NCBI GenBank assembly: GCA_937919825.1
Contig: CALFPA010000069.1
Location: 62,001 to 126,000, forward strand
Origin: an uncultured Spartobacteria bacterium
GTDB lineage: Bacteria; Verrucomicrobiota; Verrucomicrobiia; Chthoniobacterales; Terrimicrobiaceae
Length of the DNA: 64,000 bases
Direction of reading: 5' to 3'
Below, in pieces: positions 1 to 64,000 of the stretch. How positions within the stretch are numbered: position 1 is the first letter of the stretch; each line of letters begins with the position of its first letter. A program made the position numbers and the translations under genes. The notes under the pieces were generated by a model that saw nothing but the letters and a program-made list of their open reading frames with translations, ran no database searches and was not told the origin of the DNA.

Positions 1-1
1 C

Positions 2-163
2 GATCGCGCCATGCTGGAATACGACCGGCTCTATCCCGAATATGGTTTCGCGAAGCATAAAGGCTACCCAACCGCCGCTCACTTTGCCAAACTGCGTGAG
101 CATGGGCCTTGTCCAATTCACCGAAGAAGTTTCTCGCCTGTGGCGCAGGCCGAACTCTGGTGA
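2..163 (+). CDS. rnhB: Ribonuclease HII, C-terminal fragment (cut by window edge)
   Basis: The last 53 residues of RNase HII, the enzyme that cleaves RNA in RNA-DNA hybrids and removes single ribonucleotides misincorporated in DNA. The frame reads through the left window edge. The visible part holds the family's C-terminal signature: YGFAKHKGY, then a block ending in [13 protein letters not shown], which is highly conserved in RnhB. The catalytic DEDD residues lie outside the window. It overlaps the next gene (yraN) by 62 bases; rnhB-yraN neighbourhood is common in bacteria. Confidence 0.93.
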
Positions 164-545
164 AGCACCTCACATCGAGCTTGGCCAACGCGGGGAGGCC
201 CTTGCCGCCAAATTTCTCCGCAGCCATGGGCACCGGGTTCTCTACAAAAATTTCCGCGCTCCGCATGGTGGCGAGGTGGATATCGTCTGCCGCGACAAAA
301 AGCACAGCGAACTCGTATTTGTCGAAGTGAAGACCCGCTCAAGCGAAGCCTTTGGAGCGCCGGCCGAGGCGGTGGATCAAAAAAAACGCCGCCTCATCAT
401 TCGCGGTGCCATGCAGTGGCTCCGGATGCTCGACAAGCCAGAAATCACCTATCGATTCGACATTGTGGAAGTCCTCATCGGCCCGCCCGTCGAAATCCGT
501 CACATCGAAAATGCCTTTCCGATTCCTTCAAACTATATCCGCTGA
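102..545 (+). CDS. YraN/UPF0102 family endonuclease-fold protein
   Basis: 147-residue YraN family protein with a restriction-endonuclease-like fold; its cellular role is not firmly established. The PD-(D/E)xK-type core is visible: [13 protein letters not shown] near residue 27, GGEVDIVCR (GExD) near 55 and FVEVKTR (ExK) near 72. The ATG at 102 is preferred because upstream in-frame codons lie in rnhB and no other usable start occurs before the conserved domain. Its stop overlaps the next start by one base (TGATG), so it is probably translationally coupled to the ABC-F gene. Confidence 0.88.
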
Positions 546-2407
546 TGTCTGTATCTCTTCTTTCGGCCAATGAAATCCGTCTTGCCTACGGCCACCAACT
601 TCTTCTTGAAGGAATCACGCTGACCGTCTCTCCCGGCGAAAAAGTCGCGCTGGTGGGTCGGAATGGATGTGGCAAGACGAGCCTCCTCAAAATCCTCGCC
701 GGGGAAAACGAAGCCGACTCGGGCGAAATCTCCCGCCGTCGGGGATTGCGTGTCGGTTATCTGCCGCAAGAGTTCGAGCTCGATCCCGCCGCCACCGTCC
801 TTGCAAACATCGAGGCTGGCGCTTCCGATCTCGTTGAATCCTTGCGGCGCTATGAGGCGGGCGAGGGCTCGGATAAAGAACTGCACGACATGCTGGAATT
901 CATCCAGCACGCGGACGGATGGAACCTCGAGACCCGCATCAAAAGCCTCGCCGGCGCCCTCCATGCCCCGCCGCTGGACGCGCTGGTTGGCCCGTTGTCA
1001 GGTGGTGAAAAGCGCCGTGTTGCGCTCTGTCGCGCTCTTGCGTCCCAGCCCGATCTTTTGCTTCTCGACGAACCCACCAACCACCTCGACTCCGAGTCCA
1101 CAGGCTGGTTGGAGGATTTTCTTCGTAGCTTTCCTGGCGCGGTGGTGATGGTCACACACGACCGGTATTTTCTCGAAACCATCGCCACGCGGATCATCGA
1201 AATCTCGCAAGGGAAAGCCCACTCGCATCCGGGCAATTACGCCGCCTATCTGGAGTCCCGTGCGCTTCGACAACAGATCGCCTCGCTGGCCGAACGCCGC
1301 CGGCAGCGTTTCATCCGCGCGGAACTTGAATTCGTCCGCGCAGGCGTCCGCGCCCAGCGTTCCAAGTCCAAAAAACGACTCGAAACTTTTTATCAAATCG
1401 CAGGACAGGAAACTCCGCCCGAGGAGCGCGAGATGGATCTCTTGATTCCGCCGGCGCCGGAGTTGGGCAACAATGCTGTCGAACTTGTGAATGTCGGAGT
1501 TCGTTTTGAGACCGATGGACGCTGGATTTTTCGAAACCTCGACCTCTCGCTTCGTCCTGGCGAATGCACGGGAATCGTTGGTCGCAACGGAGCGGGAAAA
1601 TCGACTTTGCTTCGAGTCTGTCTTGCCGAGCAGATCCCAACCGAGGGAACGGCGACCATCGGAAAGCGCGTTGTTTTTAATTACATCGATCAGGGTCGAA
1701 TGAAGTTGAAGGGCTCCAATACCGTCATTGAGGAAATCGGTGGCGATGGCGGGTCCATTCCATTTGGAAACCGCGAAATCCCCGTGCGATCTTACTTGCG
1801 GCGCTATTTGTTCGACGATGTCCGGATGAACGATCGGGTGGACAAACTCTCCGGCGGCGAGCGAGCTCGGCTCATGCTCGCGAAGGTGCTCAGCCGTGGT
1901 GGCAATGTGCTGGTTCTCGACGAGCCCACAAACGACCTCGACCTCGGCAGCCTGAGAATGCTCGAGGAGGCGCTTGCCGCCTTCGATGGCACCATTTTGG
2001 TGGTCAGCCACGACCGATATTTTCTCGACCGAATTTGCGATCGGATCGTTGCATTCGAAGAGGGCGGCATCCACTCCCAGCCTGGAAACTTCTCGTATTA
2101 TCTCGATGGGAAAAAAGCGCGGGAGTCGCGCTACGCCTCGATGGCTTATTCCAAAAAATCCGATACGGCTTCCAAGTCTGCGCCGAAGCGGAAGCTGGGT
2201 TATCGAGAGAAAGAGGAACTCGATGGGATCGAGGGAACAATTCTTGGGGTCGAAAAAAGTGTGGCGGATCTCGAATTCTTGCTCAACGAGCCCGATTTTC
2301 ATGTGACCCGTGCCGCTGAGGTGCCGGGCGTGCTTTCGCAACTCGAATCACAGCGCAGGGAAATCGATCGCCTCTATGCACGGTGGGAGGAATTATCGAA
2401 CGCATGA
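545..2407 (+). CDS. ABC-F family ATPase, Uup-like
   Basis: 620-residue cytoplasmic ABC-F protein with two ATP-binding cassettes and no membrane segment; family members act on ribosomes or, for Uup, influence transposon excision. First cassette: GRNGCGKTSLLK, signature LSGGEKRR, Walker B LLLLDEPTNHLD. Second: GRNGAGKSTLLR, LSGGERAR, VLVLDEPTNDLD. The NDLD second Walker B and a charged C-terminal helical tail (about residues 550-620) after a GNFSYYL block favour Uup over EttA. The start at 545 overlaps the yraN stop; an upstream in-frame extension would lie inside yraN. The 3' end overlaps the rapA-like start (ATGA). Confidence 0.92.
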   Translation: MSVSLLSANEIRLAYGHQLLLEGITLTVSPGEKVALVGRNGCGKTSLLKILAGENEADSGEISRRRGLRVGYLPQEFELDPAATVLANIEAGASDLVESLRRYEAGEGSDKELHDMLEFIQHADGWNLETRIKSLAGALHAPPLDALVGPLSGGEKRRVALCRALASQPDLLLLDEPTNHLDSESTGWLEDFLRSFPGAVVMVTHDRYFLETIATRIIEISQGKAHSHPGNYAAYLESRALRQQIASLAERRRQRFIRAELEFVRAGVRAQRSKSKKRLETFYQIAGQETPPEEREMDLLIPPAPELGNNAVELVNVGVRFETDGRWIFRNLDLSLRPGECTGIVGRNGAGKSTLLRVCLAEQIPTEGTATIGKRVVFNYIDQGRMKLKGSNTVIEEIGGDGGSIPFGNREIPVRSYLRRYLFDDVRMNDRVDKLSGGERARLMLAKVLSRGGNVLVLDEPTNDLDLGSLRMLEEALAAFDGTILVVSHDRYFLDRICDRIVAFEEGGIHSQPGNFSYYLDGKKARESRYASMAYSKKSDTASKSAPKRKLGYREKEELDGIEGTILGVEKSVADLEFLLNEPDFHVTRAAEVPGVLSQLESQRREIDRLYARWEELSNA

Positions 2408-5109
2408 ACAAAGACATTCCCGTTCCGGGCCAGCGTTGGACTAGTGACACCGAGCCGGAACTCGGTCTGGGCATCGTTTTAAAAAGCGAATACGGACGCG
2501 CTGAAATCTTTTTTCCCGCCGCCGGTGAGCATCGTCAGTATGCCCTCGCCAGCGCCCCGATCCGCCGTGTCAGGTTTTCCGAAGGCGACAAAATCCGAAC
2601 TCATTCCGGCGAACCGTTGACCGTGGATTCGATCGTCGATACGGCCGGGTTGCTATCCTACAACTGCGGAGGTCGCGCCGTGGCCGAGGCGGAATTGTCT
2701 GACTCCATCAGTTTCTCAAAACCCGAAGAACGCCTGCTGGCTGGGCAGGTGGATGAAATCGAGCGATTCAAACTTCGTGTGGAATGTCTCCAACGCCGAC
2801 GCGATCTCCGTCAAAATCCCGCTCGCGGATTCGCAGGCGGCCGGATCGATTTGATTCCCCACCAAATCTCGATCGCCGCCGAGGTGGCATCCCGCTTGGC
2901 CCCGCGCGTGCTTCTTGCCGACGAAGTGGGCTTGGGAAAAACCATCGAAGCGGGTCTCATTCTTCACCGCCTCCACCTCACCGGCCGAGCCTCGCGCATT
3001 CTGGTTCTTCTTCCCCCAGCATTGCTCAACCAATGGTTCGTCGAAATGTTCCGCCGGTTCCAAATGTCGTTCAGTATTTTCGATGAAGACCGCTGTCTTT
3101 CACTCGAGGCATCGGGAGTGAATCCTTTTCTCGATAGCCAACTCGTCATTTGCGCGTTGGATTTTCTTTCATCGAATCCGAATCGCGCCGAGCAAGCGCG
3201 AGAAGCTGGTTGGGACTTGCTGGTGGTGGATGAGGCCCATCACCTCGCCTGGTCGCCTGCGGGTGGAGGCGTGGAATACAACTTGGTCGAATCGCTCGCT
3301 CGTTCAGTCCCCGGCTTGCTGCTGCTCACCGCCACCCCGCAACAACTCGGCCTCGAAGGGCACTTCGCCCGGCTGCGGCTTCTCGATCCGGAGCGTTACA
3401 ACGATCTTGAATCGTTCCTGCACGAATCCGACCGCTACGAATTAGTCGCCAAGGCCATCGATTCTCTGTTGGCTGGAAAAAAAATATCCAGCGTCTCCCT
3501 GCTTCAAGGAGCCGTTCGGAAACACTATGACGAATTCCTCGCCGGCGATGAGTCGGCGCGGGCTAAAGTCATGTCGGGTCTTCTGGATGAATTTGGGACC
3601 GGACGCGTGATGTTCCGCAACACTCGATCCGCGCTTTCCGGTTTTCCAAAACGCAAAGCCCATCTCGCCCCGCTGGCTCCTGATGCAGATCGGATCGCTT
3701 GGCTGGTTGATCTCCTCAAAAGCCTCAAGAAACAAAAGGTCCTTCTCATCACCTCCTCGCCCGAAGTCGCGATCGGGTTGATGGAGGAACTCCAAAAGAC
3801 GATCAAAATCCCCGCCGCCGTTTTCCACGAGCGGCTCACGCTTCTCCAGCGCGACCGCAACGCGGCTTACTTCGCCGAGGAGGATGGTGCGCGCCTCCTG
3901 ATCTGCTCAGAGATTGGCAGCGAGGGGCGAAATTTCCAATTCGCGCACCACCTCGTGCTATTCGATTTGCCGAGGAATCCCGAACTCCTCGAGCAACGCA
4001 TCGGGCGACTCGACCGCATCGGTCAGTCCTCGACGATCCACATCCATGTCCCGCTTTGCGAAGGCGGCGCGGAGGAGGTTTATGCCCGCTGGTATCACGA
4101 GGGTCTGGACGCCTTTCAAAAAAATCCCCACGGCGCCTCTGCGTTGGCCTCCATGTTTTCGGGACGATTGGCCGCGCTTTCCGAGTCTTTTACCGCCGCC
4201 ACCATAGCGAAGCTCATTTCGGACACTGCCGCCGAGACCAAGAAAATCGGGAAGCAACTCCAGCGCGGCTACGACCGACTTCTGGAGCTGAACTCCAACA
4301 AATCCGAGGTCGCCGCTCCCCTTATCGATGGCATCCGCAAACAAGATGGCGACACCGAGTTTGAATCCTTTTTCATCAGGACGCTCGATCACCTCGGAGT
4401 CGAGGTCGAGGAACTCGGAAGTCGGGGATATCTTTTAAAAACCGGCGCCGGTCAGTCTGCCTCCCTGCCGGGTCTCACGCCCGATGGCGCGATGTTTACC
4501 TTTGACCGCCCGCGCGCTCTTTCGCGCGAGGATGTGGGATTTCTGAGCCAGGACCACCCCGTCGTTCGGGCAGCGATTGAATCAATCCTCGGAATGGAAA
4601 CGGGAAATTCGGTCTTTGGCGTCTGGAAGTCCGACCTGCCCGGTGCGGTTTTTCTGGAAGTGCATCTGGTCCTTGAATGTGTCGCGCCGCCGAATCTCCA
4701 TGCGGATCGGTTTCTGCCGGCCACGCCTCTGCGTGTGGTGGTGGATCAAACTCTTGCAGATCGCGGCGATGACGAGGAATTTCGAGATGCTCCGCTCTCC
4801 GCTGGCGATGTTTTCGGTTTGATTGACACGCCGGTTTTTAAAAAGAAGCACCTGCCTGCCATGCTCGGCAAAGCCATCGAAATCGGCACCGCCCGCAAAG
4901 ATTCCCTAATCATTGCCGCGCGCAACAAAGCCTCCGAGCAATACTCCGCCGAAATCGAGCGGCTGACCGATCTCGCTCAGCTCAACCGCTCGGTTACCCC
5001 CGCCGAGATCGCCTCGCTGGAATCGGCAAAGTCCGCGCTCATCGCCGCGCTTTCGGAGCCAACCCTGCGCGTTGATGCCTTGAAGCTCGTCTTGCGGACC
5101 TCGCCGTAA
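2404..5109 (+). CDS. rapA: RapA-like Swi2/Snf2 ATPase (RNA polymerase recycling)
   Basis: 901 residues, close to the roughly 970 of Escherichia coli RapA, which binds RNA polymerase and promotes its recycling. The N-terminal 110 residues look like the small beta-barrel RapA N-domains. Helicase motifs follow: Walker A DEVGLGKTIEAGL near residue 175, DEAHHL near 277, LLLTATP near 300, and the C-lobe GSEGRNFQFAHHL...QRIGRLDRIGQ near 505-545. The rest is a RapA-type C-terminal region. ATGA overlap with the ABC-F gene places it in the rnhB-yraN-abcF operon. No intrinsic terminator is obvious, only a T run (TTTTTT) after the stop. Confidence 0.9.
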   Translation: MNKDIPVPGQRWTSDTEPELGLGIVLKSEYGRAEIFFPAAGEHRQYALASAPIRRVRFSEGDKIRTHSGEPLTVDSIVDTAGLLSYNCGGRAVAEAELSDSISFSKPEERLLAGQVDEIERFKLRVECLQRRRDLRQNPARGFAGGRIDLIPHQISIAAEVASRLAPRVLLADEVGLGKTIEAGLILHRLHLTGRASRILVLLPPALLNQWFVEMFRRFQMSFSIFDEDRCLSLEASGVNPFLDSQLVICALDFLSSNPNRAEQAREAGWDLLVVDEAHHLAWSPAGGGVEYNLVESLARSVPGLLLLTATPQQLGLEGHFARLRLLDPERYNDLESFLHESDRYELVAKAIDSLLAGKKISSVSLLQGAVRKHYDEFLAGDESARAKVMSGLLDEFGTGRVMFRNTRSALSGFPKRKAHLAPLAPDADRIAWLVDLLKSLKKQKVLLITSSPEVAIGLMEELQKTIKIPAAVFHERLTLLQRDRNAAYFAEEDGARLLICSEIGSEGRNFQFAHHLVLFDLPRNPELLEQRIGRLDRIGQSSTIHIHVPLCEGGAEEVYARWYHEGLDAFQKNPHGASALASMFSGRLAALSESFTAATIAKLISDTAAETKKIGKQLQRGYDRLLELNSNKSEVAAPLIDGIRKQDGDTEFESFFIRTLDHLGVEVEELGSRGYLLKTGAGQSASLPGLTPDGAMFTFDRPRALSREDVGFLSQDHPVVRAAIESILGMETGNSVFGVWKSDLPGAVFLEVHLVLECVAPPNLHADRFLPATPLRVVVDQTLADRGDDEEFRDAPLSAGDVFGLIDTPVFKKKHLPAMLGKAIEIGTARKDSLIIAARNKASEQYSAEIERLTDLAQLNRSVTPAEIASLESAKSALIAALSEPTLRVDALKLVLRTSP

Positions 5110-5158
5110 GGTTTTTTCTAGTTGCCCTTTGCTTGCCCTTCTCCACGATGGAGGAGCC

Positions 5159-6040
5159 ATGAGCGTGCCTCAGAACACCATCGCGATCATTTACGATTAC
5201 GACCAAACCCTCTCGCCCACCTACATGCAGGAGGAGGCATTATTTCCGGTCTTCGGCATCAACGCCAAAAACTTCTGGGCCCGTTGCGGCGAGCTTGTTC
5301 AGAGCCAAGGCTACGACCACGAACTCGCCTACATGAAGGTCTTGCTCGACTGCATGGAGATCGACCGGCCAACAAACGCCAAGCTCCGAGAACTCGGATC
5401 GCGCCTCACTTTTTATCCCGGCCTTCCCGAGATGTTCGAGGAATTCAAAACCTCGCTTCTTACTTCCGACCATGTCGCGCACGGCATCACCGTGGAGCAC
5501 TACATCGTATCCTCCGGAATCAAGGTCTTGATCGATGGCAGCCGCATCGCGCCGTATGTGCGCAAGATTTTCGGTTGCGAATACGCGGTGGACGAGAGAG
5601 ACCGCATCACTTTTCCGAAGCGCGCGATCAGTCACACACAGAAGACGCAATTTCTCTTCCGCATCAACAAAGGGATGCTCGAGATGGATCAGGATGTGAA
5701 TGATCACATGGATCCGACACTCCGCCCTGTGCCCTTTCAAAACATGATCTATGTCGGGGATGGGCCGACCGATGTGCCTTGCTTCACTGTCATGCGACGC
5801 AATGGGGGGCAGGCGATCGCTGTTTACAATCCGGAAGACCCGACTCGGACGAGTTTCAAAAAATGCTACCAATTGAGCGTTCACGCCGACCGGGTGAAAA
5901 ATATCGCTCCATCGGATTTTCGTTCCGGCAGTCACCTTCGGTTGCTGCTCGAGGAGATGGTTTTCGAGATCGCCAACCGCATCGTCCAGCGTCGCCGGGA
6001 CGATCTTCAGGCTGGAACCGTCAAGGCGCCGAAACACTGA
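5159..6040 (+). CDS. HAD-superfamily phosphatase
   Basis: 293 residues. Motif I is DYDQTLSP near residue 14 (DxDxT), motif II is SSG near 122, and motif IV is GDGPTDVPCF near 205, the metal-binding GDGxxDxP signature. The layout resembles phosphoserine phosphatase-like HAD enzymes; the substrate cannot be read from sequence. The ATG at 5159 has GGAGGA just upstream and is preferred to an in-frame TTG at 5129. The same ATG also lies 8 bases after a possible -10 box of the spacing seen elsewhere here, so a leadered or leaderless reading are both open. Confidence 0.82.
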   Translation: MSVPQNTIAIIYDYDQTLSPTYMQEEALFPVFGINAKNFWARCGELVQSQGYDHELAYMKVLLDCMEIDRPTNAKLRELGSRLTFYPGLPEMFEEFKTSLLTSDHVAHGITVEHYIVSSGIKVLIDGSRIAPYVRKIFGCEYAVDERDRITFPKRAISHTQKTQFLFRINKGMLEMDQDVNDHMDPTLRPVPFQNMIYVGDGPTDVPCFTVMRRNGGQAIAVYNPEDPTRTSFKKCYQLSVHADRVKNIAPSDFRSGSHLRLLLEEMVFEIANRIVQRRRDDLQAGTVKAPKH

Positions 6041-6057
6041 GGGGGAAATCCTTCCGA

Positions 6058-6086
6058 TTGCGCACTTAGGGTTTTCTTGTCATCGT
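6058..6086 (+). promoter_or_regulatory. Candidate promoter of ptsI
   Basis: TTGCGC, 17 bases, CATCGT, then only 7 bases to the ptsI ATG. The -10 is weak, but the spacing matches other promoters in this window. Confidence 0.35.
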
Positions 6087-6093
6087 CACGCCG

Positions 6094-7863
6094 ATGGATG
6101 CCCCCCTTGAGGATAAAGTGGAAAAGCGATTCCAGGGTGTTCCTGTTGCCCAAGGTATCGCTCATTTTCCTGCCCTCGTTTATTATACCGAGGATGAGGA
6201 AATCCTCCCTCGGGACATCCCCCAGGAAGAACTCTCCGGCGAGATTGCCAGGTTCGAGGCCGCGCTGATTTCTACGCGCATCGAGCTTCTCGACATCCAG
6301 CGCCGCATCGTTTCCGCCATCGGCTCGAAGGATGCGAGTATTTTCGATGCGCACCTGCTTGTCGTGGAGGACCGAACTCTGATCGACGAAGTCCTTCGGG
6401 GTCTCGAGCGAGATCATTGCAATGTCGAGCATGTCTTCCAGCAGGTCGTCCAAAAATACTGCCAGACTTTGGAATCCATCGACGATCCCTACCTGCGCGA
6501 GCGGGTCGTGGATATTCAGGATGTCGCGCGGCGGGTGATTCGCAATCTACTTGGCAAGGCACCGCTCAATCCGGCCGCCCACGCCCAGCAACACATCGTC
6601 ATCGCCCACAGCCTCTCGCCATCCGACACCGCACTGTTTGATCGGAGTCTCGTTCACGGTTTCGTCACGGAGATTGGCAGCAAAACCTCGCACACCGCGA
6701 TCCTGGCGCGGTCATTGGAAATTCCCGCCATCGTCGGCATGCAGGGGATTACCCAGCAGCTTCGCATCGGTGAGGACATTTTGATCGATGGCTACAAGGG
6801 CCTTCTCATTGTCAATCCCAGTCGGGAGACGCTCATCGAATATGGTCGGATCGAGCAGGAGAAAGAGGAAGTCGCCGAGCGCCTCGAGCAAATCCGCGAG
6901 ACGGTTTCCACCACTCGCGATGGACGCCACATCGCGCTCTCGGCGAACATCGATCTTCCCGATGATCTTGGTGAAATTGCCGCTCAAGGTGCCGAAGGAG
7001 TCGGGCTTTTCCGGACGGAGTTTCTTTTTCTCAACCGCGAGGAATCACCCAGCGAGGACGAGCAATACGAGCACTACCGCCATGCAGCCGAGAGCTGCCT
7101 CCCTCACGCCCTCATCATCCGCACCCTAGATATTGGTGGCGACAAGGTGGCGTCCAGCCTCGCTTTTGAGCATGAGGAAAATCCGTTCCTCGGCTGCCGC
7201 GCGATCCGTTACTGCCTCGAGCATCCCGCTGTTTTCAAGACCCAGCTCCGAGCGATCCTTCGCGCCGCAGGAATCGGCCATGTCAAAATCATGTATCCCA
7301 TGATCTCAGGCATCGAGGAACTCCGCCGCGCCAACCAAATCCTCGAGGAGTGCAAACAGGAACTCGCCTCCGCGGGAATTCCCTTCAATCCCTTCGTCGA
7401 GGTGGGGATCATGATCGAAATCCCGAGCGCGGTTCTCGTCGCCGACCACCTCGCCCGTGAGGTTCGTTTTTTCAGCATTGGGACGAATGACCTGATCCAG
7501 TATTCGATCGCGGTCGATCGCCTGAACGACCGCATCGCCCATCTTTACAACCCCACGCACCCCTCGATCCTTCGGATGATCAAAATGACGGTTGATGCCG
7601 GTAAAGCGCATGGGATTTGGACCGGTGTGTGCGGCGAAATGGCTTCGGACATTCAACTCACACCTCTCCTTATCGGTCTTGGTGTCGATGAACTCAGTGC
7701 CTCGACCGCGCTAGTTCCCCGAATCAAAAAAGCGGTTCAATCCCTCGACTCGGGAGCCTGTGAATCTCTCGTTCGCAAGGTTTTGGCGATGGATGATTCC
7801 AATGCCATTCTGGAAAAATCCCGTGCGATGGCGCGCGAACACTACGCGGATTTAATCGATTAG
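6094..7863 (+). CDS. ptsI: Phosphoenolpyruvate-protein phosphotransferase (PTS enzyme I)
   Basis: 589 residues, usual enzyme I length. It takes phosphate from PEP on a histidine and passes it to HPr in the cytoplasm. Order: N-terminal HPr-binding helices, phosphohistidine domain with GSKTSHTAIL (His200), then the PEP-binding TIM barrel with GVGLFRTEFLF near 300, GGDK near 347 and GTNDLIQYS near 465. No HPr or sugar-specific EIIBC gene is in the window; the only other PTS protein is an EIIA-Ntr homologue at 32.3 kb, so a regulatory phosphorelay is plausible (inference). The 3' end overlaps the convergent peptidase gene by 12 bases. Confidence 0.95.
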   Translation: MDAPLEDKVEKRFQGVPVAQGIAHFPALVYYTEDEEILPRDIPQEELSGEIARFEAALISTRIELLDIQRRIVSAIGSKDASIFDAHLLVVEDRTLIDEVLRGLERDHCNVEHVFQQVVQKYCQTLESIDDPYLRERVVDIQDVARRVIRNLLGKAPLNPAAHAQQHIVIAHSLSPSDTALFDRSLVHGFVTEIGSKTSHTAILARSLEIPAIVGMQGITQQLRIGEDILIDGYKGLLIVNPSRETLIEYGRIEQEKEEVAERLEQIRETVSTTRDGRHIALSANIDLPDDLGEIAAQGAEGVGLFRTEFLFLNREESPSEDEQYEHYRHAAESCLPHALIIRTLDIGGDKVASSLAFEHEENPFLGCRAIRYCLEHPAVFKTQLRAILRAAGIGHVKIMYPMISGIEELRRANQILEECKQELASAGIPFNPFVEVGIMIEIPSAVLVADHLAREVRFFSIGTNDLIQYSIAVDRLNDRIAHLYNPTHPSILRMIKMTVDAGKAHGIWTGVCGEMASDIQLTPLLIGLGVDELSASTALVPRIKKAVQSLDSGACESLVRKVLAMDDSNAILEKSRAMAREHYADLID

Positions 7864-8649
7864 TAAGGCGATGGCGGCATCGATCGCCGCCACATGCGCC
7901 TCCACGCGCGAGTCGATGTGGAATTCGGAGGCGGTCTCGATGGTAAAAACCCGAGTCGCTCCGTGGAAATGGAGCAGGAAAGCCTCGGGCCATTCCGGCA
8001 TCGTGTCGGAAGTGATTTTGCGCCGGATGATTCCGTCTTTGGCTCGACTGGTATCGATGCGTCGGCGCGAGTCGGGAGGCAGGTGAGGGGACATCGCGGC
8101 GATGATCTGCTCGCCCCAGTGGGGCTTGGCGGGAGAGGTTTCGTAAAGATAAGCGCCGAGAGCGTCATAGTCCTCGTGAAGGATCAGAGCCAAGTCGTAA
8201 CGGGATTGGAGAACCAGCCGGCGGTGTTTGGCGACAATCGGCGTGGAGCGATCGTGGTAGCAGCGATTCAGGTCGAGCCCATCGGCATTCGAGCGCTTGT
8301 TGTGAATCAGGCCCCAGGGGTTCAAGCATGGAAAAATCCGAAGTTTCAAGCGCCGCGCGATCTCGGCGTTTCTTTCCACCCAAGTCAAGAGGGCCTCGGT
8401 GGAGGCCGGTTCGTCGCCGTGGATTCCTGCGGAAAAATAGACCGAGAGAGCATCCGGCGGGGATTTTTTGGAATGAAGGTGGAGGAGGGGATGGCTGTCG
8501 GCTTTGGCGAACACCTCGAGCGCCAGCCCGGCTTTTGGAGCAACCGCTCGCCAGCGTTTTAAAAGACGGGAGTAGTCGTGGCTGTGTGCGTGACGCAGCG
8601 GAGCAGGGCGCTCGATTTTAGCCCCCGGTTTTGACCTCGATGATGTCAT
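7852..8649 (-). CDS. M14-type metallopeptidase / succinylglutamate desuccinylase-like protein
   Basis: 265 residues. Zinc-site signs of the M14/AstE-AspA group: [10 protein letters not shown] (HxxE) near residue 80, DLNRCYH near 130, a third His in [11 protein letters not shown] near 158 and a late acidic ETASEF near 240. It should hydrolyse an amide bond of an amino-acid derivative or small peptide; the substrate is unknown. The ATG at 8649 lies 32 bases inside the 3' end of guaB, so the two are probably cotranscribed. A longer in-frame extension lies wholly inside guaB and looks like shadow sequence. Confidence 0.72.
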
Positions 8650-10195
8650 GCGGGGCGCTTTCCCGGAGTCCAGCGGGTGTGATGCGGGTGTAGCGGGCAT
8701 TGGCACGAAGCGCGGCAAGATTGCCGGCTCCGAGGTAGCCCATGCCGCTTTGGAGGCCGCCTGCGAGTTGGCCAAGAACCGTGTCGGCGGAGGCCGAAAC
8801 CTCCTTGAGCGCTTCCACGCCCTCGGCGGCGGATTTTTGGGAGAGTTCCTTGGCATGACCGTAGCGCGCAGCGCTCCCAGCCATCATCGCCGCGTGGCTG
8901 CCCATGCCTCGGTATTGTTTATAAAATTTCCCGTTGATCTCCATGATCTGGCCTGGCGCCTCGGGGCAACCAGCGAGGAGGCTTCCGCACATGACGGCAT
9001 CCGCCAGCGTGAGGGCTTTCACAACATCGCCGGATTTTGTGATGCCTCCGTCGGCCAGGATGGCGACCCTGCATTCGGCGGCGGCCTGCGAGCAAACATA
9101 GAGCGCGGTGAGTTGTGGGATTCCCACGCCAGCGACCACTCGGGTGGTGCAAATCGACCCCGGTCCTTGGCCGACTTTGATCGTAGTCGCTCCGCATTCT
9201 GCCAAAAACTCGACGCCCGCGGCGCTGGTCACATTGCCGGCGATCAAGGGCAACTTCGGAAATGCCGCACGGATGGCTCGAACACTTTCCCCGACCCCGC
9301 GCGAGTGGCCGTGGGCGGTGGAGACGGCAGCGATATCGAGTCCACGGTCCACAAGTGCTCCGACATGGGCGATCAGGCCCTCTTTGTCGATTTGGCCTTC
9401 GGAGTCGCGTGGCGCCATGACAGCCGCTCCGCAGACGAGTCGGAATTTCTCATCTCGCGCGGGCTTCGTTTGCAGCGAGCGCTCCTGGGTAATGCGCTCA
9501 ATATCGCTGAGGGTGAAAAGTCCGCGCAGGCGGTCTTCTTTGTCCACGACGAGGAGTTTGTGGATGCCGATGTGCTCGGTAAAAAAACGATCGGCCCGGG
9601 CGATGGGATCGGCGCCGAGTTCGTCCTCGCGAATCGTAAGAACTCCGGCTCGGGGCATCATCGCCTCGGACACGCCGCGTGGTGCGAAGCGAGGGCGCAC
9701 GCAGTGACCTGGAAGGAGACCGAGCAGGCGGTCCTCCGCATCCACGACGGGAAAGGTCGAGAAGCTGAATTTTTTCTCTTCGATCAAGGCGAGGACATCT
9801 CCGATCCGCTGGTCGGGATGAACCTTGATGGGTTCACGAATCAGGCCGTGGACATGGTTTTTTACCCGCGAAACCTCTGAGAGTTGCTGCTTCGCAGGCA
9901 TGTTGTAGTGGATGAGCCCAAGGCCGCCATTCAATGCCAAGGCGATCGCCATCCGCGATTCGGTAACGGTGTCCATGTCCGAAGAAACAACCGGCAAATG
10001 GAGCGGAAGCCCGGGCGCTATCAGGGTTTCGAGATTCGCCTCGCGTGGCACGATCTCGCTGTAAAGCGTGGCGAGGGACACATCGTCGTAGGTGAGGGAA
10101 ACTCCAGAGTTCGACTGAAAAAACTCGTCCGCTGGACGATAAAAGGTGCAATCAAGATTCCGTGAAAGGGAGGATTTCTTCGTTGAGCTTTCCAT
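8618..10195 (-). CDS. guaB: Inosine-5'-monophosphate dehydrogenase
   Basis: 525 residues. Oxidises IMP to XMP with NAD, the committed step to GMP. TIM-barrel start LTYDDVSL near 34, substrate segment SSDMDTVTE near 71, two CBS domains about 118-240, TAHGHS near 293, and the catalytic loop [11 protein letters not shown] with Cys349. The mobile flap departs from the usual EGxEGRVPYKG: the region after EGVE reads [10 protein letters not shown], so the usual Gly-Arg-Val-Pro-Tyr is missing, while [12 protein letters not shown] after it is canonical. GMP reductase is an alternative, but the CBS pair and overall length favour IMPDH. Confidence 0.9.
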
Positions 10196-10200
10196 GACAC

Positions 10201-10229
10201 ATACTCCGGAAAGGGCTTTTTCGAAGCAA
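10201..10229 (-). promoter_or_regulatory. Candidate promoter of guaB
   Basis: On the minus strand TTGCTT, 17 bases, GAGTAT, then 5 bases to the guaB ATG at 10195. It sits in the short gap after mlaD, suggesting guaB is transcribed separately from the mla genes. Confidence 0.4.
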
Positions 10230-10241
10230 GACGAAATTGGG

Positions 10242-11081
10242 TCAGGGTTCGTCGCCCTGTGCGGGCTTCTGGGTGTCTTTATACCAAAGGATGCCGTGTT
10301 TGCGGAGATTCAGAATGAAGGCGCGGAGGTTGTCGGCCATTTCCCGATTGCTGATGAGCATGCCAAGGGCGCCGCGGCCGGTTTTGGCTTGCTGGGCAAG
10401 AGCCCGAAATTCGTCGGAGGCTTTCTTCGCGGAGTCCATCGTTTCCTGTCCGGATTTCAGCAGGGTATCAAAACGGCCCGAGGATTCGGCGAGTTTCCCG
10501 GTGGTGGTTTGAAGGTTTTTGACGGTGGTGGAGATCGATTCCAGCTCGGATTTGGATAGCACGGTCTGGTTGAGTTTTTCGACCACTGTATTGATGTTTT
10601 TGACCGTGGTTCGGAGGTCGGCGATCAAATCCCCCGCGCCCTCGGTGAGGCCGCCAATTCCATCACCGATATCCGAGCCTTTGATCGTCGAGTCTGGCTC
10701 GATGATGGGACCTTCGGATTTACCGTTCTTCAAAACGATCTGGATGTATTTGTCCCCGAGAAGACCTGAGCTGCCGACGGAGAATTGGCTTTCTACGGGA
10801 ATTCGCACCTGCTCGAGGATGCGAAGTTCCACATTCACGCCCTGCATGTCGGGCATGATGACCGGGTCGGCGGTGACGCGGCCAACCTTGGCGCCGGCGA
10901 GCAGGACTTCGGAGCCACGGATGATGCCGCTGGCGTTCGCGAACTCGACACGGAGGTTGTAGTAGTTGGCGAACCCCTCTCCGAGCCTTCCATAATAAAT
11001 CAAAAGCATGCCCGTGATCGTCAGCCCGATCAGAATGAAAATGCCGACCTTGATTTGTGTTTTACGATCTTCGGTGGTCAT
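10242..11081 (-). CDS. mlaD: MlaD/MCE-domain lipid-transport protein
   Basis: 279 residues. Periplasmic substrate-binding ring component of an Mla-type ABC transporter that moves phospholipids between the membranes. One N-terminal membrane helix (about residues 11-30, [19 protein letters not shown]), then an MCE domain with [18 protein letters not shown] near 50 and [10 protein letters not shown] near 107. The C-terminal 130 residues are helical and rich in heptad-like repeats. The gene follows mlaF with a 9-base gap, completing an E-F-D order. Confidence 0.88.
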
Positions 11082-11090
11082 GTGCGCTCC

Positions 11091-11849
11091 TCAATAAATG
11101 GTTTCCCCTGATCTTCCATCCACAAAATCTCGGATGATCGGATCGGTGCTTTCCCGCAATTCTTGCAGGTTTCCTAAAAAGTAAATCCGGCCTTCGTTCA
11201 GAAGGGCCACGCGGTCGGCGATGTGGTAGCAGCTCACCATGTCGTGGGTCACGACGATCGAGGTGACATGGAGTTCGCGTTGGAGGTGGCGGATGAGTTT
11301 ATTGATGCTGTCCGAGACGATCGGGTCGAGGCCTGCCGTCGGCTCGTCGTAGAGGATCACATCGGGTGGCGAGATGATGGCGCGCGCGAGCGCCACGCGC
11401 TTGCGCATGCCGCCGCTCAGATTCACTGGCATTTTGAGCTCGTGGCCGGTCATGTTCACCATCCCAAGTGACTCGGCGACTTTATCGCGGATAATTTTCG
11501 GATTCCTCTCTCCGCTCTCACGAAGCGGAAACGCGACATTATCGAAAACATTCATCGAATCGAACAGCGCACCGTCCTGGAAAAGCATGCCGATTTTTTT
11601 TCGCACCGGCTCCAGCTCCCGCTCGGTGAGGGTGGTAATTTCGTGGCCTTCGAAAATGATCGATCCCGAAAGTGGATGCATCAGGCCGATGAGGTGGCGC
11701 AGGAATACACTTTTTCCCCCGCCGCTCTTGCCGAGTAGAACGATCGTTTCGCCGTCCATGACATCGAGCGAGAGGCTGCGGAGAATTTCCTGCGCGCCGA
11801 TTTTTTGGACGAGGTTGCGGACTTGAATCAGTGGTTCGGTCTTCATCAT
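11091..11849 (-). CDS. mlaF: MlaF-like ABC transporter ATPase
   Basis: 252 residues. Cytoplasmic ATPase of the Mla lipid transporter. Walker A GKSGGGKSVFL near 40, Q-loop LFQDGALFDSMNV near 88, signature LSGGMRKRVALARA near 148, Walker B VILYDEPTAGLDP near 168, switch His in VVTHD near 205. The LSGGM signature and GALFDS segment are typical of MlaF. Two adjacent ATGs (11849, 11846) overlap the mlaE stop; 11849 is given. The next upstream start would lie inside mlaE. Confidence 0.92.
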   Translation of the reverse strand: MMKTEPLIQVRNLVQKIGAQEILRSLSLDVMDGETIVLLGKSGGGKSVFLRHLIGLMHPLSGSIIFEGHEITTLTERELEPVRKKIGMLFQDGALFDSMNVFDNVAFPLRESGERNPKIIRDKVAESLGMVNMTGHELKMPVNLSGGMRKRVALARAIISPPDVILYDEPTAGLDPIVSDSINKLIRHLQRELHVTSIVVTHDMVSCYHIADRVALLNEGRIYFLGNLQELRESTDPIIRDFVDGRSGETIY

Positions 11850-12631
11850 CCGGCGGGAAAAACAATGTTGAGAGCCATCGTCAGGAAGAAATTCACGATG
11901 AGGATGGCGAGCGAGCAATTCACAACCGTCGCCGTGGTGGCGCGACCCACGCCGACCGCGCCGTTTTTTGCCTCCAATCCCTCGCGGCAACTGATGAAGA
12001 CCACGATCCCAGCGAAGAAAAATCCCTTCACCAGGGTCATGATGATGTCACTCGATTCGGAGAATTTCTGTGTGTTGGCGAAAAAATACGCTCCCTGAAT
12101 TCCCAGCACCTCCACGCCGACATAGTAGCTGGCGAGAATTCCGAATCCCGCGCACTCCACCACCAGAAACGGCATGGAAATAAACATCGCGAGCGCCCGG
12201 GGAACGACCAGGTAGTCGACAGGATTCACCGCCAGCGCACGGAGCGCATCGATTTGTTGGGTGACTTTCATGGTGCCGATCTCGGCCGTCATGGCCGCGC
12301 CGACACGGCCCGCCACCATCACGCCGGCAAGCACGGGACCAAGTTCGCGAAACATCGACAAGGCCACCACCGGTCCGACCGCTGTTTCCATGTTCAGCAC
12401 ATCGAATTGAAAAAATGCCTGCGCCGTGAAAACCGCCCCGGTGAACCCCCCCGTGACGATCACAACCAACTGCGAGCGAAAGCCAATTTCTGCGATTTGC
12501 TGGATGACGAGCCGCAATCGGATTCGTCCGGCACCGATCGAAAGAAGGGTCTCCCCGGCCAGAGCCGCAACCTGCCCGAGAAAGGCGAGGAATTGGACAA
12601 AGAGACGGACAGTGAATTCGACGACGGCCAT
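11846..12631 (-). CDS. mlaE: MlaE-like ABC transporter permease
   Basis: 261 residues. Inner-membrane permease of the Mla phospholipid transporter. It shows an N-terminal amphipathic stretch, several hydrophobic helices and the family's core segment ELGPVLAGVMVAGRVGAAMTAE near 95-116, followed by IGTMKVTQQIDALRALAVNP, the conserved coupling region that contacts MlaF. A small unrecognised gene ends 27 bases upstream, so these genes may form one operon (small gene, mlaE, mlaF, mlaD). Confidence 0.92.
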   Translation of the reverse strand: MAVVEFTVRLFVQFLAFLGQVAALAGETLLSIGAGRIRLRLVIQQIAEIGFRSQLVVIVTGGFTGAVFTAQAFFQFDVLNMETAVGPVVALSMFRELGPVLAGVMVAGRVGAAMTAEIGTMKVTQQIDALRALAVNPVDYLVVPRALAMFISMPFLVVECAGFGILASYYVGVEVLGIQGAYFFANTQKFSESSDIIMTLVKGFFFAGIVVFISCREGLEAKNGAVGVGRATTATVVNCSLAILIVNFFLTMALNIVFPAG

Positions 12632-12658
12632 GGCTGATCAGGAAAATCCGAATCCCAC

Positions 12659-12931
12659 CTAGAGAATTCTCTGAGTTTTCTTACCAGAGTTTCCAGCCTC
12701 CGGAAGTTGACCGACAAAGCGAGGCTCCAAGCCGATTTTTCGGAAAATGGATTCGATGGATTCGATCGAAGGAAGCTCGCCCCCGAATTCCATAAAAACC
12801 ACATCATGGTTCGTATCCGCCTTGTAGCGAAGGTTCGGAATCACATCCAGCTCGAGAGCCAAGCCCAAAATTTTATCAGGTTGCCGGACTCCAGGCGCGT
12901 AAATTTCCACATCAATCATGTGCGTCATCAT
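12659..12931 (-). CDS. Small conserved-looking protein upstream of mlaE
   Basis: 90 residues, no signal peptide or membrane helix. The pattern of strands and helices (IDVEIYAPG start, VVFMEFGG in the middle, SIESIFRKIGLEPRFVG near the end) suggests a ferredoxin-like alpha-beta fold such as ACT or NIL domains; this is inference. ATGs occur at 12931, 12928 and 12919; a longer TTG start at 12949 is possible. A GGAAGG stretch precedes 12931. Its place before mlaE suggests a link with lipid transport, but no function can be assigned. Confidence 0.6.
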   Translation of the reverse strand: MMTHMIDVEIYAPGVRQPDKILGLALELDVIPNLRYKADTNHDVVFMEFGGELPSIESIESIFRKIGLEPRFVGQLPEAGNSGKKTQRIL

Positions 12932-12992
12932 CCCGCCACGCCCTTCCAAAGCAAGGCGGATTTTTCCTGCAACTCGCCAAGCGGTTTTTTCC

Positions 12993-13022
12993 TTGATGGA
13001 AGGCGGTCGGCGGAGTCTTAAT
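12993..13022 (+). promoter_or_regulatory. Candidate promoter of the TIGR04073-type gene
   Basis: TTGATG, 18 bases, CTTAAT, then 8 bases to the ATG at 13031. No ribosome-binding sequence precedes that ATG. Confidence 0.42.
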
Positions 13023-13030
13023 GAAATTAG

Positions 13031-13444
13031 ATGAAATCAATTTTCTTCGCCCTCCTGGCCGTGATCGTGTGTTCCCCGGTATTTGCGGATATCCAAGCGC
13101 CACCCGCCTCGGATTACGGAGCGACTCGCAAGCTGGGCCGAGGACTGGGAAATATCGCCTTTGGCCTTACTGAAATCCCATTTCAAATGTCGGTCATCAA
13201 TGACATCGAAGGCAACTCGGCGGCATTCAGCTACGGTCTCGTTCGAGGAGTTGGAAGGGTTTTTGCGCGCCTAGGTTTCGGCATCTACGAAGTCGCCCTC
13301 TTCCCTTTCCCTACGCACAACGGCAGCTACTACCCGCCCTATCGGAGCGACATTCCATGGATCAACTCGGGCTACTCGGAATTTCCGCCAGAGTTGGGAT
13401 TCGAGACCCGATACGATTACAGTCGTCTCAGCCCGAACCTGTGA
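13031..13444 (+). CDS. Exosortase-associated protein, TIGR04073-like
   Basis: 137 residues with a signal peptide (MKSIFFALLAVIVCSPVFA). The mature part has the Gly-rich repeats I associate with the small TIGR04073 family of PVC bacteria: ARKLGRG-like RKLGRGLGNIAFGLTEIP near 34, then GLVRGVGRVFARLGFGIYEVALFPFP near 69, and a Tyr/Pro-rich tail. The function is unknown; the family was named for co-occurrence with exosortase protein sorting. No exosortase or PEP-CTERM-like protein is in this window. Family recall is from memory, not a search. Confidence 0.68.
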   Translation: MKSIFFALLAVIVCSPVFADIQAPPASDYGATRKLGRGLGNIAFGLTEIPFQMSVINDIEGNSAAFSYGLVRGVGRVFARLGFGIYEVALFPFPTHNGSYYPPYRSDIPWINSGYSEFPPELGFETRYDYSRLSPNL

Positions 13445-13551
13445 TAGGCGCTGAATGACTATCTGCCAGACCGCCTACGAGCGGGTGCTGGAATTGGCTA
13501 TTCGGTGATTTGGCTTTCACGCTTTGCGGTCAGCGTGTTGGATGCCGATCC

Positions 13552-14520
13552 ATGCTGGCTGTCCACGATGTCATCTCTCTCACAAGCGTTCGATTCCCTG
13601 CCTTTAACTCCGGAACTCCAACGGTTGAACCGCTAGAAAAAGGCGGCTCGGACCGCAAGTTCTACCGCATTCGCATGGGTGGGGACTCGATGATTTTCAT
13701 CAAGTATTCGAATCACAAAGAAGAGAACCGCCACTATGTCGCGATCGCGCGGTTCCTCTCTGCGGCGGGTGTTCCGGTGCCGGAGGTTTATCTCCATGAC
13801 GAGGCGGAGAGTTTGATTTGGATGCAGGACCTCGGGGAAGTCGATCTCTGGAGCCACCGCAAGGATCCCTGGCCTACCCGCCGCGCGCTTTATCAATCCA
13901 CGCTGGATGCGGTTTTCGCGATGCACCGGAATGCCACCTCGGCGGATGGGGTGGGGGAGTTGGAGCTTCAACGGGTTTTCGACGCCGACCTCTACCTCTG
14001 GGAGCAGAGCTACTTTTTCGAGCACTGCCTTGGAAATTTTTTCAAAATAGATACCCGGGAGTTGTCTTCGCTGCCGGCGCTGCGAGCGGCGGCCGAGCGT
14101 TTGGCTTCGCTTCCTCGCGTATTGGTCCACCGCGATTTCCAATCGCAAAATGTGATGATCCGCGAGGGGTCTGCTTGGTTGATCGACTTTCAAGGGATGC
14201 GCTTCGGGCTCGCCCAATACGACCTGGCCTCGCTGCTCTACGACCCGTATGTCTCGCTCCACGATGGTGAGCGCCGGGAGCTTTTGGATTATTACAAATC
14301 CCTCTGCGGCGGCGTGTCTGCCGACTTCGACGAAATTTTCCGCTGGTGCGCGCTTCAGCGATTGATGCAGGCGCTCGGCGCCTATGGATTTTTGGGTCTG
14401 CAAAAAGGCCGCTCCGAATTTCTCACTTATGTGCCGCAGGCCCTTCGCTCGCTTCGCAAGGTTGCTTCCGGCCTTGATGGGCTCGACCCGCTGATGCAAA
14501 CACTGGAGGAACTCACATGA
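13552..14520 (+). CDS. APH-fold sugar/small-molecule kinase next to glgE
   Basis: 322 residues of the aminoglycoside phosphotransferase fold. An N-lobe with GGSDRKFYRI (nucleotide-loop-like) leads to the catalytic VHRDFQSQNVM (Brenner HxD) near residue 193 and IDFQGMRFGLAQYDLASLLYDPY (metal-binding D) near 210. Best general resemblance is to AmgK-like N-acetylmuramate/GlcNAc-1-kinases. However it overlaps glgE by ATGA, and the GlgE pathway needs maltose-1-phosphate, so a maltose kinase role is possible (inference). The ATG at 13552 is preferred to a TTG at 13510. Confidence 0.75.
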   Translation: MLAVHDVISLTSVRFPAFNSGTPTVEPLEKGGSDRKFYRIRMGGDSMIFIKYSNHKEENRHYVAIARFLSAAGVPVPEVYLHDEAESLIWMQDLGEVDLWSHRKDPWPTRRALYQSTLDAVFAMHRNATSADGVGELELQRVFDADLYLWEQSYFFEHCLGNFFKIDTRELSSLPALRAAAERLASLPRVLVHRDFQSQNVMIREGSAWLIDFQGMRFGLAQYDLASLLYDPYVSLHDGERRELLDYYKSLCGGVSADFDEIFRWCALQRLMQALGAYGFLGLQKGRSEFLTYVPQALRSLRKVASGLDGLDPLMQTLEELT

Positions 14521-16514
14521 CCAAAAGCCCCGAAACTGTCGTCATCCGCCGCATCACCCCCTCGCTCGACAACGCACGGTTCGCCATCAAGCGTCCCGTC
14601 GGCGGCACGCTCCAAGTCGAGGCCGATATTTTTAAGGATGGGCACGACGAAGTCGCGGCTCTCTTAAAATGGCGTCGCGTCGGCGAGTCTGCCTGGAATG
14701 AAACCCCGATGCGTCCTTTGCTCAATGACCGCTGGGCCGGGGAGTTTTTGGTCGCCAGCGCGGGAGCCTGGGAGTTCACGATCGAGGCCTGGGGCGATGT
14801 GTTTTTCTCCTGGCAGCACGAATTGGAGAAAAAATTCGCCGCTGGGTTGCGTGAATTGCAAAGCGAGATTTTGGAAGGCGCGGGCTTCATCGAGATCGCG
14901 GCGAAGCAGGCTGGCAAAGGCGGCGACGGCGAGGCTCTAAAAAAGTTCGCCAAGGAAATGCGCGCCGCCGATCCGGAGAAAGCCCACGCCCTCGCGCACG
15001 ACCCGAATCTTTGCGCGTTGATGGTGATTCACGCCGATCGCTCGATTTCCACAACGGCCGAGCCGTTTCATCCCGTGTGGGTGGACCGCGAACGGGCGAC
15101 TTTTGCGGCCTGGTATGAATTTTTTCCGCGTTCTGCTGAGGGGAAACCCGACACGGGCTCGACCTTCCGCGATTGCCTTGGCCGCATCGATGACGCCAAA
15201 GCGATGGGGTTTGATGTGATTTATTTCCCTCCGATCCATCCGATCGGCGAATCAAACCGCAAGGGGCGCAACAACTCCACGACCTGCCAACCCGGAGAGC
15301 CCGGTGTGCCCTATGCGATCGGCAACCGTCGCCAGGGAGTCAACGGCGGTGGACACAAGGATGTCGCGCCGGAACTCGGCACGCTCGAGGATTTCGACTG
15401 GCTCGTCGGCCAAATCCAAAAGCGAGGCCTAGAGATCGCGCTCGACTTTGCGATCAATTGCTCGCCCGACCATCCGTATGTCCATGAGCATCCCGAGTGG
15501 TTTTTCAAGCGTCCTGACGGCTCGATCAAGTATGCCGAGAACCCACCGAAAAAATACGAGGATGTCTATCCGCTGAATTTCCACAACGCCGACTGGCGTG
15601 CCCTTTGGGATGAGCTTCGCGATGTGATTCTCTTCTGGTGCGGCCATGGCGTAAAAATCTTCCGCGTGGACAATCCCCACACAAAGCCCGTTGCGTTTTG
15701 GGAATGGGTCATCGCCGAGGTGAAGGCGAAATACCCGGATACGGTTTTCCTGAGCGAGGCTTTCACAAAGCCCAAGATGATGCAGGAACTCGCGAAGGCC
15801 GGCTACACGCAGAGCTACACCTACTTCACTTGGCGGAACACGAAGTGGGAGCTCTCTGAATATCTCACCGAGCTGAACACACCGCCGATGCGCGATTTTT
15901 TCCGCCCGAATTTCTTTGCGAACACACCCGACATCCTGCCTGAGTTTTTGCAGCAGGGCGGTCGCCCCGCGTTTCTCATCCGCGCCCTGCTGGCGGCGAT
16001 GACTTCGCCCGTTTACGGCATCTACAGCGGCTTCGAGCTTTGCGAAAATACGCCCGTTCCTGGCAAGGAGGAGTATCTCGATTCCGAGAAATACCAGTTC
16101 AAAGGCCGTAACTGGAACGCGCCGGGAAACATCAAGGATTACATCACGAAGCTGAACGCCATTCGCGTCGGCAACCGCGCCTTACGCGGGTTCGACAACC
16201 TCCGGCTTCACACGGCTGAGAATGACCAAATCCTCTGCTTCTCGAAATCCACGCCGGCGCTGGACAATATCGTTTTCATCGCGGCCACGCTCGATCCGCG
16301 CCGCAATCAAAGCGCGTTTGTGCATGTGCCCCTCGAGGAATTCGGCATCGGGGCTGACGAGGATTATGCGATGGAGGATTTGCTCACGGGCGAGGTTTTC
16401 CATTGGCGAGGTTCCAGAAATTTCGTGGCGCTCGATCCTCAAAAACGCCCCGCGCATGTCTTCCGAGTGCGCCGTCCAATCGGTCGCGAAGAAGGCGTCG
16501 ATTTGTTCGCCTAA
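14517..16514 (+). CDS. glgE: Alpha-1,4-glucan:maltose-1-phosphate maltosyltransferase
   Basis: 665 residues, normal GlgE length. Adds maltose from alpha-maltose-1-phosphate to the non-reducing end of alpha-glucan. An N-terminal beta domain is followed by the GH13_3 barrel: FDVIYFPPIHPIG near 237, ALDFAINCSPDHPY near 310, nucleophile Asp385 in FRVDNPHTKP and acid/base Glu414 in LSEAFTKP. These are close to the D394/E423 positions of the Streptomyces enzyme. Coupled by ATGA overlap to an APH-fold kinase. No treS, glgB or glgM is in the window, so the source of maltose-1-phosphate is not shown. Confidence 0.94.
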   Translation: MTKSPETVVIRRITPSLDNARFAIKRPVGGTLQVEADIFKDGHDEVAALLKWRRVGESAWNETPMRPLLNDRWAGEFLVASAGAWEFTIEAWGDVFFSWQHELEKKFAAGLRELQSEILEGAGFIEIAAKQAGKGGDGEALKKFAKEMRAADPEKAHALAHDPNLCALMVIHADRSISTTAEPFHPVWVDRERATFAAWYEFFPRSAEGKPDTGSTFRDCLGRIDDAKAMGFDVIYFPPIHPIGESNRKGRNNSTTCQPGEPGVPYAIGNRRQGVNGGGHKDVAPELGTLEDFDWLVGQIQKRGLEIALDFAINCSPDHPYVHEHPEWFFKRPDGSIKYAENPPKKYEDVYPLNFHNADWRALWDELRDVILFWCGHGVKIFRVDNPHTKPVAFWEWVIAEVKAKYPDTVFLSEAFTKPKMMQELAKAGYTQSYTYFTWRNTKWELSEYLTELNTPPMRDFFRPNFFANTPDILPEFLQQGGRPAFLIRALLAAMTSPVYGIYSGFELCENTPVPGKEEYLDSEKYQFKGRNWNAPGNIKDYITKLNAIRVGNRALRGFDNLRLHTAENDQILCFSKSTPALDNIVFIAATLDPRRNQSAFVHVPLEEFGIGADEDYAMEDLLTGEVFHWRGSRNFVALDPQKRPAHVFRVRRPIGREEGVDLFA

Positions 16515-16635
16515 AATTTTTTTAAAAAATCCTGCAAAAATCCGCTCCTTGTGCGTTTACCTCTTGGAGTTTTCAGGGGATTAAATTCAGCCTGGGCAGA
16601 TTATGACTGCCGGGTGAAGGGGATGGCCTGGGCTC

Positions 16636-16641
16636 TATAAT
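16636..16641 (+). promoter_or_regulatory. Perfect TATAAT box before the small RHH-like gene
   Basis: TATAAT followed by 7 bases and the ATG at 16649. No clear -35 box at 17 bases. No ribosome-binding site. Confidence 0.42.
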
Positions 16642-16648
16642 AAAATAT

Positions 16649-16831
16649 ATGGCACGCCCAAAAAGACTTAGGTTTCCTGCAAAGATCAATTTAATGATCG
16701 AAGAGGAGAATAAATACAAAGCAATCGAGATCGCCAAAAAGAGAGGTATCAGTGTGGGGCGCCTTTTTGAATATTGGCTATCTCAAGAACTCAATGGTTC
16801 GCTCCCCAAAGACGATTCCTCGGAATCCTAA
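16649..16831 (+). CDS. Small ribbon-helix-helix-like protein
   Basis: 60 residues, very basic N-terminus. RLRFPAKINLMIEEENKYKAI followed by AIEIAKKRGISVGRLFEYWLSQEL fits a strand plus two-helix MetJ/Arc pattern, so DNA binding is likely. It faces a convergent gene with a similar segment, sharing one hairpin between them. A perfect TATAAT lies 7 bases before its ATG. It could be an antitoxin, but no toxin partner is visible. Confidence 0.55.
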   Translation: MARPKRLRFPAKINLMIEEENKYKAIEIAKKRGISVGRLFEYWLSQELNGSLPKDDSSES

Positions 16832-16842
16832 TTTAAAAAACC

Positions 16843-16862
16843 GACGGCTTGGCCGAGCCGTC
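16843..16862. terminator. Shared bidirectional terminator between convergent RHH-like genes
   Basis: Perfect 7-bp stem GACGGCT/AGCCGTC with loop TGGCCG. An A run on the left (AAAAAA) gives the U tract for the minus-strand gene, whose stop is adjacent; TTTTT at 16871-16875 serves the plus strand less well because of its distance. Confidence 0.8.
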
Positions 16863-17129
16863 TCAGTGAGTTTTTGAATGGTAAGACGGTGCTGGGTAGT
16901 ATCCGGGCGCTGGCTGATACAGTTGCTGAAGAGGGGTATAGGATGGTGACGGGTAGGATGGTTGGATGCCATTCACGCGATTCCACTCGGCTTCCACCAA
17001 ATCCTCGAAAAGTTGAGCGAGGGATCGGCGCCTTTTGTTCGAAATCTCAACGGCGAAATCCTTGATTTCAGGATGGATCGTGAGGTTCAGCTTGGAACGA
17101 GGCGGGCGACGGAGTTTTTTTTGTTTCAT
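16863..17129 (-). CDS. Second ribbon-helix-helix-like protein with Tyr/Pro-rich tail
   Basis: 88 residues. A basic start (KQKKLRRPPRSKLNLTI) precedes HPEIKDFAVEISNKRRRSLAQLFEDLVEAEW, the same strand-helix-helix pattern as the convergent gene at 16649. The last 35 residues are low complexity, rich in Pro, Tyr and Ser. ATG 17129 is chosen; a TTG at 17198 would add 23 residues that include an A/T-rich leader. A possible promoter on the minus strand is TTGCCA, 17 bases, TATCTC, about 39 bases before 17129. Function unknown. Confidence 0.52.
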   Translation of the reverse strand: MKQKKLRRPPRSKLNLTIHPEIKDFAVEISNKRRRSLAQLFEDLVEAEWNRVNGIQPSYPSPSYTPLQQLYQPAPGYYPAPSYHSKTH

Positions 17130-17243
17130 CGAGTGATTTTCAGCGGCTTTTGGATTTTTGATTGAGATACGCACATAACTAGGTGTTGGCAACGACAATT
17201 TGAGCGATATCGGCCATAAGGTTCTATACGGAAAAACCCGCAG

Positions 17244-18338
17244 TTAATTTCCAAACCGTTTTCGCAGGAAGGATAAGGGAAATCGGGCGCCTGGGCAGTC
17301 GGTTGGCTTGGGATTGATCTCCTTGTGGCCTTTCACGATCGCGGCCTTGCCTTTGACCTTGCCGACGCGGTTTCGCAGGTAGGAGCAAAGTTCGTCGAGC
17401 GCTTCCATCTGCGCTTTTTTCGGAAGATCGCGATTCAGATCACCGACGAGGCAGATGCCGATCGAGATGTTATTCAGGTAGTTGCTTGCGACATGGCCCC
17501 CGTTGATTTGGCGGGTCCAGCGGGGGCCGATCTCGATTTGGCCATTGCCGGAGGAGGCGCCGTTGCCGATGACGAAATGGTAGGCGAGGCCGTTTTCCAT
17601 TTTGCGAACGCGGCGGTGGTAATTGTCGAAAATCCGGGCGTTTCCTTGGCGGGTTCCGCTGTTGTGAATGATAATGTATTTCCAGCGACCTTTGCGGATT
17701 TTGGCATTGTCGATCGCTTTGCGCACGGCGGGGCTGAGGTAACGCCAACGCTTCATGAAGCCGCCAAACACCGAAGCTGGTGGAGGCTCAAACCCCGCCT
17801 CGTCTTGCAGGCCGGATTTCTCGATGAGGATCGGGGCGTCGAGTTTTTGACCCGAGGGGGTTTTGCCTTTTGGAATTTGAACTTTCGGCGCCGGCGTGGG
17901 TTTTCCGACCCGCTTGGGTGTGGAGGATTTCTTTTCAGGAATCTCATCCTCGCCGGGGATCAAAATGTAGTCGTCCGAATCGGAGATCGGTTTCTTCCTG
18001 GATTTGGGTGGAGCGGTGGGCTCTGGCTTGGGTTTGGGAGTTGGAGTGGCGATTTTTTTAGGAGTCGGCTCCTGAGTGGAGGGGCGCGGAGTTTGGCGGG
18101 GAGCGGGTTTTTTCGGGGTGGAGGCAGGCTTCGGTTTTGGCTTGGGAGTTGCCGCAGGAGAGGGTTTGGAGACGGGACGGATGTCTTCACGCGCCTTGAG
18201 AAAGAGGCGCTTTTTTTCTGCCTCGCTCAATTGCGCGCCGAGCTTCGGCACGAACAGCAAGCTGGCAAAAACAAGAACGAGAATGCCCAGGGTCGGACTT
18301 CGCACGCCGCACGCTAACAAGGGGCGAAGGATTTTCAA
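17244..18338 (-). CDS. Exported N-acetylmuramoyl-L-alanine amidase with Pro/Lys-rich linker
   Basis: 364 residues. The N-terminus (from the TTG at 18338) is a signal or anchor segment, LGILVLVFASLLFVPKLGAQ. Residues about 45-160 are a Pro-Lys-Thr linker with PTPKPKPKP-like repeats that could span peptidoglycan. The C-terminal 180 residues match the amidase_2/PGRP fold: YIIIHNSGT near 226 (zinc His), GLAYHFVIGNG near 255, GGHVASNYLNN near 283, and KGHKEINPKPTDCPG near 332. The TTG start overlaps the truA stop (TTGA); the longer upstream frame lies in truA. Probable cell-wall hydrolase. Confidence 0.83.
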   Translation of the reverse strand: MKILRPLLACGVRSPTLGILVLVFASLLFVPKLGAQLSEAEKKRLFLKAREDIRPVSKPSPAATPKPKPKPASTPKKPAPRQTPRPSTQEPTPKKIATPTPKPKPEPTAPPKSRKKPISDSDDYILIPGEDEIPEKKSSTPKRVGKPTPAPKVQIPKGKTPSGQKLDAPILIEKSGLQDEAGFEPPPASVFGGFMKRWRYLSPAVRKAIDNAKIRKGRWKYIIIHNSGTRQGNARIFDNYHRRVRKMENGLAYHFVIGNGASSGNGQIEIGPRWTRQINGGHVASNYLNNISIGICLVGDLNRDLPKKAQMEALDELCSYLRNRVGKVKGKAAIVKGHKEINPKPTDCPGARFPLSFLRKRFGN

Positions 18339-19078
18339 GACGATGGGTAAAGGACTTTTTCGAGCCGGAGTCCGCAGGAAGGAGCCGTGTGGCAAAACGC
18401 CGGGGACCCCTCGCGCAGTCTCGAGGTGAGTTCTTCCAAACTGCATCGGTCCGCTGCGTGGCGGGTGATGGCGGCGGCCAGAATGCGAACCATCTTGTAA
18501 AGGAAGCCGCCACCTTCGAAGCGGAGTTCGATTTTGGGTCCATCAAAATCAGCTTCGATGCGATGGATCGTGCGAACCGTGTGCTCTGGTTCCTTCGTCC
18601 GACGCGCGGAGAAGGCGGCAAAATCGTGGGTGCCTTCGAAAAGAGAACACGCCGCTCGGATCGAGTCGGGATCGAGCTTCCAGTGAACATGCCATGATCG
18701 GTCGGCGAGCATCGGATGCGTCATTGGCGCGCTCCAGATCGTGTAGGAGTAGATTTTTCCAATGGCCGAAAACCTCGCGTGAAAATCCTCGGACACTTCG
18801 CGGAGGCCCATGACGCGAATCGCTGGCGGCAGGTGGGCGTTGAGAGCGGCGAGCCATTCGCGCGAGGTGAAGCGTCCACTGACGACATCGACATGGGCTT
18901 GCTGGGCATTCGCGTGGACTCCTGCGTCGGTCCGGCCGGAGCCGTGGATCGAGGCCTCGCGCTCGCCGAGAGCGTGGAATGCTTTTTCCAGAAAATCCTG
19001 CACGGTGTTTCCTCCGGCCTGGCTTTGCCATCCGTTCAATCCCGCGCCGTGGTAGGCGATTTCGAGAAGAAGCCTCAC
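18335..19078 (-). CDS. truA: tRNA pseudouridine38-40 synthase
   Basis: 247 residues. Modifies U38-U40 of tRNA anticodon stems. Catalytic Asp lies in GSGRTDAGVHANAQ near residue 50; other family blocks are HARFSAIGKIYSYTIW near 105 and GGGFLYKMVRI near 190. The GTG at 19078 overlaps the ruvX stop (GTGA), which fixes the start and implies translational coupling. Operon order ruvX-truA-amidase. Confidence 0.92.
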   Translation of the reverse strand: MRLLLEIAYHGAGLNGWQSQAGGNTVQDFLEKAFHALGEREASIHGSGRTDAGVHANAQQAHVDVVSGRFTSREWLAALNAHLPPAIRVMGLREVSEDFHARFSAIGKIYSYTIWSAPMTHPMLADRSWHVHWKLDPDSIRAACSLFEGTHDFAAFSARRTKEPEHTVRTIHRIEADFDGPKIELRFEGGGFLYKMVRILAAAITRHAADRCSLEELTSRLREGSPAFCHTAPSCGLRLEKVLYPSS

Positions 19079-19485
19079 GCTTGGGCGTCGAGCCAGCCTT
19101 GAAGGATGATTTGGGCGGCGACTTGATCGATGACGGATTTCTGGTTTCGGGTGTTTCGGCCGGCCTCCTGGAGGGATCGTTGCGCGGCGACGGTGGAGAG
19201 GCGTTCGTCCCACGCAATGATCTGCAGTGTCGTGAGGTCTCGGAGTTTTTCGATAAACTCCTTCGCCTTTGTCGCGGCGGGGCCGTAGGTGCCATCCATA
19301 TTTCTTGGCATGCCGATAACGATGGCGGCGGCTCCCCGGCTGGCGGCGAGTTCGAGGATTCTGGCTATCGGATCGCCTTTGGTGGCGGGAATGGTTTCGA
19401 GCGGGTGGGCGAGCATTCCGAGGTCGTCGCTGGCCGCCACGCCAATGCGTGCATCCCCAAGATCTATGCCGAGTGCCTTTTTCAT
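19075..19485 (-). CDS. ruvX: Holliday junction resolvase-like RuvX/YqgF
   Basis: 136 residues, normal for the family. RNase H-like fold: ALGIDLGDARIGVAASD at the N-terminus (catalytic Asp), VIGMPRNMDGTYG near 58 and WDERLSTVAAQ near 95, and a late Asp in KSVIDQVAAQIIL. YqgF proteins act in pre-16S rRNA processing in E. coli. ATG 19485 is chosen because residues further upstream run into the promoter region of the divergent gene. Confidence 0.92.
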   Translation of the reverse strand: MKKALGIDLGDARIGVAASDDLGMLAHPLETIPATKGDPIARILELAASRGAAAIVIGMPRNMDGTYGPAATKAKEFIEKLRDLTTLQIIAWDERLSTVAAQRSLQEAGRNTRNQKSVIDQVAAQIILQGWLDAQA

Positions 19486-19491
19486 TAGGGG

Positions 19492-19520
19492 TTGAAAGTC
19501 CCACACCACCTGCCTAGCTT
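19492..19520 (+). promoter_or_regulatory. Candidate promoter of the small membrane-protein gene
   Basis: TTGAAA, 17 bases, TAGCTT. It ends 8 bases before the ATG at 19529 and only 2 bases before the ATG at 19523, which helps to choose 19529 as the start. Confidence 0.5.
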
Positions 19521-19528
19521 CAATGCCC

Positions 19529-19819
19529 ATGTCACAGCTTTCCTTGGATAAATTCGGCGAAAACCTCCCCGTCTCCGGCATTGTGGGGTTCTCGCAAGTC
19601 GCGATCGGACTCGGTGCCGGGTTTCTGATCGCTGATAGCATCGGTCAAAACGCACGCCGCAATGCCGGTATCGCTTTGATCGGACTCGGGGCCGCCGCGC
19701 TCGTTCCGCTCGTCTGGGGCATTGCCTCAAAGATCAGTTCCCGCCCCGACTCCTCGCGGGCCATGCGCAAGCGCCTCGAAGGCATTCGCGGGGAATTTGA
19801 CGACAGCGATCAGGAATAA
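19529..19819 (+). CDS. Small membrane protein of unknown function
   Basis: 96 residues. Two Gly/Ala-rich hydrophobic segments, SGIVGFSQVAIGLGAGFLIA (about 17-36) and AGIALIGLGAAALVPLVWGIA (about 47-67), with a charged C-terminal tail ending FDDSDQE. Topology suggests an inner-membrane hairpin. Not a family I recognise. It is divergent from ruvX and ends 19 bases before maf. The second ATG (19529) is preferred from promoter spacing. Confidence 0.6.
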   Translation: MSQLSLDKFGENLPVSGIVGFSQVAIGLGAGFLIADSIGQNARRNAGIALIGLGAAALVPLVWGIASKISSRPDSSRAMRKRLEGIRGEFDDSDQE

Positions 19820-19838
19820 CCGCGCCGAGCTTTTGAGC

Positions 19839-20423
19839 GTGCCCCGGATCGTTCTGGCCTCGGCCTCACCGCGTCGCGTGGACTTGATGCGCGAAGCTGG
19901 CTGGGAATTTGAAGTCGTGGTTTCCGGAGCGGAGGAAGCCGAGCATCACGGGGAGGGACCGGATTTTCTGGCGATGGAAAATGCCCGACGCAAGTGGGCG
20001 GCGATCGCTCCTTCTCGTCCCGAGGACATCGTGATCGCTGCGGACACGGTGGTTTGGTTGGAGGGAAAATTTTTCGCGAAGCCGCGAGATTTCGATCATG
20101 CATTTGAAATGGTCAGCGCACTCGTGGGGCGAACCCATTCGGTGGTCACTGGCGTCGTGCTCGGCAGTCACTCGCAAGGGGCTTCGGAGTTTACCGAAAC
20201 CACGCTGGTGACATTTCGGGATTTCTCAGCGAGCGACATCGAGGCTTACCTGCGCGAGATCAACCCGCTCGACAAGGCGGGTGCCTATGCCGCCCAAGGG
20301 GAGGGGGGGGGGATCATTGCGGAGATCGCCGGACTGCGTAGCAATGTGATCGGGCTGCCGATCGAGCGGGTCGGCGAGCATTTGGGTCGGCTCGGGCTAT
20401 GGCCTCAGTGCCTACAGGTATAG
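19839..20423 (+). CDS. maf: Maf-like nucleoside triphosphate pyrophosphatase
   Basis: 194 residues. House-cleaning enzyme that hydrolyses noncanonical or methylated NTPs. The N-terminal RIVLASASPRR is the family hallmark; IVIAADTVVWLEGKF near 63 holds the active-site Asp; LDKAGAYAAQGEGG near 145 and GLRSNVIGLPIE near 168 are also typical. A GTG at 19839 is chosen; a TTG at 19833 is possible. An eight-G run inside the gene (near 20305) does not break the frame. The 3' end overlaps the convergent methyltransferase by 19 bases. Confidence 0.9.
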   Translation: MPRIVLASASPRRVDLMREAGWEFEVVVSGAEEAEHHGEGPDFLAMENARRKWAAIAPSRPEDIVIAADTVVWLEGKFFAKPRDFDHAFEMVSALVGRTHSVVTGVVLGSHSQGASEFTETTLVTFRDFSASDIEAYLREINPLDKAGAYAAQGEGGGIIAEIAGLRSNVIGLPIERVGEHLGRLGLWPQCLQV

Positions 20424-20977
20424 ATAAAGGCGGGCGGGAAATTGCGGAGCACGACAGAGCTTCGCTCAACGCGACTGAAGCAATTTTCCAATTTGCGGCG
20501 GAAAGCCTGACCGGCTTTCAAGCGGTGCGGGCCGTAGTAGGCGAAGGTCGAAAAAACTCCACCATCGCGAAGGACGGCTTGGATTTGTGAAAGAATATGG
20601 TTTTGGAGGTTCTCATCGAAAACAGCCCACGGCAGACCCGACAGGATCGCATCGGGAGGCGGGACTTTTTCGGTTTCCAAATGCTCGCCGAGCTTGGTCG
20701 CACAGCCGGCGATGACTTTGGCTCGAGGAAATTTTTTCGACATCGTCCGGGCCAGTTCGGGGTCGATTTCAAGAGCGGAGAAACTGGCTCCGTGGCGGAG
20801 GGAGGAGAGGATTTCGCCGGTGAAGGCTCCGGTGCCAGGACCGAGTTCCAGCACATGCTCGGCATTCTCAAGGGAAGAGGCGCGCACCATCGCCTTCGCG
20901 AGGAAGGGCGAGGAAGGCCAAATCGCCCCCACGGAACCAGGTGAGCGCATCATGGCTTTAATAAAGTGCAACGACAC
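20405..20977 (-). CDS. Class I SAM-dependent methyltransferase, phospholipid N-methyltransferase-like
   Basis: 190 residues. Starts SLHFIKAMMRSPGSVGAIWPSSPFLA, resembling the N-terminus of PmtA-type phosphatidylethanolamine methyltransferases. Motif I is VLELGPGTGAFTGEIL near 42, then SALEIDPELA near 68, and the end VVLRNFPPAFIYTCRH fits the PmtA NxPPA block. rRNA dimethyladenosine transferase is a weaker alternative. The GTG at 20977 is chosen because a TTGCGC-17-CAAGTT promoter ends 7 bases before it; ATGs at 20953 and 20950 are possible. Confidence 0.68.
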   Translation of the reverse strand: MSLHFIKAMMRSPGSVGAIWPSSPFLAKAMVRASSLENAEHVLELGPGTGAFTGEILSSLRHGASFSALEIDPELARTMSKKFPRAKVIAGCATKLGEHLETEKVPPPDAILSGLPWAVFDENLQNHILSQIQAVLRDGGVFSTFAYYGPHRLKAGQAFRRKLENCFSRVERSSVVLRNFPPAFIYTCRH

Positions 20978-20984
20978 GCGGCAG

Positions 20985-21013
20985 AACTTGCAGGCGCGGA
21001 ATCGGCGGCGCAA
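20985..21013 (-). promoter_or_regulatory. Candidate promoter of the methyltransferase gene
   Basis: Minus strand TTGCGC, exactly 17 bases, CAAGTT, then 7 bases to the GTG start. The -10 is poor but the geometry equals that of the ptsI and M23 peptidase promoters. Confidence 0.35.
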
Positions 21014-21068
21014 TACCAAAAACGATTTTCCATTAGAGTCGCGCCGGTGATTTGCATATCGTGCCGAG

Positions 21069-23015
21069 ATGAAATTCGCACCCCTGGTTGTGCTTTGGCT
21101 TCTTTCCGGACTCCTCACCGCCCGGGAGACCTTGATCGACAACACCGGCATTGTTGAAAACCCGAAGCCCTCGTGGGAGACCCAGCGGCAAGCCCGCACC
21201 TTCTCTCTGCTCATCCCCGCGCCTCGAGGCCAGATCACCGACCGCCAAGGTCGCCCGCTCGCCCAGAGCCGACTGAGTTACAACCTCGCCATCAATTTCC
21301 CGACGCCGCTGGATTGGCCTGATGAAAAAATCCTCGCCTTTGCGAAACAACAGGCGGCCATCGCCAGTGGCCTCATCAACCGAGATATCAAGATCTCCGA
21401 CTCGACGATTCTGAACCACTACAAGAACCGCGGCGTTCTCCCGCTGGATATCGCCGAGGATTTGCTGCCGCGCGAGTTGACGGCTGTTCAACGTTCGATG
21501 CCTCCCAACCAAATCCTCCGACAGACCTATGTGCGCTTCTACCCTAACGGCCCGCTCGCCGCTCACATCATCGGATACACCGGGCCGCAGGCGCCGCTCT
21601 CCCTCCGGCCGATTGAAAACAACGACCTGATTTTTCCCGAGATCGAGGGGCGCGAGGGTATCGAGCAAATTTTCGACCGCGAACTTCGCGGCCAGCCTGG
21701 CCTTTTGCAGATCACATTCGGTGCCGATGGCAAAAAAGCCTCCGAGCGCGTGGCCCGCCAACCCGTTCCCGGCAACAACATCATTACAGCCCTCGATCTC
21801 GACCTTCAGCAGATCTCTGAAGATGTCCTGTCGAAAAACTCCAAGCGCGGCGCGATCGCCGTGACGGATCCGAACAATGGCGAAATCCTCGCACTCGCCT
21901 CGTGGCCTACTTTCAATCCGAACGATTTCGTGCCGTCCGTGAAGGCGTCCGTTTACAATGCCCTCTCGACCGATCCCTCGAATCCCCTCCTGCCCCGCGC
22001 GTTCCGTTCCGCCTATCCACCAGGCTCGACCTTCAAGACCTTTGTCGGCTTCGCGGGCTTGGAAAGCGGTCGCATCAATGCCAGCGAAACCTTTTCCTGC
22101 CCGACCTCGTTTGCTGTGGGAAACCATGTTTTTCGCAATTGGAAAAAAGAGGACGCCGGCCGGCTTAATTTCCGCCAAGCGCTCACGCAGTCTTGCAATA
22201 CCTGGTTCTACCAAGCCGGACTCAAGATCGGCGCGGAGCCGATCATCGACTATGCCAAGCGACTCGGGCTCGGTCGTCGCACGGGTATTCCGCTCCGCTC
22301 CGAGGCGGCTGGAAACATTCCTGATGATGACTACATGCTGCGCGTTCACAAGCGGACCATCAAAGGCGGCGACACCGCAAACATCTCGATTGGCCAAGGC
22401 GACATTCTGATCAGTCCACTTCAAATGGCGCAGGCGATGAGTGTCATGGCGAACGGCGGAGTCCTTCACCAGGCCCGTCTGGTTTTGCAGGTTCAAAATA
22501 TCGCGAACCAAGTCATCGCGGCCTATCCCGATCGGGTGCGGGATGAGATCCCGATGCGACCTGAGATTCGCGAGGAAATGCGGCGAGCGATGGTGGGGGT
22601 CACGAGTGATGGCATGGGAACCGGGAGCCGCGCGAAGGTGAAAGGTATCGATGTCGCAGGAAAAACCGGCACCGCGCAGTGGGGCCCAACCGAGCGCCAG
22701 CGCATCGCCGCGTGGTTCGCCGGATTCCTGCCTGCCGATAATCCCCAGTATTCTTTCGCTGCCCTTTATGAGAGTGAGCCGAATGCCAAAGCCGGCGGGG
22801 GATCCCATGCGGCCCCACTCATTGGCCAGGTTTTCAAGGAGGTTTACAAACGCAAAGCAAAGCCCGCCGAAAGCTCGGAATCCGCTCCCACTGCGGTTCG
22901 CGCGGCCATCCCTGTCGCCGAGGAAACGCCAGCCCCCGCCGCTCAACCAGTCGAGCAACCCGCCGCCACAGATTCCGAAAACGGCCCGCAGGCGCCATTG
23001 GACGAGTCGAATTAA
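21069..23015 (+). CDS. mrdA: Penicillin-binding protein 2, peptidoglycan transpeptidase
   Basis: 648 residues. Class B PBP of the elongation machinery. An N-terminal hydrophobic helix (about 4-17) anchors it in the inner membrane; the dimerisation domain has PAPRGQITDRQGRPLA near 50. Transpeptidase motifs: SxxK as PPGSTFK (Ser320, Lys323), SxN as QSCNTWF near 375, KTG as GKTGTAQ near 535. The C-terminal 45 residues are Ala/Pro/Glu-rich. No rodA is next to it; a histone-like gene follows after about 100 bases. Confidence 0.93.
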   Translation: MKFAPLVVLWLLSGLLTARETLIDNTGIVENPKPSWETQRQARTFSLLIPAPRGQITDRQGRPLAQSRLSYNLAINFPTPLDWPDEKILAFAKQQAAIASGLINRDIKISDSTILNHYKNRGVLPLDIAEDLLPRELTAVQRSMPPNQILRQTYVRFYPNGPLAAHIIGYTGPQAPLSLRPIENNDLIFPEIEGREGIEQIFDRELRGQPGLLQITFGADGKKASERVARQPVPGNNIITALDLDLQQISEDVLSKNSKRGAIAVTDPNNGEILALASWPTFNPNDFVPSVKASVYNALSTDPSNPLLPRAFRSAYPPGSTFKTFVGFAGLESGRINASETFSCPTSFAVGNHVFRNWKKEDAGRLNFRQALTQSCNTWFYQAGLKIGAEPIIDYAKRLGLGRRTGIPLRSEAAGNIPDDDYMLRVHKRTIKGGDTANISIGQGDILISPLQMAQAMSVMANGGVLHQARLVLQVQNIANQVIAAYPDRVRDEIPMRPEIREEMRRAMVGVTSDGMGTGSRAKVKGIDVAGKTGTAQWGPTERQRIAAWFAGFLPADNPQYSFAALYESEPNAKAGGGSHAAPLIGQVFKEVYKRKAKPAESSESAPTAVRAAIPVAEETPAPAAQPVEQPAATDSENGPQAPLDESN

Positions 23016-23121
23016 ATTTTCTAAAAACCGCCTTGTCACCGCTTGACACCCTTCAGGGCTTTTGATGCTCTTGCTCCCGGAAGCATCCACTCCACTCAAC
23101 CCACAACAAAACAACTACCAC

Positions 23122-23391
23122 ATGAATAAAGTAGAACTCACCGTAGCAGTCCAAAAAACACTCGGCTCCAGCAAAGCAGACGCCGAGCGCGCTGTGAACG
23201 CTGTCATCGACGGCATCAAGGCAGGTGTCAAAAAAACCAAGACCGTTCAGCTCATCGGCTTTGGCACCTTCAAAATCGGCCATCGCAAGGCTCGCACTGG
23301 TGTGAATCCAAAGACCGGTCAGAAGATCAAAATTAAGGCATCGAAGACCGTTCGTTTCGTTGCGGGAAAAGCTTTCAAGTCTGCAGTCTAA
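23122..23391 (+). CDS. hup: HU/IHF-family histone-like DNA-binding protein
   Basis: 89 residues, full-length HU. KVELTVAVQKTLGSSKADAE forms the dimerising helices, VQLIGFGTFKI the core and GVNPKTGQKIKIKASKTVRF the DNA-bending arm; NPKTGQ is the HU arm tip. The ATG at 23122 is chosen since the next 89 residues give exactly the HU length. A strong terminator follows directly. HU and IHF subunits cannot be separated safely here. Confidence 0.93.
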   Translation: MNKVELTVAVQKTLGSSKADAERAVNAVIDGIKAGVKKTKTVQLIGFGTFKIGHRKARTGVNPKTGQKIKIKASKTVRFVAGKAFKSAV

Positions 23392-23405
23392 TTTCCCCTC
23401 ATAGA

Positions 23406-23440
23406 AAACAGGCCCGTTCCCAAGTGGATCGGGCCTGTTT
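23406..23440 (+). terminator. Intrinsic terminator after the HU gene
   Basis: Perfect 11-bp stem AAACAGGCCCG/CGGGCCTGTTT with a 13-base loop, followed by CATTTT. It lies 14 bases after the stop; the A/T ends also suit the opposite strand for the convergent synthase gene. Confidence 0.85.
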
Positions 23441-23460
23441 CATTTTCGGCAACGGAGGTT

Positions 23461-24267
23461 TTATCTATCGATCCGTTCCGCGACGGCCGCCGCGATGCAC
23501 GCGGCTTTTTCCAACCGGCCCAAAGCCACCCTCCGCTGAAACACCGGAAATCTCTCCTGTTCGAGCTTGCGCAGGATGCGTCTGTAAATCCGCGCCATCG
23601 CGCGCGCTGGCAGGAGGGCTTTCAAATCCTCGCGTGGCGGAATCGCGGCCGCATAGCGTGTGGCGGCTCGGCCCGCTTCGAATGTCATCAAGCTCCGGAA
23701 TCCCAGGCCCGGTCGGGCTTCGAGGATTTCCTGCTCGGAGACTCGAAATCGCGCGAGGTCTTCGAGGGGTAGGTAAATCCTCCCTTGGCGGGCGTCCTCG
23801 CCGACATCGCGGAGGATGTTCGTGAGTTGCATGGCCTGGCCAAGATGGATTGCGTAAGTTTCGCTTTGGGGATTCCGGCAACCGAAAATTTTAAGTGAAA
23901 CGAGTCCGGGCACGGCAGCTACTTTCCAGCAATAATCCTCGAGATCGACGATGGTTTGGAAGCGGCGTGCTTGGGTATCCGCCGTGCACCCGCTCAGGAT
24001 TTCGAGAAGGAGATTTCTTTCGATCGAGTGGTTTTCGATCAATCGCTCGATCTCCTCATGGCGGCGCTCCTCGATGGTGAGATTCCATTCATTCAATCGC
24101 CGCTCGCGCTCCGCAGGCGGGAGGGTTTCGTCGTCGGCTATGTCATCCACCGCACGGCAGAATCGATAAAAAAGCATCGCATCCCTGCGGCGTTTCCTTG
24201 GCAGAAAAAAAAGAGCGAAGGCGAGATTGGAATCTCCAGGCTCCGGGAGTGATGGCACGCCGTTCAT
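23461..24267 (-). CDS. Squalene/phytoene synthase family protein
   Basis: 268 residues. Head-to-head condensation of two prenyl diphosphates. First Asp-rich site YRFCRAVDDIADDE near 47, second QLTNILRDVGEDARQGRIYLP near 170, both with the metal-binding Asp residues kept; DLEDYCWKVA precedes the second site. HpnC, HpnD, squalene and phytoene synthases share these motifs, and the product cannot be decided from one gene. The ATG at 24267 overlaps the stop of the upstream ABC-like gene (ATGA), so the two are translationally coupled. Confidence 0.82.
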   Translation of the reverse strand: MNGVPSLPEPGDSNLAFALFFLPRKRRRDAMLFYRFCRAVDDIADDETLPPAERERRLNEWNLTIEERRHEEIERLIENHSIERNLLLEILSGCTADTQARRFQTIVDLEDYCWKVAAVPGLVSLKIFGCRNPQSETYAIHLGQAMQLTNILRDVGEDARQGRIYLPLEDLARFRVSEQEILEARPGLGFRSLMTFEAGRAATRYAAAIPPREDLKALLPARAMARIYRRILRKLEQERFPVFQRRVALGRLEKAACIAAAVAERIDR

Positions 24268-24914
24268 TTTGTTTTCTCCGAAGCAAGAAGCCCATCGCAT
24301 GCCGCCACTGCGGGGGTGTCGCCGGCGTTCCAGAGAACAACCGCGCCAGTCGCCAATGCGTGGTCTTTCGCCAAGGGCAGTAGAAATGCCGCCGGTGGCG
24401 AAACGGCAACGAGGATTTTCGGGTGATGAACGATGGATCGCGCGAAGGCGACTCGCCAGAGGGATTCTTCATCGAGATTCGCAACCGCGAGATTTGCGGA
24501 TGAAAGAGGGAGGCCGGAAACTTCCAGAACTTCGGCGATCCTGTCCCGGGCCGAGTCGAGTGAGTTTCCGTGGTGGCGCAGGTAGGGCATCGCGATGTTC
24601 TCGGCCACTGTGAAGGAGGGAAGGAGATGCGGATGTGTGAAGAGATAGCCGAAGGCTCCGTCGCGCAATCGGTGCGCGGATTCATTCTCCATTTCCAGCA
24701 CGGCTTTTCCCAGGACATGGATTTGCCCTGAGTCCGGTCGTTCGATCATTCCGAGGATGTTCATCAGAAGCCCTGTTTTGCCGTCCTCGGAACAACGAAA
24801 CGCCGTAATGGTTCCCTCCTCGAAAAGTCCCGAAAAATCCTCCACCGCGACCGGGTTTCTCCCGTTCCATGCGGGTCTGCGACAAGAGATGTGTTGGCAG
24901 TGAAGGGGGATCAT
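24264..24914 (-). CDS. Catalytically degenerate ABC ATPase-like protein (LolD-like scaffold)
   Basis: 216 residues with the length and order of a LolD/MacB-type ATPase: MNILGMIERPDSGQIHVLGK near 52-71 and HLLPSFTVAENIAMPYLRHHG near 97 align with this group. Every catalytic motif is altered: Walker A reads CSEDGKTG (only GK kept), the Q-loop Gln is Thr (LFTHPH), the LSGGQ signature reads LDEES, Walker B reads ILVAVSPP (no DE), and the switch-His region reads LWNAGD. The frame is intact and coupled to the squalene/phytoene synthase gene. No permease partner is nearby. It looks like a maintained pseudo-ATPase rather than decay, but this is inference. Confidence 0.7.
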   Translation of the reverse strand: MIPLHCQHISCRRPAWNGRNPVAVEDFSGLFEEGTITAFRCSEDGKTGLLMNILGMIERPDSGQIHVLGKAVLEMENESAHRLRDGAFGYLFTHPHLLPSFTVAENIAMPYLRHHGNSLDSARDRIAEVLEVSGLPLSSANLAVANLDEESLWRVAFARSIVHHPKILVAVSPPAAFLLPLAKDHALATGAVVLWNAGDTPAVAACDGLLASEKTK

Positions 24915-25048
24915 CGGGGCACCTTGCTGGCCGGTGGAGTTTCCTTCGTCCCATCAACACGGATTCCCAAAAATTGTCAAAACTCCCTCATCATTTTTGG
25001 GAATAAATCTTGCTGGATGGCCCCCGCTCTCCGTTCTAAAGTCCGCGC

Positions 25049-26731
25049 GTGAGTTACCGCGTGTTCGCCCGCAAATACCGTCCGCAGACCTTCGCCGAGG
25101 TGGTCGGGCAGGATCACATCACGCGCACCCTGCAAAATGCCGTGACATCGAAGCGCCTTGCGCAAGCCTACCTCTTTGTCGGCCCGCGCGGAATCGGCAA
25201 GACCTCCACCGCCCGCATCCTCGCGAAGGCCCTCAATTGCAAAGAAGGCATTTCGGCCGAGCCTTGCGGGAAATGCGATTCCTGCCTGGAGATCGCCGAG
25301 GGCCGCAGCCTGGATGTCATCGAAATCGACGGCGCCAGCAACAATGGCGTGGAAAATATCCGCGATCTGCGCGAAAGCGCGGCCTACGCCCCAGCCAGCG
25401 GGGAATTTAAAATCTACCTCATCGATGAGGTCCACATGCTCTCCACCGGGGCGTTCAATGCCCTTCTCAAGACGCTGGAGGAGCCTCCGCCGCATGTGAA
25501 ATTCATCTTCGCAACGACCGAAGCGCAAAAAGTCCCTGCGACTATCACGAGCCGTTGCCAGCGTTTTGACCTCCGCCGGATTCCGGCCGGACTCATCCAA
25601 AAACATCTCCTCCACATCGCGAAATGCGAAGAGATCCAGCTCGATGATTCCGCCGCCGAAACCCTCGCCCGCGGTGCGGATGGCGGGTTGCGAGATGCCG
25701 AGAGCATGCTCGACCAGATGGTTTCGTTTTGTGGCACGCACATCACCCAGAAGGATGTGATGGATGTCTTTGGCTTCACGCCGCTCGAGGTGGTGAAAAA
25801 CCTCGCCGACGCGTTGTTTGCTGCGGATTTCCGCACGGCGCTGGAGATCATCGCGGAGCAATCCGATGCCGGGAAAGATCTCATGCGCTTGACCGCCGAA
25901 CTCGTCGCTCACCTTCGCGATCTGCTCGTTGCCCAAGCCACAGGCGCGGAGATGCGAATTGCGCAGTCCAAACTTCTCGATCTCATCGAGCATTTCAGCG
26001 GGGCCGAGGCCTCGATGAAATGGGTTGCCGACAAAAAACTTCAACTCGATGTCGCCATCATCAAGGCGATCCATCTCCTCGACGAGACGAGCCTCACCGA
26101 TGTGATCCAGACGCTCACCGGCCTTTGCCATGGCGAGGTTCCAGCCCCCCGTCCCGCGCCTCGCGCCCCGGTTCCGGCACCGCAAATTTCAAAAAATTCG
26201 GATCCTGTCGCTCCGCCGCCCGTGGTCCCCGCACCTGCACCGGCTGTGGTTCCAGCTCCCGTGGAGCCCCTCGCGCCCGCCGGCTCTGATCAAGCCGTAA
26301 ACGACGCTGTGATTTGGGAAAAAATCGCGGCGGATTTTTCCAAAAATTCCTTCATCCGGTTCGGTTGGTTGCGTGACGGGGTTTTCGACCGCCTCGGGGC
26401 CGGGAAAATTTTTATCCGATTCCCAGAATCCGCCAGGGAATCCGCCACTTCATATTTCATGGAGGAGGGCTTGAAGGAGATCGAGCGTCGGCTGAACAAG
26501 GAATTCGACCGCCCGATGAAGTTAGAGATGGAGTTCGACGAGTCCCTCCAGGCTGAGCCGCCGGTGCAGGAAAATCCAGAGGCCCGCGAGGAGCCTGTCG
26601 CTGCGGAGGAAACCGCGCCGCCTGCGGCCGAGGAGCCGCCAGCCGATCCGATGGCGGATTTTATGAATGATCCCCTGATCGAAAAAGCCCTCGAAATCTT
26701 CAAGAGCACCCTCCAGACTCGCCAAGCATGA
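25049..26731 (+). CDS. dnaX: DNA polymerase III subunit gamma/tau
   Basis: 560 residues. Clamp-loader ATPase. N-terminus SYRVFARKYRPQTFAEVVGQDH, Walker A GPRGIGKTSTA near 45, zinc Cys cluster NCKEG...CGKCDSCLEI near 64-85, DEVHMLSTGAFNALLKTLEEPP near 127, sensor TSRCQRFDLR near 170. A Pro/Ala-rich linker (about 365-420) leads to a C-terminal tau-like region, then an acidic Glu/Pro-rich tail. GTG start; no ribosome-binding site, with a possible TTGCTG-19-TCTAAA promoter (25010-25040) 8 bases before it. Overlaps ybaB by ATGA. Confidence 0.95.
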   Translation: MSYRVFARKYRPQTFAEVVGQDHITRTLQNAVTSKRLAQAYLFVGPRGIGKTSTARILAKALNCKEGISAEPCGKCDSCLEIAEGRSLDVIEIDGASNNGVENIRDLRESAAYAPASGEFKIYLIDEVHMLSTGAFNALLKTLEEPPPHVKFIFATTEAQKVPATITSRCQRFDLRRIPAGLIQKHLLHIAKCEEIQLDDSAAETLARGADGGLRDAESMLDQMVSFCGTHITQKDVMDVFGFTPLEVVKNLADALFAADFRTALEIIAEQSDAGKDLMRLTAELVAHLRDLLVAQATGAEMRIAQSKLLDLIEHFSGAEASMKWVADKKLQLDVAIIKAIHLLDETSLTDVIQTLTGLCHGEVPAPRPAPRAPVPAPQISKNSDPVAPPPVVPAPAPAVVPAPVEPLAPAGSDQAVNDAVIWEKIAADFSKNSFIRFGWLRDGVFDRLGAGKIFIRFPESARESATSYFMEEGLKEIERRLNKEFDRPMKLEMEFDESLQAEPPVQENPEAREEPVAAEETAPPAAEEPPADPMADFMNDPLIEKALEIFKSTLQTRQA

Positions 26732-27039
26732 ACATCGCAAAAATGCTAAAAGAGGCCCAGCGCATGCAGGAGCGCATGGCCGAAGCCCAAACCCAACTCT
26801 CTGCTCGCAGCGTCGAAGCCTCATCCGGCGGCGGCAAGGTTGTCGTCAAAGCCACCGGCTCGGGCGAGATCACCTCGATCAAGATCGATCCCCAGGTTGT
26901 CGATCCGAACGATGTCGAGATGCTCGAGGATTTGGTCTTGAGCGCCGTTCGCCAAGCGGTCGAGGACGCCAAAAAAATGGCGGGTGATGAAATGGGTAAA
27001 CTGACTGGCGGGCTCAAAATCCCCGGTCTCTCGATGTAA
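26728..27039 (+). CDS. YbaB/EbfC family nucleoid-associated protein
   Basis: 103 residues, standard for the family. Starts [20 protein letters not shown], a long helix, followed by [21 protein letters not shown] and a final helical [25 protein letters not shown]. Dimeric tweezers-like DNA-binding protein. dnaX-ybaB (often with recR) is a widespread arrangement; here recR is replaced by dcd. The stop TAA shares its last A with the dcd start. Confidence 0.93.
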
Positions 27040-27608
27040 TGGGAGTCTGCTCCGACCAATGGATCCGTCGCATGGCGACGGAAAAGGGAATGATCGAGCC
27101 GTTTGTGGATGGCCAGATCAAGAAATCCGAAACCGGTGAGCGCGTCATCAGCTACGGCCTCTCGAGCTACGGCTACGACCTCCGCGTCTCGAACGAGTTC
27201 AAAGTTTTCACCAATGTCTTCGGGAGCGTGGTCGATCCAAAATCTTTCGATGACCGCTCGTTTGTGGACATGGAAACCGATGTCTGTGTTGTGCCGCCGA
27301 ACTCCTTCGCGCTCGCCCGCAGCGTCGAGTATTTCCGCATCCCGCGCGAGGTGCTCACGATCTGCGTCGGCAAGTCCACCTATGCCCGCTGCGGCATCAT
27401 TGTGAATGTCACCCCATTCGAGCCCGAGTGGGAGGGGCATGTGACGCTCGAAATTTCCAACACCACCCCGCTCCCTGCGCGCATTTATGCGAATGAGGGA
27501 TTGGCCCAAGTCGTGTTTTTCCAGGCGAGTGAGGTTTGCGAGACGAGCTACGCCGATCGAGCCGGAAAATACATGGGCCAACGCGGCATCACGATTCCCC
27601 GGATGTGA
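27039..27608 (+). CDS. dcd: dCTP deaminase
   Basis: 189 residues, normal length. Makes dUTP from dCTP for dTTP supply. Family blocks: [14 protein letters not shown] near 45, the motif [35 protein letters not shown] near 110-145 that holds the catalytic Glu, and [11 protein letters not shown] near 153, with a [12 protein letters not shown] tail. The ATG overlaps the ybaB stop by one base and the stop overlaps the crcB GTG, indicating one operon dnaX-ybaB-dcd-crcB. The Glu-containing block suggests the mono-functional type, though bifunctional enzymes are similar. Confidence 0.94.
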
Positions 27609-27994
27609 GGGAGGCCTTGGCGGTCATGGCTGGCGGGGCTCTTGGAAGTCTCGGCCGCTGGCTGGTCGCCGAGTGGATCGCCACGATGCCATGGTCGGCC
27701 GGGTTTCCTTTTGGAACCCTGCTGGTGAATGTCGCCGGCTCTTTCGGGATCGGCATTTTCTCCGAGTTGCTACTCGAAGGTCGTATCTGGCATGCGAGTT
27801 CGAGCGTTCACGCGTTCGTCTTTGTCGGGATCTTCGGGGGCTTCACGACTTTCTCCGCTTTCAGCCTGCAAACCCTGGCACTTCTTCGCACGGGCCAAGT
27901 GGTGCTTGGTGGAGTCAATATCCTCGCCAGCGTGGCCATTTGTCTTTTCGCCGTTTGGCTGGGAGCCGTCATGGCGCACTGGTTGGCCAATTAA
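27605..27994 (+). CDS. crcB: Fluoride channel CrcB/Fluc
   Basis: 129 residues with four hydrophobic segments. Dual-topology dimeric channel that exports fluoride. Hallmarks: [15 protein letters not shown] near 9-24, [17 protein letters not shown] near 34-50 (the Asn-bearing pore motif), [16 protein letters not shown] near 77-92 (Phe-box and Na-site region). GTG 27605 overlaps the dcd stop; an ATG at 27626 is an alternative. No fluoride riboswitch is visible, as expected inside an operon. Confidence 0.9.
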
Positions 27995-28018
27995 GATTCA
28001 GCGCGGATCAAAGCCCGC

Positions 28019-28047
28019 TAGACAACCTTTGCGCGAGGTGGTAATTC
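28019..28047 (+). promoter_or_regulatory. Candidate promoter of the DUF485-actP operon
   Basis: TAGACA (one mismatch to TTGACA), 17 bases, TAATTC, then 8 bases to the ATG at 28056. Confidence 0.5.
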
Positions 28048-28055
28048 AGCCCGCC

Positions 28056-28400
28056 ATGAACGACCCCCAACCTTCAGCGGCGGACAAACCTCCCATCGAC
28101 TGGCATCGCATCCAGCGTGATCCCGATTTCTCCGCGCTTGTCCGGAGCAAGGCCCGACTGGTCATTCCGGCCACCGTATTTTTCATCGTTTACTACTTTG
28201 CGCTTCCCATCGGCGTGGGTTGGTTCCCGGAATTCATGGAGAAAAAAATCTGGGGCGACATGAACATCGCGTATTTTTTCGCCCTGTCGCAATTCCTGAT
28301 GGCCTGGGTGTTGGCGGCTATTTATGTGGTCGCCGCCAGCGGTTGGGATCGCAGCGAACGCACTCTCCTCGCCAAATTCGGTTACACCTCCAAACACTGA
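28056..28400 (+). CDS. DUF485 (YjcH-like) membrane protein
   Basis: 114 residues. Two membrane helices, LVIPATVFFIVYYFALPIGVG (about 36-56) and IAYFFALSQFLMAWVLAAIYVVAA (about 72-95), and an N-terminal Phe/Arg block DFSALVRSKARLV typical of DUF485. In many bacteria this small protein is encoded directly before the acetate symporter ActP, as here (1-base gap). It may be a symporter accessory subunit. Confidence 0.87.
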   Translation: MNDPQPSAADKPPIDWHRIQRDPDFSALVRSKARLVIPATVFFIVYYFALPIGVGWFPEFMEKKIWGDMNIAYFFALSQFLMAWVLAAIYVVAASGWDRSERTLLAKFGYTSKH

Positions 28401-28401
28401 T

Positions 28402-29982
<1,581 letters not shown>

Positions 29983-30014
29983 GGTTTCTCCAAGCGAGGG
30001 GCCGTTAGTTGGTG

Positions 30015-30020
30015 TAGGTT
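30015..30020 (+). promoter_or_regulatory. Candidate -10 box of the rhodanese gene
   Basis: TAGGTT, 8 bases before the ATG at 30029; the same hexamer precedes the gene at 58192. No clear -35 box. Confidence 0.35.
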
Positions 30021-30028
30021 TTCTTAAG

Positions 30029-30424
30029 ATGAAAAACTGGCTAATTCCTTTTTTGGTGGCTGTCGCGGTTGGTTTTGTGCTGCTGCGGTCGTCATTTGCG
30101 GGTTCGAAAATCACGCCGCAAGAGGCGATGGAAAAGGTGGGGACGGGCACGGCGGTATTGATCGATGTGCGTGAACCCGGGGAATGGAGTGGCGGGGTGG
30201 TGGAGGGGGCGCTGCTGCTGCCGCTGAGCGATCTGCAGGGGGAGCGAGTGAAGTGGGGAAAACCTTTGGCGGATGCTCGCGGGAGGGAGTTGGTCTTGTA
30301 TTGCCGGTCGGGTAACCGCTCAGGGATCGCGGCAGGTATTTTGGAGAAGGAGGGGTGGGTGGTGTGGAATGCGGGGGGATTTTCCGCATGGGTGAGTGCT
30401 GGGCAGAAGGTCACGAAGCCTTAG
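30029..30424 (+). CDS. Membrane-anchored rhodanese-like sulfurtransferase
   Basis: 131 residues. A single N-terminal helix (WLIPFLVAVAVGFVLL) puts the domain on the periplasmic side. Rhodanese hallmarks: AVLIDVREPGEWSGG near 44 and active-site loop LYCRSGNRSG near 92 with Cys present; GGFSAWVSAG near the end. Should transfer sulfur or act in periplasmic redox chemistry. Standalone between actP and convergent argS. Confidence 0.85.
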   Translation: MKNWLIPFLVAVAVGFVLLRSSFAGSKITPQEAMEKVGTGTAVLIDVREPGEWSGGVVEGALLLPLSDLQGERVKWGKPLADARGRELVLYCRSGNRSGIAAGILEKEGWVVWNAGGFSAWVSAGQKVTKP

Positions 30425-30438
30425 CAGGACGGAAAAGC

Positions 30439-32148
30439 CTACATGCGCTCCGGGCAAGCGATGCCTAGGAGGGCGAGGCCGTGGGAGAGGGTGCGGGCGG
30501 CGAGGTCGCTTAAAACGAGACGGCTGGCACGGAGGGCGGGCTCGGCTTTTAACACCGGACAGGCTTCGTAGAACGAGTGGTAGGTATTCGCCAATTCGTA
30601 GAGGTAATGCGCCAGGATGTTCGGGCGGAAGTCGTCGAGGACGACGGGGAGGGTTTCGGCGTATTGTAGGATTTTCAGTGCGAGGGCGCGTTCGGCGGGG
30701 GCGGTGATGAGGATCGGAGAGGAGGGGTCCGGGGTTTCTCCGGCTTTGCGGAAAATCGAGCGGATGCGGACATAGGCATTCTGAAGGTAGGGGGCGGTGT
30801 TGCCCTCGAACGCCAAAAGTTTGTCCCATGAAAAAACATAATCGGTGAGCCGGTTTTGGGAGAGTTCCGCGTATTTCACGGCGCCGAGGCCGATGAGGCG
30901 GGCGGTGGACTCGGCTTCTTCGGGAGGGAGGGCTTCGGTGCGGGCGGCGAGGATTTTGCGGGCGCGCTCAATGGCTTCGTGGAGAACTTCGGCCAGGCCA
31001 ACATTCTCGCCGGAGCGGGTTTTCATGATCTTCCGGTCCTCGCCGAGGATGCTGCCGAAGGCGATGTGGCGGAGGTCGCCCTGGATGCCCATCATTTTCG
31101 CGGCGGCGAAGATTTGCTGGAAGTGGAGGGCCTGCGGTGCGCCGACGACATACCAGATGGCATCGGGGTTCCAGCGCTTCACTCGGTAGTCGATCGTGGC
31201 GAGGTCGGTGGTGGCATAGAGGAAGCCGCCGTCGGACTTGCGGACAATGGCGGGCTTGCCGTCGAGCGCGGGGATGTCGGGAAAGAAAATGCAAAGCGCG
31301 CCGTCGCTCTCGCGAGCGATGCCGCGTTTTTCCAGTTCGGCGCAGAGCGGGGCGAGGGCGTCGTTATAGGCGCTTTCGCCGAGGCGTTCGTCGAATTTGA
31401 TGCCGAGCAGGCCGTAGAGTTTCTCGAATTCGCGCCAGGAGAGTTCGATGGTTTGTTTCCAGATGGCGAGGTTTTCGGCGTCGCCGGCTTGGAGTTTCAC
31501 CAATTCCTCGCGGGCGGTGCGCTTGATGTCCTCGTCGGTTTCCTCGAGGCGGGTGACTTCGCGGTAGAGTCGGACGAGTTCGGCAATGGCATCCTTTTCC
31601 AAAGCCTCGTGGTTGAGGAAGTGCTTCCAGCCGTAGATGACCTTGCCGAATTGCGTGCCCCAGTCGCCGATGTGGTTGTCAGCTGTGACCTCATGGCCAA
31701 GGAAACGGGCGACGCGCACGAGGCAGTCGCCGAGGATCGTGCTGCGAATGTGGCCGACATGCATCGGCTTGGCGACATTCGGCGAGCTGAAATCGACGAG
31801 GATTTTCTTGGGCTTGGCGGCGAGGGCCACGCCGAGGCGGGGATCGGTGGTGAGCGAGGAAATGGCGGAAGCGATGAAGGAATCTTCGAGCCGAAAGTTG
31901 ATGAATCCGGCACCGGCGATCTCAGGGTTGGCGGCGAGGCCGGAGACATCCAACTTCGCAAGGATGTCGGTGGCGAGTTGGCGCGGGTTGGTCTTTTTCT
32001 CCTTGGCCAAAACCATGGCGGCGTTCGCCTGATAGTCGCCGAATCGCGTGTCGGCGGCTTGGGCGACTTCGCCGCGCGCAGGATCGAGTTCGCAGGCGGT
32101 GAGGGCGTCGCGGAGTCGGGCAGAAAGGAGTTCGCGCGGGTTGGGCAT
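30439..32148 (-). CDS. argS: Arginyl-tRNA synthetase
   Basis: 569 residues. Class I synthetase. N-terminal Arg-tRNA domain, HIGH motif as KPMHVGHIRST near 115, GSILGEDRKIMKTRSGENV near 365 in the KMSK position (degenerate, common in ArgRS), and a C-terminal DALR anticodon domain ending LLGIACPERM. The upstream gap to ptsN contains two low-complexity elements. The tRNA-Arg(CCG) at 34240 is a substrate. Confidence 0.95.
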   Translation of the reverse strand: MPNPRELLSARLRDALTACELDPARGEVAQAADTRFGDYQANAAMVLAKEKKTNPRQLATDILAKLDVSGLAANPEIAGAGFINFRLEDSFIASAISSLTTDPRLGVALAAKPKKILVDFSSPNVAKPMHVGHIRSTILGDCLVRVARFLGHEVTADNHIGDWGTQFGKVIYGWKHFLNHEALEKDAIAELVRLYREVTRLEETDEDIKRTAREELVKLQAGDAENLAIWKQTIELSWREFEKLYGLLGIKFDERLGESAYNDALAPLCAELEKRGIARESDGALCIFFPDIPALDGKPAIVRKSDGGFLYATTDLATIDYRVKRWNPDAIWYVVGAPQALHFQQIFAAAKMMGIQGDLRHIAFGSILGEDRKIMKTRSGENVGLAEVLHEAIERARKILAARTEALPPEEAESTARLIGLGAVKYAELSQNRLTDYVFSWDKLLAFEGNTAPYLQNAYVRIRSIFRKAGETPDPSSPILITAPAERALALKILQYAETLPVVLDDFRPNILAHYLYELANTYHSFYEACPVLKAEPALRASRLVLSDLAARTLSHGLALLGIACPERM

Positions 32149-32152
32149 CAGA

Positions 32153-32175
32153 GTTTTAAGTTTTAAGTTTTCAGT
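32153..32175. repeat. Short tandem TTTTAAG-type element
   Basis: GTTTTAAG, TTTTAAG, TTTTCAGT in a row. On the other strand this reads as ACTGAAAACTTAAAAC, a kind of intergenic low-complexity tract I recall from several environmental genomes. It sits immediately before argS. Confidence 0.55.
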
Positions 32176-32217
32176 AGCCGTGCCCGAAATCGGGATCAGT
32201 TTGCTTGATACAATTTT

Positions 32218-32250
32218 CTCCTCCGTGCTCTCTGTGTCCTCTGTGGTTAA
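32218..32250. repeat. CTCCGTGCTCTCTGTG-type low-complexity element
   Basis: Alternating C/T and TGTG steps, from CTCCTCCGTGCTC through TCTGTGTCCTCTGTGGTTAA. Elements of this wording recur between genes in unrelated bacteria, from memory. No coding frame explains it. Confidence 0.55.
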
Positions 32251-32278
32251 ACCTTCAGAGTCGGCGCCGCTGCGAAAT

Positions 32279-32746
32279 TCAGGGGCGGGTGGAGCGGTTC
32301 TCGAAGACTTGGAGAATGCTGGGGATGTTCTCGGCCTTGGTGAGTTCTTCGCGGACCGTTTTGTCGTTCAAAAATTTTGCGATCGCGGCGAGGGTGCGCA
32401 GGTGGGTTTGGAACTGGTCCTTCGGCACCACGAAGAGCACGATGAAAAAGACGGGTTCGTCGTCGAGGGCATCGAACTGGATACCGGCGGAGGAGCGCCC
32501 GAAAGCGGCTACGACCTCGCCGACCTTCGAAGAGGAGGCGTGTGGGATCGCGATGCCGAAGCCGATGCCGGTGCTCATGGTTTCCTCGCGCTGACGGATG
32601 GATTCGAGGATGGCATCCTCATCGGAGCGATCGATTTTGCCGGATGCCACGAGGCAATCAACCAACTCGCGGATGGCTTGCCAGCGTTCCTTTGCAACCA
32701 TCTCGGGGATGATTTGCGACTCTGATAACAGGTTGGCCAGGGTCAT
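32279..32746 (-). CDS. ptsN: PTS EIIA-Ntr-like regulatory protein
   Basis: 155 residues, EIIA-2 domain. Phospho-acceptor His in GIGFGIAIPHASSSKV near 67, followed by AAFGRSSAGIQFDALDDEPVFFIVLFVVP, the usual EIIA-Ntr core. Accepts phosphate through the NPr/HPr branch and usually regulates rather than transports. ATG 32746 is chosen because the domain begins directly with TLANLLSESQI; an upstream ATG at 32782 would add 12 residues. With ptsI at 6.1 kb it suggests a regulatory PTS. Minus-strand TATTCA lies 9 bases before 32746. Confidence 0.85.
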   Translation of the reverse strand: MTLANLLSESQIIPEMVAKERWQAIRELVDCLVASGKIDRSDEDAILESIRQREETMSTGIGFGIAIPHASSSKVGEVVAAFGRSSAGIQFDALDDEPVFFIVLFVVPKDQFQTHLRTLAAIAKFLNDKTVREELTKAENIPSILQVFENRSTRP

Positions 32747-32827
32747 TTCAGTAGGTGAATAGGTTGAGCATTGCCGAAGCATGGCCGGCGAGCACGGCGG
32801 CCGGATGCGGGCGTTTCGGGACTTCCA

Positions 32828-34069
32828 TTAGCGGTCCACTTCGCCGAAGACGGGATCGAGCGAGCCGAGAATCGTGACGACATCGGACACCATCGAGCCG
32901 GGTAGCATCTTGGAAAGGATGCTGATGTTGCAGAACGAGGGCGAGCGGATTTTCAGGCGGTAGGGGACGCCTCCGCCTTTGCTGTAAATGTAGAATCCCA
33001 ACTCGCCCTTCGGGTTTTCCGCACCGAAATAGACTTCCCCGGCGGGGGCGTGGACGCCTTCGGTGGCGACAATGAAGTGGTGGATGAGTTCCTCCATCTT
33101 CGTAAGGACCGACTCTTTGTCCGGGAGGGTGGACTTGGGGTCGTGCCAGTTGATCGGACCGGGGGGTAATCTATCGAGGACTTGGCGGAGGATGGAAACG
33201 CTCTGGCGGATCTCCTCGAGGCGGACGAGATAGCGGTCGTAGCTGTCGCCCACGGTGCCGATGGGCACCTCAAAGTCGTAGTTTTGGTAATCGAGATAGG
33301 GGTGTTTCTTGCGAAGGTCGTGGTCCACCCCGCTGCTTCGGAGGTTCGGGCCCGAGAGGCCAAAGGCGATGGCGTCCTCCTTCGAAATCACGCCGACTTC
33401 CTTGCAACGATCCACAAAAATGCGGTTGCGGGTGATGAGGTTGTTCACATCCTCGAAGGCCTTCGGGAAGGTCTCGAGGAAATCCTTGAGCATGGTGATG
33501 AACGCCGGGGGGAGATCGCGGGTCTGGCCGCCCACGCGGGTATAACTCGTGGTGAAACGAGCGCCGGTGAGTTGCTCGATCAGGTTGTAGATTTTCTCGC
33601 GCTCGGTGAAGGTGTAGAGAAACACAGTGGTCGCGCCGAGATCCATGCCCAGGCAGCCGACGCCGAGGAGGTGCGAGGAGATGCGGGCGAGTTCGTAGCA
33701 GATCACGCGAATCGCCTTGCCGCGGGGTGGGATTTCCCAGCCCATGAGTTTCTCGACGGCGAGGGCGTAGGTAACATTGTTCGCGATCGGAGCAAGGTAG
33801 TCCAAGCGGTCCGTGTAGGGAACGAACTGATTATAGGTCATGTTCTCGGCGATTTTTTCGTCGCCGCGATGGAGGTAGCCGATTTCCGGCGTGGCCTTGG
33901 TGACGATCTCGCCGTCCAGCTCAAGGATCATGCGGAGCACGCCGTGGGTCGAGGGGTGGGACGGCCCCATGTTGATGACCAGTTTTTCCCCCAGCAGTTC
34001 TTCGGTTTCCTGCATGGCCTTCAGGCTGCGGGCCAAGGCATCGGGGTGCTCGAGTGTGGTTGTCGCCAT
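32828..34069 (-). CDS. nuoD: NADH-quinone oxidoreductase subunit D
   Basis: 413 residues, the 49-kDa quinone-site subunit of complex I. N-terminal NMGPSHPSTHGVLRMILELDGE near 33, PEIGYLHRGDEKIAENMTYNQFVPYTDRLDY near 61, and the C-terminal GSLDPVFGEVDR end are all canonical. No other nuo gene is adjacent: ptsN is downstream, tRNA-Arg upstream on the other strand. The remaining subunits must be encoded outside the window. Confidence 0.96.
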   Translation of the reverse strand: MATTTLEHPDALARSLKAMQETEELLGEKLVINMGPSHPSTHGVLRMILELDGEIVTKATPEIGYLHRGDEKIAENMTYNQFVPYTDRLDYLAPIANNVTYALAVEKLMGWEIPPRGKAIRVICYELARISSHLLGVGCLGMDLGATTVFLYTFTEREKIYNLIEQLTGARFTTSYTRVGGQTRDLPPAFITMLKDFLETFPKAFEDVNNLITRNRIFVDRCKEVGVISKEDAIAFGLSGPNLRSSGVDHDLRKKHPYLDYQNYDFEVPIGTVGDSYDRYLVRLEEIRQSVSILRQVLDRLPPGPINWHDPKSTLPDKESVLTKMEELIHHFIVATEGVHAPAGEVYFGAENPKGELGFYIYSKGGGVPYRLKIRSPSFCNISILSKMLPGSMVSDVVTILGSLDPVFGEVDR

Positions 34070-34239
34070 CGTATGGTTGCGTCGTTTATCAATTCCCCGG
34101 ATGGCGGCGAAAGCCGGTTCGCCCGTGGAAGTGCGTCAGACTCTTTTCCGCTCCGGGAAATTGCAAGCCGCATGTTTGAGGTGACTCTGGCTTTTGCGTT
34201 TGATTTTCCGAATCGCTTGCCAGAGTGTTGCGCGCTGAC

Positions 34240-34313
34240 GCACCCGTAGCTCAACTGGATAGAGTGACGGCCTCCGAAGCCGTAGGTTGTGGGTTCGACC
34301 CCCGCCGGGTGCA
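34240..34313 (+). tRNA. tRNA-Arg (anticodon CCG)
   Basis: 74 bases. Acceptor stem GCACCCG pairs with CGGGTGC (34306-34312) with discriminator A. D-arm GCTC...GAGT, anticodon stem ACGGC/GCCGT with loop CTCCGAA (anticodon CCG), T-arm GGGTTCGACCCC. No encoded CCA (the sequence continues ATTTCCC). Folded by eye. Confidence 0.95.
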
Positions 34314-34374
34314 ATTTCCCTCCTCCGCGTGAATTGGCTCGAGAAATTGGGGGCGGACCAATCCGAATAAGTCC

Positions 34375-34402
34375 TTGCCTCTCGCAAAGCCGAGGCTATG
34401 AA
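34375..34402 (+). promoter_or_regulatory. Candidate promoter of hpt
   Basis: TTGCCT, 16 bases, TATGAA, then 8 bases to the ATG at 34411. Confidence 0.42.
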
Positions 34403-34410
34403 CTCGCCAA

Positions 34411-34959
34411 ATGGTCGCCGACATCGCCCGAGTCCTTTATCACGAGTCTACGATCCTCAGTCGTCTGGATGAGCTGGCCCACCAGATTACTAGCGACTAC
34501 GCGGACAAGGAACTCACCGTCGTTTCCATTTTGAACGGCAGTTTCATTTTCATGGCAGACCTCCTGCGGCGCGTGCCATTGCCTCTCCAAATCGACTCCT
34601 GGAGCGTTTCCAGCTACCACGGCACGAAATCCCGGGGTCAAATCCAGTTCCGCCAGCAAACCATCGCCGATGTGCGTGGGCGCCATGTCCTGCTCCTGGA
34701 TGACATCCTTGATAGCGGGCTCACACTTCGTGCCATTCAGGAACGCCTCGCCACCGAGTCCGGCGCCGCCAGCATTCGCTCCTGCGTGCTCCTCCGCAAA
34801 AGCGTGACGCGCGAGACCGCCATCGATGCCGACTATATTGGCTTTGATATTCCCAACGAATTCGTCGTGGGCTACGGGCTCGATTACAACGAGCAATACC
34901 GCAACCTTCCCTACATCGGGGTTTTGAAGGAAGAGGCGATCCGGCGGCACGGCCGCTGA
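34411..34959 (+). CDS. hpt: Hypoxanthine phosphoribosyltransferase
   Basis: 182 residues. Purine salvage: hypoxanthine or guanine plus PRPP to IMP or GMP. PRPP-binding signature VLLLDDILDSGLTL near 95, the early LNGSFIFMADLLRRV loop near 41, and GFDIPNEFVVGYGLDYNEQYRNLPYIG near 145-170, which is typical of bacterial HPRT. Downstream gene begins 8 bases after its stop. Confidence 0.94.
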   Translation: MVADIARVLYHESTILSRLDELAHQITSDYADKELTVVSILNGSFIFMADLLRRVPLPLQIDSWSVSSYHGTKSRGQIQFRQQTIADVRGRHVLLLDDILDSGLTLRAIQERLATESGAASIRSCVLLRKSVTRETAIDADYIGFDIPNEFVVGYGLDYNEQYRNLPYIGVLKEEAIRRHGR

Positions 34960-34967
34960 AACAAGCC

Positions 34968-35441
34968 GTGTGCGCGGTTTTTAAAGTCCAAGGAAAAACA
35001 TTTCGCCCCGGTCGTGAAGTGCCCGCAGTGGGTCCCGACGGGCCGATCCATCGCATCTGGGCCGGCTTTGCCCGAAGCGAGATTTTAAATTGGTGGATTC
35101 AGCGTGGCGGCATCCTGCTCGACATTCCCGCCGAGGAATTCGCGGAACGCTCCGACCACTCCGGGGAATTGGTGTGGGACGTGCTGCCCTCGGGCCTCGT
35201 GATCCGCGCGATCCTCGACCGCCAGACGGCCCATGAACTCATTAAAATCGTCACCCGCGAATCCGCGCCCACCGAACTCGAGAGATTCCAGCACAACCGT
35301 ATGCCGGTGCTGGAAAGCCCGCTCCACGCCGCTGCTCCCGTGACTTTTCCTGAGCCAACGCCTCCCGCCACACCAAAGTCATCAAAGCAACCCAAGCCAG
35401 CTCCCGCCGGGCTCGTGCAGGAAATGCTTTTCGATTTTTGA
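34968..35441 (+). CDS. Hypothetical protein downstream of hpt
   Basis: 157 residues from a GTG. Not recognised. The first 105 residues look globular and cytosolic (VQGKTFRPGREV, RIWAGFARSEILNWWIQRGG, LVWDVLPSGLVIRAILDRQ); the next 40 are a Pro/Ala/Lys tail ending MLFDF, a short hydrophobic-acidic terminus of the sort that can be a docking peptide, for instance for a sliding clamp or SSB partner (speculative). The 8-base gap after hpt suggests cotranscription. Confidence 0.6.
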   Translation: MCAVFKVQGKTFRPGREVPAVGPDGPIHRIWAGFARSEILNWWIQRGGILLDIPAEEFAERSDHSGELVWDVLPSGLVIRAILDRQTAHELIKIVTRESAPTELERFQHNRMPVLESPLHAAAPVTFPEPTPPATPKSSKQPKPAPAGLVQEMLFDF

Positions 35442-35503
35442 TGTTCACCCCCTCCAAAAAAAATCCGCTGGAATCTCCGATTCTCTCGCTTAAAAATCTC
35501 GCC

Positions 35504-36205
35504 ATGATCCGCTTTGCCATTGTTGCCTTTCTCTCAAGCGCTGCCTCGGTTTTCGCTGGGAGTGCCGGTTCGGCCCTCACAGCCCTCCAAATCATCTCCG
35601 CGCATCCGGTCGCCCAAAGCGCCGCTTTCGTCGAATTGCGCGGCGAGCGCGGCGAGCCCGTCCCCGCCGAGTGGATCGTTCTCCTGGCGGATCCCTCGGC
35701 TCGCGGGGGAGTCCGTGAATTAACGGTCGCAAATGGCCAGATCATCGGCGAGCGCACACCTCTGGCCGGATTCAGCGATATTGCGAGCCGGCCAGCGTTG
35801 GACCGCGCCAAGGTTTTGGTGGATGCCGGAAGCGTCTTCGAAATCGCCCAGCGCGAGGCAGTCCAGAGCGAACTCGGTTTCCACTGGATCGACTACTCTC
35901 TGGCGACAAATCCCCAGACGCTCCAGCCCGAGTGGACTGCGCGGCTCTATGACAGCGCCGGATCGCTTGCCGGGACCCTTCGCCTCTCGGCACTTGGCGG
36001 CGAGGTGATCGAGCCCCTGGTTCCACCGGAAGGAGTCAGCGCCAACGAGGATTCCGAAAAAAGGGTGGGGGGCCTGGTCGGGAAAGTGGTGGATTTCACC
36101 GAGTCGACCGCGAAAAAAGTTCAAAATACCACTCTGCGCACGGTCGGCGATGTTCAGGAATTCCTTGTCGGCGAGCGCACCGTCGGTCCGAAAGAGAAAG
36201 ATTAG
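35504..36205 (+). CDS. Secreted protein of unknown function
   Basis: 233 residues with a signal peptide (MIRFAIVAFLSSAASVFAG). The mature part looks beta-rich at first (SAAFVELRGERGEPVPAEWIVLL) and ends with a Val/Thr-rich helix-forming VGKVVDFTESTAKKVQNTT. Not a family I know. The ATG at 35504 fits the signal peptide; an earlier ATG at 35438 would place 22 residues before it. CTGGAA-17-TAAAAA lies 7 bases before the ATG. Confidence 0.6.
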   Translation: MIRFAIVAFLSSAASVFAGSAGSALTALQIISAHPVAQSAAFVELRGERGEPVPAEWIVLLADPSARGGVRELTVANGQIIGERTPLAGFSDIASRPALDRAKVLVDAGSVFEIAQREAVQSELGFHWIDYSLATNPQTLQPEWTARLYDSAGSLAGTLRLSALGGEVIEPLVPPEGVSANEDSEKRVGGLVGKVVDFTESTAKKVQNTTLRTVGDVQEFLVGERTVGPKEKD

Positions 36206-36234
36206 CCGCCCCGCCTAACTGCGCCTTCCCCCCC

Positions 36235-36762
36235 TTGAAAAAAATCACGCTCTCAGTTTTTTTGGGATTAGCCGTGGTGTCGGGATTTTTCCCTGCCGCG
36301 GTGGCGGCCGAGCCTTCCCCGACTCCCCAAGCCTCTCCGAGTCCCGCCGCTGTTTCTGCCACTCCCCGGCCCAAGGCCACGCCTGACGAGGAAGAGCAGG
36401 AAATTCGGCGCAACCACCGCTTTCTCGGCGAACCCGCCCGCCCAGCTCGCACTACGATGTTCATTGGCCGCGAGGTCGCTGTGCCGACCGGCTACAACGC
36501 CCCTCGCATCACCACCTCTCCCGGCGGCGCACAGGTCATTCAACCCGCAACGCCTCATTCCTTCGAAACCCGTAAAACCGGCGTGATGCTGAGCCCCGAT
36601 GGAGGCTTTGAGCAAACGGAACTCGAAGGCTTCATCAACTACGGCACACCGATCCGCACCATCGTCCCGATATACAACGAAAAAGGCGAATTCCTCGGCA
36701 CCGCAATCCAAAAACACCCGAACAACATCCTTCAACCCGTCTTCCGAACGATCCGGAGGTAA
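36235..36762 (+). CDS. Secreted Pro-rich protein of unknown function
   Basis: 175 residues from a TTG start (KKITLSVFLGLAVVSGFFPAAVAAEP signal peptide). A Pro/Ser/Thr linker (about 26-60) precedes a domain with RFLGEPARPARTTMFIGREVAVPTGYN and GFINYGTPIRTIVPIYNEKGEFLGTAIQ. Not recognised. Close spacing (29 bases) with the preceding secreted protein suggests an operon. TTG is used because no ATG or GTG precedes the signal peptide. Confidence 0.58.
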   Translation: MKKITLSVFLGLAVVSGFFPAAVAAEPSPTPQASPSPAAVSATPRPKATPDEEEQEIRRNHRFLGEPARPARTTMFIGREVAVPTGYNAPRITTSPGGAQVIQPATPHSFETRKTGVMLSPDGGFEQTELEGFINYGTPIRTIVPIYNEKGEFLGTAIQKHPNNILQPVFRTIRR

Positions 36763-36887
36763 AACTGCAAATTCACCCCCAATGCTGCTCTACCCTAAAC
36801 TTATCATCGGAAGCGTTGATTTGCCTGATGCCCAGCCGACAAAAAACCTCGCGATCCCGTTTTTTTCCCTATAGGCAGGTCCCCCCC

Positions 36888-38093
36888 ATGAATCCACGAC
36901 TCCTCGTTGCCGCGGCTTTTTTGAGCGCTGCTGTTTTTTCAGGCTGTAAAAAACCAGCACCTCCAACGCCCCCCGCGCCCAATGTTCAAGTGACCCCCGT
37001 CCTAAAAATGGATGTTGTGGCTTCGCAGACTTGGGTCGGGCTCCTCGATGGTTTTCAGAACGCGAATATCCAAGCGCAGGTCACAGGTTACCTCCTGACT
37101 CAAAACTACAAAGAGGGCTCGATGGTTAAAAAAGGCGCCCCTCTTTTCACGATTGATCCCCGCCCGTTCCAGGCGGCTCTCGCGCAAGCCGAAGCCCAAT
37201 ACGCCAGCGCGGTCGCCAAGGCTCAGCTCCAGCAGTTGACTCTCCAAAAACAAACCCAGCTTTACCAGACGAAGGTCATCAGTGAGCAGGAATACCAGAC
37301 ATCCTATCAAGACACGCAGGCCTCCTTGGCCAATGTTGGTGCCGCCCAAGCCGCCGTGCAGGCCGCCCAAGTCAATCTCGGTTACTGCACGATCATTGCG
37401 CCGTTCGACGGCGTTGTGGGTGTGGCGCAGGCGCAAATCGGCGATCTCGTGGGACCTGGCGGGCGCGTGAGTGTGCTGACGCAAGCTTCGCAGATCGATC
37501 TGATGAAGATGAACTTCTTCATCACCGAGGCGGAATATCTCCTGCTCGCCCCGCTCATCCAGCACCTCGATGCCATGCCAAAAGAGGACCGCCGTGCCCG
37601 GCTCTCGCTCAAACTCGCCGACGGTTCGCAATACCCCGAGCTCGGCACCTACGATTTCGTCAACCGCCAGATCAATACCTCCACCGGCACGATCCAGGTC
37701 ACGGCCCTCTTTCCGAATCCCAAAAGCATCCTCCGCCCCGGTCTGTTCGCCACTGTCTCCGGGCCCGTCCAGATGATCGATGGCGCGCTGCTCATTCCTC
37801 AAAAAGCCGCCGTTGAAATGCAGGGAACCTTCTTCGTTTCCTCCGTTCAAGCCGATGGCACGGTGAAATCCGTTCCCGTGAAACTCGGTCCGATCCTCGG
37901 CCCTTGGCAGGTGGTAACCGGCCCCGTTGCCGAGGGTGAAAAAGTGATCGTGGAGGGGGTTGAAAAAGCCCGCCCGGGCATGAAGGTCTATGTCTCCGAA
38001 TGGAAGGCCCCGCCGCCGCCGGAGCAGCCCAATCGCCCCGGCCCTCAATCCGCTCCCGAGCCTTCGCCATCGCCCGCCGCCGCCGCCAAGTAA
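36888..38093 (+). CDS. RND efflux periplasmic adaptor (lipoprotein)
   Basis: 401 residues. Lipobox LSAAVFSGC near residue 20 implies lipidation. Membrane-fusion architecture: first barrel/lipoyl half FQNANIQAQVTGYLLTQNYKEGSMVKKG near 52, a long helical hairpin rich in Ala/Gln (about 95-160), second lipoyl half CTIIAPFDGVVGVAQAQIGDLVGPG near 168, and a beta-barrel with NPKSILRPGLFATV. C-terminus is Pro-rich. ATG 36888 is chosen for the signal peptide. Partners with the pump 12 bases downstream; no TolC-type gene is adjacent. Confidence 0.9.
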   Translation: MNPRLLVAAAFLSAAVFSGCKKPAPPTPPAPNVQVTPVLKMDVVASQTWVGLLDGFQNANIQAQVTGYLLTQNYKEGSMVKKGAPLFTIDPRPFQAALAQAEAQYASAVAKAQLQQLTLQKQTQLYQTKVISEQEYQTSYQDTQASLANVGAAQAAVQAAQVNLGYCTIIAPFDGVVGVAQAQIGDLVGPGGRVSVLTQASQIDLMKMNFFITEAEYLLLAPLIQHLDAMPKEDRRARLSLKLADGSQYPELGTYDFVNRQINTSTGTIQVTALFPNPKSILRPGLFATVSGPVQMIDGALLIPQKAAVEMQGTFFVSSVQADGTVKSVPVKLGPILGPWQVVTGPVAEGEKVIVEGVEKARPGMKVYVSEWKAPPPPEQPNRPGPQSAPEPSPSPAAAAK

Positions 38094-38105
38094 GGACCGC
38101 CGACC

Positions 38106-41100
38106 ATGTCGAATTTCTTCATCCGCCGGCCGATTGTGGCCATGGTCATCGCGATCATTATGGTCATCGTCGGCCTAGTCGCTATGGCCGGTCTGCCGGT
38201 CGCTCAGTTTCCAAATATCGTTCCTCCCCAAATCCAAGTTTCGACCACCTATGTCGGCGCCGACGCGCTGACGGTTGAGCAATCCGTCGCCACCCCGATC
38301 GAGCAGCAAATGAGCGGCGTCGAGGGCATGGAATACATGTATTCCATCAACGCCAACTCGGGGATCATGAACCTGAATGTGATCTTCGGCACGGACACGG
38401 TGCCGACGACCGACCAAATTCTCGCTCAGATGCGTCAGACGCAGGCGGCCTCGCAGCTTCCGGCGGAGGTGAAAAACTACGGTGTCACGGTGGAACAATC
38501 CCTTTCCTCACCACTTGGCGTCTTCGTGCTTTCGTCACCCGGAGGCGAGTTCGACCCGACCTTTTTGGCGAACTACGCCTACATCAACCTCAACGATCCG
38601 CTCACCCGCATCCCAGGCATCGGCAGGGTGAGCATTTTTGGCGCGGGCCAATACGCCATGCGCATCTGGGTGAAGCCCGACCGCCTCGCCACGCTGAACA
38701 TCACGGTTCCCGAGGTTATTCAGGCCGTGAACGCCCAGAACAAGGTGAACCCCGCCGGTCAGATCGGTGGTGAGCCGGTTCCCGAAGGCCAAGTTTTCAC
38801 TTACACCGTCACGACCACGAGTCGCCTCACCACGGTCGAGGAATTTGAAGACATCGTCATTCGCGCCGACCCCGACGGCTCGATTGTGCGGGTGAAAGAT
38901 GTCGCGCGCGTGGAACTCGGCGGACAGGTCTACAACATCCGCGGCCGCTTTCAGGGCCAGAACGCCTGCATCATCGCGGTCTACCAGCTTCCCGGCTCGA
39001 ACGCCGTGGACACCATGAAACAGGCCCGCGCCTTCTTTGAGCAGCAATCGAAAGTTTTCCCGAGTGGGCTTCAATACACCGTCGCACTCGACACGACCCT
39101 CGCGATCACCGACGGCATGAAGGAAATCGTGAAGACCCTTTTCGAGGCGATGGCTCTCGTGATTCTGGTGGTCTTCATTTTCCTGCAAGGCTGGCGCGCG
39201 ACTCTGATTCCGCTCATCGCCGTGCCGGTTTCTCTCATCGGAACTTTTGCGCTGTTTCCAATGCTGGGTTTTTCAATCAACACCCTCTCGCTTTTTGGAA
39301 TGGTGCTGGCGATCGGCCTGGTGGTCGATGATGCCATCGTCGTCGTCGAGGCCATCGAGTCCCACATCGAGGAGGGGATGAGTCCAAAGGATGCAGCCTT
39401 TAAGGCCATGTCACAGGTCTCGGGACCCGTCATCGCCATCGCGCTCATCCTCGCGGCGGTGTTCATCCCGACGGTGTTCATTCCCGGAATCACCGGTGCG
39501 ATGTATCAGCAATTCGCCGTTACGATGGCCGTGTCGGTGTTGATCTCGGCCTTCAACGCTCTCTCGCTTAGTCCCGCGCTTGGCGCGCTTCTCCTGCGTC
39601 CCCGCAAGGAAACCCGCGGCCCGCTCGGTGCGTTTTTCCGAGGCTTCAACAAATTCTTCGAAACTGCGACGAATGGATACACCGCCGTTTGCCGCGGTCT
39701 GATCCGCAAGCTCGCGATTTCGATGCTGCTCCTCGTCGGCCTCGCCGTCGCTGCGGGAGGAATTGGTGGAACGATGCCCACCGCGTTCATCCCCGAGGAG
39801 GATCAAGGCTACCTCTTCGGCGTGGTTCAACTCCCGCGCGCGTCTTCCCTTCAACAAACCACCGAGGCCGCCGGCAAGATCGAGCAAATCCTCCTCAAGA
39901 CTCCGGGTGTGGAATATGTCACCTCGATCATCGGCTTCAACCTCCTCAGCACCGTTCAAAGCACCTACACGGGCTTCTTTTTCATCACGCTCGAGGAGTG
40001 GTCGAAACGCAAGACGCCGGAACTCTCCGTCGATGCCATCCAAGCGAATATCAATCGCGAACTCGGTGCGCTCTCGAATCCCACCGCCTCGTTCGCCTTT
40101 CCTCCGCCCGCCATTCCTGGCATCGGCACAGCCGGTGGCGTGACCTTTATGCTCGAGGACCGCACGGGTGGACCGGTGAATGTCATCGCGGAGAACACTC
40201 AGAAATTCATGGCCGCCGCGAAGGCCCGCCCGGAGTTTACCAGCCTTTTCACAACCGCGCTGTGGGATGTGCCGCAAATCCACCTCAATGTGGATGAAGC
40301 CCAGGCGATGATCCAAGGCGTGGATCTCACCGAAGCCTATCAGACCGTGCAGACCTTCCTCGGCGGGTATTTCGTGAATTACTTCAATCGCTTCGGCCTC
40401 CAGTGGCAGGTCTATGTCCAAGCGGAGGGCAACTACCGCACCGACCTCGACAACCTCGGGCTCTTTTATCTCAGCAACAAAAACAAGGAGGCCGTGCCGG
40501 TGAATTCGTTCATCAAGGCGGAGAGCTCGTTCGGGCCGGAATTCACGATGCGATACAACATGTTCCGCTGCTCGCAAATCAACGCCTCCGTCGCCCCGGG
40601 CTACTCGACCGCGCAGGCGATGAAAGCGCTTGAGGAGGTTTTCGCCCAGACGATGCCGCCCGGCATGGGCTACGACTACTTCGGAATGTCCTATCAGGAG
40701 CAACAAGCCGCGCAAGGTGTGCCGCCCACGGCCATTTTCGCGTTATCCCTGCTGTTCGTGTTTCTCATCCTCGCCGCGCAATACGAGAGCTGGAGTCTGC
40801 CGTTCAGCGTTCTTTTCACCACGCCGATCGCGGTTTTCGGGGCCTTTGCCGCCCTCTCGATGCGCGGAATGCAAAACAACCTCTACGCGCAGATCGGCCT
40901 CGTCATGCTCATCGGTCTCGCGGCCAAAAACGCCATCCTCATCGTGGAATTTGCGAAGGATGAATACGAAAAAGGCACCGACCTCCTCGAGGCAACCCTG
41001 AAGGGGGCGAAACTCCGCCTTCGCCCGATCCTCATGACCGCCTTTGCCTTCATCCTCGGCACCGTGCCGCTGGCTTTGGCCTCTGGCTCGGGAGCTGTTA

Positions 41101-41255
41101 GCCGTCAAGTCCTCGGAACCACCGTCATCGGCGGAATGCTCGCTGCGACTTTCATTTCGATCTTCATCATCCCAGCCTGTTTTTATCTGGTGGAAAAATA
41201 TTTCGTCGGCGCGCACCCCGAAAAACCTCCCGCCGAGCCGAAGTCGGCCTTGTAG
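38106..41255 (+). CDS. RND multidrug efflux transporter, AcrB/MexB-like (HAE1)
   Basis: 1049 residues, exactly AcrB-like in length. Inner-membrane proton-driven drug exporter with 12 helices and two large periplasmic loops. N-terminus SNFFIRRPIVAMVIAIIMV, QFPNIVPPQIQVSTTYVGA, MSGVEGMEYMYSINANSG, and proton-relay helix 4 GMVLAIGLVVDDAIVVVEAIE near 405 with the paired Asp residues. Helix 10 region RGMQNNLYAQIGLVMLIGLAAKNAILIVEFA near 920. AAGGA lies upstream of the ATG. Confidence 0.94.
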   Translation: MSNFFIRRPIVAMVIAIIMVIVGLVAMAGLPVAQFPNIVPPQIQVSTTYVGADALTVEQSVATPIEQQMSGVEGMEYMYSINANSGIMNLNVIFGTDTVPTTDQILAQMRQTQAASQLPAEVKNYGVTVEQSLSSPLGVFVLSSPGGEFDPTFLANYAYINLNDPLTRIPGIGRVSIFGAGQYAMRIWVKPDRLATLNITVPEVIQAVNAQNKVNPAGQIGGEPVPEGQVFTYTVTTTSRLTTVEEFEDIVIRADPDGSIVRVKDVARVELGGQVYNIRGRFQGQNACIIAVYQLPGSNAVDTMKQARAFFEQQSKVFPSGLQYTVALDTTLAITDGMKEIVKTLFEAMALVILVVFIFLQGWRATLIPLIAVPVSLIGTFALFPMLGFSINTLSLFGMVLAIGLVVDDAIVVVEAIESHIEEGMSPKDAAFKAMSQVSGPVIAIALILAAVFIPTVFIPGITGAMYQQFAVTMAVSVLISAFNALSLSPALGALLLRPRKETRGPLGAFFRGFNKFFETATNGYTAVCRGLIRKLAISMLLLVGLAVAAGGIGGTMPTAFIPEEDQGYLFGVVQLPRASSLQQTTEAAGKIEQILLKTPGVEYVTSIIGFNLLSTVQSTYTGFFFITLEEWSKRKTPELSVDAIQANINRELGALSNPTASFAFPPPAIPGIGTAGGVTFMLEDRTGGPVNVIAENTQKFMAAAKARPEFTSLFTTALWDVPQIHLNVDEAQAMIQGVDLTEAYQTVQTFLGGYFVNYFNRFGLQWQVYVQAEGNYRTDLDNLGLFYLSNKNKEAVPVNSFIKAESSFGPEFTMRYNMFRCSQINASVAPGYSTAQAMKALEEVFAQTMPPGMGYDYFGMSYQEQQAAQGVPPTAIFALSLLFVFLILAAQYESWSLPFSVLFTTPIAVFGAFAALSMRGMQNNLYAQIGLVMLIGLAAKNAILIVEFAKDEYEKGTDLLEATLKGAKLRLRPILMTAFAFILGTVPLALASGSGAVSRQVLGTTVIGGMLAATFISIFIIPACFYLVEKYFVGAHPEKPPAEPKSAL

Positions 41256-41303
41256 CCGATCCATTGATCTGATTTCCATAATCACCTCTACCCAACAACC
41301 ATT

Positions 41304-42590
41304 ATGAGTTCACCCACCTTGCTGCCCCGGAATTTCATCATCCCCTTCATTCTCGTCACCACGCTTTTCAGCCTCTGGGGTTTCGCGAACGACATCACGA
41401 ATCCGATGGTGGCGGCGTTTAAAAATGTTCTCCTGCTTTCGCACTTCGAGAGTTCGCTCGTTCAAGCCGCCTTCTACGGCGGGTATTGCGTCATGGCCAT
41501 TCCGGCCGCGCTGTTCATTCGCCGCTTCACCTACAAGAGCGGCATCCTCGCCGGCCTCGTCCTTTACGCGGTTGGTTGTCTGCTTTTCATCCCCGCTGGA
41601 AACGCCCGCGACTTTTCCTTTTTCCTCGCCGCCTATTTCATCATGACGAGTGGACTCGCGTTTTTAGAGACCACCGCGAATCCCTACATCCTCTCGATGG
41701 GTCCGGAGGAAACAGCCGCACGGCGTTTGAATTTTGCACAGGCCTTCAATCCGGTTGGTTCGCTCTTGGGTATGTTCGTGGCGAAGGATTTCATTCTGGG
41801 TCGCCTCGATCCCGCAGACGAAACGGCCCGCCGCGCGATGGCTGAATCCGCCCCCGAGGCTTTTCAGAAAATCCAAATCGCCGACCTGGCCGTGATCGTC
41901 GGTCCGTATGCCATTCTTGGCGGCGTTGTGCTTTTGGCGATGGTCGCCTTCGCCCTCGCGAAGCTTCCGGATTCGACCTCCACGGATTCCCGTGAAAGCA
42001 CCGTGGGCGCCTCCCTAGGTCGCTTGTTGCGCACGCCGGATTATGTTTGGGGCGTTGTGGCGCAGGCCTTTTATGTCGGTGCTCAAATCATGGTCTGGAC
42101 CTTCATCATCCAATACGCGGTGAATGAAATCGGCCTGTCAGCTCAAACCGCCCAAGGCTGGAATATGGTGGCCATGGTGATCTTCGTCTCAAGCCGGTTC
42201 GTTTGCACCTACCTGCTCAAATTCTTCAATCCCGGCCTGCTTCTCACCTTCCTCGCCATCGCGGGGGGGGCCTTGGTGATGGGAGCGATTTTCCTGAAAG
42301 GAATGCCCGGCCTCTACTCGCTCGTCGGAGTCTCCGCCTGCATGTCGCTCATGTTTCCGACAATCTACGGCATCGCCCTCTCCGGCTTGGGTGATGACGC
42401 CAAGCTCGGCTCGGCGGGTCTCATTTTCGCCATCGGTGGGGGTTGTCTCATGACTCCCCTTCAGGCGCTGATCATGGACGGCTCCGCCTGGGGATCGATT
42501 TCTGCGACGCGCGCCTCGTTCCTCCTACCGTTTATCTGCTTCGTGGTCATCGCCGCCTACGGATTCACGGTCGCCCGCCGCAAGGCTTGA
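41304..42590 (+). CDS. fucP: L-fucose:proton symporter (MFS)
   Basis: 428 residues, 12 hydrophobic segments. FucP-type signatures: LWGFANDITNPMVAAFKNV near 24 and SGLAFLETTANPYILSMGPEE near 115-135 (Glu/Asn in helix 4). Galactose/glucose symporters of the same family are close, but the adjacent fucokinase/GDP-fucose pyrophosphorylase gene favours L-fucose. It starts 48 bases after the RND pump stop, with no terminator seen between. Confidence 0.85.
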   Translation: MSSPTLLPRNFIIPFILVTTLFSLWGFANDITNPMVAAFKNVLLLSHFESSLVQAAFYGGYCVMAIPAALFIRRFTYKSGILAGLVLYAVGCLLFIPAGNARDFSFFLAAYFIMTSGLAFLETTANPYILSMGPEETAARRLNFAQAFNPVGSLLGMFVAKDFILGRLDPADETARRAMAESAPEAFQKIQIADLAVIVGPYAILGGVVLLAMVAFALAKLPDSTSTDSRESTVGASLGRLLRTPDYVWGVVAQAFYVGAQIMVWTFIIQYAVNEIGLSAQTAQGWNMVAMVIFVSSRFVCTYLLKFFNPGLLLTFLAIAGGALVMGAIFLKGMPGLYSLVGVSACMSLMFPTIYGIALSGLGDDAKLGSAGLIFAIGGGCLMTPLQALIMDGSAWGSISATRASFLLPFICFVVIAAYGFTVARRKA

Positions 42591-42650
42591 GACCTCCGTC
42601 CCACTGGAGTTGCCGGGAAACGCGATAGCCGATACGAAAGAAAAGATCGT

Positions 42651-45542
42651 ATGGACTTCCAGCGTTTGATCTCACTCCCGCCCGCGATGGCGGAATTTTT
42701 CCCGACCTCTCCGGAAGGGAGGAATTGGTTCGCCGCGTGCGACCCCGCTGGTTCCAAACTCGGCTCCGGCGGTGGCGTCGCTCATCTTCTCGCCTCGGCC
42801 TGGCGCGCGTCTGCTGGTGAAAAATCCTTCGCTGACTGGTGTGATTCGGGCCTGAAACTCGCTCTTATGGCGGGTGGGCAAAGCCGTCGTCTCCCCGCCT
42901 ACGCCGCCACGGGAAAAATCCTCATGCCGTTCCCGGCCTTGCGCTGGGCGGAGGGGCAGCGGCTGGATCAAACCCTCCTCGATGTCCAATTTCCCGACTT
43001 CCGCCACATCGCCACCGCCGCGCCCGCCTCGAGCCGTGTAATGCTCGCGAGCGGTGATGTGTTGCTCCGCTTCCCGCCGAAACTTCCGCCCATGCCGGAA
43101 GCCGACATCATTGGGCTCGGAATGTGGGTGGATGCCGAAACCGCCTCGCACTTCGGCGTGTTTTTCTCCCCGCGCGAACGCCCCGACCAACTCGCTTTCT
43201 TCCTGCAAAAACCCAAGCCCGCCGAGATTCTCACTCGTGCGGTGGATCATTTGTTTCTCGTCGATACCGGCCTCTGGCTCCTGAGTGCGCGGGCCGTTTC
43301 GGTGTTGTTCAAAAAATGCGGTTGGGACGAGTCGCGCGGAGATTTCCCCGACGGTGTGCCGAACTTCTACGAACTCTACGCTGGCATGGGGCCGTGCCTC
43401 GGCACCGATCCAGCAGAGCGCGATGCCGACATTTCGCCGCTCTCGTGCGCCGTCGTGCCCTTGCCCGATGCAGAGTTCTACCACTTCGGCACAAGCCGTC
43501 AGATGATCGAATCGGTCTCGGCCCTCCAAAACCGAACGCTCGACCAGCGCGGCCAATCCCCGCTCGCCCTGAAGCCGCATCCCGACATGTATGTTCTGAA
43601 TTCGGACTTCGCGTTCGCCGCGCGTTCCCCCGAAAACAAGCCGGTGTGGGTCGAGAACAGCGTCCTGCCCGGCGACATGCCGCTCGCCTCGGGAAATGTG
43701 CTCACCAACCTGCCAACAGGCATCGGCCGTTTCCGCGTCGCGCCCGGAATGTGCGTGGACACGCCGCCGGTGGGCGACCAAAACCTCGCCGTTCGCGTTT
43801 ACGGGATCGACGATCCCTTCAAAGGCGCGGTCGGCGACGCCTCAACCATTTTCCTCGGCGAGCCTCTCGTGGAGTGGTTCGAACGGCGCGGTATCAATCC
43901 CGCACAATTCGGCATCGATCCCAAAACCGACATTCAGAACGCCAAACTTTTCCCTGTTCTCAATCCCGCCCAACCGCTCGCCCGGCTCATCGAGTGGATG
44001 GGCCTGCCTGAGTCGGCCGGTGACGCCGAAATGCTCGCGCTCTGGAAAAAAAGCGAACGCCTCTCCGCGCAGGAAATCACCGAGCGTTTCTCGCCCCGGC
44101 GTTTGCTCCAAACCCGCCATGGTCTGATCGCCTCCGCCGCGCCGTTGATTTTTGCCCATCGCACCCGGAACGCCTTTCATCGCCTCGACCTCGACAACGC
44201 CGCCGCCTTTTTCGCCGAGTCCGGCGCGCCGGTTCCTGAGGTTTTGGAGAATGCCGGTCTCGCCTCGCTCGAGGTTTTGGCCGAAACGATGTTCGCCGCC
44301 CGCGTCGCTTTTCGTCGCGGCGATACCGCAAAATCCGAAAACCTCGAAAAGACCGCCTTTGAATCCCTCTCCCGCACGATCGCCGGGGCCATGGCCGCCC
44401 GCCCGTGCGCTCCGCTCCGCAACGCCGTGGAGGACCAAATCGTCTGGGGACGCAGCCCCATCCGCGTCGATCTCGCAGGTGGTTGGTCCGACACGCCGCC
44501 CTACTGCCTGAAACACGGTGGCGCAGTCGTGAATGTCGCCCTGGAACTCAACGGCCAGCCGCCGGTGCAAGTTTTTGCGAGAGTCACATCCGAGAAGCAT
44601 CTCGTCATCCGCTCGATCGATCTCGGGGCCGAAACCAAGGTCGCTGATTTCAAGGAACTCGAGGACTTCGCCAAGGTCGGGGGCGAATTCTCCCTCGCAA
44701 AGGCCGCGCTGGCCCTCGCCGGTTTCCATCCCCGCTTCAGCGCCCACACCGGAGCGAAATCCCTCGACCAAATCCTCGGCGCTTTCGGCGGCGGGCTCGA
44801 AATTTCCCTGCTCGCCGCCACGCCCAAAGGCTCGGGCCTCGGCACAAGCAGCATTCTCTCAGCGACACTTCTCGGCACGCTCTCCGAGGTTTGCGGCCTC
44901 GGTTGGAACCACTCGGAAATCACCTCGCGCACACTCGTTCTCGAACAACTCCTCACCACCGGCGGCGGTTGGCAGGATCAGGCGGGCGGTATCCACCACG
45001 GTCTCAAAATGATCGAAACCACGCCGGGCCTCGTTCAACGCGCCGCCGTTCGTTGGCTCCCGGACCACTTGCTCGCCGAGGCGATCGGCAATGGCACCGC
45101 GCTGCTCTACTACACCGGCCTCACCCGCGTCGCGAAATCGATCCTGCAGGACATCGTTCGCGGGATGTTCCTCAACCGCGCCGACACCTTGACGATCGTC
45201 GATGACATCTCGGCCCACGCCCGCGAGTCGTTCGACCTGCTTCACCGCCAATCCTGGAGCGATCTCTGCCGCGTCGTCCGCCGAAGCTGGGAACTCAACT
45301 GTGCGTTAGATGCTGGAACGAATCCCCCGGAGGTGCGGGAAATCCTCGCGCGGGTGGCGGATTGGACTGCCGCCGCGAAGCTCCCGGGCGCCGGCGGCGG
45401 AGGGTATATTTTTCTCCTCGCAAAAGATGTTGAGGCCGCGGCCCGCATCCGCCGCGAACTCACCGAACGCCCCCCAAATCCTCGCGCGCGGTTCGTAAAA
45501 ATGAAAATCTCCCCGACAGGATTCCAGGTGACCCGCAGCTAA
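42651..45542 (+). CDS. fkp: Bifunctional L-fucokinase / GDP-L-fucose pyrophosphorylase
   Basis: 963 residues, close to the 949 of Bacteroides Fkp. Makes GDP-fucose from free fucose. The N-terminal half is a sugar-nucleotide transferase: LALMAGGQSRRLPAYAATGK near 70-90 and a beta-helix-like middle. The C-terminal half is a GHMP kinase: IRVDLAGGWSDTPPY near 604, KGSGLGTSSILSA near 726 (ATP loop), GGGWQDQAGG near 768, PGAGGGGYIFLL near 915. Next to fucP it points to uptake and activation of fucose for glycan fucosylation rather than catabolism. TTGCCG-17-TACGAA lies 12 bases before the ATG. Confidence 0.92.
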   Translation: MDFQRLISLPPAMAEFFPTSPEGRNWFAACDPAGSKLGSGGGVAHLLASAWRASAGEKSFADWCDSGLKLALMAGGQSRRLPAYAATGKILMPFPALRWAEGQRLDQTLLDVQFPDFRHIATAAPASSRVMLASGDVLLRFPPKLPPMPEADIIGLGMWVDAETASHFGVFFSPRERPDQLAFFLQKPKPAEILTRAVDHLFLVDTGLWLLSARAVSVLFKKCGWDESRGDFPDGVPNFYELYAGMGPCLGTDPAERDADISPLSCAVVPLPDAEFYHFGTSRQMIESVSALQNRTLDQRGQSPLALKPHPDMYVLNSDFAFAARSPENKPVWVENSVLPGDMPLASGNVLTNLPTGIGRFRVAPGMCVDTPPVGDQNLAVRVYGIDDPFKGAVGDASTIFLGEPLVEWFERRGINPAQFGIDPKTDIQNAKLFPVLNPAQPLARLIEWMGLPESAGDAEMLALWKKSERLSAQEITERFSPRRLLQTRHGLIASAAPLIFAHRTRNAFHRLDLDNAAAFFAESGAPVPEVLENAGLASLEVLAETMFAARVAFRRGDTAKSENLEKTAFESLSRTIAGAMAARPCAPLRNAVEDQIVWGRSPIRVDLAGGWSDTPPYCLKHGGAVVNVALELNGQPPVQVFARVTSEKHLVIRSIDLGAETKVADFKELEDFAKVGGEFSLAKAALALAGFHPRFSAHTGAKSLDQILGAFGGGLEISLLAATPKGSGLGTSSILSATLLGTLSEVCGLGWNHSEITSRTLVLEQLLTTGGGWQDQAGGIHHGLKMIETTPGLVQRAAVRWLPDHLLAEAIGNGTALLYYTGLTRVAKSILQDIVRGMFLNRADTLTIVDDISAHARESFDLLHRQSWSDLCRVVRRSWELNCALDAGTNPPEVREILARVADWTAAAKLPGAGGGGYIFLLAKDVEAAARIRRELTERPPNPRARFVKMKISPTGFQVTRS

Positions 45543-45613
45543 ATCTGCGCTCCATGTTTTAAAATTAAAGTCCCGTCGAAACGCGTCGATTCCTTCAAGT
45601 AGGAGAAAAAACC

Positions 45614-46114
45614 ATGATCGACGACCAATACAAAATGGGACTGATGGCGGTGGAGGGTTATCTCGAACTTGGAATGACCCAAGATGCCATGCGCGACTTT
45701 TTGAATCTGCCGCGCGAGGCGAAATTTAGCATCGAGGGTCTCACCCTCCTTATGGAAATCCACCGCGCCGAAGAAGAATGGCCGGAGATGGAATCGGTCG
45801 CCGAGCGCCTCTGGCAGGCGGAGCCCGAAAATGTCGCCCACTGGATCGATTGGGCGCTGGCGCTCCGCCTCTGCAATTCGATTAACAGCGCGCGGATTCT
45901 TCTCATCGAGGCGCTCGAGCGTTTCCCCGAGGAGGGGTTGGTCCACTACCACCTCGCCTGCTGCGAGTGCCAACTCGGCAACCTCCCCAGCGCCCGCGAG
46001 CATTTGATGGAGTCCAAAAAACGCTGCCGCATCTGCCGCGTCCTCGCCCTCACCGACGAGGGGGAACTCCAGCCGATCTGGACGGATTACGCCGCGCCGC
46101 AGTTCCAATCCTGA
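45614..46114 (+). CDS. Tetratricopeptide-repeat-like protein
   Basis: 166 residues, soluble. Helix-pair repeats of TPR type: GYLELGMTQDAMRDFLNLPRE, WPEMESVAERLWQAEPENVAHWIDWALAL, and VHYHLACCECQLGNLPSAREHLMES. A CRICR near 140 and several Cys residues are present but do not form an obvious metal site. AGGAG 9-13 bases before the ATG is the clearest ribosome-binding site in this part of the window. Function unknown; scaffold role likely. Confidence 0.75.
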   Translation: MIDDQYKMGLMAVEGYLELGMTQDAMRDFLNLPREAKFSIEGLTLLMEIHRAEEEWPEMESVAERLWQAEPENVAHWIDWALALRLCNSINSARILLIEALERFPEEGLVHYHLACCECQLGNLPSAREHLMESKKRCRICRVLALTDEGELQPIWTDYAAPQFQS

Positions 46115-46169
46115 GATTTCCATCGTCCGTCCGGGATTCTGTCATGGGGGAAAAACCGATCTCCATGGC

Positions 46170-46198
46170 TTGCGCCCCTAAGGGTTCATACCTAGGCT
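46170..46198 (+). promoter_or_regulatory. Candidate promoter of the M23 peptidase gene
   Basis: TTGCGC, 17 bases, TAGGCT, then 9 bases to the ATG at 46208. Confidence 0.5.
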
Positions 46199-46207
46199 TG
46201 TCGGCTC

Positions 46208-46930
46208 ATGCGTCGATGGTTGTTCTGGATTTGCCTCTTTGTGTTCGTTTCCGTGCTCGTCGCGGTGCCGGACTTGAAGCGCACAAATACCTTTGTGGCA
46301 GATGGCTTTGACCTTCCCGTTGGCAAGCCGCCGGGCGAGGGTTACTACATGGCGCGAGGTTATCTATCTTACCATCCCGGAGAGGATTGGAACGATGTTC
46401 GAGGGGGGAATTCCGACTTCGGCGCGCCGGTTTATTGCATCGGAAATGGCGTCGTCACCTATTCCCAGGACGCCCGCATGGGCTGGGGGAATGTCGTGAT
46501 CGTGCGCCATGCGTTCCTCGAGGGTGGCAAGCTCCAGATGGTCGATTCGATGTATGCCCACCTGAATCAAATCATGGTCAAAAAAGGGCAGCAGGTAAAA
46601 CGAGGCCAACAAGTTGGAACCATCGGGACGAATCGGGGTATGTATACCGCCCACCTGCACTACGAAGTCCGAAAGAACCTTTTCATCGGCATCAACCGCT
46701 CACGATTCGCAAAGGACCTGACGAACTACCACCGCCCCAGCCAATTCATCGCCCAGCGCCGCCAGTTGCCTGGAGCTGGGCGCACGGCCTCGGTTCCCAT
46801 CGGCACCTACGCGACCGACCAAGCCGGTTACCAAATCCCGCAATCGGACTGGAAACCCGGCAAAAAAGACAAACCCACTGCCCGGCCCGACCGGTTCCGC
46901 GTGAACCGTTTCGACGATATCGGCTACTGA
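46208..46930 (+). CDS. M23 (LytM-type) metallopeptidase
   Basis: 240 residues. An uncleaved or signal N-terminal helix (LFWICLFVFVSVLVAVPDL), then the M23 domain: YHPGEDWNDVRGG near 58 (HxxxD zinc site), GNGVVTYSQ near 79, MYAHLNQIMV near 116, and AHLHYEVR near 144 (HxH). It should cleave peptidoglycan cross-links or regulate amidases. The last 60 residues are basic and Pro-rich. Two bases separate its stop from the lpxI start, so expression is likely coupled. Confidence 0.87.
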   Translation: MRRWLFWICLFVFVSVLVAVPDLKRTNTFVADGFDLPVGKPPGEGYYMARGYLSYHPGEDWNDVRGGNSDFGAPVYCIGNGVVTYSQDARMGWGNVVIVRHAFLEGGKLQMVDSMYAHLNQIMVKKGQQVKRGQQVGTIGTNRGMYTAHLHYEVRKNLFIGINRSRFAKDLTNYHRPSQFIAQRRQLPGAGRTASVPIGTYATDQAGYQIPQSDWKPGKKDKPTARPDRFRVNRFDDIGY

Positions 46931-46932
46931 CC

Positions 46933-47745
46933 ATGAACCCCGCAAATGCGCCGTTATTTTTGATCGCTGGAGGAGGGGATTACCCCAGCCTCGTGATCGA
47001 GGGTGCCCGCCGCGCCGGGGTCTCGCGGATCGTCATGGCCGCCTTCGAGGGGGAGACGAAGCCGGAAAATGTTCCGTTGGTCGATGCGGTCGAGTGGATG
47101 CGCGTAGGTCAGATGGGTCGCCTCCTCGACGCTGCGAAAAAATCCGGAGCCGCCCGCGCGTTGATGGCCGGCCAACTCGCACCGGGCAATCTGTTCGACC
47201 TCCGCCCCGATTTCAAAGCCCTCCTCATCCTCGCCAAACTCAAACGCCGCAATGCCGAGACGCTCTTCGGTGCCGTCGCCGAGGAATTGGCGAAGGCGGG
47301 GCTGGAACTGATTTCCGCCATGACTTTTCTCGATGACCACATCGCCCCGCGCGGGCTGATTGCCGGGCCGCGCTTGAAGCCCCGCGCGATCGAGGATTTG
47401 GAATTCGGCTTCCGCATCGCGAAGGAATCGAGCCGCCTCGACATCGGCCAGACCGTGGTGGTCAAAAACGGAACTGTCCTGGCCGTTGAAGCCTTTGAAG
47501 GAACCAACGAAGCCATTCGCCGAGGAGGTCAGCTCGGGCGCGGCGGCGCAACCATGGTCAAAGTCTCGAAGCCCGATCAGGATATGAGGTTCGATGTTCC
47601 GGTCGTCGGAGTCAAAACCCTCGAGGTCGCCGTCGCAGCAGGCATCCGCCACATCGGCGTCGAAGCCGGGAAAACCCTCCTCCTCGACCGCCCGAAGGTC
47701 TGCGAACTCGCCCAAAAACTCTCTCTCTCTATCCACGGATTATGA
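46933..47745 (+). CDS. lpxI: UDP-2,3-diacylglucosamine pyrophosphatase LpxI
   Basis: 270 residues. Lipid A pathway step 4, the calcium/magnesium-dependent alternative to LpxH. Family blocks: FLIAGGGDYPSLVIEGARRAG at the N-terminus, GQMGRLLDAAKKSGA near 55, ARALMAGQLAP near 70, DDHIAPRGL near 135, and KNGTVLAVEAFEGTNEAIRRGG near 178. Implies the cell makes LPS. The gene overlaps the oxidoreductase by ATGA. Confidence 0.92.
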   Translation: MNPANAPLFLIAGGGDYPSLVIEGARRAGVSRIVMAAFEGETKPENVPLVDAVEWMRVGQMGRLLDAAKKSGAARALMAGQLAPGNLFDLRPDFKALLILAKLKRRNAETLFGAVAEELAKAGLELISAMTFLDDHIAPRGLIAGPRLKPRAIEDLEFGFRIAKESSRLDIGQTVVVKNGTVLAVEAFEGTNEAIRRGGQLGRGGATMVKVSKPDQDMRFDVPVVGVKTLEVAVAAGIRHIGVEAGKTLLLDRPKVCELAQKLSLSIHGL

Positions 47746-48758
47746 AAACTCTTCGCACCGGAGTCGTCGGCGTCGGCCACATGGGCGTCAACCACGCCCG
47801 CCTTTACAGTGAAATCCCCGGCAGTGAATTCGCTGCCGTCTTCGATTCCAACGCCGACAACGCCGCTGCCGCCGCAAAGCGTTTCGGCTGCCGCGCCGCA
47901 TCCAGCCTCGAGGCATTCGCCGAAATGGTGGATGCTGCCACGATCTGCACTCCGACGGTCACCCATCACCGGATCGGCTTGGGGCTTTTGGAAAAGGGCA
48001 AGCACCTGCTTATCGAAAAACCCATCGCGACCACGCCCGCCGAGGCGCGCGAGCTCGCCGCCCTCGCCGCCGCGAAGGGCTGTGTGCTGCAGGTCGGCCA
48101 TGTCGAGCGCTTCAATCCCGTCCTCCACGCGCTCGAGGCCCAACTCAAAAATCCCCGCTTCCTCGAGGTCACACGCCTCTCGCCGTTTCCCAACCGAAGC
48201 ACCGACATCGGCGTGGTTTTGGACCTCATGATCCACGACATCGAGATCATCCTGCACCTCGTCCGCTCGCCGGTGGAGAGCATCGATGCCGTGGGAATCC
48301 CGGTCCTGAGCCGTGGCGAAGACATCGCGAATGTGCGCTTCCGCTTTGCCAATGGCTGCGTGGCGAATGTCACCGCCAGCCGCATCAGCCAGGAGCGCGT
48401 GCGCAAAATCCGCGTCTTCCAAGAGAACGCCTACCTCTCGCTCGACTACAAAAACCAGTCCGGCTACCTGCTCCGGCTCGCCCGCGACGATGAGAAGGAA
48501 AGCAGTGGCATTGGCAAACTGATCGGCCTCGCGACCGACTCAAAAATTGTCACTGATTTCAGCGGACACCGAATCGTGCGCGAGCCGGTGGAGGTGGAAA
48601 AAGGCGAGCCGTTGCGCATCGAGTTGGAGTCGTTTCTCGAGTGCGCCCGAGAGGGATTGAAACCGCGTGTCACCGGCCTTGCCGCCGCCGACGCGCTCGA
48701 CCTCGCGCTCGAGATCACCCGCCGCATCGAAGAGTCTGATCCGCGCCGCGCCGGCTGA
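47742..48758 (+). CDS. Gfo/Idh/MocA family oxidoreductase
   Basis: 338 residues. Rossmann fold GVVGVGHMGVNHARLY at the start (GxGxxG), catalytic Lys in LIEKPIATTPAEA near 90, GHVERFNPV near 118, and MIHDIEIILHL near 160 with the family's active-site His. NAD(P)-dependent dehydrogenase acting on a sugar or sugar nucleotide. Coupled to lpxI by ATGA overlap. GnnA, which oxidises the 3-OH of UDP-GlcNAc for diamino-sugar lipid A, belongs to this family, so a lipid A role is plausible; no GnnB aminotransferase is seen here. Confidence 0.85.
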   Translation: MKTLRTGVVGVGHMGVNHARLYSEIPGSEFAAVFDSNADNAAAAAKRFGCRAASSLEAFAEMVDAATICTPTVTHHRIGLGLLEKGKHLLIEKPIATTPAEARELAALAAAKGCVLQVGHVERFNPVLHALEAQLKNPRFLEVTRLSPFPNRSTDIGVVLDLMIHDIEIILHLVRSPVESIDAVGIPVLSRGEDIANVRFRFANGCVANVTASRISQERVRKIRVFQENAYLSLDYKNQSGYLLRLARDDEKESSGIGKLIGLATDSKIVTDFSGHRIVREPVEVEKGEPLRIELESFLECAREGLKPRVTGLAAADALDLALEITRRIEESDPRRAG

Positions 48759-48773
48759 AATCCTCCCGCGACC

Positions 48774-49892
48774 ATGGTTCCCGTCTCTGTCCTCATCGTC
48801 ACCGCCGGATTCGGTGAGGGACACAATGCTGCCGCCCGGAACCTCGAGGACGCGATCAAGGAGTTCCATCCCGAGATTTTGGTCTCGGTGCACGACTTCT
48901 TCCGAGAGGCCCACCCGTGGATTTATCCCCTCGCGCAGTGGGGCTACAAAACCGCCATCCGCCGTGCGCCATGGGCTTGGAATCTCTTTTACCAATTCCT
49001 CGACCGCTTCCCGCGCGTGTCCTCGCTTGGACTCGGCTTTTACCGGCGCGCCGCCAGGCGGATGCGCCACACGATCCTCCGCATGGAGGCGGGCATTGTC
49101 GTCAGCACCTTTCCCGGCTACGGCCCGATCTTTCAACGCGCCGCGCGCAAATTCGATTTGCACCTCCCCTTCGCGACCGTCATCACCGATTCGATTTCAA
49201 TCAACTCGATCTGGCTGCAGCCACCCTCTGACGCGTATTTCGTTCCGAACGATCCCACCGCCCAAATCCTCGAGCGAAAAGGAATCCCCCGCTCGAAAAT
49301 CCGCGTCACCGGATTTCCCGTTCCGCTCCTTTTCGCCACGCCAGCCGCTCATCCCCGCGAGGTTCCACCCGCCGACGGCCTTTGGAAGGTTCTCTACATG
49401 GTTAACGCCGAAGGCGACGACGCGCTGAAAACCGCGCGCGGATTGCTCGGATTGGAAAACCTGGCGCTCACCGTCGCCTGCGGACGCAACGAAACCCTCT
49501 GCCGCCGCATGCGGGACCTCGGCGAGGAATTGGGCAGGCCGATCGAGGTTTTGGGTTGGGCTCCCGAAATGCCGCAGCTCATCCGGCGAAGCCATTTGCT
49601 CATCGGCAAGGCGGGCGGCGCGACGGTCCAGGAGGCCATGGCCGCGCATACGCCGATGGTTATTACAAAAGTCGTTCCGGGCCAGGAGGAGGGGAATGCC
49701 CGCCTCCTCGCGGGAGCCGGCGCGGGGTTTGTGGCTCAAAGTCCCGCCGCTGTCGTGGAGACCGTGCGTCGGATTTTTGATTCTGGCGGTGTGCTTTACC
49801 GCGAGTGCCTGAAAGCCGCGACCTCGATCAGCCATCCCGCTGCTGCGAAGGACATCGCGAATCTCGTCTCCTCCCTCTGCCGGAGAGGTTGA
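48774..49892 (+). CDS. MGDG-synthase-like glycosyltransferase (GT28 group)
   Basis: 372 residues. N-terminal VLIVTAGFGEGHNAAARNLEDAI is the MGDG_synth signature; the C-terminal donor site is GKAGGATVQEAMAAHTPMVI near 279, as in processive diacylglycerol glycosyltransferases. It probably glycosylates a lipid at the inner membrane. It follows the Gfo/Idh gene by 15 bases, completing lpxI-gfo-gt. LpxB (GT19) is an unlikely alternative, as its own motifs are absent. It converges on the helicase gene with a 3-base gap. Confidence 0.82.
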   Translation: MVPVSVLIVTAGFGEGHNAAARNLEDAIKEFHPEILVSVHDFFREAHPWIYPLAQWGYKTAIRRAPWAWNLFYQFLDRFPRVSSLGLGFYRRAARRMRHTILRMEAGIVVSTFPGYGPIFQRAARKFDLHLPFATVITDSISINSIWLQPPSDAYFVPNDPTAQILERKGIPRSKIRVTGFPVPLLFATPAAHPREVPPADGLWKVLYMVNAEGDDALKTARGLLGLENLALTVACGRNETLCRRMRDLGEELGRPIEVLGWAPEMPQLIRRSHLLIGKAGGATVQEAMAAHTPMVITKVVPGQEEGNARLLAGAGAGFVAQSPAAVVETVRRIFDSGGVLYRECLKAATSISHPAAAKDIANLVSSLCRRG

Positions 49893-49895
49893 AAA

Positions 49896-51119
49896 CTACC
49901 GGCGCCGCTTCGCGCCGAAGCGCATGCCCTTGTGGGTGCGAACCCCCTTCGCGCCTTTGAGCGAGGACATCACGCGGTCTTCGTCAAAGAGCGCGGTGTA
50001 GACATAGGTGAAATTCTCGAGCTTTTGGCGCGGAACCTTCTGGCCGATGAAACGCTCGATATCGAGAACATGCGGAAGTTCCTCAGCGGTCATGATCGTG
50101 AACGCCTCGCCGACCGTCTGCGCGCGACCGGTGCGACCGATGCGGTGCACATAGTCCTCCGGATGCTGCGGCACATCGTAGTTAATCACATGACTCACGC
50201 CGGCGATGTCGATGCCGCGCGCCGCGATGTCCGTGGCGACCATGACCTCGTAGCGCCCGCCTTTGAAGCCCTCGAGCGCATCGACGCGCTCGTTTTGAGT
50301 GCGGTTCGAGTGGAGCGTGGCGACAGAGTGGTTGTTCTTTTTCAACTGCCGCGAGATGCGGTCGGCGCCGTCCTTGGTGCGGCTGAAAATCAAAACGCTG
50401 TCGTAGTTCGTGCGCTCGAGCAGGGTCAGGAGCAAATCGAATTTTTGGTCCACCGCCACCGGGTAGAGAGCGTGGGAGACGGTCTCGGCGGGCGAGCGGC
50501 GCGCGCCGATCTCGATGCGCTCCGGATCCCGCAGGCACCAGGACGAGAGGCGTTGGATTTCCTCGGGAATCGTGGCCGAGAACAGGAGCGTTTGGCGTTC
50601 CTTCGGGCATTTCTCAACAATCCGACGCACATCGGGCAGGAAGCCCATGTCGAGCATGCGGTCCACCTCATCGAGAATGAGGAATTGCAGGGAACTCAAA
50701 TCCACCGCGCCTTGCTCCATGTGGTCGAGCAGTCGGCCAGGTGTGGCCACGATCACATCGCACTGGCGTTTCAAATCATCGCGCTGCTTGCCGTAACCGA
50801 CTCCGCCATGGATCAGCGAAACCTCGGTGTGCATGAAGCGCATGTAGTCGCGAAAAGCCGTCTCGACCTGCATCGCGAGTTCGCGCGTAGGCTCGAGGAC
50901 AAGACAGCGGATGCGCGGTTCGTGGTGGTCGAGTTTCGAGAGGACTGGCAGAGCAAAGGCGGCGGTCTTGCCGGTGCCGGTTTGCGCCGAGGCGATGAGG
51001 TCCCTGCCGGAAAGAATCACCGGAGTGGCGCGGAGTTGGATCGGGGTCGGATCCGAGTAGCCCATGCGTTGCGCGCCGTGAAGAACAGGCTCCGAAAGCC
51101 CGAGTTGCTGAAATGACAT
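49896..51119 (-). CDS. DEAD-box RNA helicase, RhlE-like
   Basis: 407 residues. Q motif FQQLGLSEPV...PTPIQ, motif I ASAQTGTGKTAAF near 44, Ib TPGRLLDHM near 131, motif II is DEVD (LDEVDRMLDMGF near 151) rather than DEAD, motif III SATIP near 180, VATDIAARGIDI near 295, motif VI HRIGRTGRA near 325. Basic C-terminal tail (KGMRFGAKRRR) for RNA contact. ATG 51119 is chosen because the Q motif begins directly after it. The V for A change in motif II probably leaves ATPase activity intact. Confidence 0.92.
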   Translation of the reverse strand: MSFQQLGLSEPVLHGAQRMGYSDPTPIQLRATPVILSGRDLIASAQTGTGKTAAFALPVLSKLDHHEPRIRCLVLEPTRELAMQVETAFRDYMRFMHTEVSLIHGGVGYGKQRDDLKRQCDVIVATPGRLLDHMEQGAVDLSSLQFLILDEVDRMLDMGFLPDVRRIVEKCPKERQTLLFSATIPEEIQRLSSWCLRDPERIEIGARRSPAETVSHALYPVAVDQKFDLLLTLLERTNYDSVLIFSRTKDGADRISRQLKKNNHSVATLHSNRTQNERVDALEGFKGGRYEVMVATDIAARGIDIAGVSHVINYDVPQHPEDYVHRIGRTGRAQTVGEAFTIMTAEELPHVLDIERFIGQKVPRQKLENFTYVYTALFDEDRVMSSLKGAKGVRTHKGMRFGAKRRR

Positions 51120-51170
51120 GCGGCAAGTTGTGCCAGTTCGCAAGAGGTGCGGCAATGGAAAGCTGGCGGC

Positions 51171-53483
51171 TCAGCCGATGAGTTCCGAAAGCTCGCTAGC
51201 CTCGAGAGCGGGGGCGGTGGAATTTTCTGGGTCGAGGAGTTCGGTGAGGAGGGCGCGTTTTTTCTCCTGCATGTCGAGCACGCGTTGTTCCACGGTGTCG
51301 CGGGCGACGAGTTTGATCGAGGTGACGACATTTTGCTGTCCAATGCGGTGGGCGCGGTCAGTGGCTTGGGCCTCGACAGCGGGGTTCCACCAGGGGTCGA
51401 AGTGGATGACGGTGTCGGCGGCGGTGAGGTTGAGGCCGGTGCCGCCGGCTTTGAGGCTAATGAGAAACACGGAGACCGAGGGGTCGTTTTGGAAGCGCTC
51501 GACCACAGCGCCGCGGTCTTTGGTGGTTCCATCCAAGCGGCACCAGGAAATGTCGGCCTCGTCGAGGGCGGGAGCGATGAGGTCGAGCATCGAGGTGAAT
51601 TGGCTGAAGACGAGCGAGCGGTGCCCGCCATCCACGGCTTCGCGCAGCAACTCCAGGAGTGCCTCGAGTTTTCCCGACGGCGCGGGGGAGTCTTTGCCGA
51701 GCAAACGCAGGTCGCAGCTGGCTTGGCGGAGGCGGAGCAGGGCGGCGAGGACCTTCATGCGGGCGGCGCCGCCGGACTCGCGAAGGGCATCGACCTGTGC
51801 GCGGGCGGCGATCTGGAGTTGGGTGTAGGCGGCCTTTTGGTCGGGGGTGAGTTCAACCTCCACGACCTGCTCGATCTTGGCGGGAAGCTCGGGGAGGATT
51901 TGGGATTTCGTGCGGCGGAGCATCCAGGGCTTCACGCGGCGGAGGAGGCGGGGCCAAGCGGCAGCACCCTCGCCGGCGAGGATGGGCTTTTCGTAGCGGT
52001 CTTGGAAATCACTGCGCGTTCCGAGGTAGCCGGGCAGGAGGAATTCGAAGAGGGACCACAGGTCGCGCACGGAATTTTCGAGCGGAGTGCCGGTGAGAAT
52101 GAAGCGCGCTCGGGCCTTCACCGCGTAGGCCGCCTTGGCGTTCTGGCTTTCGGGATTTTTGATGTGCTGGGCCTCGTCGAGGACGACTGAGGTAAAGGCG
52201 AGATTTTGGTAATGTGCGATGTCGCGGCGGAGCAGGGCGTAGCTCGTCACGATAAGGTCGTGGCTGGGGATTTGGGCAAAAAGTTTTTCACGGTCCGGAC
52301 CGCCGAGGGCGAGGATTTGAAGGCCGGGGACAAATCGTGCCGCTTCGCGAGTCCAGTTCCAGACGAGCGAGGAGGGGCAGATCACAAGGTGCGGGCCGGG
52401 TGTGGCCTCGAAATACGCGAGGGCTTGAACGGTTTTGCCGAGCCCCATGTCATCCGCCAAAAGCCCGGCCTCGCGGGCGAGCAACCACGAGGCGCCTTCG
52501 ATTTGATAGGGACGGAGGCGCGATTGGAGTGGGCCGAGTTTTTTTGGGGAGGATTTGGCGGTGGGCGTTTCCTCGCGCCTCCACTCGGCGATGCTGGCTT
52601 CGAGATACCCGCGCTGGGAGGGAGGAATTCGGTAGCCGCCGCGTTCCTGCGAGGGGTTGCAATCCTTTAAGACCTCCTCGAGATCGGAGGCGAGCGTGGC
52701 GTCGGGAATGGCGATCCGGCCATTGGACAGGCGGAGTCGCGGCGTGCCGCTCTGCAAAAGCCTTCGCACATCCTGGTCGCTCAGGACGGCTTCCTTGCCG
52801 GCGCTGAAATGGACGTGGAAATCCAGCCAGCCATCGCCCCGCTCGCGGAGCGCGAATTGAGGCTCGAGTCGAACGATGTCGCGCGTCACATGCTGGAATC
52901 TCTCGCCCTCGCGGACGGTCCATTTTTGTTTCAGGACGGGGAGTGTGTTGGCGAAAAAACCAACGACTGCATCCTCCCCGCGCAGGACGGCCTGGCCCTT
53001 GTCGTTCTCGAAACCGGTGCGCACGAGTTCCGCCAAAACCTCGACCTCGGCGTTTGGGTTGCTGGCGCCAGGCGTGGAATATTCGAAATCCACTGTGGCC
53101 TCGAGGTGGCGGAGCGAGCCTTCAATCGAGAGGGTGACGCGCGGAACCTCGGTGCTGTTCTGTCTGGGAGATGCCGTGGCGATGGGTTTCGGCGCTGGGG
53201 AGGATTTGGTCGGTGAGAGGACTTCGAGGCCGATCGCCACGGAGTGCGCGCAGATGATGCCTCGGCGGCGCGAGTCCGCGCACGGGCAGAGATTTTCGAT
53301 ATCCACGGGATTGCGCAGGCGGAGACCCGCCAAAAACTCGCGTCCGCCCTCGGTGATTCGGCCTTTCAGGAGCGGCGGCTCGTAGGCGGCCTCGCGCACG
53401 GCGCCGGAGGCCTTGATGGCGCGGGCGCGCTTCATGACATCCCAACCGCCAAGCGAGACGAGGAGTTTTTCGGTGAGTTCCAT
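51171..53483 (-). CDS. SWIM zinc-finger SNF2 family helicase
   Basis: 770 residues. An N-terminal SWIM zinc finger (CPCADSRRRGIICAHSVAIG, CxC...CxH, near 66) and a long linker domain precede the SNF2 ATPase: Walker A DDMGLGKTVQALAYF near 348, DEAQHI near 438, LTGTPLENS near 462, and C-lobe GGTGLNLTAADTVIHFDPWWNP...DRAHRIGQ near 675. Bacterial SNF2 proteins of this type are DNA translocases of uncertain role. ATG 53483 gives a normal start; an ATG at 53528 would overlap the AbiEi gene by 26 bases. Confidence 0.9.
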   Translation of the reverse strand: MELTEKLLVSLGGWDVMKRARAIKASGAVREAAYEPPLLKGRITEGGREFLAGLRLRNPVDIENLCPCADSRRRGIICAHSVAIGLEVLSPTKSSPAPKPIATASPRQNSTEVPRVTLSIEGSLRHLEATVDFEYSTPGASNPNAEVEVLAELVRTGFENDKGQAVLRGEDAVVGFFANTLPVLKQKWTVREGERFQHVTRDIVRLEPQFALRERGDGWLDFHVHFSAGKEAVLSDQDVRRLLQSGTPRLRLSNGRIAIPDATLASDLEEVLKDCNPSQERGGYRIPPSQRGYLEASIAEWRREETPTAKSSPKKLGPLQSRLRPYQIEGASWLLAREAGLLADDMGLGKTVQALAYFEATPGPHLVICPSSLVWNWTREAARFVPGLQILALGGPDREKLFAQIPSHDLIVTSYALLRRDIAHYQNLAFTSVVLDEAQHIKNPESQNAKAAYAVKARARFILTGTPLENSVRDLWSLFEFLLPGYLGTRSDFQDRYEKPILAGEGAAAWPRLLRRVKPWMLRRTKSQILPELPAKIEQVVEVELTPDQKAAYTQLQIAARAQVDALRESGGAARMKVLAALLRLRQASCDLRLLGKDSPAPSGKLEALLELLREAVDGGHRSLVFSQFTSMLDLIAPALDEADISWCRLDGTTKDRGAVVERFQNDPSVSVFLISLKAGGTGLNLTAADTVIHFDPWWNPAVEAQATDRAHRIGQQNVVTSIKLVARDTVEQRVLDMQEKKRALLTELLDPENSTAPALEASELSELIG

Positions 53484-53502
53484 CGCAGGGAAAGCGGGGT
53501 TG

Positions 53503-54123
53503 TTACCCGCTTTGCCGGTTTTGTCCACGAATGCGTTGGAGGTTTCTTTCGACGGATTGACGCAGGGGCTGGCTCTGGATTCGTGAAATCCAGTCCTTCA
53601 CTTTTCTCCACTTGAGACCGCTCAAATCTGTCTCCGGCAAATTTCCACCCACCTGGCTGCGATTCATGGCTGACAGGTAGGCAAGGTCGAAGAGGGCTTT
53701 TTCAGATGAGGCGACAAACCCCTCCGCGCGCGGATCCTGCTCGTAACCGTCAAACAATTCCGGGGTGATGTGATGGAGGGAGATGATGGTTCCCGCGATG
53801 TCTTTATCTCCCGGGCGGCCGAGTGTGATGGCGAAATGCTTGGCTGGAATTTGCTGGAGGCGGTCATGGATTCGGAGGGCGGACCAGCCGGAGAGATAGG
53901 CGGGATAGGGATCGGCGGCTGCCGTAACCAAGATTCCCGCGCGCGCTATGGGTTTGCCGAGCATCCAATGTCCCCGTTTGAGCGGGGTGGCCAAACCCTC
54001 TGAGGCAAGTCTCCGCAACGCCATGGAGGCGGCAGGAACGCGCAGGCCGGTGAGTTGGGACGCTTCGCGCGTGGTGACACGCTTGAGGGCTGCAAGTTTT
54101 TGATAAAAGGCGGTGGCGTTCAT
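53503..54123 (-). CDS. abiEi: AbiEi-like antitoxin
   Basis: 206 residues. N-terminal winged-helix: LAALKRVTTREASQLTGLRVPAASMALRRLASEGLATPLKRGHWML, the layout of AbiEi antitoxins, then a C-terminal domain containing ADPYPAYLSGWSALRIHDRL and an EKALFDLAYLSAMNR segment. In type IV AbiE systems this protein neutralises the nucleotidyltransferase toxin and represses the operon. It overlaps the toxin gene by ATGA and lies downstream of it, the reverse of the usual antitoxin-first order. Confidence 0.8.
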   Translation of the reverse strand: MNATAFYQKLAALKRVTTREASQLTGLRVPAASMALRRLASEGLATPLKRGHWMLGKPIARAGILVTAAADPYPAYLSGWSALRIHDRLQQIPAKHFAITLGRPGDKDIAGTIISLHHITPELFDGYEQDPRAEGFVASSEKALFDLAYLSAMNRSQVGGNLPETDLSGLKWRKVKDWISRIQSQPLRQSVERNLQRIRGQNRQSG

Positions 54124-54878
54124 TTTTTCGTTGGAGGCATGCCCCGTGTTAAATCCGCCGCAACCCGCTCCGACATGGCTTTCCAAGCCACCGGCGTGCC
54201 GTGGTAGGTGGCCAGATCGGTTGGCAAAAAGGGAACCACCTGTTCCATGAACATTGTGAAGGTGATCAATCCCAGTTGTTGCAGGGCATGTCGGAGGGTT
54301 TCGCTAGGAACCTTTCCTATGGCGGCCGAATAAGCCGAGAGATGTTGCAAGTCGAAGACATCCCGGGCCTGAACTTGGGTGCGGGCCGCCAAGGCCTGGA
54401 TTTTCTGCCGGTAGGCCGCCGATCCGGTGTAGTGGTTGAAAATGAAAGGCACCACGCGCCGCTCGGCGAGAAGTGTGGCCGAGGGAGGTTCGGCAACGGA
54501 CTCCTCGAACTCCCCGTCCTCGCGGCGGGAAAACTCCAGACGCGTGGCGATAGGCGTATTGTGATAAATGATGTGGAACTTCCAGCGCTGAACCGTCTGG
54601 GTTTGCTTGGAGGGCTTGACTTCGCTCAACCCGATTCCCGAGGCGGCCAACTCGCTCAACAGAGGTCGGCCAGTCAGAACCTTGTTCACATTCTTTTTTA
54701 GAATTTCGACGCCGACTTTTCGGGCATCGAAATCCATATCCTCTGAGAGCCTGGGACTGTTGTGGTAGAGGCGAAGATTTACGCCGCCTTTCAAGCAAAT
54801 CGTGCCAGGGCTGACGGTTGATGAAAAATGCCTCAGAAAAACAAGGTGGAAAATTTCAACGGCTGCTCTTGATTCCAT
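54120..54878 (-). CDS. abiEii: AbiEii-like nucleotidyltransferase toxin
   Basis: 252 residues. Nucleotidyltransferase core LKGGVNLRLYHNSPRLSEDMDFD near 29-51 matches the KGGxxLR...RxSEDxDF signature of AbiEii/AbiGii toxins. A later RDVFDLQHL near 172 is the Asp-containing D-x-(Y/F)DL block of the family. Likely modifies a cellular nucleotide or tRNA and can act in abortive infection. It opens an operon preceded by an AT-rich palindrome that differs in base composition from the rest of the window, suggesting transfer. Confidence 0.82.
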   Translation of the reverse strand: MESRAAVEIFHLVFLRHFSSTVSPGTICLKGGVNLRLYHNSPRLSEDMDFDARKVGVEILKKNVNKVLTGRPLLSELAASGIGLSEVKPSKQTQTVQRWKFHIIYHNTPIATRLEFSRREDGEFEESVAEPPSATLLAERRVVPFIFNHYTGSAAYRQKIQALAARTQVQARDVFDLQHLSAYSAAIGKVPSETLRHALQQLGLITFTMFMEQVVPFLPTDLATYHGTPVAWKAMSERVAADLTRGMPPTKK

Positions 54879-54884
54879 TACGAA

Positions 54885-54913
54885 TAGTTAACTTAAAAAT
54901 TAACTAATCACAA
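54885..54913 (-). promoter_or_regulatory. Candidate promoter and operator of the abiE operon
   Basis: Minus strand TTGTGA (54908-54913), 17 bases, TAACTA (54885-54890), 6 bases before the abiEii ATG. A perfect inverted repeat TAGTTAA (54885-54891) / TTAACTA (54900-54906), 8 bases apart, covers the -10 box and much of the spacer. Repressor binding there would block transcription, as AbiEi antitoxins are known to do. Confidence 0.55.
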
Positions 54914-54951
54914 TTGAAATATCCAATGTGAAACATCAGTAACCCGCGGCC

Positions 54952-54982
54952 TTGACACTGTTGGCGTTGGCGTTGCTAGATA
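54952..54982 (+). promoter_or_regulatory. Candidate promoter of the small lipoprotein gene
   Basis: Perfect TTGACA, 19 bases, TAGATA, then 6 bases to the GTG at 54989. Spacing by one base less gives CTAGAT with an 18-base spacer. Confidence 0.5.
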
Positions 54983-54988
54983 CGCGGC

Positions 54989-55195
54989 GTGAAACCCTTC
55001 CCGATTCTGGCGATCGCCGTTGCGTTGTTGACGACATCGTGCACCACCCTCCAAAACCGCCGGTATCTTTGGGAACCGCAGCAAGTCGAGGGGCCCTACA
55101 CGCGGATGCTTGCCACCAAACCTTGGCCCTGGCCCCGTGAGAGCCAGACCGCGAACGCTCCCCAGCCCGAGGCCGAGAAGCCTTGGGGAAAATAA
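54989..55195 (+). CDS. Small lipoprotein of unknown function
   Basis: 68 residues from a GTG. KPFPILAIAVALLTTSC is a lipoprotein signal with lipobox LTTSC. The mature part is Pro/Trp-rich (YLWEPQQVEGPYTRM, KPWPWPRES). It sits 9 bases before the convergent sensor kinase stop and has its own TTGACA promoter. Similar tiny envelope lipoproteins are common; no function is assigned. Confidence 0.6.
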   Translation: MKPFPILAIAVALLTTSCTTLQNRRYLWEPQQVEGPYTRMLATKPWPWPRESQTANAPQPEAEKPWGK

Positions 55196-55204
55196 CGGGC
55201 GGTT

Positions 55205-56479
55205 TCAGCTCGGCTTGCCTGACTGCGTGACGGGCAGGGTCACATGAAACGCCGCGCCCTCGCCGGGCATGCTTTCGAGTGAAACGCTTCCTCCATGTGC
55301 GAGGACGATATTTTTAACGATCGAGAGGCCGAGGCCTGTGCCGCCGGCGTCGCGCGCGCGGTGTTTGTGGACGCGGTAGAATCTCTCGAAAATGTGGGCT
55401 TGGTCCTCGAGAGGGATGCCCGGGCCGTTGTCGGAAAAAGTCAGTTGGATGCTTTCGCCAATGCGCTTGGCGGTGAGGTGGATTTTCAAGGCGGGGACCT
55501 CGCCGTGCTGAAGCGCGTTGAGGAGGAGGTTCGTGCAAACCTGCTCGATGCGGCTCGGGTCGATTTCTGCAGACCGCGCGTCCTCCGCCCAATCCAGAAC
55601 GATCTCCGCCGAGCGCTCCTCGATTTTTGGCCCGAGGTTTTCGATGACCCGCTCGACCAGCGCGGGCATCTCGGTGTTGGCGAAATGCAAAAGCCGCGAG
55701 CGGTTTTCCATGCTCGAGATCGTGAGGAGATCCTCGAGGAGCAGGGCGAGGCGGCGGACATTCCGGTGGATGGCCTCGAGCGATTTTTCGGTCATCGCCG
55801 GGTCCTCGATCGCGCCATCGCGGAGTGTTTCGACATAGCCGTTGATGATCGTCAGCGGTGTGCGGAATTCATGGGAGACATTGGCGACGAACTCGCGGCG
55901 AACGGCCTCCAGCGAGCGAACGGCGGTGATGTCTTGGAATACGATCAGTGCCGCGCGGGGCTTCGTTTCGTTCTCCGCAGCGAGCGGGGCGACATGGACG
56001 ACGAAGGTTCGCGTGTCGAACGCCAACTCAAGTTCGCGCTCGCGGCCGGTGGCCATGGTGGACTCCACGGCCTGCTGGATTTCGTGGCGGCGCAGGACTT
56101 CCAGCACGGTGCGGTTCACGGGGTTTTTGATGTCCGGGAAAAACCCAAGCAGCGCTTGGTTGCAAAGCGTCACCCGCATGGAGCGGTTCGCCACGAGGAT
56201 TCCCTCGCGCATGCCCGAGAGGATGCCGCGCAGGCTCAGGCCTTCATTGGCGATCTGGCGGTCGAGTTGCTCGAGTTGACGCGAGATTTTTCGAATCTGC
56301 GTGGCGGATTCGAGGTAGGGGGCGTAGTCGGGGGAGAGGGGAGGAAGGTGGTAGTCGCCGGAGGCCACACGCTCCAAATCCCGCCGCACGGCGCGCCAGG
56401 GTTTGACGACGCGGAAGTAGACAAACGCGAGGGCCGTGGCGCCGAGCGCCAGAGGGAAAAGCCACTCGGCCGGACTCAA
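55205..56479 (-). CDS. phoR: PhoR-like sensor histidine kinase
   Basis: 424 residues. N-terminal hydrophobic helix (FPLALGATALAFVYF), a linker, a PAS domain (GILSGMREGILVANRSMRVTLCNQAL near 85), DHp helix with VSHEFRTPLTIINGY near 203 (phospho-His), N box NLLLNALQHG near 315, DNGPGIPLEDQAHIFERFYR near 350 and GGTGLGLSIVK near 385. One membrane pass and a PAS domain match PhoR. ATG 56479 overlaps the phoB-like stop (ATGA). Signal unknown; phosphate is a guess by homology. Confidence 0.85.
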   Translation of the reverse strand: MSPAEWLFPLALGATALAFVYFRVVKPWRAVRRDLERVASGDYHLPPLSPDYAPYLESATQIRKISRQLEQLDRQIANEGLSLRGILSGMREGILVANRSMRVTLCNQALLGFFPDIKNPVNRTVLEVLRRHEIQQAVESTMATGRERELELAFDTRTFVVHVAPLAAENETKPRAALIVFQDITAVRSLEAVRREFVANVSHEFRTPLTIINGYVETLRDGAIEDPAMTEKSLEAIHRNVRRLALLLEDLLTISSMENRSRLLHFANTEMPALVERVIENLGPKIEERSAEIVLDWAEDARSAEIDPSRIEQVCTNLLLNALQHGEVPALKIHLTAKRIGESIQLTFSDNGPGIPLEDQAHIFERFYRVHKHRARDAGGTGLGLSIVKNIVLAHGGSVSLESMPGEGAAFHVTLPVTQSGKPS

Positions 56480-57168
56480 ATCGCGAGAGGCGGGTTGAGG
56501 CGGTAACCCTCGCCTCGCACGGTTTCAAGGCGGTCGGCGTGGTCGCCGAGTTTTTCACGGAGTCGCCGGATGTGGGTGTCCACGGTCCGCGTGTCGGCAC
56601 CCGAGGCGTAGCCCCAGACATCTTTCAAAAGAAGGTCGCGGCTGAGCGTTCGGGCAGGATTATTAAGAAAGGCGGTGAGCAATTTGAATTCGGTGGTTGT
56701 GAGGTCCAATCGCTTGCCGTCGAGTTTGGCCGAGAGGGTGGTTTTGTCCAGAACGATGCTTCCCGATTCAAGTGTGGTGCCGACCGCCGAGCCGCTCCGG
56801 AGGCGCTTGAGGAGGGCCTGGACGCGCAAAACGACCTCCTTGGGACTGAATGGCTTCGCCACATAGTCCTCTGCGCCGAGTTCGAGACCCTTCACGCGGT
56901 CCTTCACATCGCTTTTGGCGGTGAGCATCAGGACGGGAACGCCTGCGAGGGTGGGGTCGGATTTCATCGTGCGGCAGACCTCGAGGCCGGTCATTCCGGG
57001 GAGCATGATATCCAGCACCACGGCGTCGGGCATATTTTGGCGGACCGCTTCGAGGCCGGCGGAACCGGAATTTTCGACCAATACCTTAAAACCCGCCTTG
57101 CGCAGGTGATAGCGGAGCAAATCGACCACATCCGACTCATCCTCGACCAGCAGCACGGTGTCTTCCAT
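56476..57168 (-). CDS. phoB: PhoB/OmpR-type response regulator
   Basis: 230 residues. Receiver domain: LVEDESDVVDLLRYHL (acidic pocket), VVLDIMLPGMTG (phospho-Asp near 53), LTAKS and DYVAKPFS (Lys). C-terminal winged helix: LDLTTTEFKLLTAFLNNPARTLSRDLLLKDVWG and ADTRTVDTHIRRLREKLG, the OmpR/PhoB pattern. Start ATG 57168. A TTGTCC-17-TAATCA promoter ends 8 bases upstream. No pst transport genes are nearby. Confidence 0.88.
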   Translation of the reverse strand: MEDTVLLVEDESDVVDLLRYHLRKAGFKVLVENSGSAGLEAVRQNMPDAVVLDIMLPGMTGLEVCRTMKSDPTLAGVPVLMLTAKSDVKDRVKGLELGAEDYVAKPFSPKEVVLRVQALLKRLRSGSAVGTTLESGSIVLDKTTLSAKLDGKRLDLTTTEFKLLTAFLNNPARTLSRDLLLKDVWGYASGADTRTVDTHIRRLREKLGDHADRLETVRGEGYRLNPPLAI

Positions 57169-57176
57169 TGGGTCGG

Positions 57177-57205
57177 TGATTATCCAAGCAGGCCCGCGCG
57201 GACAA
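57177..57205 (-). promoter_or_regulatory. Candidate promoter of phoB-phoR
   Basis: Minus strand TTGTCC, exactly 17 bases, TAATCA, then 8 bases to the ATG at 57168. Confidence 0.5.
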
Positions 57206-57220
57206 GAACCAGAATGTGAC

Positions 57221-57282
57221 AAAAACATCAGGTCACCGCGTGGTGGTTCAGAAAAACAAGAAAACTGAACCGCGGTGACCTG
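57221..57282 (-). terminator. Large bulged hairpin, probable terminator of xthA
   Basis: CAGGTCACCGCG (57229-57240) and GTTCAG (57246-57251) pair perfectly with CTGAACCGCGGTGACCTG (57265-57282): 18 base pairs with a 5-base bulge (TGGTG) and a 13-base A-rich loop. In the minus direction it is followed within three bases by TTTTT, as expected for an intrinsic terminator after xthA. Its size and bulge are unusual. Confidence 0.68.
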
Positions 57283-57351
57283 AGTTGTTGTCTCAACTGC
57301 TAGGTTAGACGATCACCTAAGCGCGGCGTTCAAAAAATTTTCAAAAAAATT

Positions 57352-58107
57352 TCAATCCTCGAGGACGAGGCCGGTCGGGCAGTGGTCGCTTCCCATGACA
57401 TTCATCTGGATAAAAGCGGATTGCAGATTCTTCTCGAGTGCCTCCGAGGCGCAGAAATAGTCGATGCGCCACCCGATATTCCGCTCGCGGGCTCCATTCT
57501 GGTAGCTCCACCAGGTGTAGTGACCCCCAGCGGGTTCGAAGTGGCGAAAGGTATCGATGAATCCCTCGGCGAGGATTTGGTCGAAGGAGGTTCGCTCCTC
57601 GATGGTGAAGCCGGCGTTGCGGGTATTCTCGCGCGGTCTGGCGAGGTCGATTTCCCGGTGCGCCACATTCATGTCGCCGCAAAAAATAACCGGCTTCGTT
57701 TTCTGAAGATCCCGCAAGTAAGCGATAAAAGCCGGCGTCCACTCGTGTGTGCGGTAATCGAGCCGGGTCAGCTCGCGCTGGGAATTCGGCGTGTAGACAT
57801 TCACGAGATAAAAATCGCCGAAGTCCGCTGTGATCACGCGTCCCTCTTGGTCGTGCTCGGGCCGGTTGATTCCATTTGTGACTCCGGCCGGGGTTTTGCG
57901 GGTGAGGATCGCCGTGCCCGAGTAGCCGGGGCGGACGGCGGAGTTCCAATAAACCTCGTAACCGTCGAACTTCTGGGGGACCTGCTCGGGCCGGGCTTTG
58001 ATTTCCTGGAGGCATAGGACATCAGGTTTCTCGCGCTCGAGGTAGTCCATGAGGCCCTTTCCGAGGATCGAGCGGATGCCATTCACATTCCAAGAAATCA
58101 ATTTCAT
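57352..58107 (-). CDS. xthA: Exodeoxyribonuclease III
   Basis: 251 residues. AP endonuclease of base excision repair. KLISWNVNGIRS at the start, CLQEIKARPEQ near 32 (metal Glu), GDFYLVNVYTPNSQ near 96, CGDMNVAHREIDLA near 143, RIDYFCASEAL near 214, and MGSDHCPTGLVL at the end (catalytic His). The length and GDMNVAH motif fit ExoA/XthA. A large hairpin and U tract follow it. Confidence 0.93.
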   Translation of the reverse strand: MKLISWNVNGIRSILGKGLMDYLEREKPDVLCLQEIKARPEQVPQKFDGYEVYWNSAVRPGYSGTAILTRKTPAGVTNGINRPEHDQEGRVITADFGDFYLVNVYTPNSQRELTRLDYRTHEWTPAFIAYLRDLQKTKPVIFCGDMNVAHREIDLARPRENTRNAGFTIEERTSFDQILAEGFIDTFRHFEPAGGHYTWWSYQNGARERNIGWRIDYFCASEALEKNLQSAFIQMNVMGSDHCPTGLVLED

Positions 58108-58178
58108 CCACGCATGGAAACGGGGTCGGGGCGGAATTTCGAGCAGGAAAACCCTTCGCGCCCCCGCGCAAAAAACGG

Positions 58179-58184
58179 TAGGTT
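58179..58184 (+). promoter_or_regulatory. Candidate -10 box of the rhodanese-nifU operon
   Basis: TAGGTT, 7 bases before the ATG at 58192; a weak TTCGCG lies 18 bases upstream. Confidence 0.35.
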
Positions 58185-58191
58185 CCGGCGT

Positions 58192-58725
58192 ATGGAGATT
58201 TCACCGAAGACCACGATGCGGGAATTGCTGGAGCGTTGCCCCGGCGCCCAGCGGGCACTTTTTCGCCATTACCACATCGGCGGCTGCGCGAGTTGTGGAT
58301 TCCAGCCCGACGAGACAATCGAGGGCGTTTGTGTGCGCAATGAAAACCTCGACCCCGCTGAGGTCATCGCGCGGATTCTCGATGCCCACGCGCAGGACGA
58401 GAAGGTTTTCATCAGCCCCGCCGAGGCGTCCTCCGCCGCCGAAAAGCTCGGCGCGCAGTTCCTCGACATCCGCACGCGCGAGGAATTCGATGCCGTCCAA
58501 ATTCCCGGATCGCAGCTCATGGGGCAGGATTTTTTACAGGAAGTCATGGGCCGCTGGCCGAAGGACACGATGATCGTGCTGGTGGATCATACCGGCACGC
58601 GCGGGTTGGACGCCGCCGCGTATTTTTCGGGGCACGGATTTCTCAATGCCCGGGCGCTCCGTGGAGGAATCGACGCGTGGAGTTGCGAGATCGATCCCTC
58701 TTTGCCACGCTACACGACCGAATGA
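58192..58725 (+). CDS. DUF1858-like domain fused to a Cys-less rhodanese domain
   Basis: 177 residues. The N-terminal half has RELLERCPGAQRALFRHYHIGGCASCGFQPDETI, like the short redox-disulfide DUF1858 proteins (CxxC as CASC near 37). The C-terminal half is a rhodanese fold: LGAQFLDIRTREEFDAVQIPGS near 88, and the active-site loop LVDHTGTRGLDAA near 130 where the catalytic Cys of CRSGxRS is an Asp. Sulfurtransferase activity is therefore unlikely. It overlaps the NifU-like gene by ATGA. ATG 58192 is chosen because it begins just before the first domain. Confidence 0.75.
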   Translation: MEISPKTTMRELLERCPGAQRALFRHYHIGGCASCGFQPDETIEGVCVRNENLDPAEVIARILDAHAQDEKVFISPAEASSAAEKLGAQFLDIRTREEFDAVQIPGSQLMGQDFLQEVMGRWPKDTMIVLVDHTGTRGLDAAAYFSGHGFLNARALRGGIDAWSCEIDPSLPRYTTE

Positions 58726-59174
58726 CGACCGACGAAAAAATCGACGAGGCGATCCGCAATCCCAAAAACCTCGGGGAAATGACCGGCGCTGATGCGGTGG
58801 GCACCGCCGGGAGCGGCGATTGCGGCGACATGCTCCGGATGTGGATCAAATTCCGCGAAGATGAAAAAGGCCGCCGCGTCATCGATAAGGCGAGCTTCCA
58901 ATCCTTCGGCTGCCAAACCGCCATCGCTGTGGCCAGCATGGCGACCGAGATGATCAAAGGCAAAACCCCGCAGGAGGCGCTCTCGATGTCCGGCGGCGAC
59001 CTCTCCGCGCCGCTCGGCCCCCTCCCTCCGATGAAAATCCACTGCGCCCAACTCGTTGAAGGCGCCCTCAAAAACGCTCTTACCGGCGAAGCCGCCCCCG
59101 CGCCCGGCGCCTCGGCTCCGACCCTCGCCGATAGCCTTCAGCCCAAAGGCGCGGTGAAGATCACCTTCCGCTGA
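58722..59174 (+). CDS. NifU/IscU-like iron-sulfur scaffold protein
   Basis: 150 residues. Three Cys at the spacing of the NifU_N scaffold: GSGDCGDMLRMW near 32, FQSFGCQTAIAVASM near 67, and MKIHCAQLVEGAL near 106, with an Asp beside the first. They would hold a transient Fe-S cluster. The C-terminal 30 residues are a Pro/Ala tail with a beta end. No cysteine desulfurase is adjacent; the coupled Cys-less rhodanese may play a docking part (inference). Its 3' end overlaps the convergent AraC gene by 14 bases. Confidence 0.83.
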   Translation: MTTDEKIDEAIRNPKNLGEMTGADAVGTAGSGDCGDMLRMWIKFREDEKGRRVIDKASFQSFGCQTAIAVASMATEMIKGKTPQEALSMSGGDLSAPLGPLPPMKIHCAQLVEGALKNALTGEAAPAPGASAPTLADSLQPKGAVKITFR

Positions 59175-60063
59175 GCGGCTCGTCCGGGGGGTGGTGTTCG
59201 CGCCAATGCCCTGGAGATTTCCCAAAGGCTTTCTTGAAGGCATTCGAGAGATGAAAAGCCGAGCCGAAGCCCGTGGATTGTGCGATCTCCTCGAGCGTGT
59301 CACTTGTCGTCATCAAAGACCGTTGCGCCAGGGAAAACCGGGCCTGCAGGTGATATTGCCAAGGAGACAGGCCGGTTTGTTTTTTAAATTCCCGACGAAA
59401 ATACGAATATCCCCAGCTCAATTCCTTGGCGAGGGCATGGAGGTCGGGCGGGCCATCGATCGGGCTCGAGAGGCGGCGCTCGGCGATGGCGATTTTTTCC
59501 AAATGCTTCGCACGATTCGTTCCGCCGCCGGAAAGCATCGCGCAGGCGGAAAGCAATTCCATGGCAGCCACCGCCAACTCGGAAGCGGCCGCATGGCGGC
59601 GACCATCCAGCAACGGGTGGATTTTCATGAACGCCGCCCCGACCCCTGCGCCCTCTGTAAAAACGCACTTGTTTGCTGAGAAAATCCCGTCGGCTAGAAG
59701 TCGGCGCGGCACCACGCCGTCCAGTTCGATCCAGTGCTCAGCCCAACCAGTCTTCGGGTCGGGACGATAGGTGTGCCACTCCCCGGGAATCAAAACAAAG
59801 ACGCTCCCGGCGGTGATCCTCTGCGTCGAGTTGGAGGCGGTTTTCAGCAGACCCTTGCCCTCGGTGACGCAGAGGATTTGCAGGGATTGGAGCACGCGTC
59901 CCTTCTCGTAGTTGAACGAGTGATCCGAGGGATGGCCGATGGGAGGGTAGTAAATCTTGGCAGGGATCCTGGCAAAGCCGCCTCCCAAGACCTCCACCCC
60001 CCAGCGCTCCCGCTCGGGCGTCCTCGGCAGGTAGAGAAAATAGTCCTTCTGTTTGTGTGGCAT
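59161..60063 (-). CDS. AraC-family transcriptional regulator of the rhamnose locus
   Basis: 300 residues. The N-terminal half is a cupin-like sensor domain (SVFVLIPGEWHTYRPD near 92, HWIELDG near 116). The C-terminal 100 residues hold two helix-turn-helix units: LHALAKELSWGYSYFRREFKKQTGLSPWQYHLQ and LEEIAQSTGFGSAFHLSNAFKKAFGKSPGHWRE. It is divergent from rhaA and likely senses rhamnose or a derivative, activating rhaA-rhaT. ATG 60063 is chosen over a longer in-frame start at 60135 that would cover the dyad. Confidence 0.85.
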   Translation of the reverse strand: MPHKQKDYFLYLPRTPERERWGVEVLGGGFARIPAKIYYPPIGHPSDHSFNYEKGRVLQSLQILCVTEGKGLLKTASNSTQRITAGSVFVLIPGEWHTYRPDPKTGWAEHWIELDGVVPRRLLADGIFSANKCVFTEGAGVGAAFMKIHPLLDGRRHAAASELAVAAMELLSACAMLSGGGTNRAKHLEKIAIAERRLSSPIDGPPDLHALAKELSWGYSYFRREFKKQTGLSPWQYHLQARFSLAQRSLMTTSDTLEEIAQSTGFGSAFHLSNAFKKAFGKSPGHWREHHPPDEPLSGR

Positions 60064-60094
60064 TTTAAAAAAAGGAATGCAATGGAGCTGCGAA

Positions 60095-60123
60095 GGTTGC
60101 CCTGCATAAATCAACCGGCAACC
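60095..60123. promoter_or_regulatory. Dyad GGTTGCC-15-GGCAACC between AraC gene and rhaA
   Basis: Perfect 7-bp arms with a 15-base AT-rich spacer, 32 bases before the AraC start and about 190 before rhaA. Its geometry fits an operator for a dimeric regulator, for instance AraC autoregulation. No U tract, so not a terminator. Confidence 0.5.
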
Positions 60124-60248
60124 TCTTTTTATCAATTCCCCTGCTGGGCTTTTTGCTCATCTCAAGGCTCTCCAGCTCGCTTCATTTCACTCCCTCGGCG
60201 GCGAAGGGGAGGAAGACTCGATGGTGTCATATTGATGATAATTTAGGT

Positions 60249-60269
60249 CATTATTTGCATTCCATAATG
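60249..60269. promoter_or_regulatory. Dyad CATTAT-9-ATAATG upstream of rhaA
   Basis: Perfect 6-bp arms, 44 bases before the rhaA ATG. It is a candidate second operator or promoter-overlapping site; an alternative is chance in AT-rich sequence. Confidence 0.35.
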
Positions 60270-60312
60270 CCCCGACAATGAGCTAAGAAATCAGAACCCT
60301 TCCATTATTCTT

Positions 60313-61563
60313 ATGAGCCAATACACCTCCGCCCGCGAACAATACGCCGCTCTCGGCGTGGACACCGAATCCGCCCTCGAAACGCTCGCCAAGACGCCGA
60401 TCTCCCTCCATTGCTGGCAGGGCGATGATGTCGGTGGGTTCGAAAAAGCCGGCTCGAAACTCGAAGGCGGCGGCATTCAAGCCACCGGCAACTACCCCGG
60501 CAAGGCGCGCACGATCGAGGAACTCCGCGCCGACCTCGACAAGGCGCTCGCGCTCATTCCTGGCAAGCACCGCTTGAATGTTCACGCCTGCTACGCCGAC
60601 CTCTCCGCCGGCCGTGTGGACCGCGACGCCTACACGATCGCGCAATTCCAGAGCTGGGTGGATTGGTGCAAATCGAAGGGACTTGGGATGGATTTCAACC
60701 CAAGCTATTTCTCGCACCCCCTCGCGGCCGACGGCCTCACGCTCACCCATCCGGACAAAAAAATCCGCGAGTTCTGGATCAACCACGGCATCGCCTGTCG
60801 AAAAATCGGCGCCGAGATCGCCAAGCAACTCGGCTCGCCGGTGGTCACGAATGTCTGGATTCCCGATGGCTCGAAGGACATGCCCTACGACCGCAAGTCG
60901 CCCCGTGAGCGACTCGCCGCCTCGCTCGACGAGATTTTTGCTGTGCCCGTCGATCGCAAGCTCAACCTCGACGCCGTGGAGAGCAAACTCTTCGGCATCG
61001 GCTCGGAGAGCTATGTCGTCGGCTCGCATGAATTCTACCTCGCCTACTCCGTCAAAAACCAACTCCTCTACTGCCTCGACGCCGGCCATTTCCATCCCAC
61101 GGAAAACCTCTCGGACAAAATCTCGTCCGTCCTCCAATTCGTTCCCGAAATCCTACTCCATGTCAGCCGTGGCGTGCGCTGGGACAGCGACCATGTCGTT
61201 CTCATGGACGACCCGACCCGCGCGATCATGGAAGAACTCGTTCGCGGCGGATTCCTCGGCCGCACGCACATCGGCTTGGATTTCTTCGATGCCAGCATCA
61301 ACCGCATCGCCGCTTGGGTCATCGGCACCCGCTCGACCATCAAGTGCCTGCTCGCCGCGCTCCTCGAGCCCGCCGCCCTTCTGCGCCAAGCCGAGCAGGC
61401 TGGCGACCATACCTCGCGCCTCGCGCTGATGGAGGAGGCGAAGACCCTTCCGCTCGGAGCGGTCTGGCAGGAGCACTGCCGCCGCCAAAATGTTCCCGGC
61501 GACCATTCCTGGCTTGCCGAGGTGAAAAACTACGAACGCTCCGTGCTGGCTTCCCGCAACTAA
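60313..61563 (+). CDS. rhaA: L-rhamnose isomerase
   Basis: 416 residues, normal length. Converts L-rhamnose to L-rhamnulose with divalent metals. Family blocks: ISLHCWQGDDVGGFE near 30, NVHACYAD near 91, KGLGMDFNPSYFSHP near 121, VVTNVWIPDGSKDMPYDR near 178, ESKLFGIGSESYVVGSHEFYLAY near 225, LDAGHFHPTEN near 256 and VRWDSDHVVLMDDPT near 290. It is the first gene of the rhamnose operon; kinase and aldolase genes (rhaB, rhaD) are not in the window. Confidence 0.95.
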   Translation: MSQYTSAREQYAALGVDTESALETLAKTPISLHCWQGDDVGGFEKAGSKLEGGGIQATGNYPGKARTIEELRADLDKALALIPGKHRLNVHACYADLSAGRVDRDAYTIAQFQSWVDWCKSKGLGMDFNPSYFSHPLAADGLTLTHPDKKIREFWINHGIACRKIGAEIAKQLGSPVVTNVWIPDGSKDMPYDRKSPRERLAASLDEIFAVPVDRKLNLDAVESKLFGIGSESYVVGSHEFYLAYSVKNQLLYCLDAGHFHPTENLSDKISSVLQFVPEILLHVSRGVRWDSDHVVLMDDPTRAIMEELVRGGFLGRTHIGLDFFDASINRIAAWVIGTRSTIKCLLAALLEPAALLRQAEQAGDHTSRLALMEEAKTLPLGAVWQEHCRRQNVPGDHSWLAEVKNYERSVLASRN

Positions 61564-61585
61564 CCTCAACACCCACAACCTCACC

Positions 61586-62773
61586 ATGAATCCCATCCTC
61601 GGCGTCCTGTTCCACTGGCTCGGCGGCCTCGCCTCCGGCTCATTCTATGTTCCCTACCGCGCGGTCAAAAAATGGTCTTGGGAGACCTACTGGCTCGTCG
61701 GCGGGGTGTTTTCCTGGCTCATCTGCCCCTGGCTCCTGGCCTCGATTTTAACGAAGGATGTCACCGGCGCCCTCACCGCCCAGCCGTTTTCCACGCTGGC
61801 TTGGACTTATTTTTTCGGTGTGCTCTGGGGCTTCGGCGGGCTGACCTTCGGCCTCGCGATGCGCTACCTCGGCATGTCGCTCGGCATGGGCGTGGCGCTC
61901 GGCTATTGCGCCGCCTTTGGCACGCTGCTGCCGCCGATTCTCAAGACCTTCCTACCCGACATTCCGGTGGGCGAGACCATTGGCCAGATCGCCTCGACCT
62001 TTCCGGGAAAAATCACCCTGCTGGGCGTCGGGATCTGTTTGCTCGGGATCTGGGTGGCCGCGCTCGCGGGTGCGAACAAGGAAAAGGAGATGCCTGCCGA
62101 AGAGAAGTTGAAAACGGTGAAGGAGTTCGACTTCAAGAAGGGCATTCTCGTCGCGACCTTCTCAGGCGTGATGAGCGCGTGCTTCAGCTTCGGCCTCACC
62201 GCTGGCGAGCCGATTGGAAAAACCTCCATGGCGCTTGGCACGGACGAACTCTGGTCCGGCCTCCCAAGCCTCATCGTCGTGATGTTGGGCGGGTTCACCA
62301 CGAATTTTATCTGGTGCGTGATGCTCAATTTCAAAAACAAAAGCGGCTACCAGTATCTCTCCGCCCAGGCGCGCCCGGAGCACGCTGGTTTGGCGGTCAC
62401 CGGCGGCGACCACAGCGGCGGCGGTGAAGCTCCGAAAATTGACAAAAATGACCTCCGCATTCCGATGCTGGGAAATTATTTCTTCTGCGCGCTCGCCGGC
62501 AGCATTTGGTATTTCCAGTTTTTCTTCTACTCGATGGGACACATTCGCATGGGCGGATCGGATCCCGACGGCTTCGGCTTCTCTTCATGGACCCTTCACA
62601 TGGCCTCGATCATCATTTTCTCCACGATGTGGGGCTGGATTTTCCATGAGTGGAAAGGCTCCTCGAAGAAAACCTACACGCTGATAGTTGTGGGAATCCT
62701 CACGCTCATTCTCTCCACCATCGTGATCGGCTACGGCACCTACCTGAAAGGCGCTCCCGGCGCGGGACATTAA
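61586..62773 (+). CDS. rhaT: L-rhamnose:proton symporter
   Basis: 395 residues, about ten hydrophobic helices. Starts PILGVLFHWLGGLASGSFYVPYRAVKKWSWETYW, typical of RhaT, with GLAMRYLGMSLGMGVALGYCAAFGTL near 90-115 and GLTAGEPIGKT near 209. E. coli RhaT is 344 residues; the extra length here is mainly two loops (about 175-190 and 265-290). Starts 22 bases after rhaA, so cotranscribed. Brings rhamnose (or lyxose) into the cytoplasm. Confidence 0.92.
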   Translation: MNPILGVLFHWLGGLASGSFYVPYRAVKKWSWETYWLVGGVFSWLICPWLLASILTKDVTGALTAQPFSTLAWTYFFGVLWGFGGLTFGLAMRYLGMSLGMGVALGYCAAFGTLLPPILKTFLPDIPVGETIGQIASTFPGKITLLGVGICLLGIWVAALAGANKEKEMPAEEKLKTVKEFDFKKGILVATFSGVMSACFSFGLTAGEPIGKTSMALGTDELWSGLPSLIVVMLGGFTTNFIWCVMLNFKNKSGYQYLSAQARPEHAGLAVTGGDHSGGGEAPKIDKNDLRIPMLGNYFFCALAGSIWYFQFFFYSMGHIRMGGSDPDGFGFSSWTLHMASIIIFSTMWGWIFHEWKGSSKKTYTLIVVGILTLILSTIVIGYGTYLKGAPGAGH

Positions 62774-62785
62774 GGCCCGCCGCTT

Positions 62786-63681
62786 TCAGGCCTTCAGAAT
62801 TCCGTCCGACAAATCCATGAGGATGGCAACGCCCTCGGCGGCGTAGCGGCGTTTGTCGCCCACGACGAAGAGGTCATCCTTGATATCGGGCTTTAGCGGC
62901 AAGGCAACCAGCCCGTAGCGTTTGCAGACATCCTCGAGCACCGGTTCGTGGATGGGAGCGGCTCCGAGCCCCCGTGCGGCCAGCTCAAACATCGCTGCCG
63001 CGTCGTCAAATTCCGCGCGAATCATGGGTTCGATTTCCTGGGCGGCCCACCATTGTTCCAACTCGCGCCGCAACACAGATTCCCTCGCCGGTGCCAGAAC
63101 CGGCAACCTGGCCGGATCGGGATTTTCTGAAACGACTTCGCCAGCGTTCGTGAGGCCGCAAAAATCACACGCATCCGACCGATGCGGCGGCCCGTGGGGA
63201 GGTTGGCGAGATTCGGCGGCGGTGCCTCGTTCGCAATCACCAGATCGACTTGGTGCAAACCCAGCGCGCCCCAGAGTTCCTGAGGTTGACCCTCACGAAC
63301 CACGCATTGGAGGGTGGGTGCCACCTGAAACGCTCGGTCGAGCAAGCGGGCGACAAGAAGTTTCGGCACGCCATCCGACACGCCCAGAAAGACCTTGCCA
63401 GGCCCGGCTGATTTCCCGCGCTGCAGCACCTCGACCATCTCATCACCCGTCGCAAAAATCCGCTCCGCATAGCGTAGAAGATGCCGCCCATCCTCTGTGA
63501 GGCGCATCTGGCGACCCTCACGGCGAAAAAGAGGTTTTCCAAAAAAAGTCTCCAGCTCCTTGAGCTGCGCACTCAGCGTCGGTGCGGAGACATGGATCGC
63601 CTCCGAGGCGGCCGTGATTCCTCCATTCGTCGCCACAGCCAGAAAATAGCGGAGATGGTGGTAATTGAGTTGCGTATTCAT
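62786..63681 (-). pseudogene. LysR-family regulator (NhaR-like), broken by a frameshift
   Basis: Two frames together make one 298-residue LysR protein. Residues 1-185 are in the first frame (start ATG 63681): HTH LRYFLAVATNGGITAASEAIHVSAPTLSAQLKELE, FFGKPLFRREGRQMRLTEDG, and the effector half. From about 63123 the matching sequence continues one frame over (NPDPARLPVLAPARES...) to the stop at 62786. An A run on the minus strand (CAGAAAATCCC) would need one more A. The NhaR-type sequence LNYHHLRYF and the rhamnose context suggest a local regulator. It may be real inactivation or a base-call error. Confidence 0.75.
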
Positions 63682-63693
63682 GATTCAGAAAAA

Positions 63694-63706
63694 TCAAATT
63701 CCTTGA
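63694..63706 (-). promoter_or_regulatory. T-N11-A LysR-type site TCAAATTCCTTGA
   Basis: A T-N11-A motif with TCAA/TTGA ends, 13 bases upstream of the regulator's start and in the gap shared with the divergent rhamnosidase gene. Such sites are typical LysR boxes; this one is small enough to occur by chance. Confidence 0.35.
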
Positions 63707-63872
63707 TCTCGCATTAGCAATTTCCAAATTCAAGAGCCTCCAGAAAACCTCCCGCCAGAGAGCCCCCAGAAGTTTCCGTTTTTCCCCATCGTTTTTCGCC
63801 GTGTCACATCTTTGTGCGACATGACATTGAAATCGAATCTGGTTAGGACACATACTCCACTTTCCTTTTACC

Positions 63873-64000
63873 ATGAAAAATCCTCTTCTCGCTCTTGCCG
63901 TTTCGCTTTTGGCGCTGGCTTCCCTGCATGCCGCGGAGGTGGCGGACCTGCGTTGTGAATTCCGCAAAGACCCCCTCGCCATCGATGCCGCGAGGCCGGG
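63873..64000 (+). CDS. Probable secreted alpha-L-rhamnosidase, N-terminal fragment
   Basis: 43 residues to the window edge, frame still open. Signal peptide MKNPLLALAVSLLALASLHA, then EVADLRCEFRKDPLAIDAARPG, which matches the start of GH78 alpha-L-rhamnosidases (RCE(Y/F)xxDPLGID...RPRLSW). The rhamnose isomerase and transporter upstream fit this. No ribosome-binding site precedes the ATG; a TTGAAA-17-ACATAC promoter (63828-63856) is possible. Confidence 0.75.
   Translation, partial: MKNPLLALAVSLLALASLHAAEVADLRCEFRKDPLAIDAARP

Follow-up and report, generated by a model that had tools for sequence, protein, structure and literature searches.

An AmgK-like kinase gene overlapping glgE in a Spartobacteria genome is probably paired with a MurU-like nucleotidyltransferase, with GlgM as the probable supplier of GlgE

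We analysed a 64,000-nucleotide stretch of DNA, here called the window, from an uncultured Spartobacteria bacterium (C69:62001-126000, where C69 is contig CALFPA010000069.1), in which the gene for an APH-fold kinase overlaps the start of glgE. We hold it highly probable that, taken together, GlgM supplies GlgE with maltose-1-phosphate and the kinase is paired with a MurU-like enzyme; the identity of the sugar that the kinase acts on is not part of this claim and is treated separately below. That the kinase is a new maltose kinase is very unlikely; it is probably a sugar 1-kinase, and the AmgK-like reading is supported for both its class and its partner. The junction would then be a place where two unrelated pathways adjoin through inherited gene order.

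Results

The kinase gene and its overlap with glgE

The initial annotation had described a 322-residue APH-fold kinase with intact HxD and D motifs whose gene overlaps glgE by ATGA, and this description was borne out. The open reading frame is matched by the Pfam APH model (PF01636, 9.5e-24), its H193-R194-D195 and D212-F213 motifs are intact and invariant in 22 of 22 aligned sequences (the window's included), and four bases are common to both reading frames (Table 1). The glgE product scores above the cut-offs of PF11896 (175.9 bits) and PF21702 (95.5 bits) and aligns with Streptomyces coelicolor GlgE (3zss) at 632 bits over residues 11-655, nearly the full length. Its E414 aligns with the 3zss glutamate that is alanine in entry 5cvs, and which we take to be the acid/base.

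Table 1. Features at the kinase-glgE junction, in window coordinates
Feature	Position	Strand	Basis
APH-fold AmgK-like kinase, 322 codons	13552..14520	+	ATG 13552, TGA 14518-14520; Pfam, NCBIfam, alignment, model
ATGA stop/start overlap, possible translational coupling	14517..14520	+	ORF ends; NTGA kept in relatives
glgE, alpha-1,4-glucan:maltose-1-phosphate maltosyltransferase, 665 codons	14517..16514	+	ATG 14517; PF11896, PF21702, 3zss

Junctions were surveyed at 15 of the 30 adjacent kinase-glgE pairs found in the class (see below), with the downstream start taken as the longest open reading frame start rather than a mapped start. At 12 of these 15 loci the kinase stop and glgE start form a one-base-offset NTGA overlap (10 ATGA, one GTGA and one TTGA), and the overlap therefore exceeds chance. 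The remaining three comprise one ATGA junction with an inserted reading frame in place of glgE and two junctions with longer overlaps.

A 281-codon reading frame sits exactly at the kinase/glgE junction in some close relatives (L108:5964-6854; L035:653-1498, in genome G204). At L108 a direct repeat of 49 bp (98% identity) flanks the insert and extends across the stop/start overlap, and both host genes stay whole. No Pfam model matches the inserted frame at E up to 1, and a relative 69% identical to it is found on two viral contigs.

Family and structure of the kinase

The remark in the initial annotation that the kinase sequence resembles AmgK is right, since the top NCBIfam model is AmgK NF045759, although the score, 92.5 bits, is far short of the cut-off (550). 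The second AmgK equivalog model gives 47.8 bits against a cut-off of 500 and, because both equivalog cut-offs are missed, we name the protein AmgK-like rather than AmgK. The structure closest to its AlphaFold2 model (mean pLDDT 95.1) is 3csv, titled a putative aminoglycoside phosphotransferase (Foldseek 7.8e-15; VIA-align Z 29.5, rmsd 2.7 over 301 residues, the next row having Z 23.8). The aligned fragment of 3csv (273 residues) scores 238 bits against AmgK NF045698, whose cut-off is 500, which makes 3csv AmgK-type by sequence. At E up to 10 the kinase was matched by neither the Mak cap model PF18085 nor, among its 13 NCBIfam matches, the maltokinase model TIGR02457. Maltokinase entries were present neither among the 50 Foldseek matches listed nor in the VIA-align comparison, an absence without bearing on the maltokinase reading.

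Another APH-fold kinase, about 374 residues long, is encoded elsewhere in the window's genome (G000:C99:498-1220; L003:414-1535); it has no NCBIfam match at 1e-5 and directly precedes a gene for an NAD-dependent epimerase (PF01370). Its N-terminus is, we presume, reminiscent of N-acetylhexosamine 1-kinases.

Co-occurrence with a MurU-like partner across the class

We drew 286 genomes, many of them drafts, from the class and searched this same set with five queries and later with PF03702. The thresholds were 1e-15 (kinase), 1e-5 (PF11896), 1e-25 (MurU-like protein), 1e-95 (TIGR02149), 1e-4 (PF18085) and 1e-15 (PF03702). Genes were called adjacent when less than 1 kb separated their match ends; for G173 the larger of two GlgE pieces was entered, and for G191 one of two Mak-cap matches. 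Co-occurrence counts and Fisher p-values treat genomes as independent, ignoring kinship.

The kinase was detected in 132 of the 286 genomes and the MurU-like protein in 131. Both occur in 129 genomes and neither in 152, with the kinase alone in three (G034, G043 and G260, which are 75 to 85% complete) and the MurU-like protein alone in two (G070 and G182, 96 to 97% complete). Their genes lie less than 1 kb apart in 55 genomes, 52 of these with both on one strand. The other 74 of the 129 have them over 1 kb from each other or on separate contigs, so their co-occurrence is not merely linkage. Three genomes (G251, G098 and G203) carry the two as one-frame fusions with the MurU-like part first (559, 564 and 577 residues; L194, L195 and L196). 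All three fusions match both MurU and AmgK models below cut-off; two score higher to the mannose-1-phosphate guanylyltransferase model and one favours MurU. The MurU-like protein of the window's genome, encoded at C52:39204-40181 on another contig, scores 131.8 bits to MurU (cut-off 250) and 138.2 bits to mannose-1-phosphate guanylyltransferase (cut-off 440). A further set of loci (the 80 best out of 502 relatives), labelled mostly Verrucomicrobia, Spartobacteria or Chthoniobacter and possibly overlapping in species with the 286 genomes, has a MurU-like gene just upstream of the kinase at 67 loci and none at 12, with one locus cut off; glgE lies downstream at 27 of these 80 loci, at 24 of them within 600 bases.

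GlgE was detected in 86 of the 286 genomes and the kinase in 64 of those 86. GlgE is absent from 68 of the 132 genomes with the kinase, and the kinase from 22 of the 86 with GlgE.

Gene order and a split cluster

Of the 64 genomes with both kinase and glgE, 30 have the kinase immediately before glgE and on its strand; in none is it downstream of glgE within 1 kb. Within these 30 pairs, murU immediately precedes the kinase in 20, lies 4.2 kb upstream in one and is on another contig in nine, an arrangement that in drafts can hide a contig break. The three relatives that were fully opened (G094, G242 and G086) share the order mutL, GNAT, murU, kinase, glgE, with mutL and GNAT assigned by Pfam and one conserved divergent gene preceding mutL. 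In the window's genome the divergent gene, mutL, GNAT and murU follow one another in this same order on contig C52, and are then followed by the gene for ribosomal protein L2. Because mutL-GNAT-murU lies on C52 and kinase-glgE on C69, the window holds one half of a split cluster and, as both contigs run on, the split is not a contig break. We infer that the joined order, mutL-GNAT-murU-kinase-glgE, is ancestral.

That the kinase stays with glgE and that the NTGA is kept could reflect selection for coupling, or could mean that overlapping genes are hard to separate. The nine pairs in which the kinase is still beside glgE with murU on another contig could point to a tie to glgE. Two genomes of 0.9 Mb, G017 and G026, retain GlgE, GlgM and a Mak-cap match but show no match to the kinase or the MurU-like protein. 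In the 19 kb of G017 that were opened, glgE comes after the divergent gene, and mutL, GNAT, murU and the kinase have left no trace.

Maltose-1-phosphate supply

The genome that holds the window is a 2.71-Mb draft of 143 contigs and is 99% complete. The initial annotation had noted that no maltokinase (Mak) or GlgM is visible, which is true within the window, but a GlgM-family gene lies on the same contig at C69:5662-6855, about 55 kb left of the window and about 70 kb from glgE. It scores 523 bits against TIGR02149 (cut-off 302), the sole one of 17 matches above the cut-off; for the weaker TIGR02149 stretches on five contigs, the starts of their reading frames were looked at. Its best PDB match is the Mycobacterium smegmatis alpha-maltose-1-phosphate synthase 6TVP (7e-108), with identity at 146 of the 293 residue pairs compared, and it conserves eight of the eight ADP-glucose donor-site residues named in the excerpted text of the GlgM structure paper (PMC7137382). 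GlgC, GlgB and GlgX are all encoded in the same genome above their cut-offs.

The genome-wide search for treS, mak and glgM that the initial annotation had proposed yielded GlgM and neither of the other two. The Mak cap (PF18085) had no match in this genome at E up to 10, with the Corynebacterium glutamicum control detected, and a PF00128 search gave four GH13 genes, none of them TreS: GlgE, GlgB, GlgX and a 557-residue protein (G000:C91:20906-21589; L010:1273-2943). Of the standard routes that the annotation had set against a new maltokinase, GlgM is thus present elsewhere in the genome and Mak was not found. The 557-residue protein was considered as a TreS and rejected, its nearest model being sucrose phosphorylase (177 bits, cut-off 334) and its score to the TreS model 136 bits against a cut-off of 678; it could be a glucoside phosphorylase with a different specificity. 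Because GlgC, GlgM, GlgE and GlgB are all found and the GlgM donor residues are kept, the ordinary GlgC-GlgM-GlgE-GlgB route is encoded, and this gene content and these residues suggest that the route is functional.

GlgM was detected in 68 of the 286 genomes, 66 of them also with GlgE, whereas a 2024 review, in the portion covered, places GlgM mostly in Actinobacteria (PMC11046441). Since GT4-type GlgA homologues are described as coexisting with glgE in Gram-negative bacteria too, in an excerpt of earlier work (PMC4981310), finding GlgM here extends what was known and is not surprising. GlgM lies within 1 kb of GlgE in 11 other genomes, in 10 of these on the same strand with GlgM upstream, and this linkage indirectly favours glucose-1-phosphate, not glycogen, as the putative acceptor of GlgM. 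GlgM and a Mak-cap match occur together in 29 GlgE genomes, and two sources of maltose-1-phosphate therefore often coexist outside Actinobacteria.

GlgM was detected in 28 of the 30 genomes in which kinase and glgE adjoin. G086 and G242, both drafts, have kinase-glgE with no detected GlgM or Mak cap, and these absences are likely draft gaps because relatives in the same genera have GlgM (six of seven sampled in one genus, g11, and three of four in the other, g21). G007 was considered as a GlgE genome without a maltose-1-phosphate source and rejected: the gene after its glgE matches TIGR02457 at 290.7 bits (cut-off 375) and the Mak cap at 13.4 bits, and the cap can be weak in a real Mak.

AnmK and the sugar of the kinase

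AnmK (PF03702, E up to 1e-15) was detected in 18 of the 286 genomes, and in the E. coli and Caulobacter controls. No kinase genome out of the 132, the window's included, gave an AnmK match, and none of the 18 AnmK genomes carries the kinase or the MurU-like protein (AnmK versus kinase, Fisher p 9e-6 with genomes treated as independent). In Pseudomonas AnmK supplies MurNAc 6-phosphate to the AmgK-MurU route, in which the chemistry of AmgK is 1-phosphorylation, according to an excerpt of PMC5371407, and AnmK is part of the Caulobacter route in the part covered of PMC13046382. The absence of AnmK speaks against the simplest form of a cell-wall-sugar reading. MurNAc and/or GlcNAc nevertheless appear the most likely sugars of the kinase, a choice towards which we lean without firm confidence.

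Discussion

We propose that the kinase and glgE belong to separate pathways. Judging by gene content and conserved residues, GlgM would make maltose-1-phosphate from ADP-glucose, provided by GlgC, and glucose-1-phosphate; GlgE would take this maltose-1-phosphate and extend alpha-glucan, which GlgB would branch. The kinase would phosphorylate a free sugar, presumably at its anomeric hydroxyl, and the MurU-like nucleotidyltransferase would receive the resulting sugar 1-phosphate; the pairing itself is shown by co-occurrence, adjacency and fusion. After the cluster split, kinase and glgE would have stayed joined by their ATGA overlap, with mutL-GNAT-murU left on the other contig.

The initial annotation had offered the kinase as a possible new entry point to the GlgE pathway, a non-standard maltokinase. 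In full or as a secondary activity, the kinase would then convert free maltose to maltose-1-phosphate for GlgE, and translational coupling would match the two enzymes. Such a role would fit the NTGA overlap kept at 12 of 15 loci, the one-sided placement upstream of glgE in 30 of 64 genomes, the nine genomes in which the kinase remains with glgE and the MurU-like gene is on another contig, the 1-phosphorylating chemistry of AmgK (as excerpted from PMC5371407) and the two drafts, G086 and G242, that have no other detected source of maltose-1-phosphate. Against it stand a GlgM well above its cut-off and a GlgC in the same genome, GlgM in 28 of the 30 genomes with adjacent genes, a distribution in which the kinase occurs in 68 genomes without GlgE and is missing from 22 with it, the failure of the Mak cap and TIGR02457 to match the kinase at E up to 10, and two reduced genomes that keep glgE, glgM and a Mak cap without the kinase or the MurU-like gene. 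On gene content and distribution we reject the kinase as a maltokinase, a role we regard as very improbable. A dual role that includes maltose is likewise unlikely: we give little credence to a promiscuous anomeric kinase that makes a sugar 1-phosphate for the MurU-like protein and also maltose-1-phosphate where it is coupled to glgE, which, if true, would be a third entry point to the GlgE pathway beside GlgM and TreS-Mak.

The annotation's other suggestion, a cell-wall sugar kinase placed beside glgE by chance, fares better in part. The AmgK-like class and the MurU-like partner (129 genomes with both, 52 with adjacent genes on one strand, three fusions) agree with it; 'by chance' is too weak, because the gene order appears to have been inherited (murU-kinase-glgE runs uninterrupted in 20 of the 30 genomes), and the cell-wall sugar itself is conjectural, with the absence of AnmK against its simplest form. 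It is possible, if somewhat doubtful, that the pair keeps its partnership and salvages a different sugar, such as a hexose in place of MurNAc or GlcNAc, into an NDP-sugar; the likeness to AmgK-MurU would then end at fold and pairing. In favour of such a sugar, mannose-1-phosphate guanylyltransferase heads the NCBIfam models of the partner by 6 bits, both proteins miss their equivalog cut-offs, and AnmK and the kinase never occur together in the genomes sampled. Against it, the closest structure is AmgK-type by sequence and the best family of the kinase is AmgK; MurNAc might be released without an anhydro sugar, or GlcNAc might be the substrate. MurNAc and/or GlcNAc stay our preferred candidates.

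These results remove a tempting wrong annotation, that of a maltokinase by neighbourhood, and illustrate that an ATGA overlap can persist after the cluster accounting for it has come apart. They also raise a testable question about the identity of the sugar entering an AmgK-MurU-like pair where AnmK is not detected. Among the titles and beginnings of abstracts listed in our literature searches, none reports the kinase-glgE pair.

Compared with the GlgM-GlgE pathway of Mycobacterium, the window's genome likewise encodes GlgC, GlgM, GlgE and GlgB with the GlgM donor-site residues kept; it differs in that glgM lies some 70 kb from glgE and in that no TreS-Mak branch was detected. Like Mak/Pep2, the window's kinase is an APH-superfamily kinase that has been considered as a supplier of GlgE, but it lacks the N-terminal cap and is not matched by TIGR02457, no TreS was found in its genome, and it occurs in 68 genomes without GlgE. 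With AmgK it shares the APH fold and the HRD and DF catalytic motifs and, as in the AmgK-MurU systems of Pseudomonas and Caulobacter, an APH-fold kinase is tied to a nucleotidyltransferase, here MurU-like. Its best family and best structural match are both AmgK-type, yet it scores far below the equivalog cut-offs. It departs from those systems in that no AnmK was found in its genome, and in that murU, kinase and glgE are contiguous in 20 of 286 genomes and the kinase is fused to a MurU-like domain in three.
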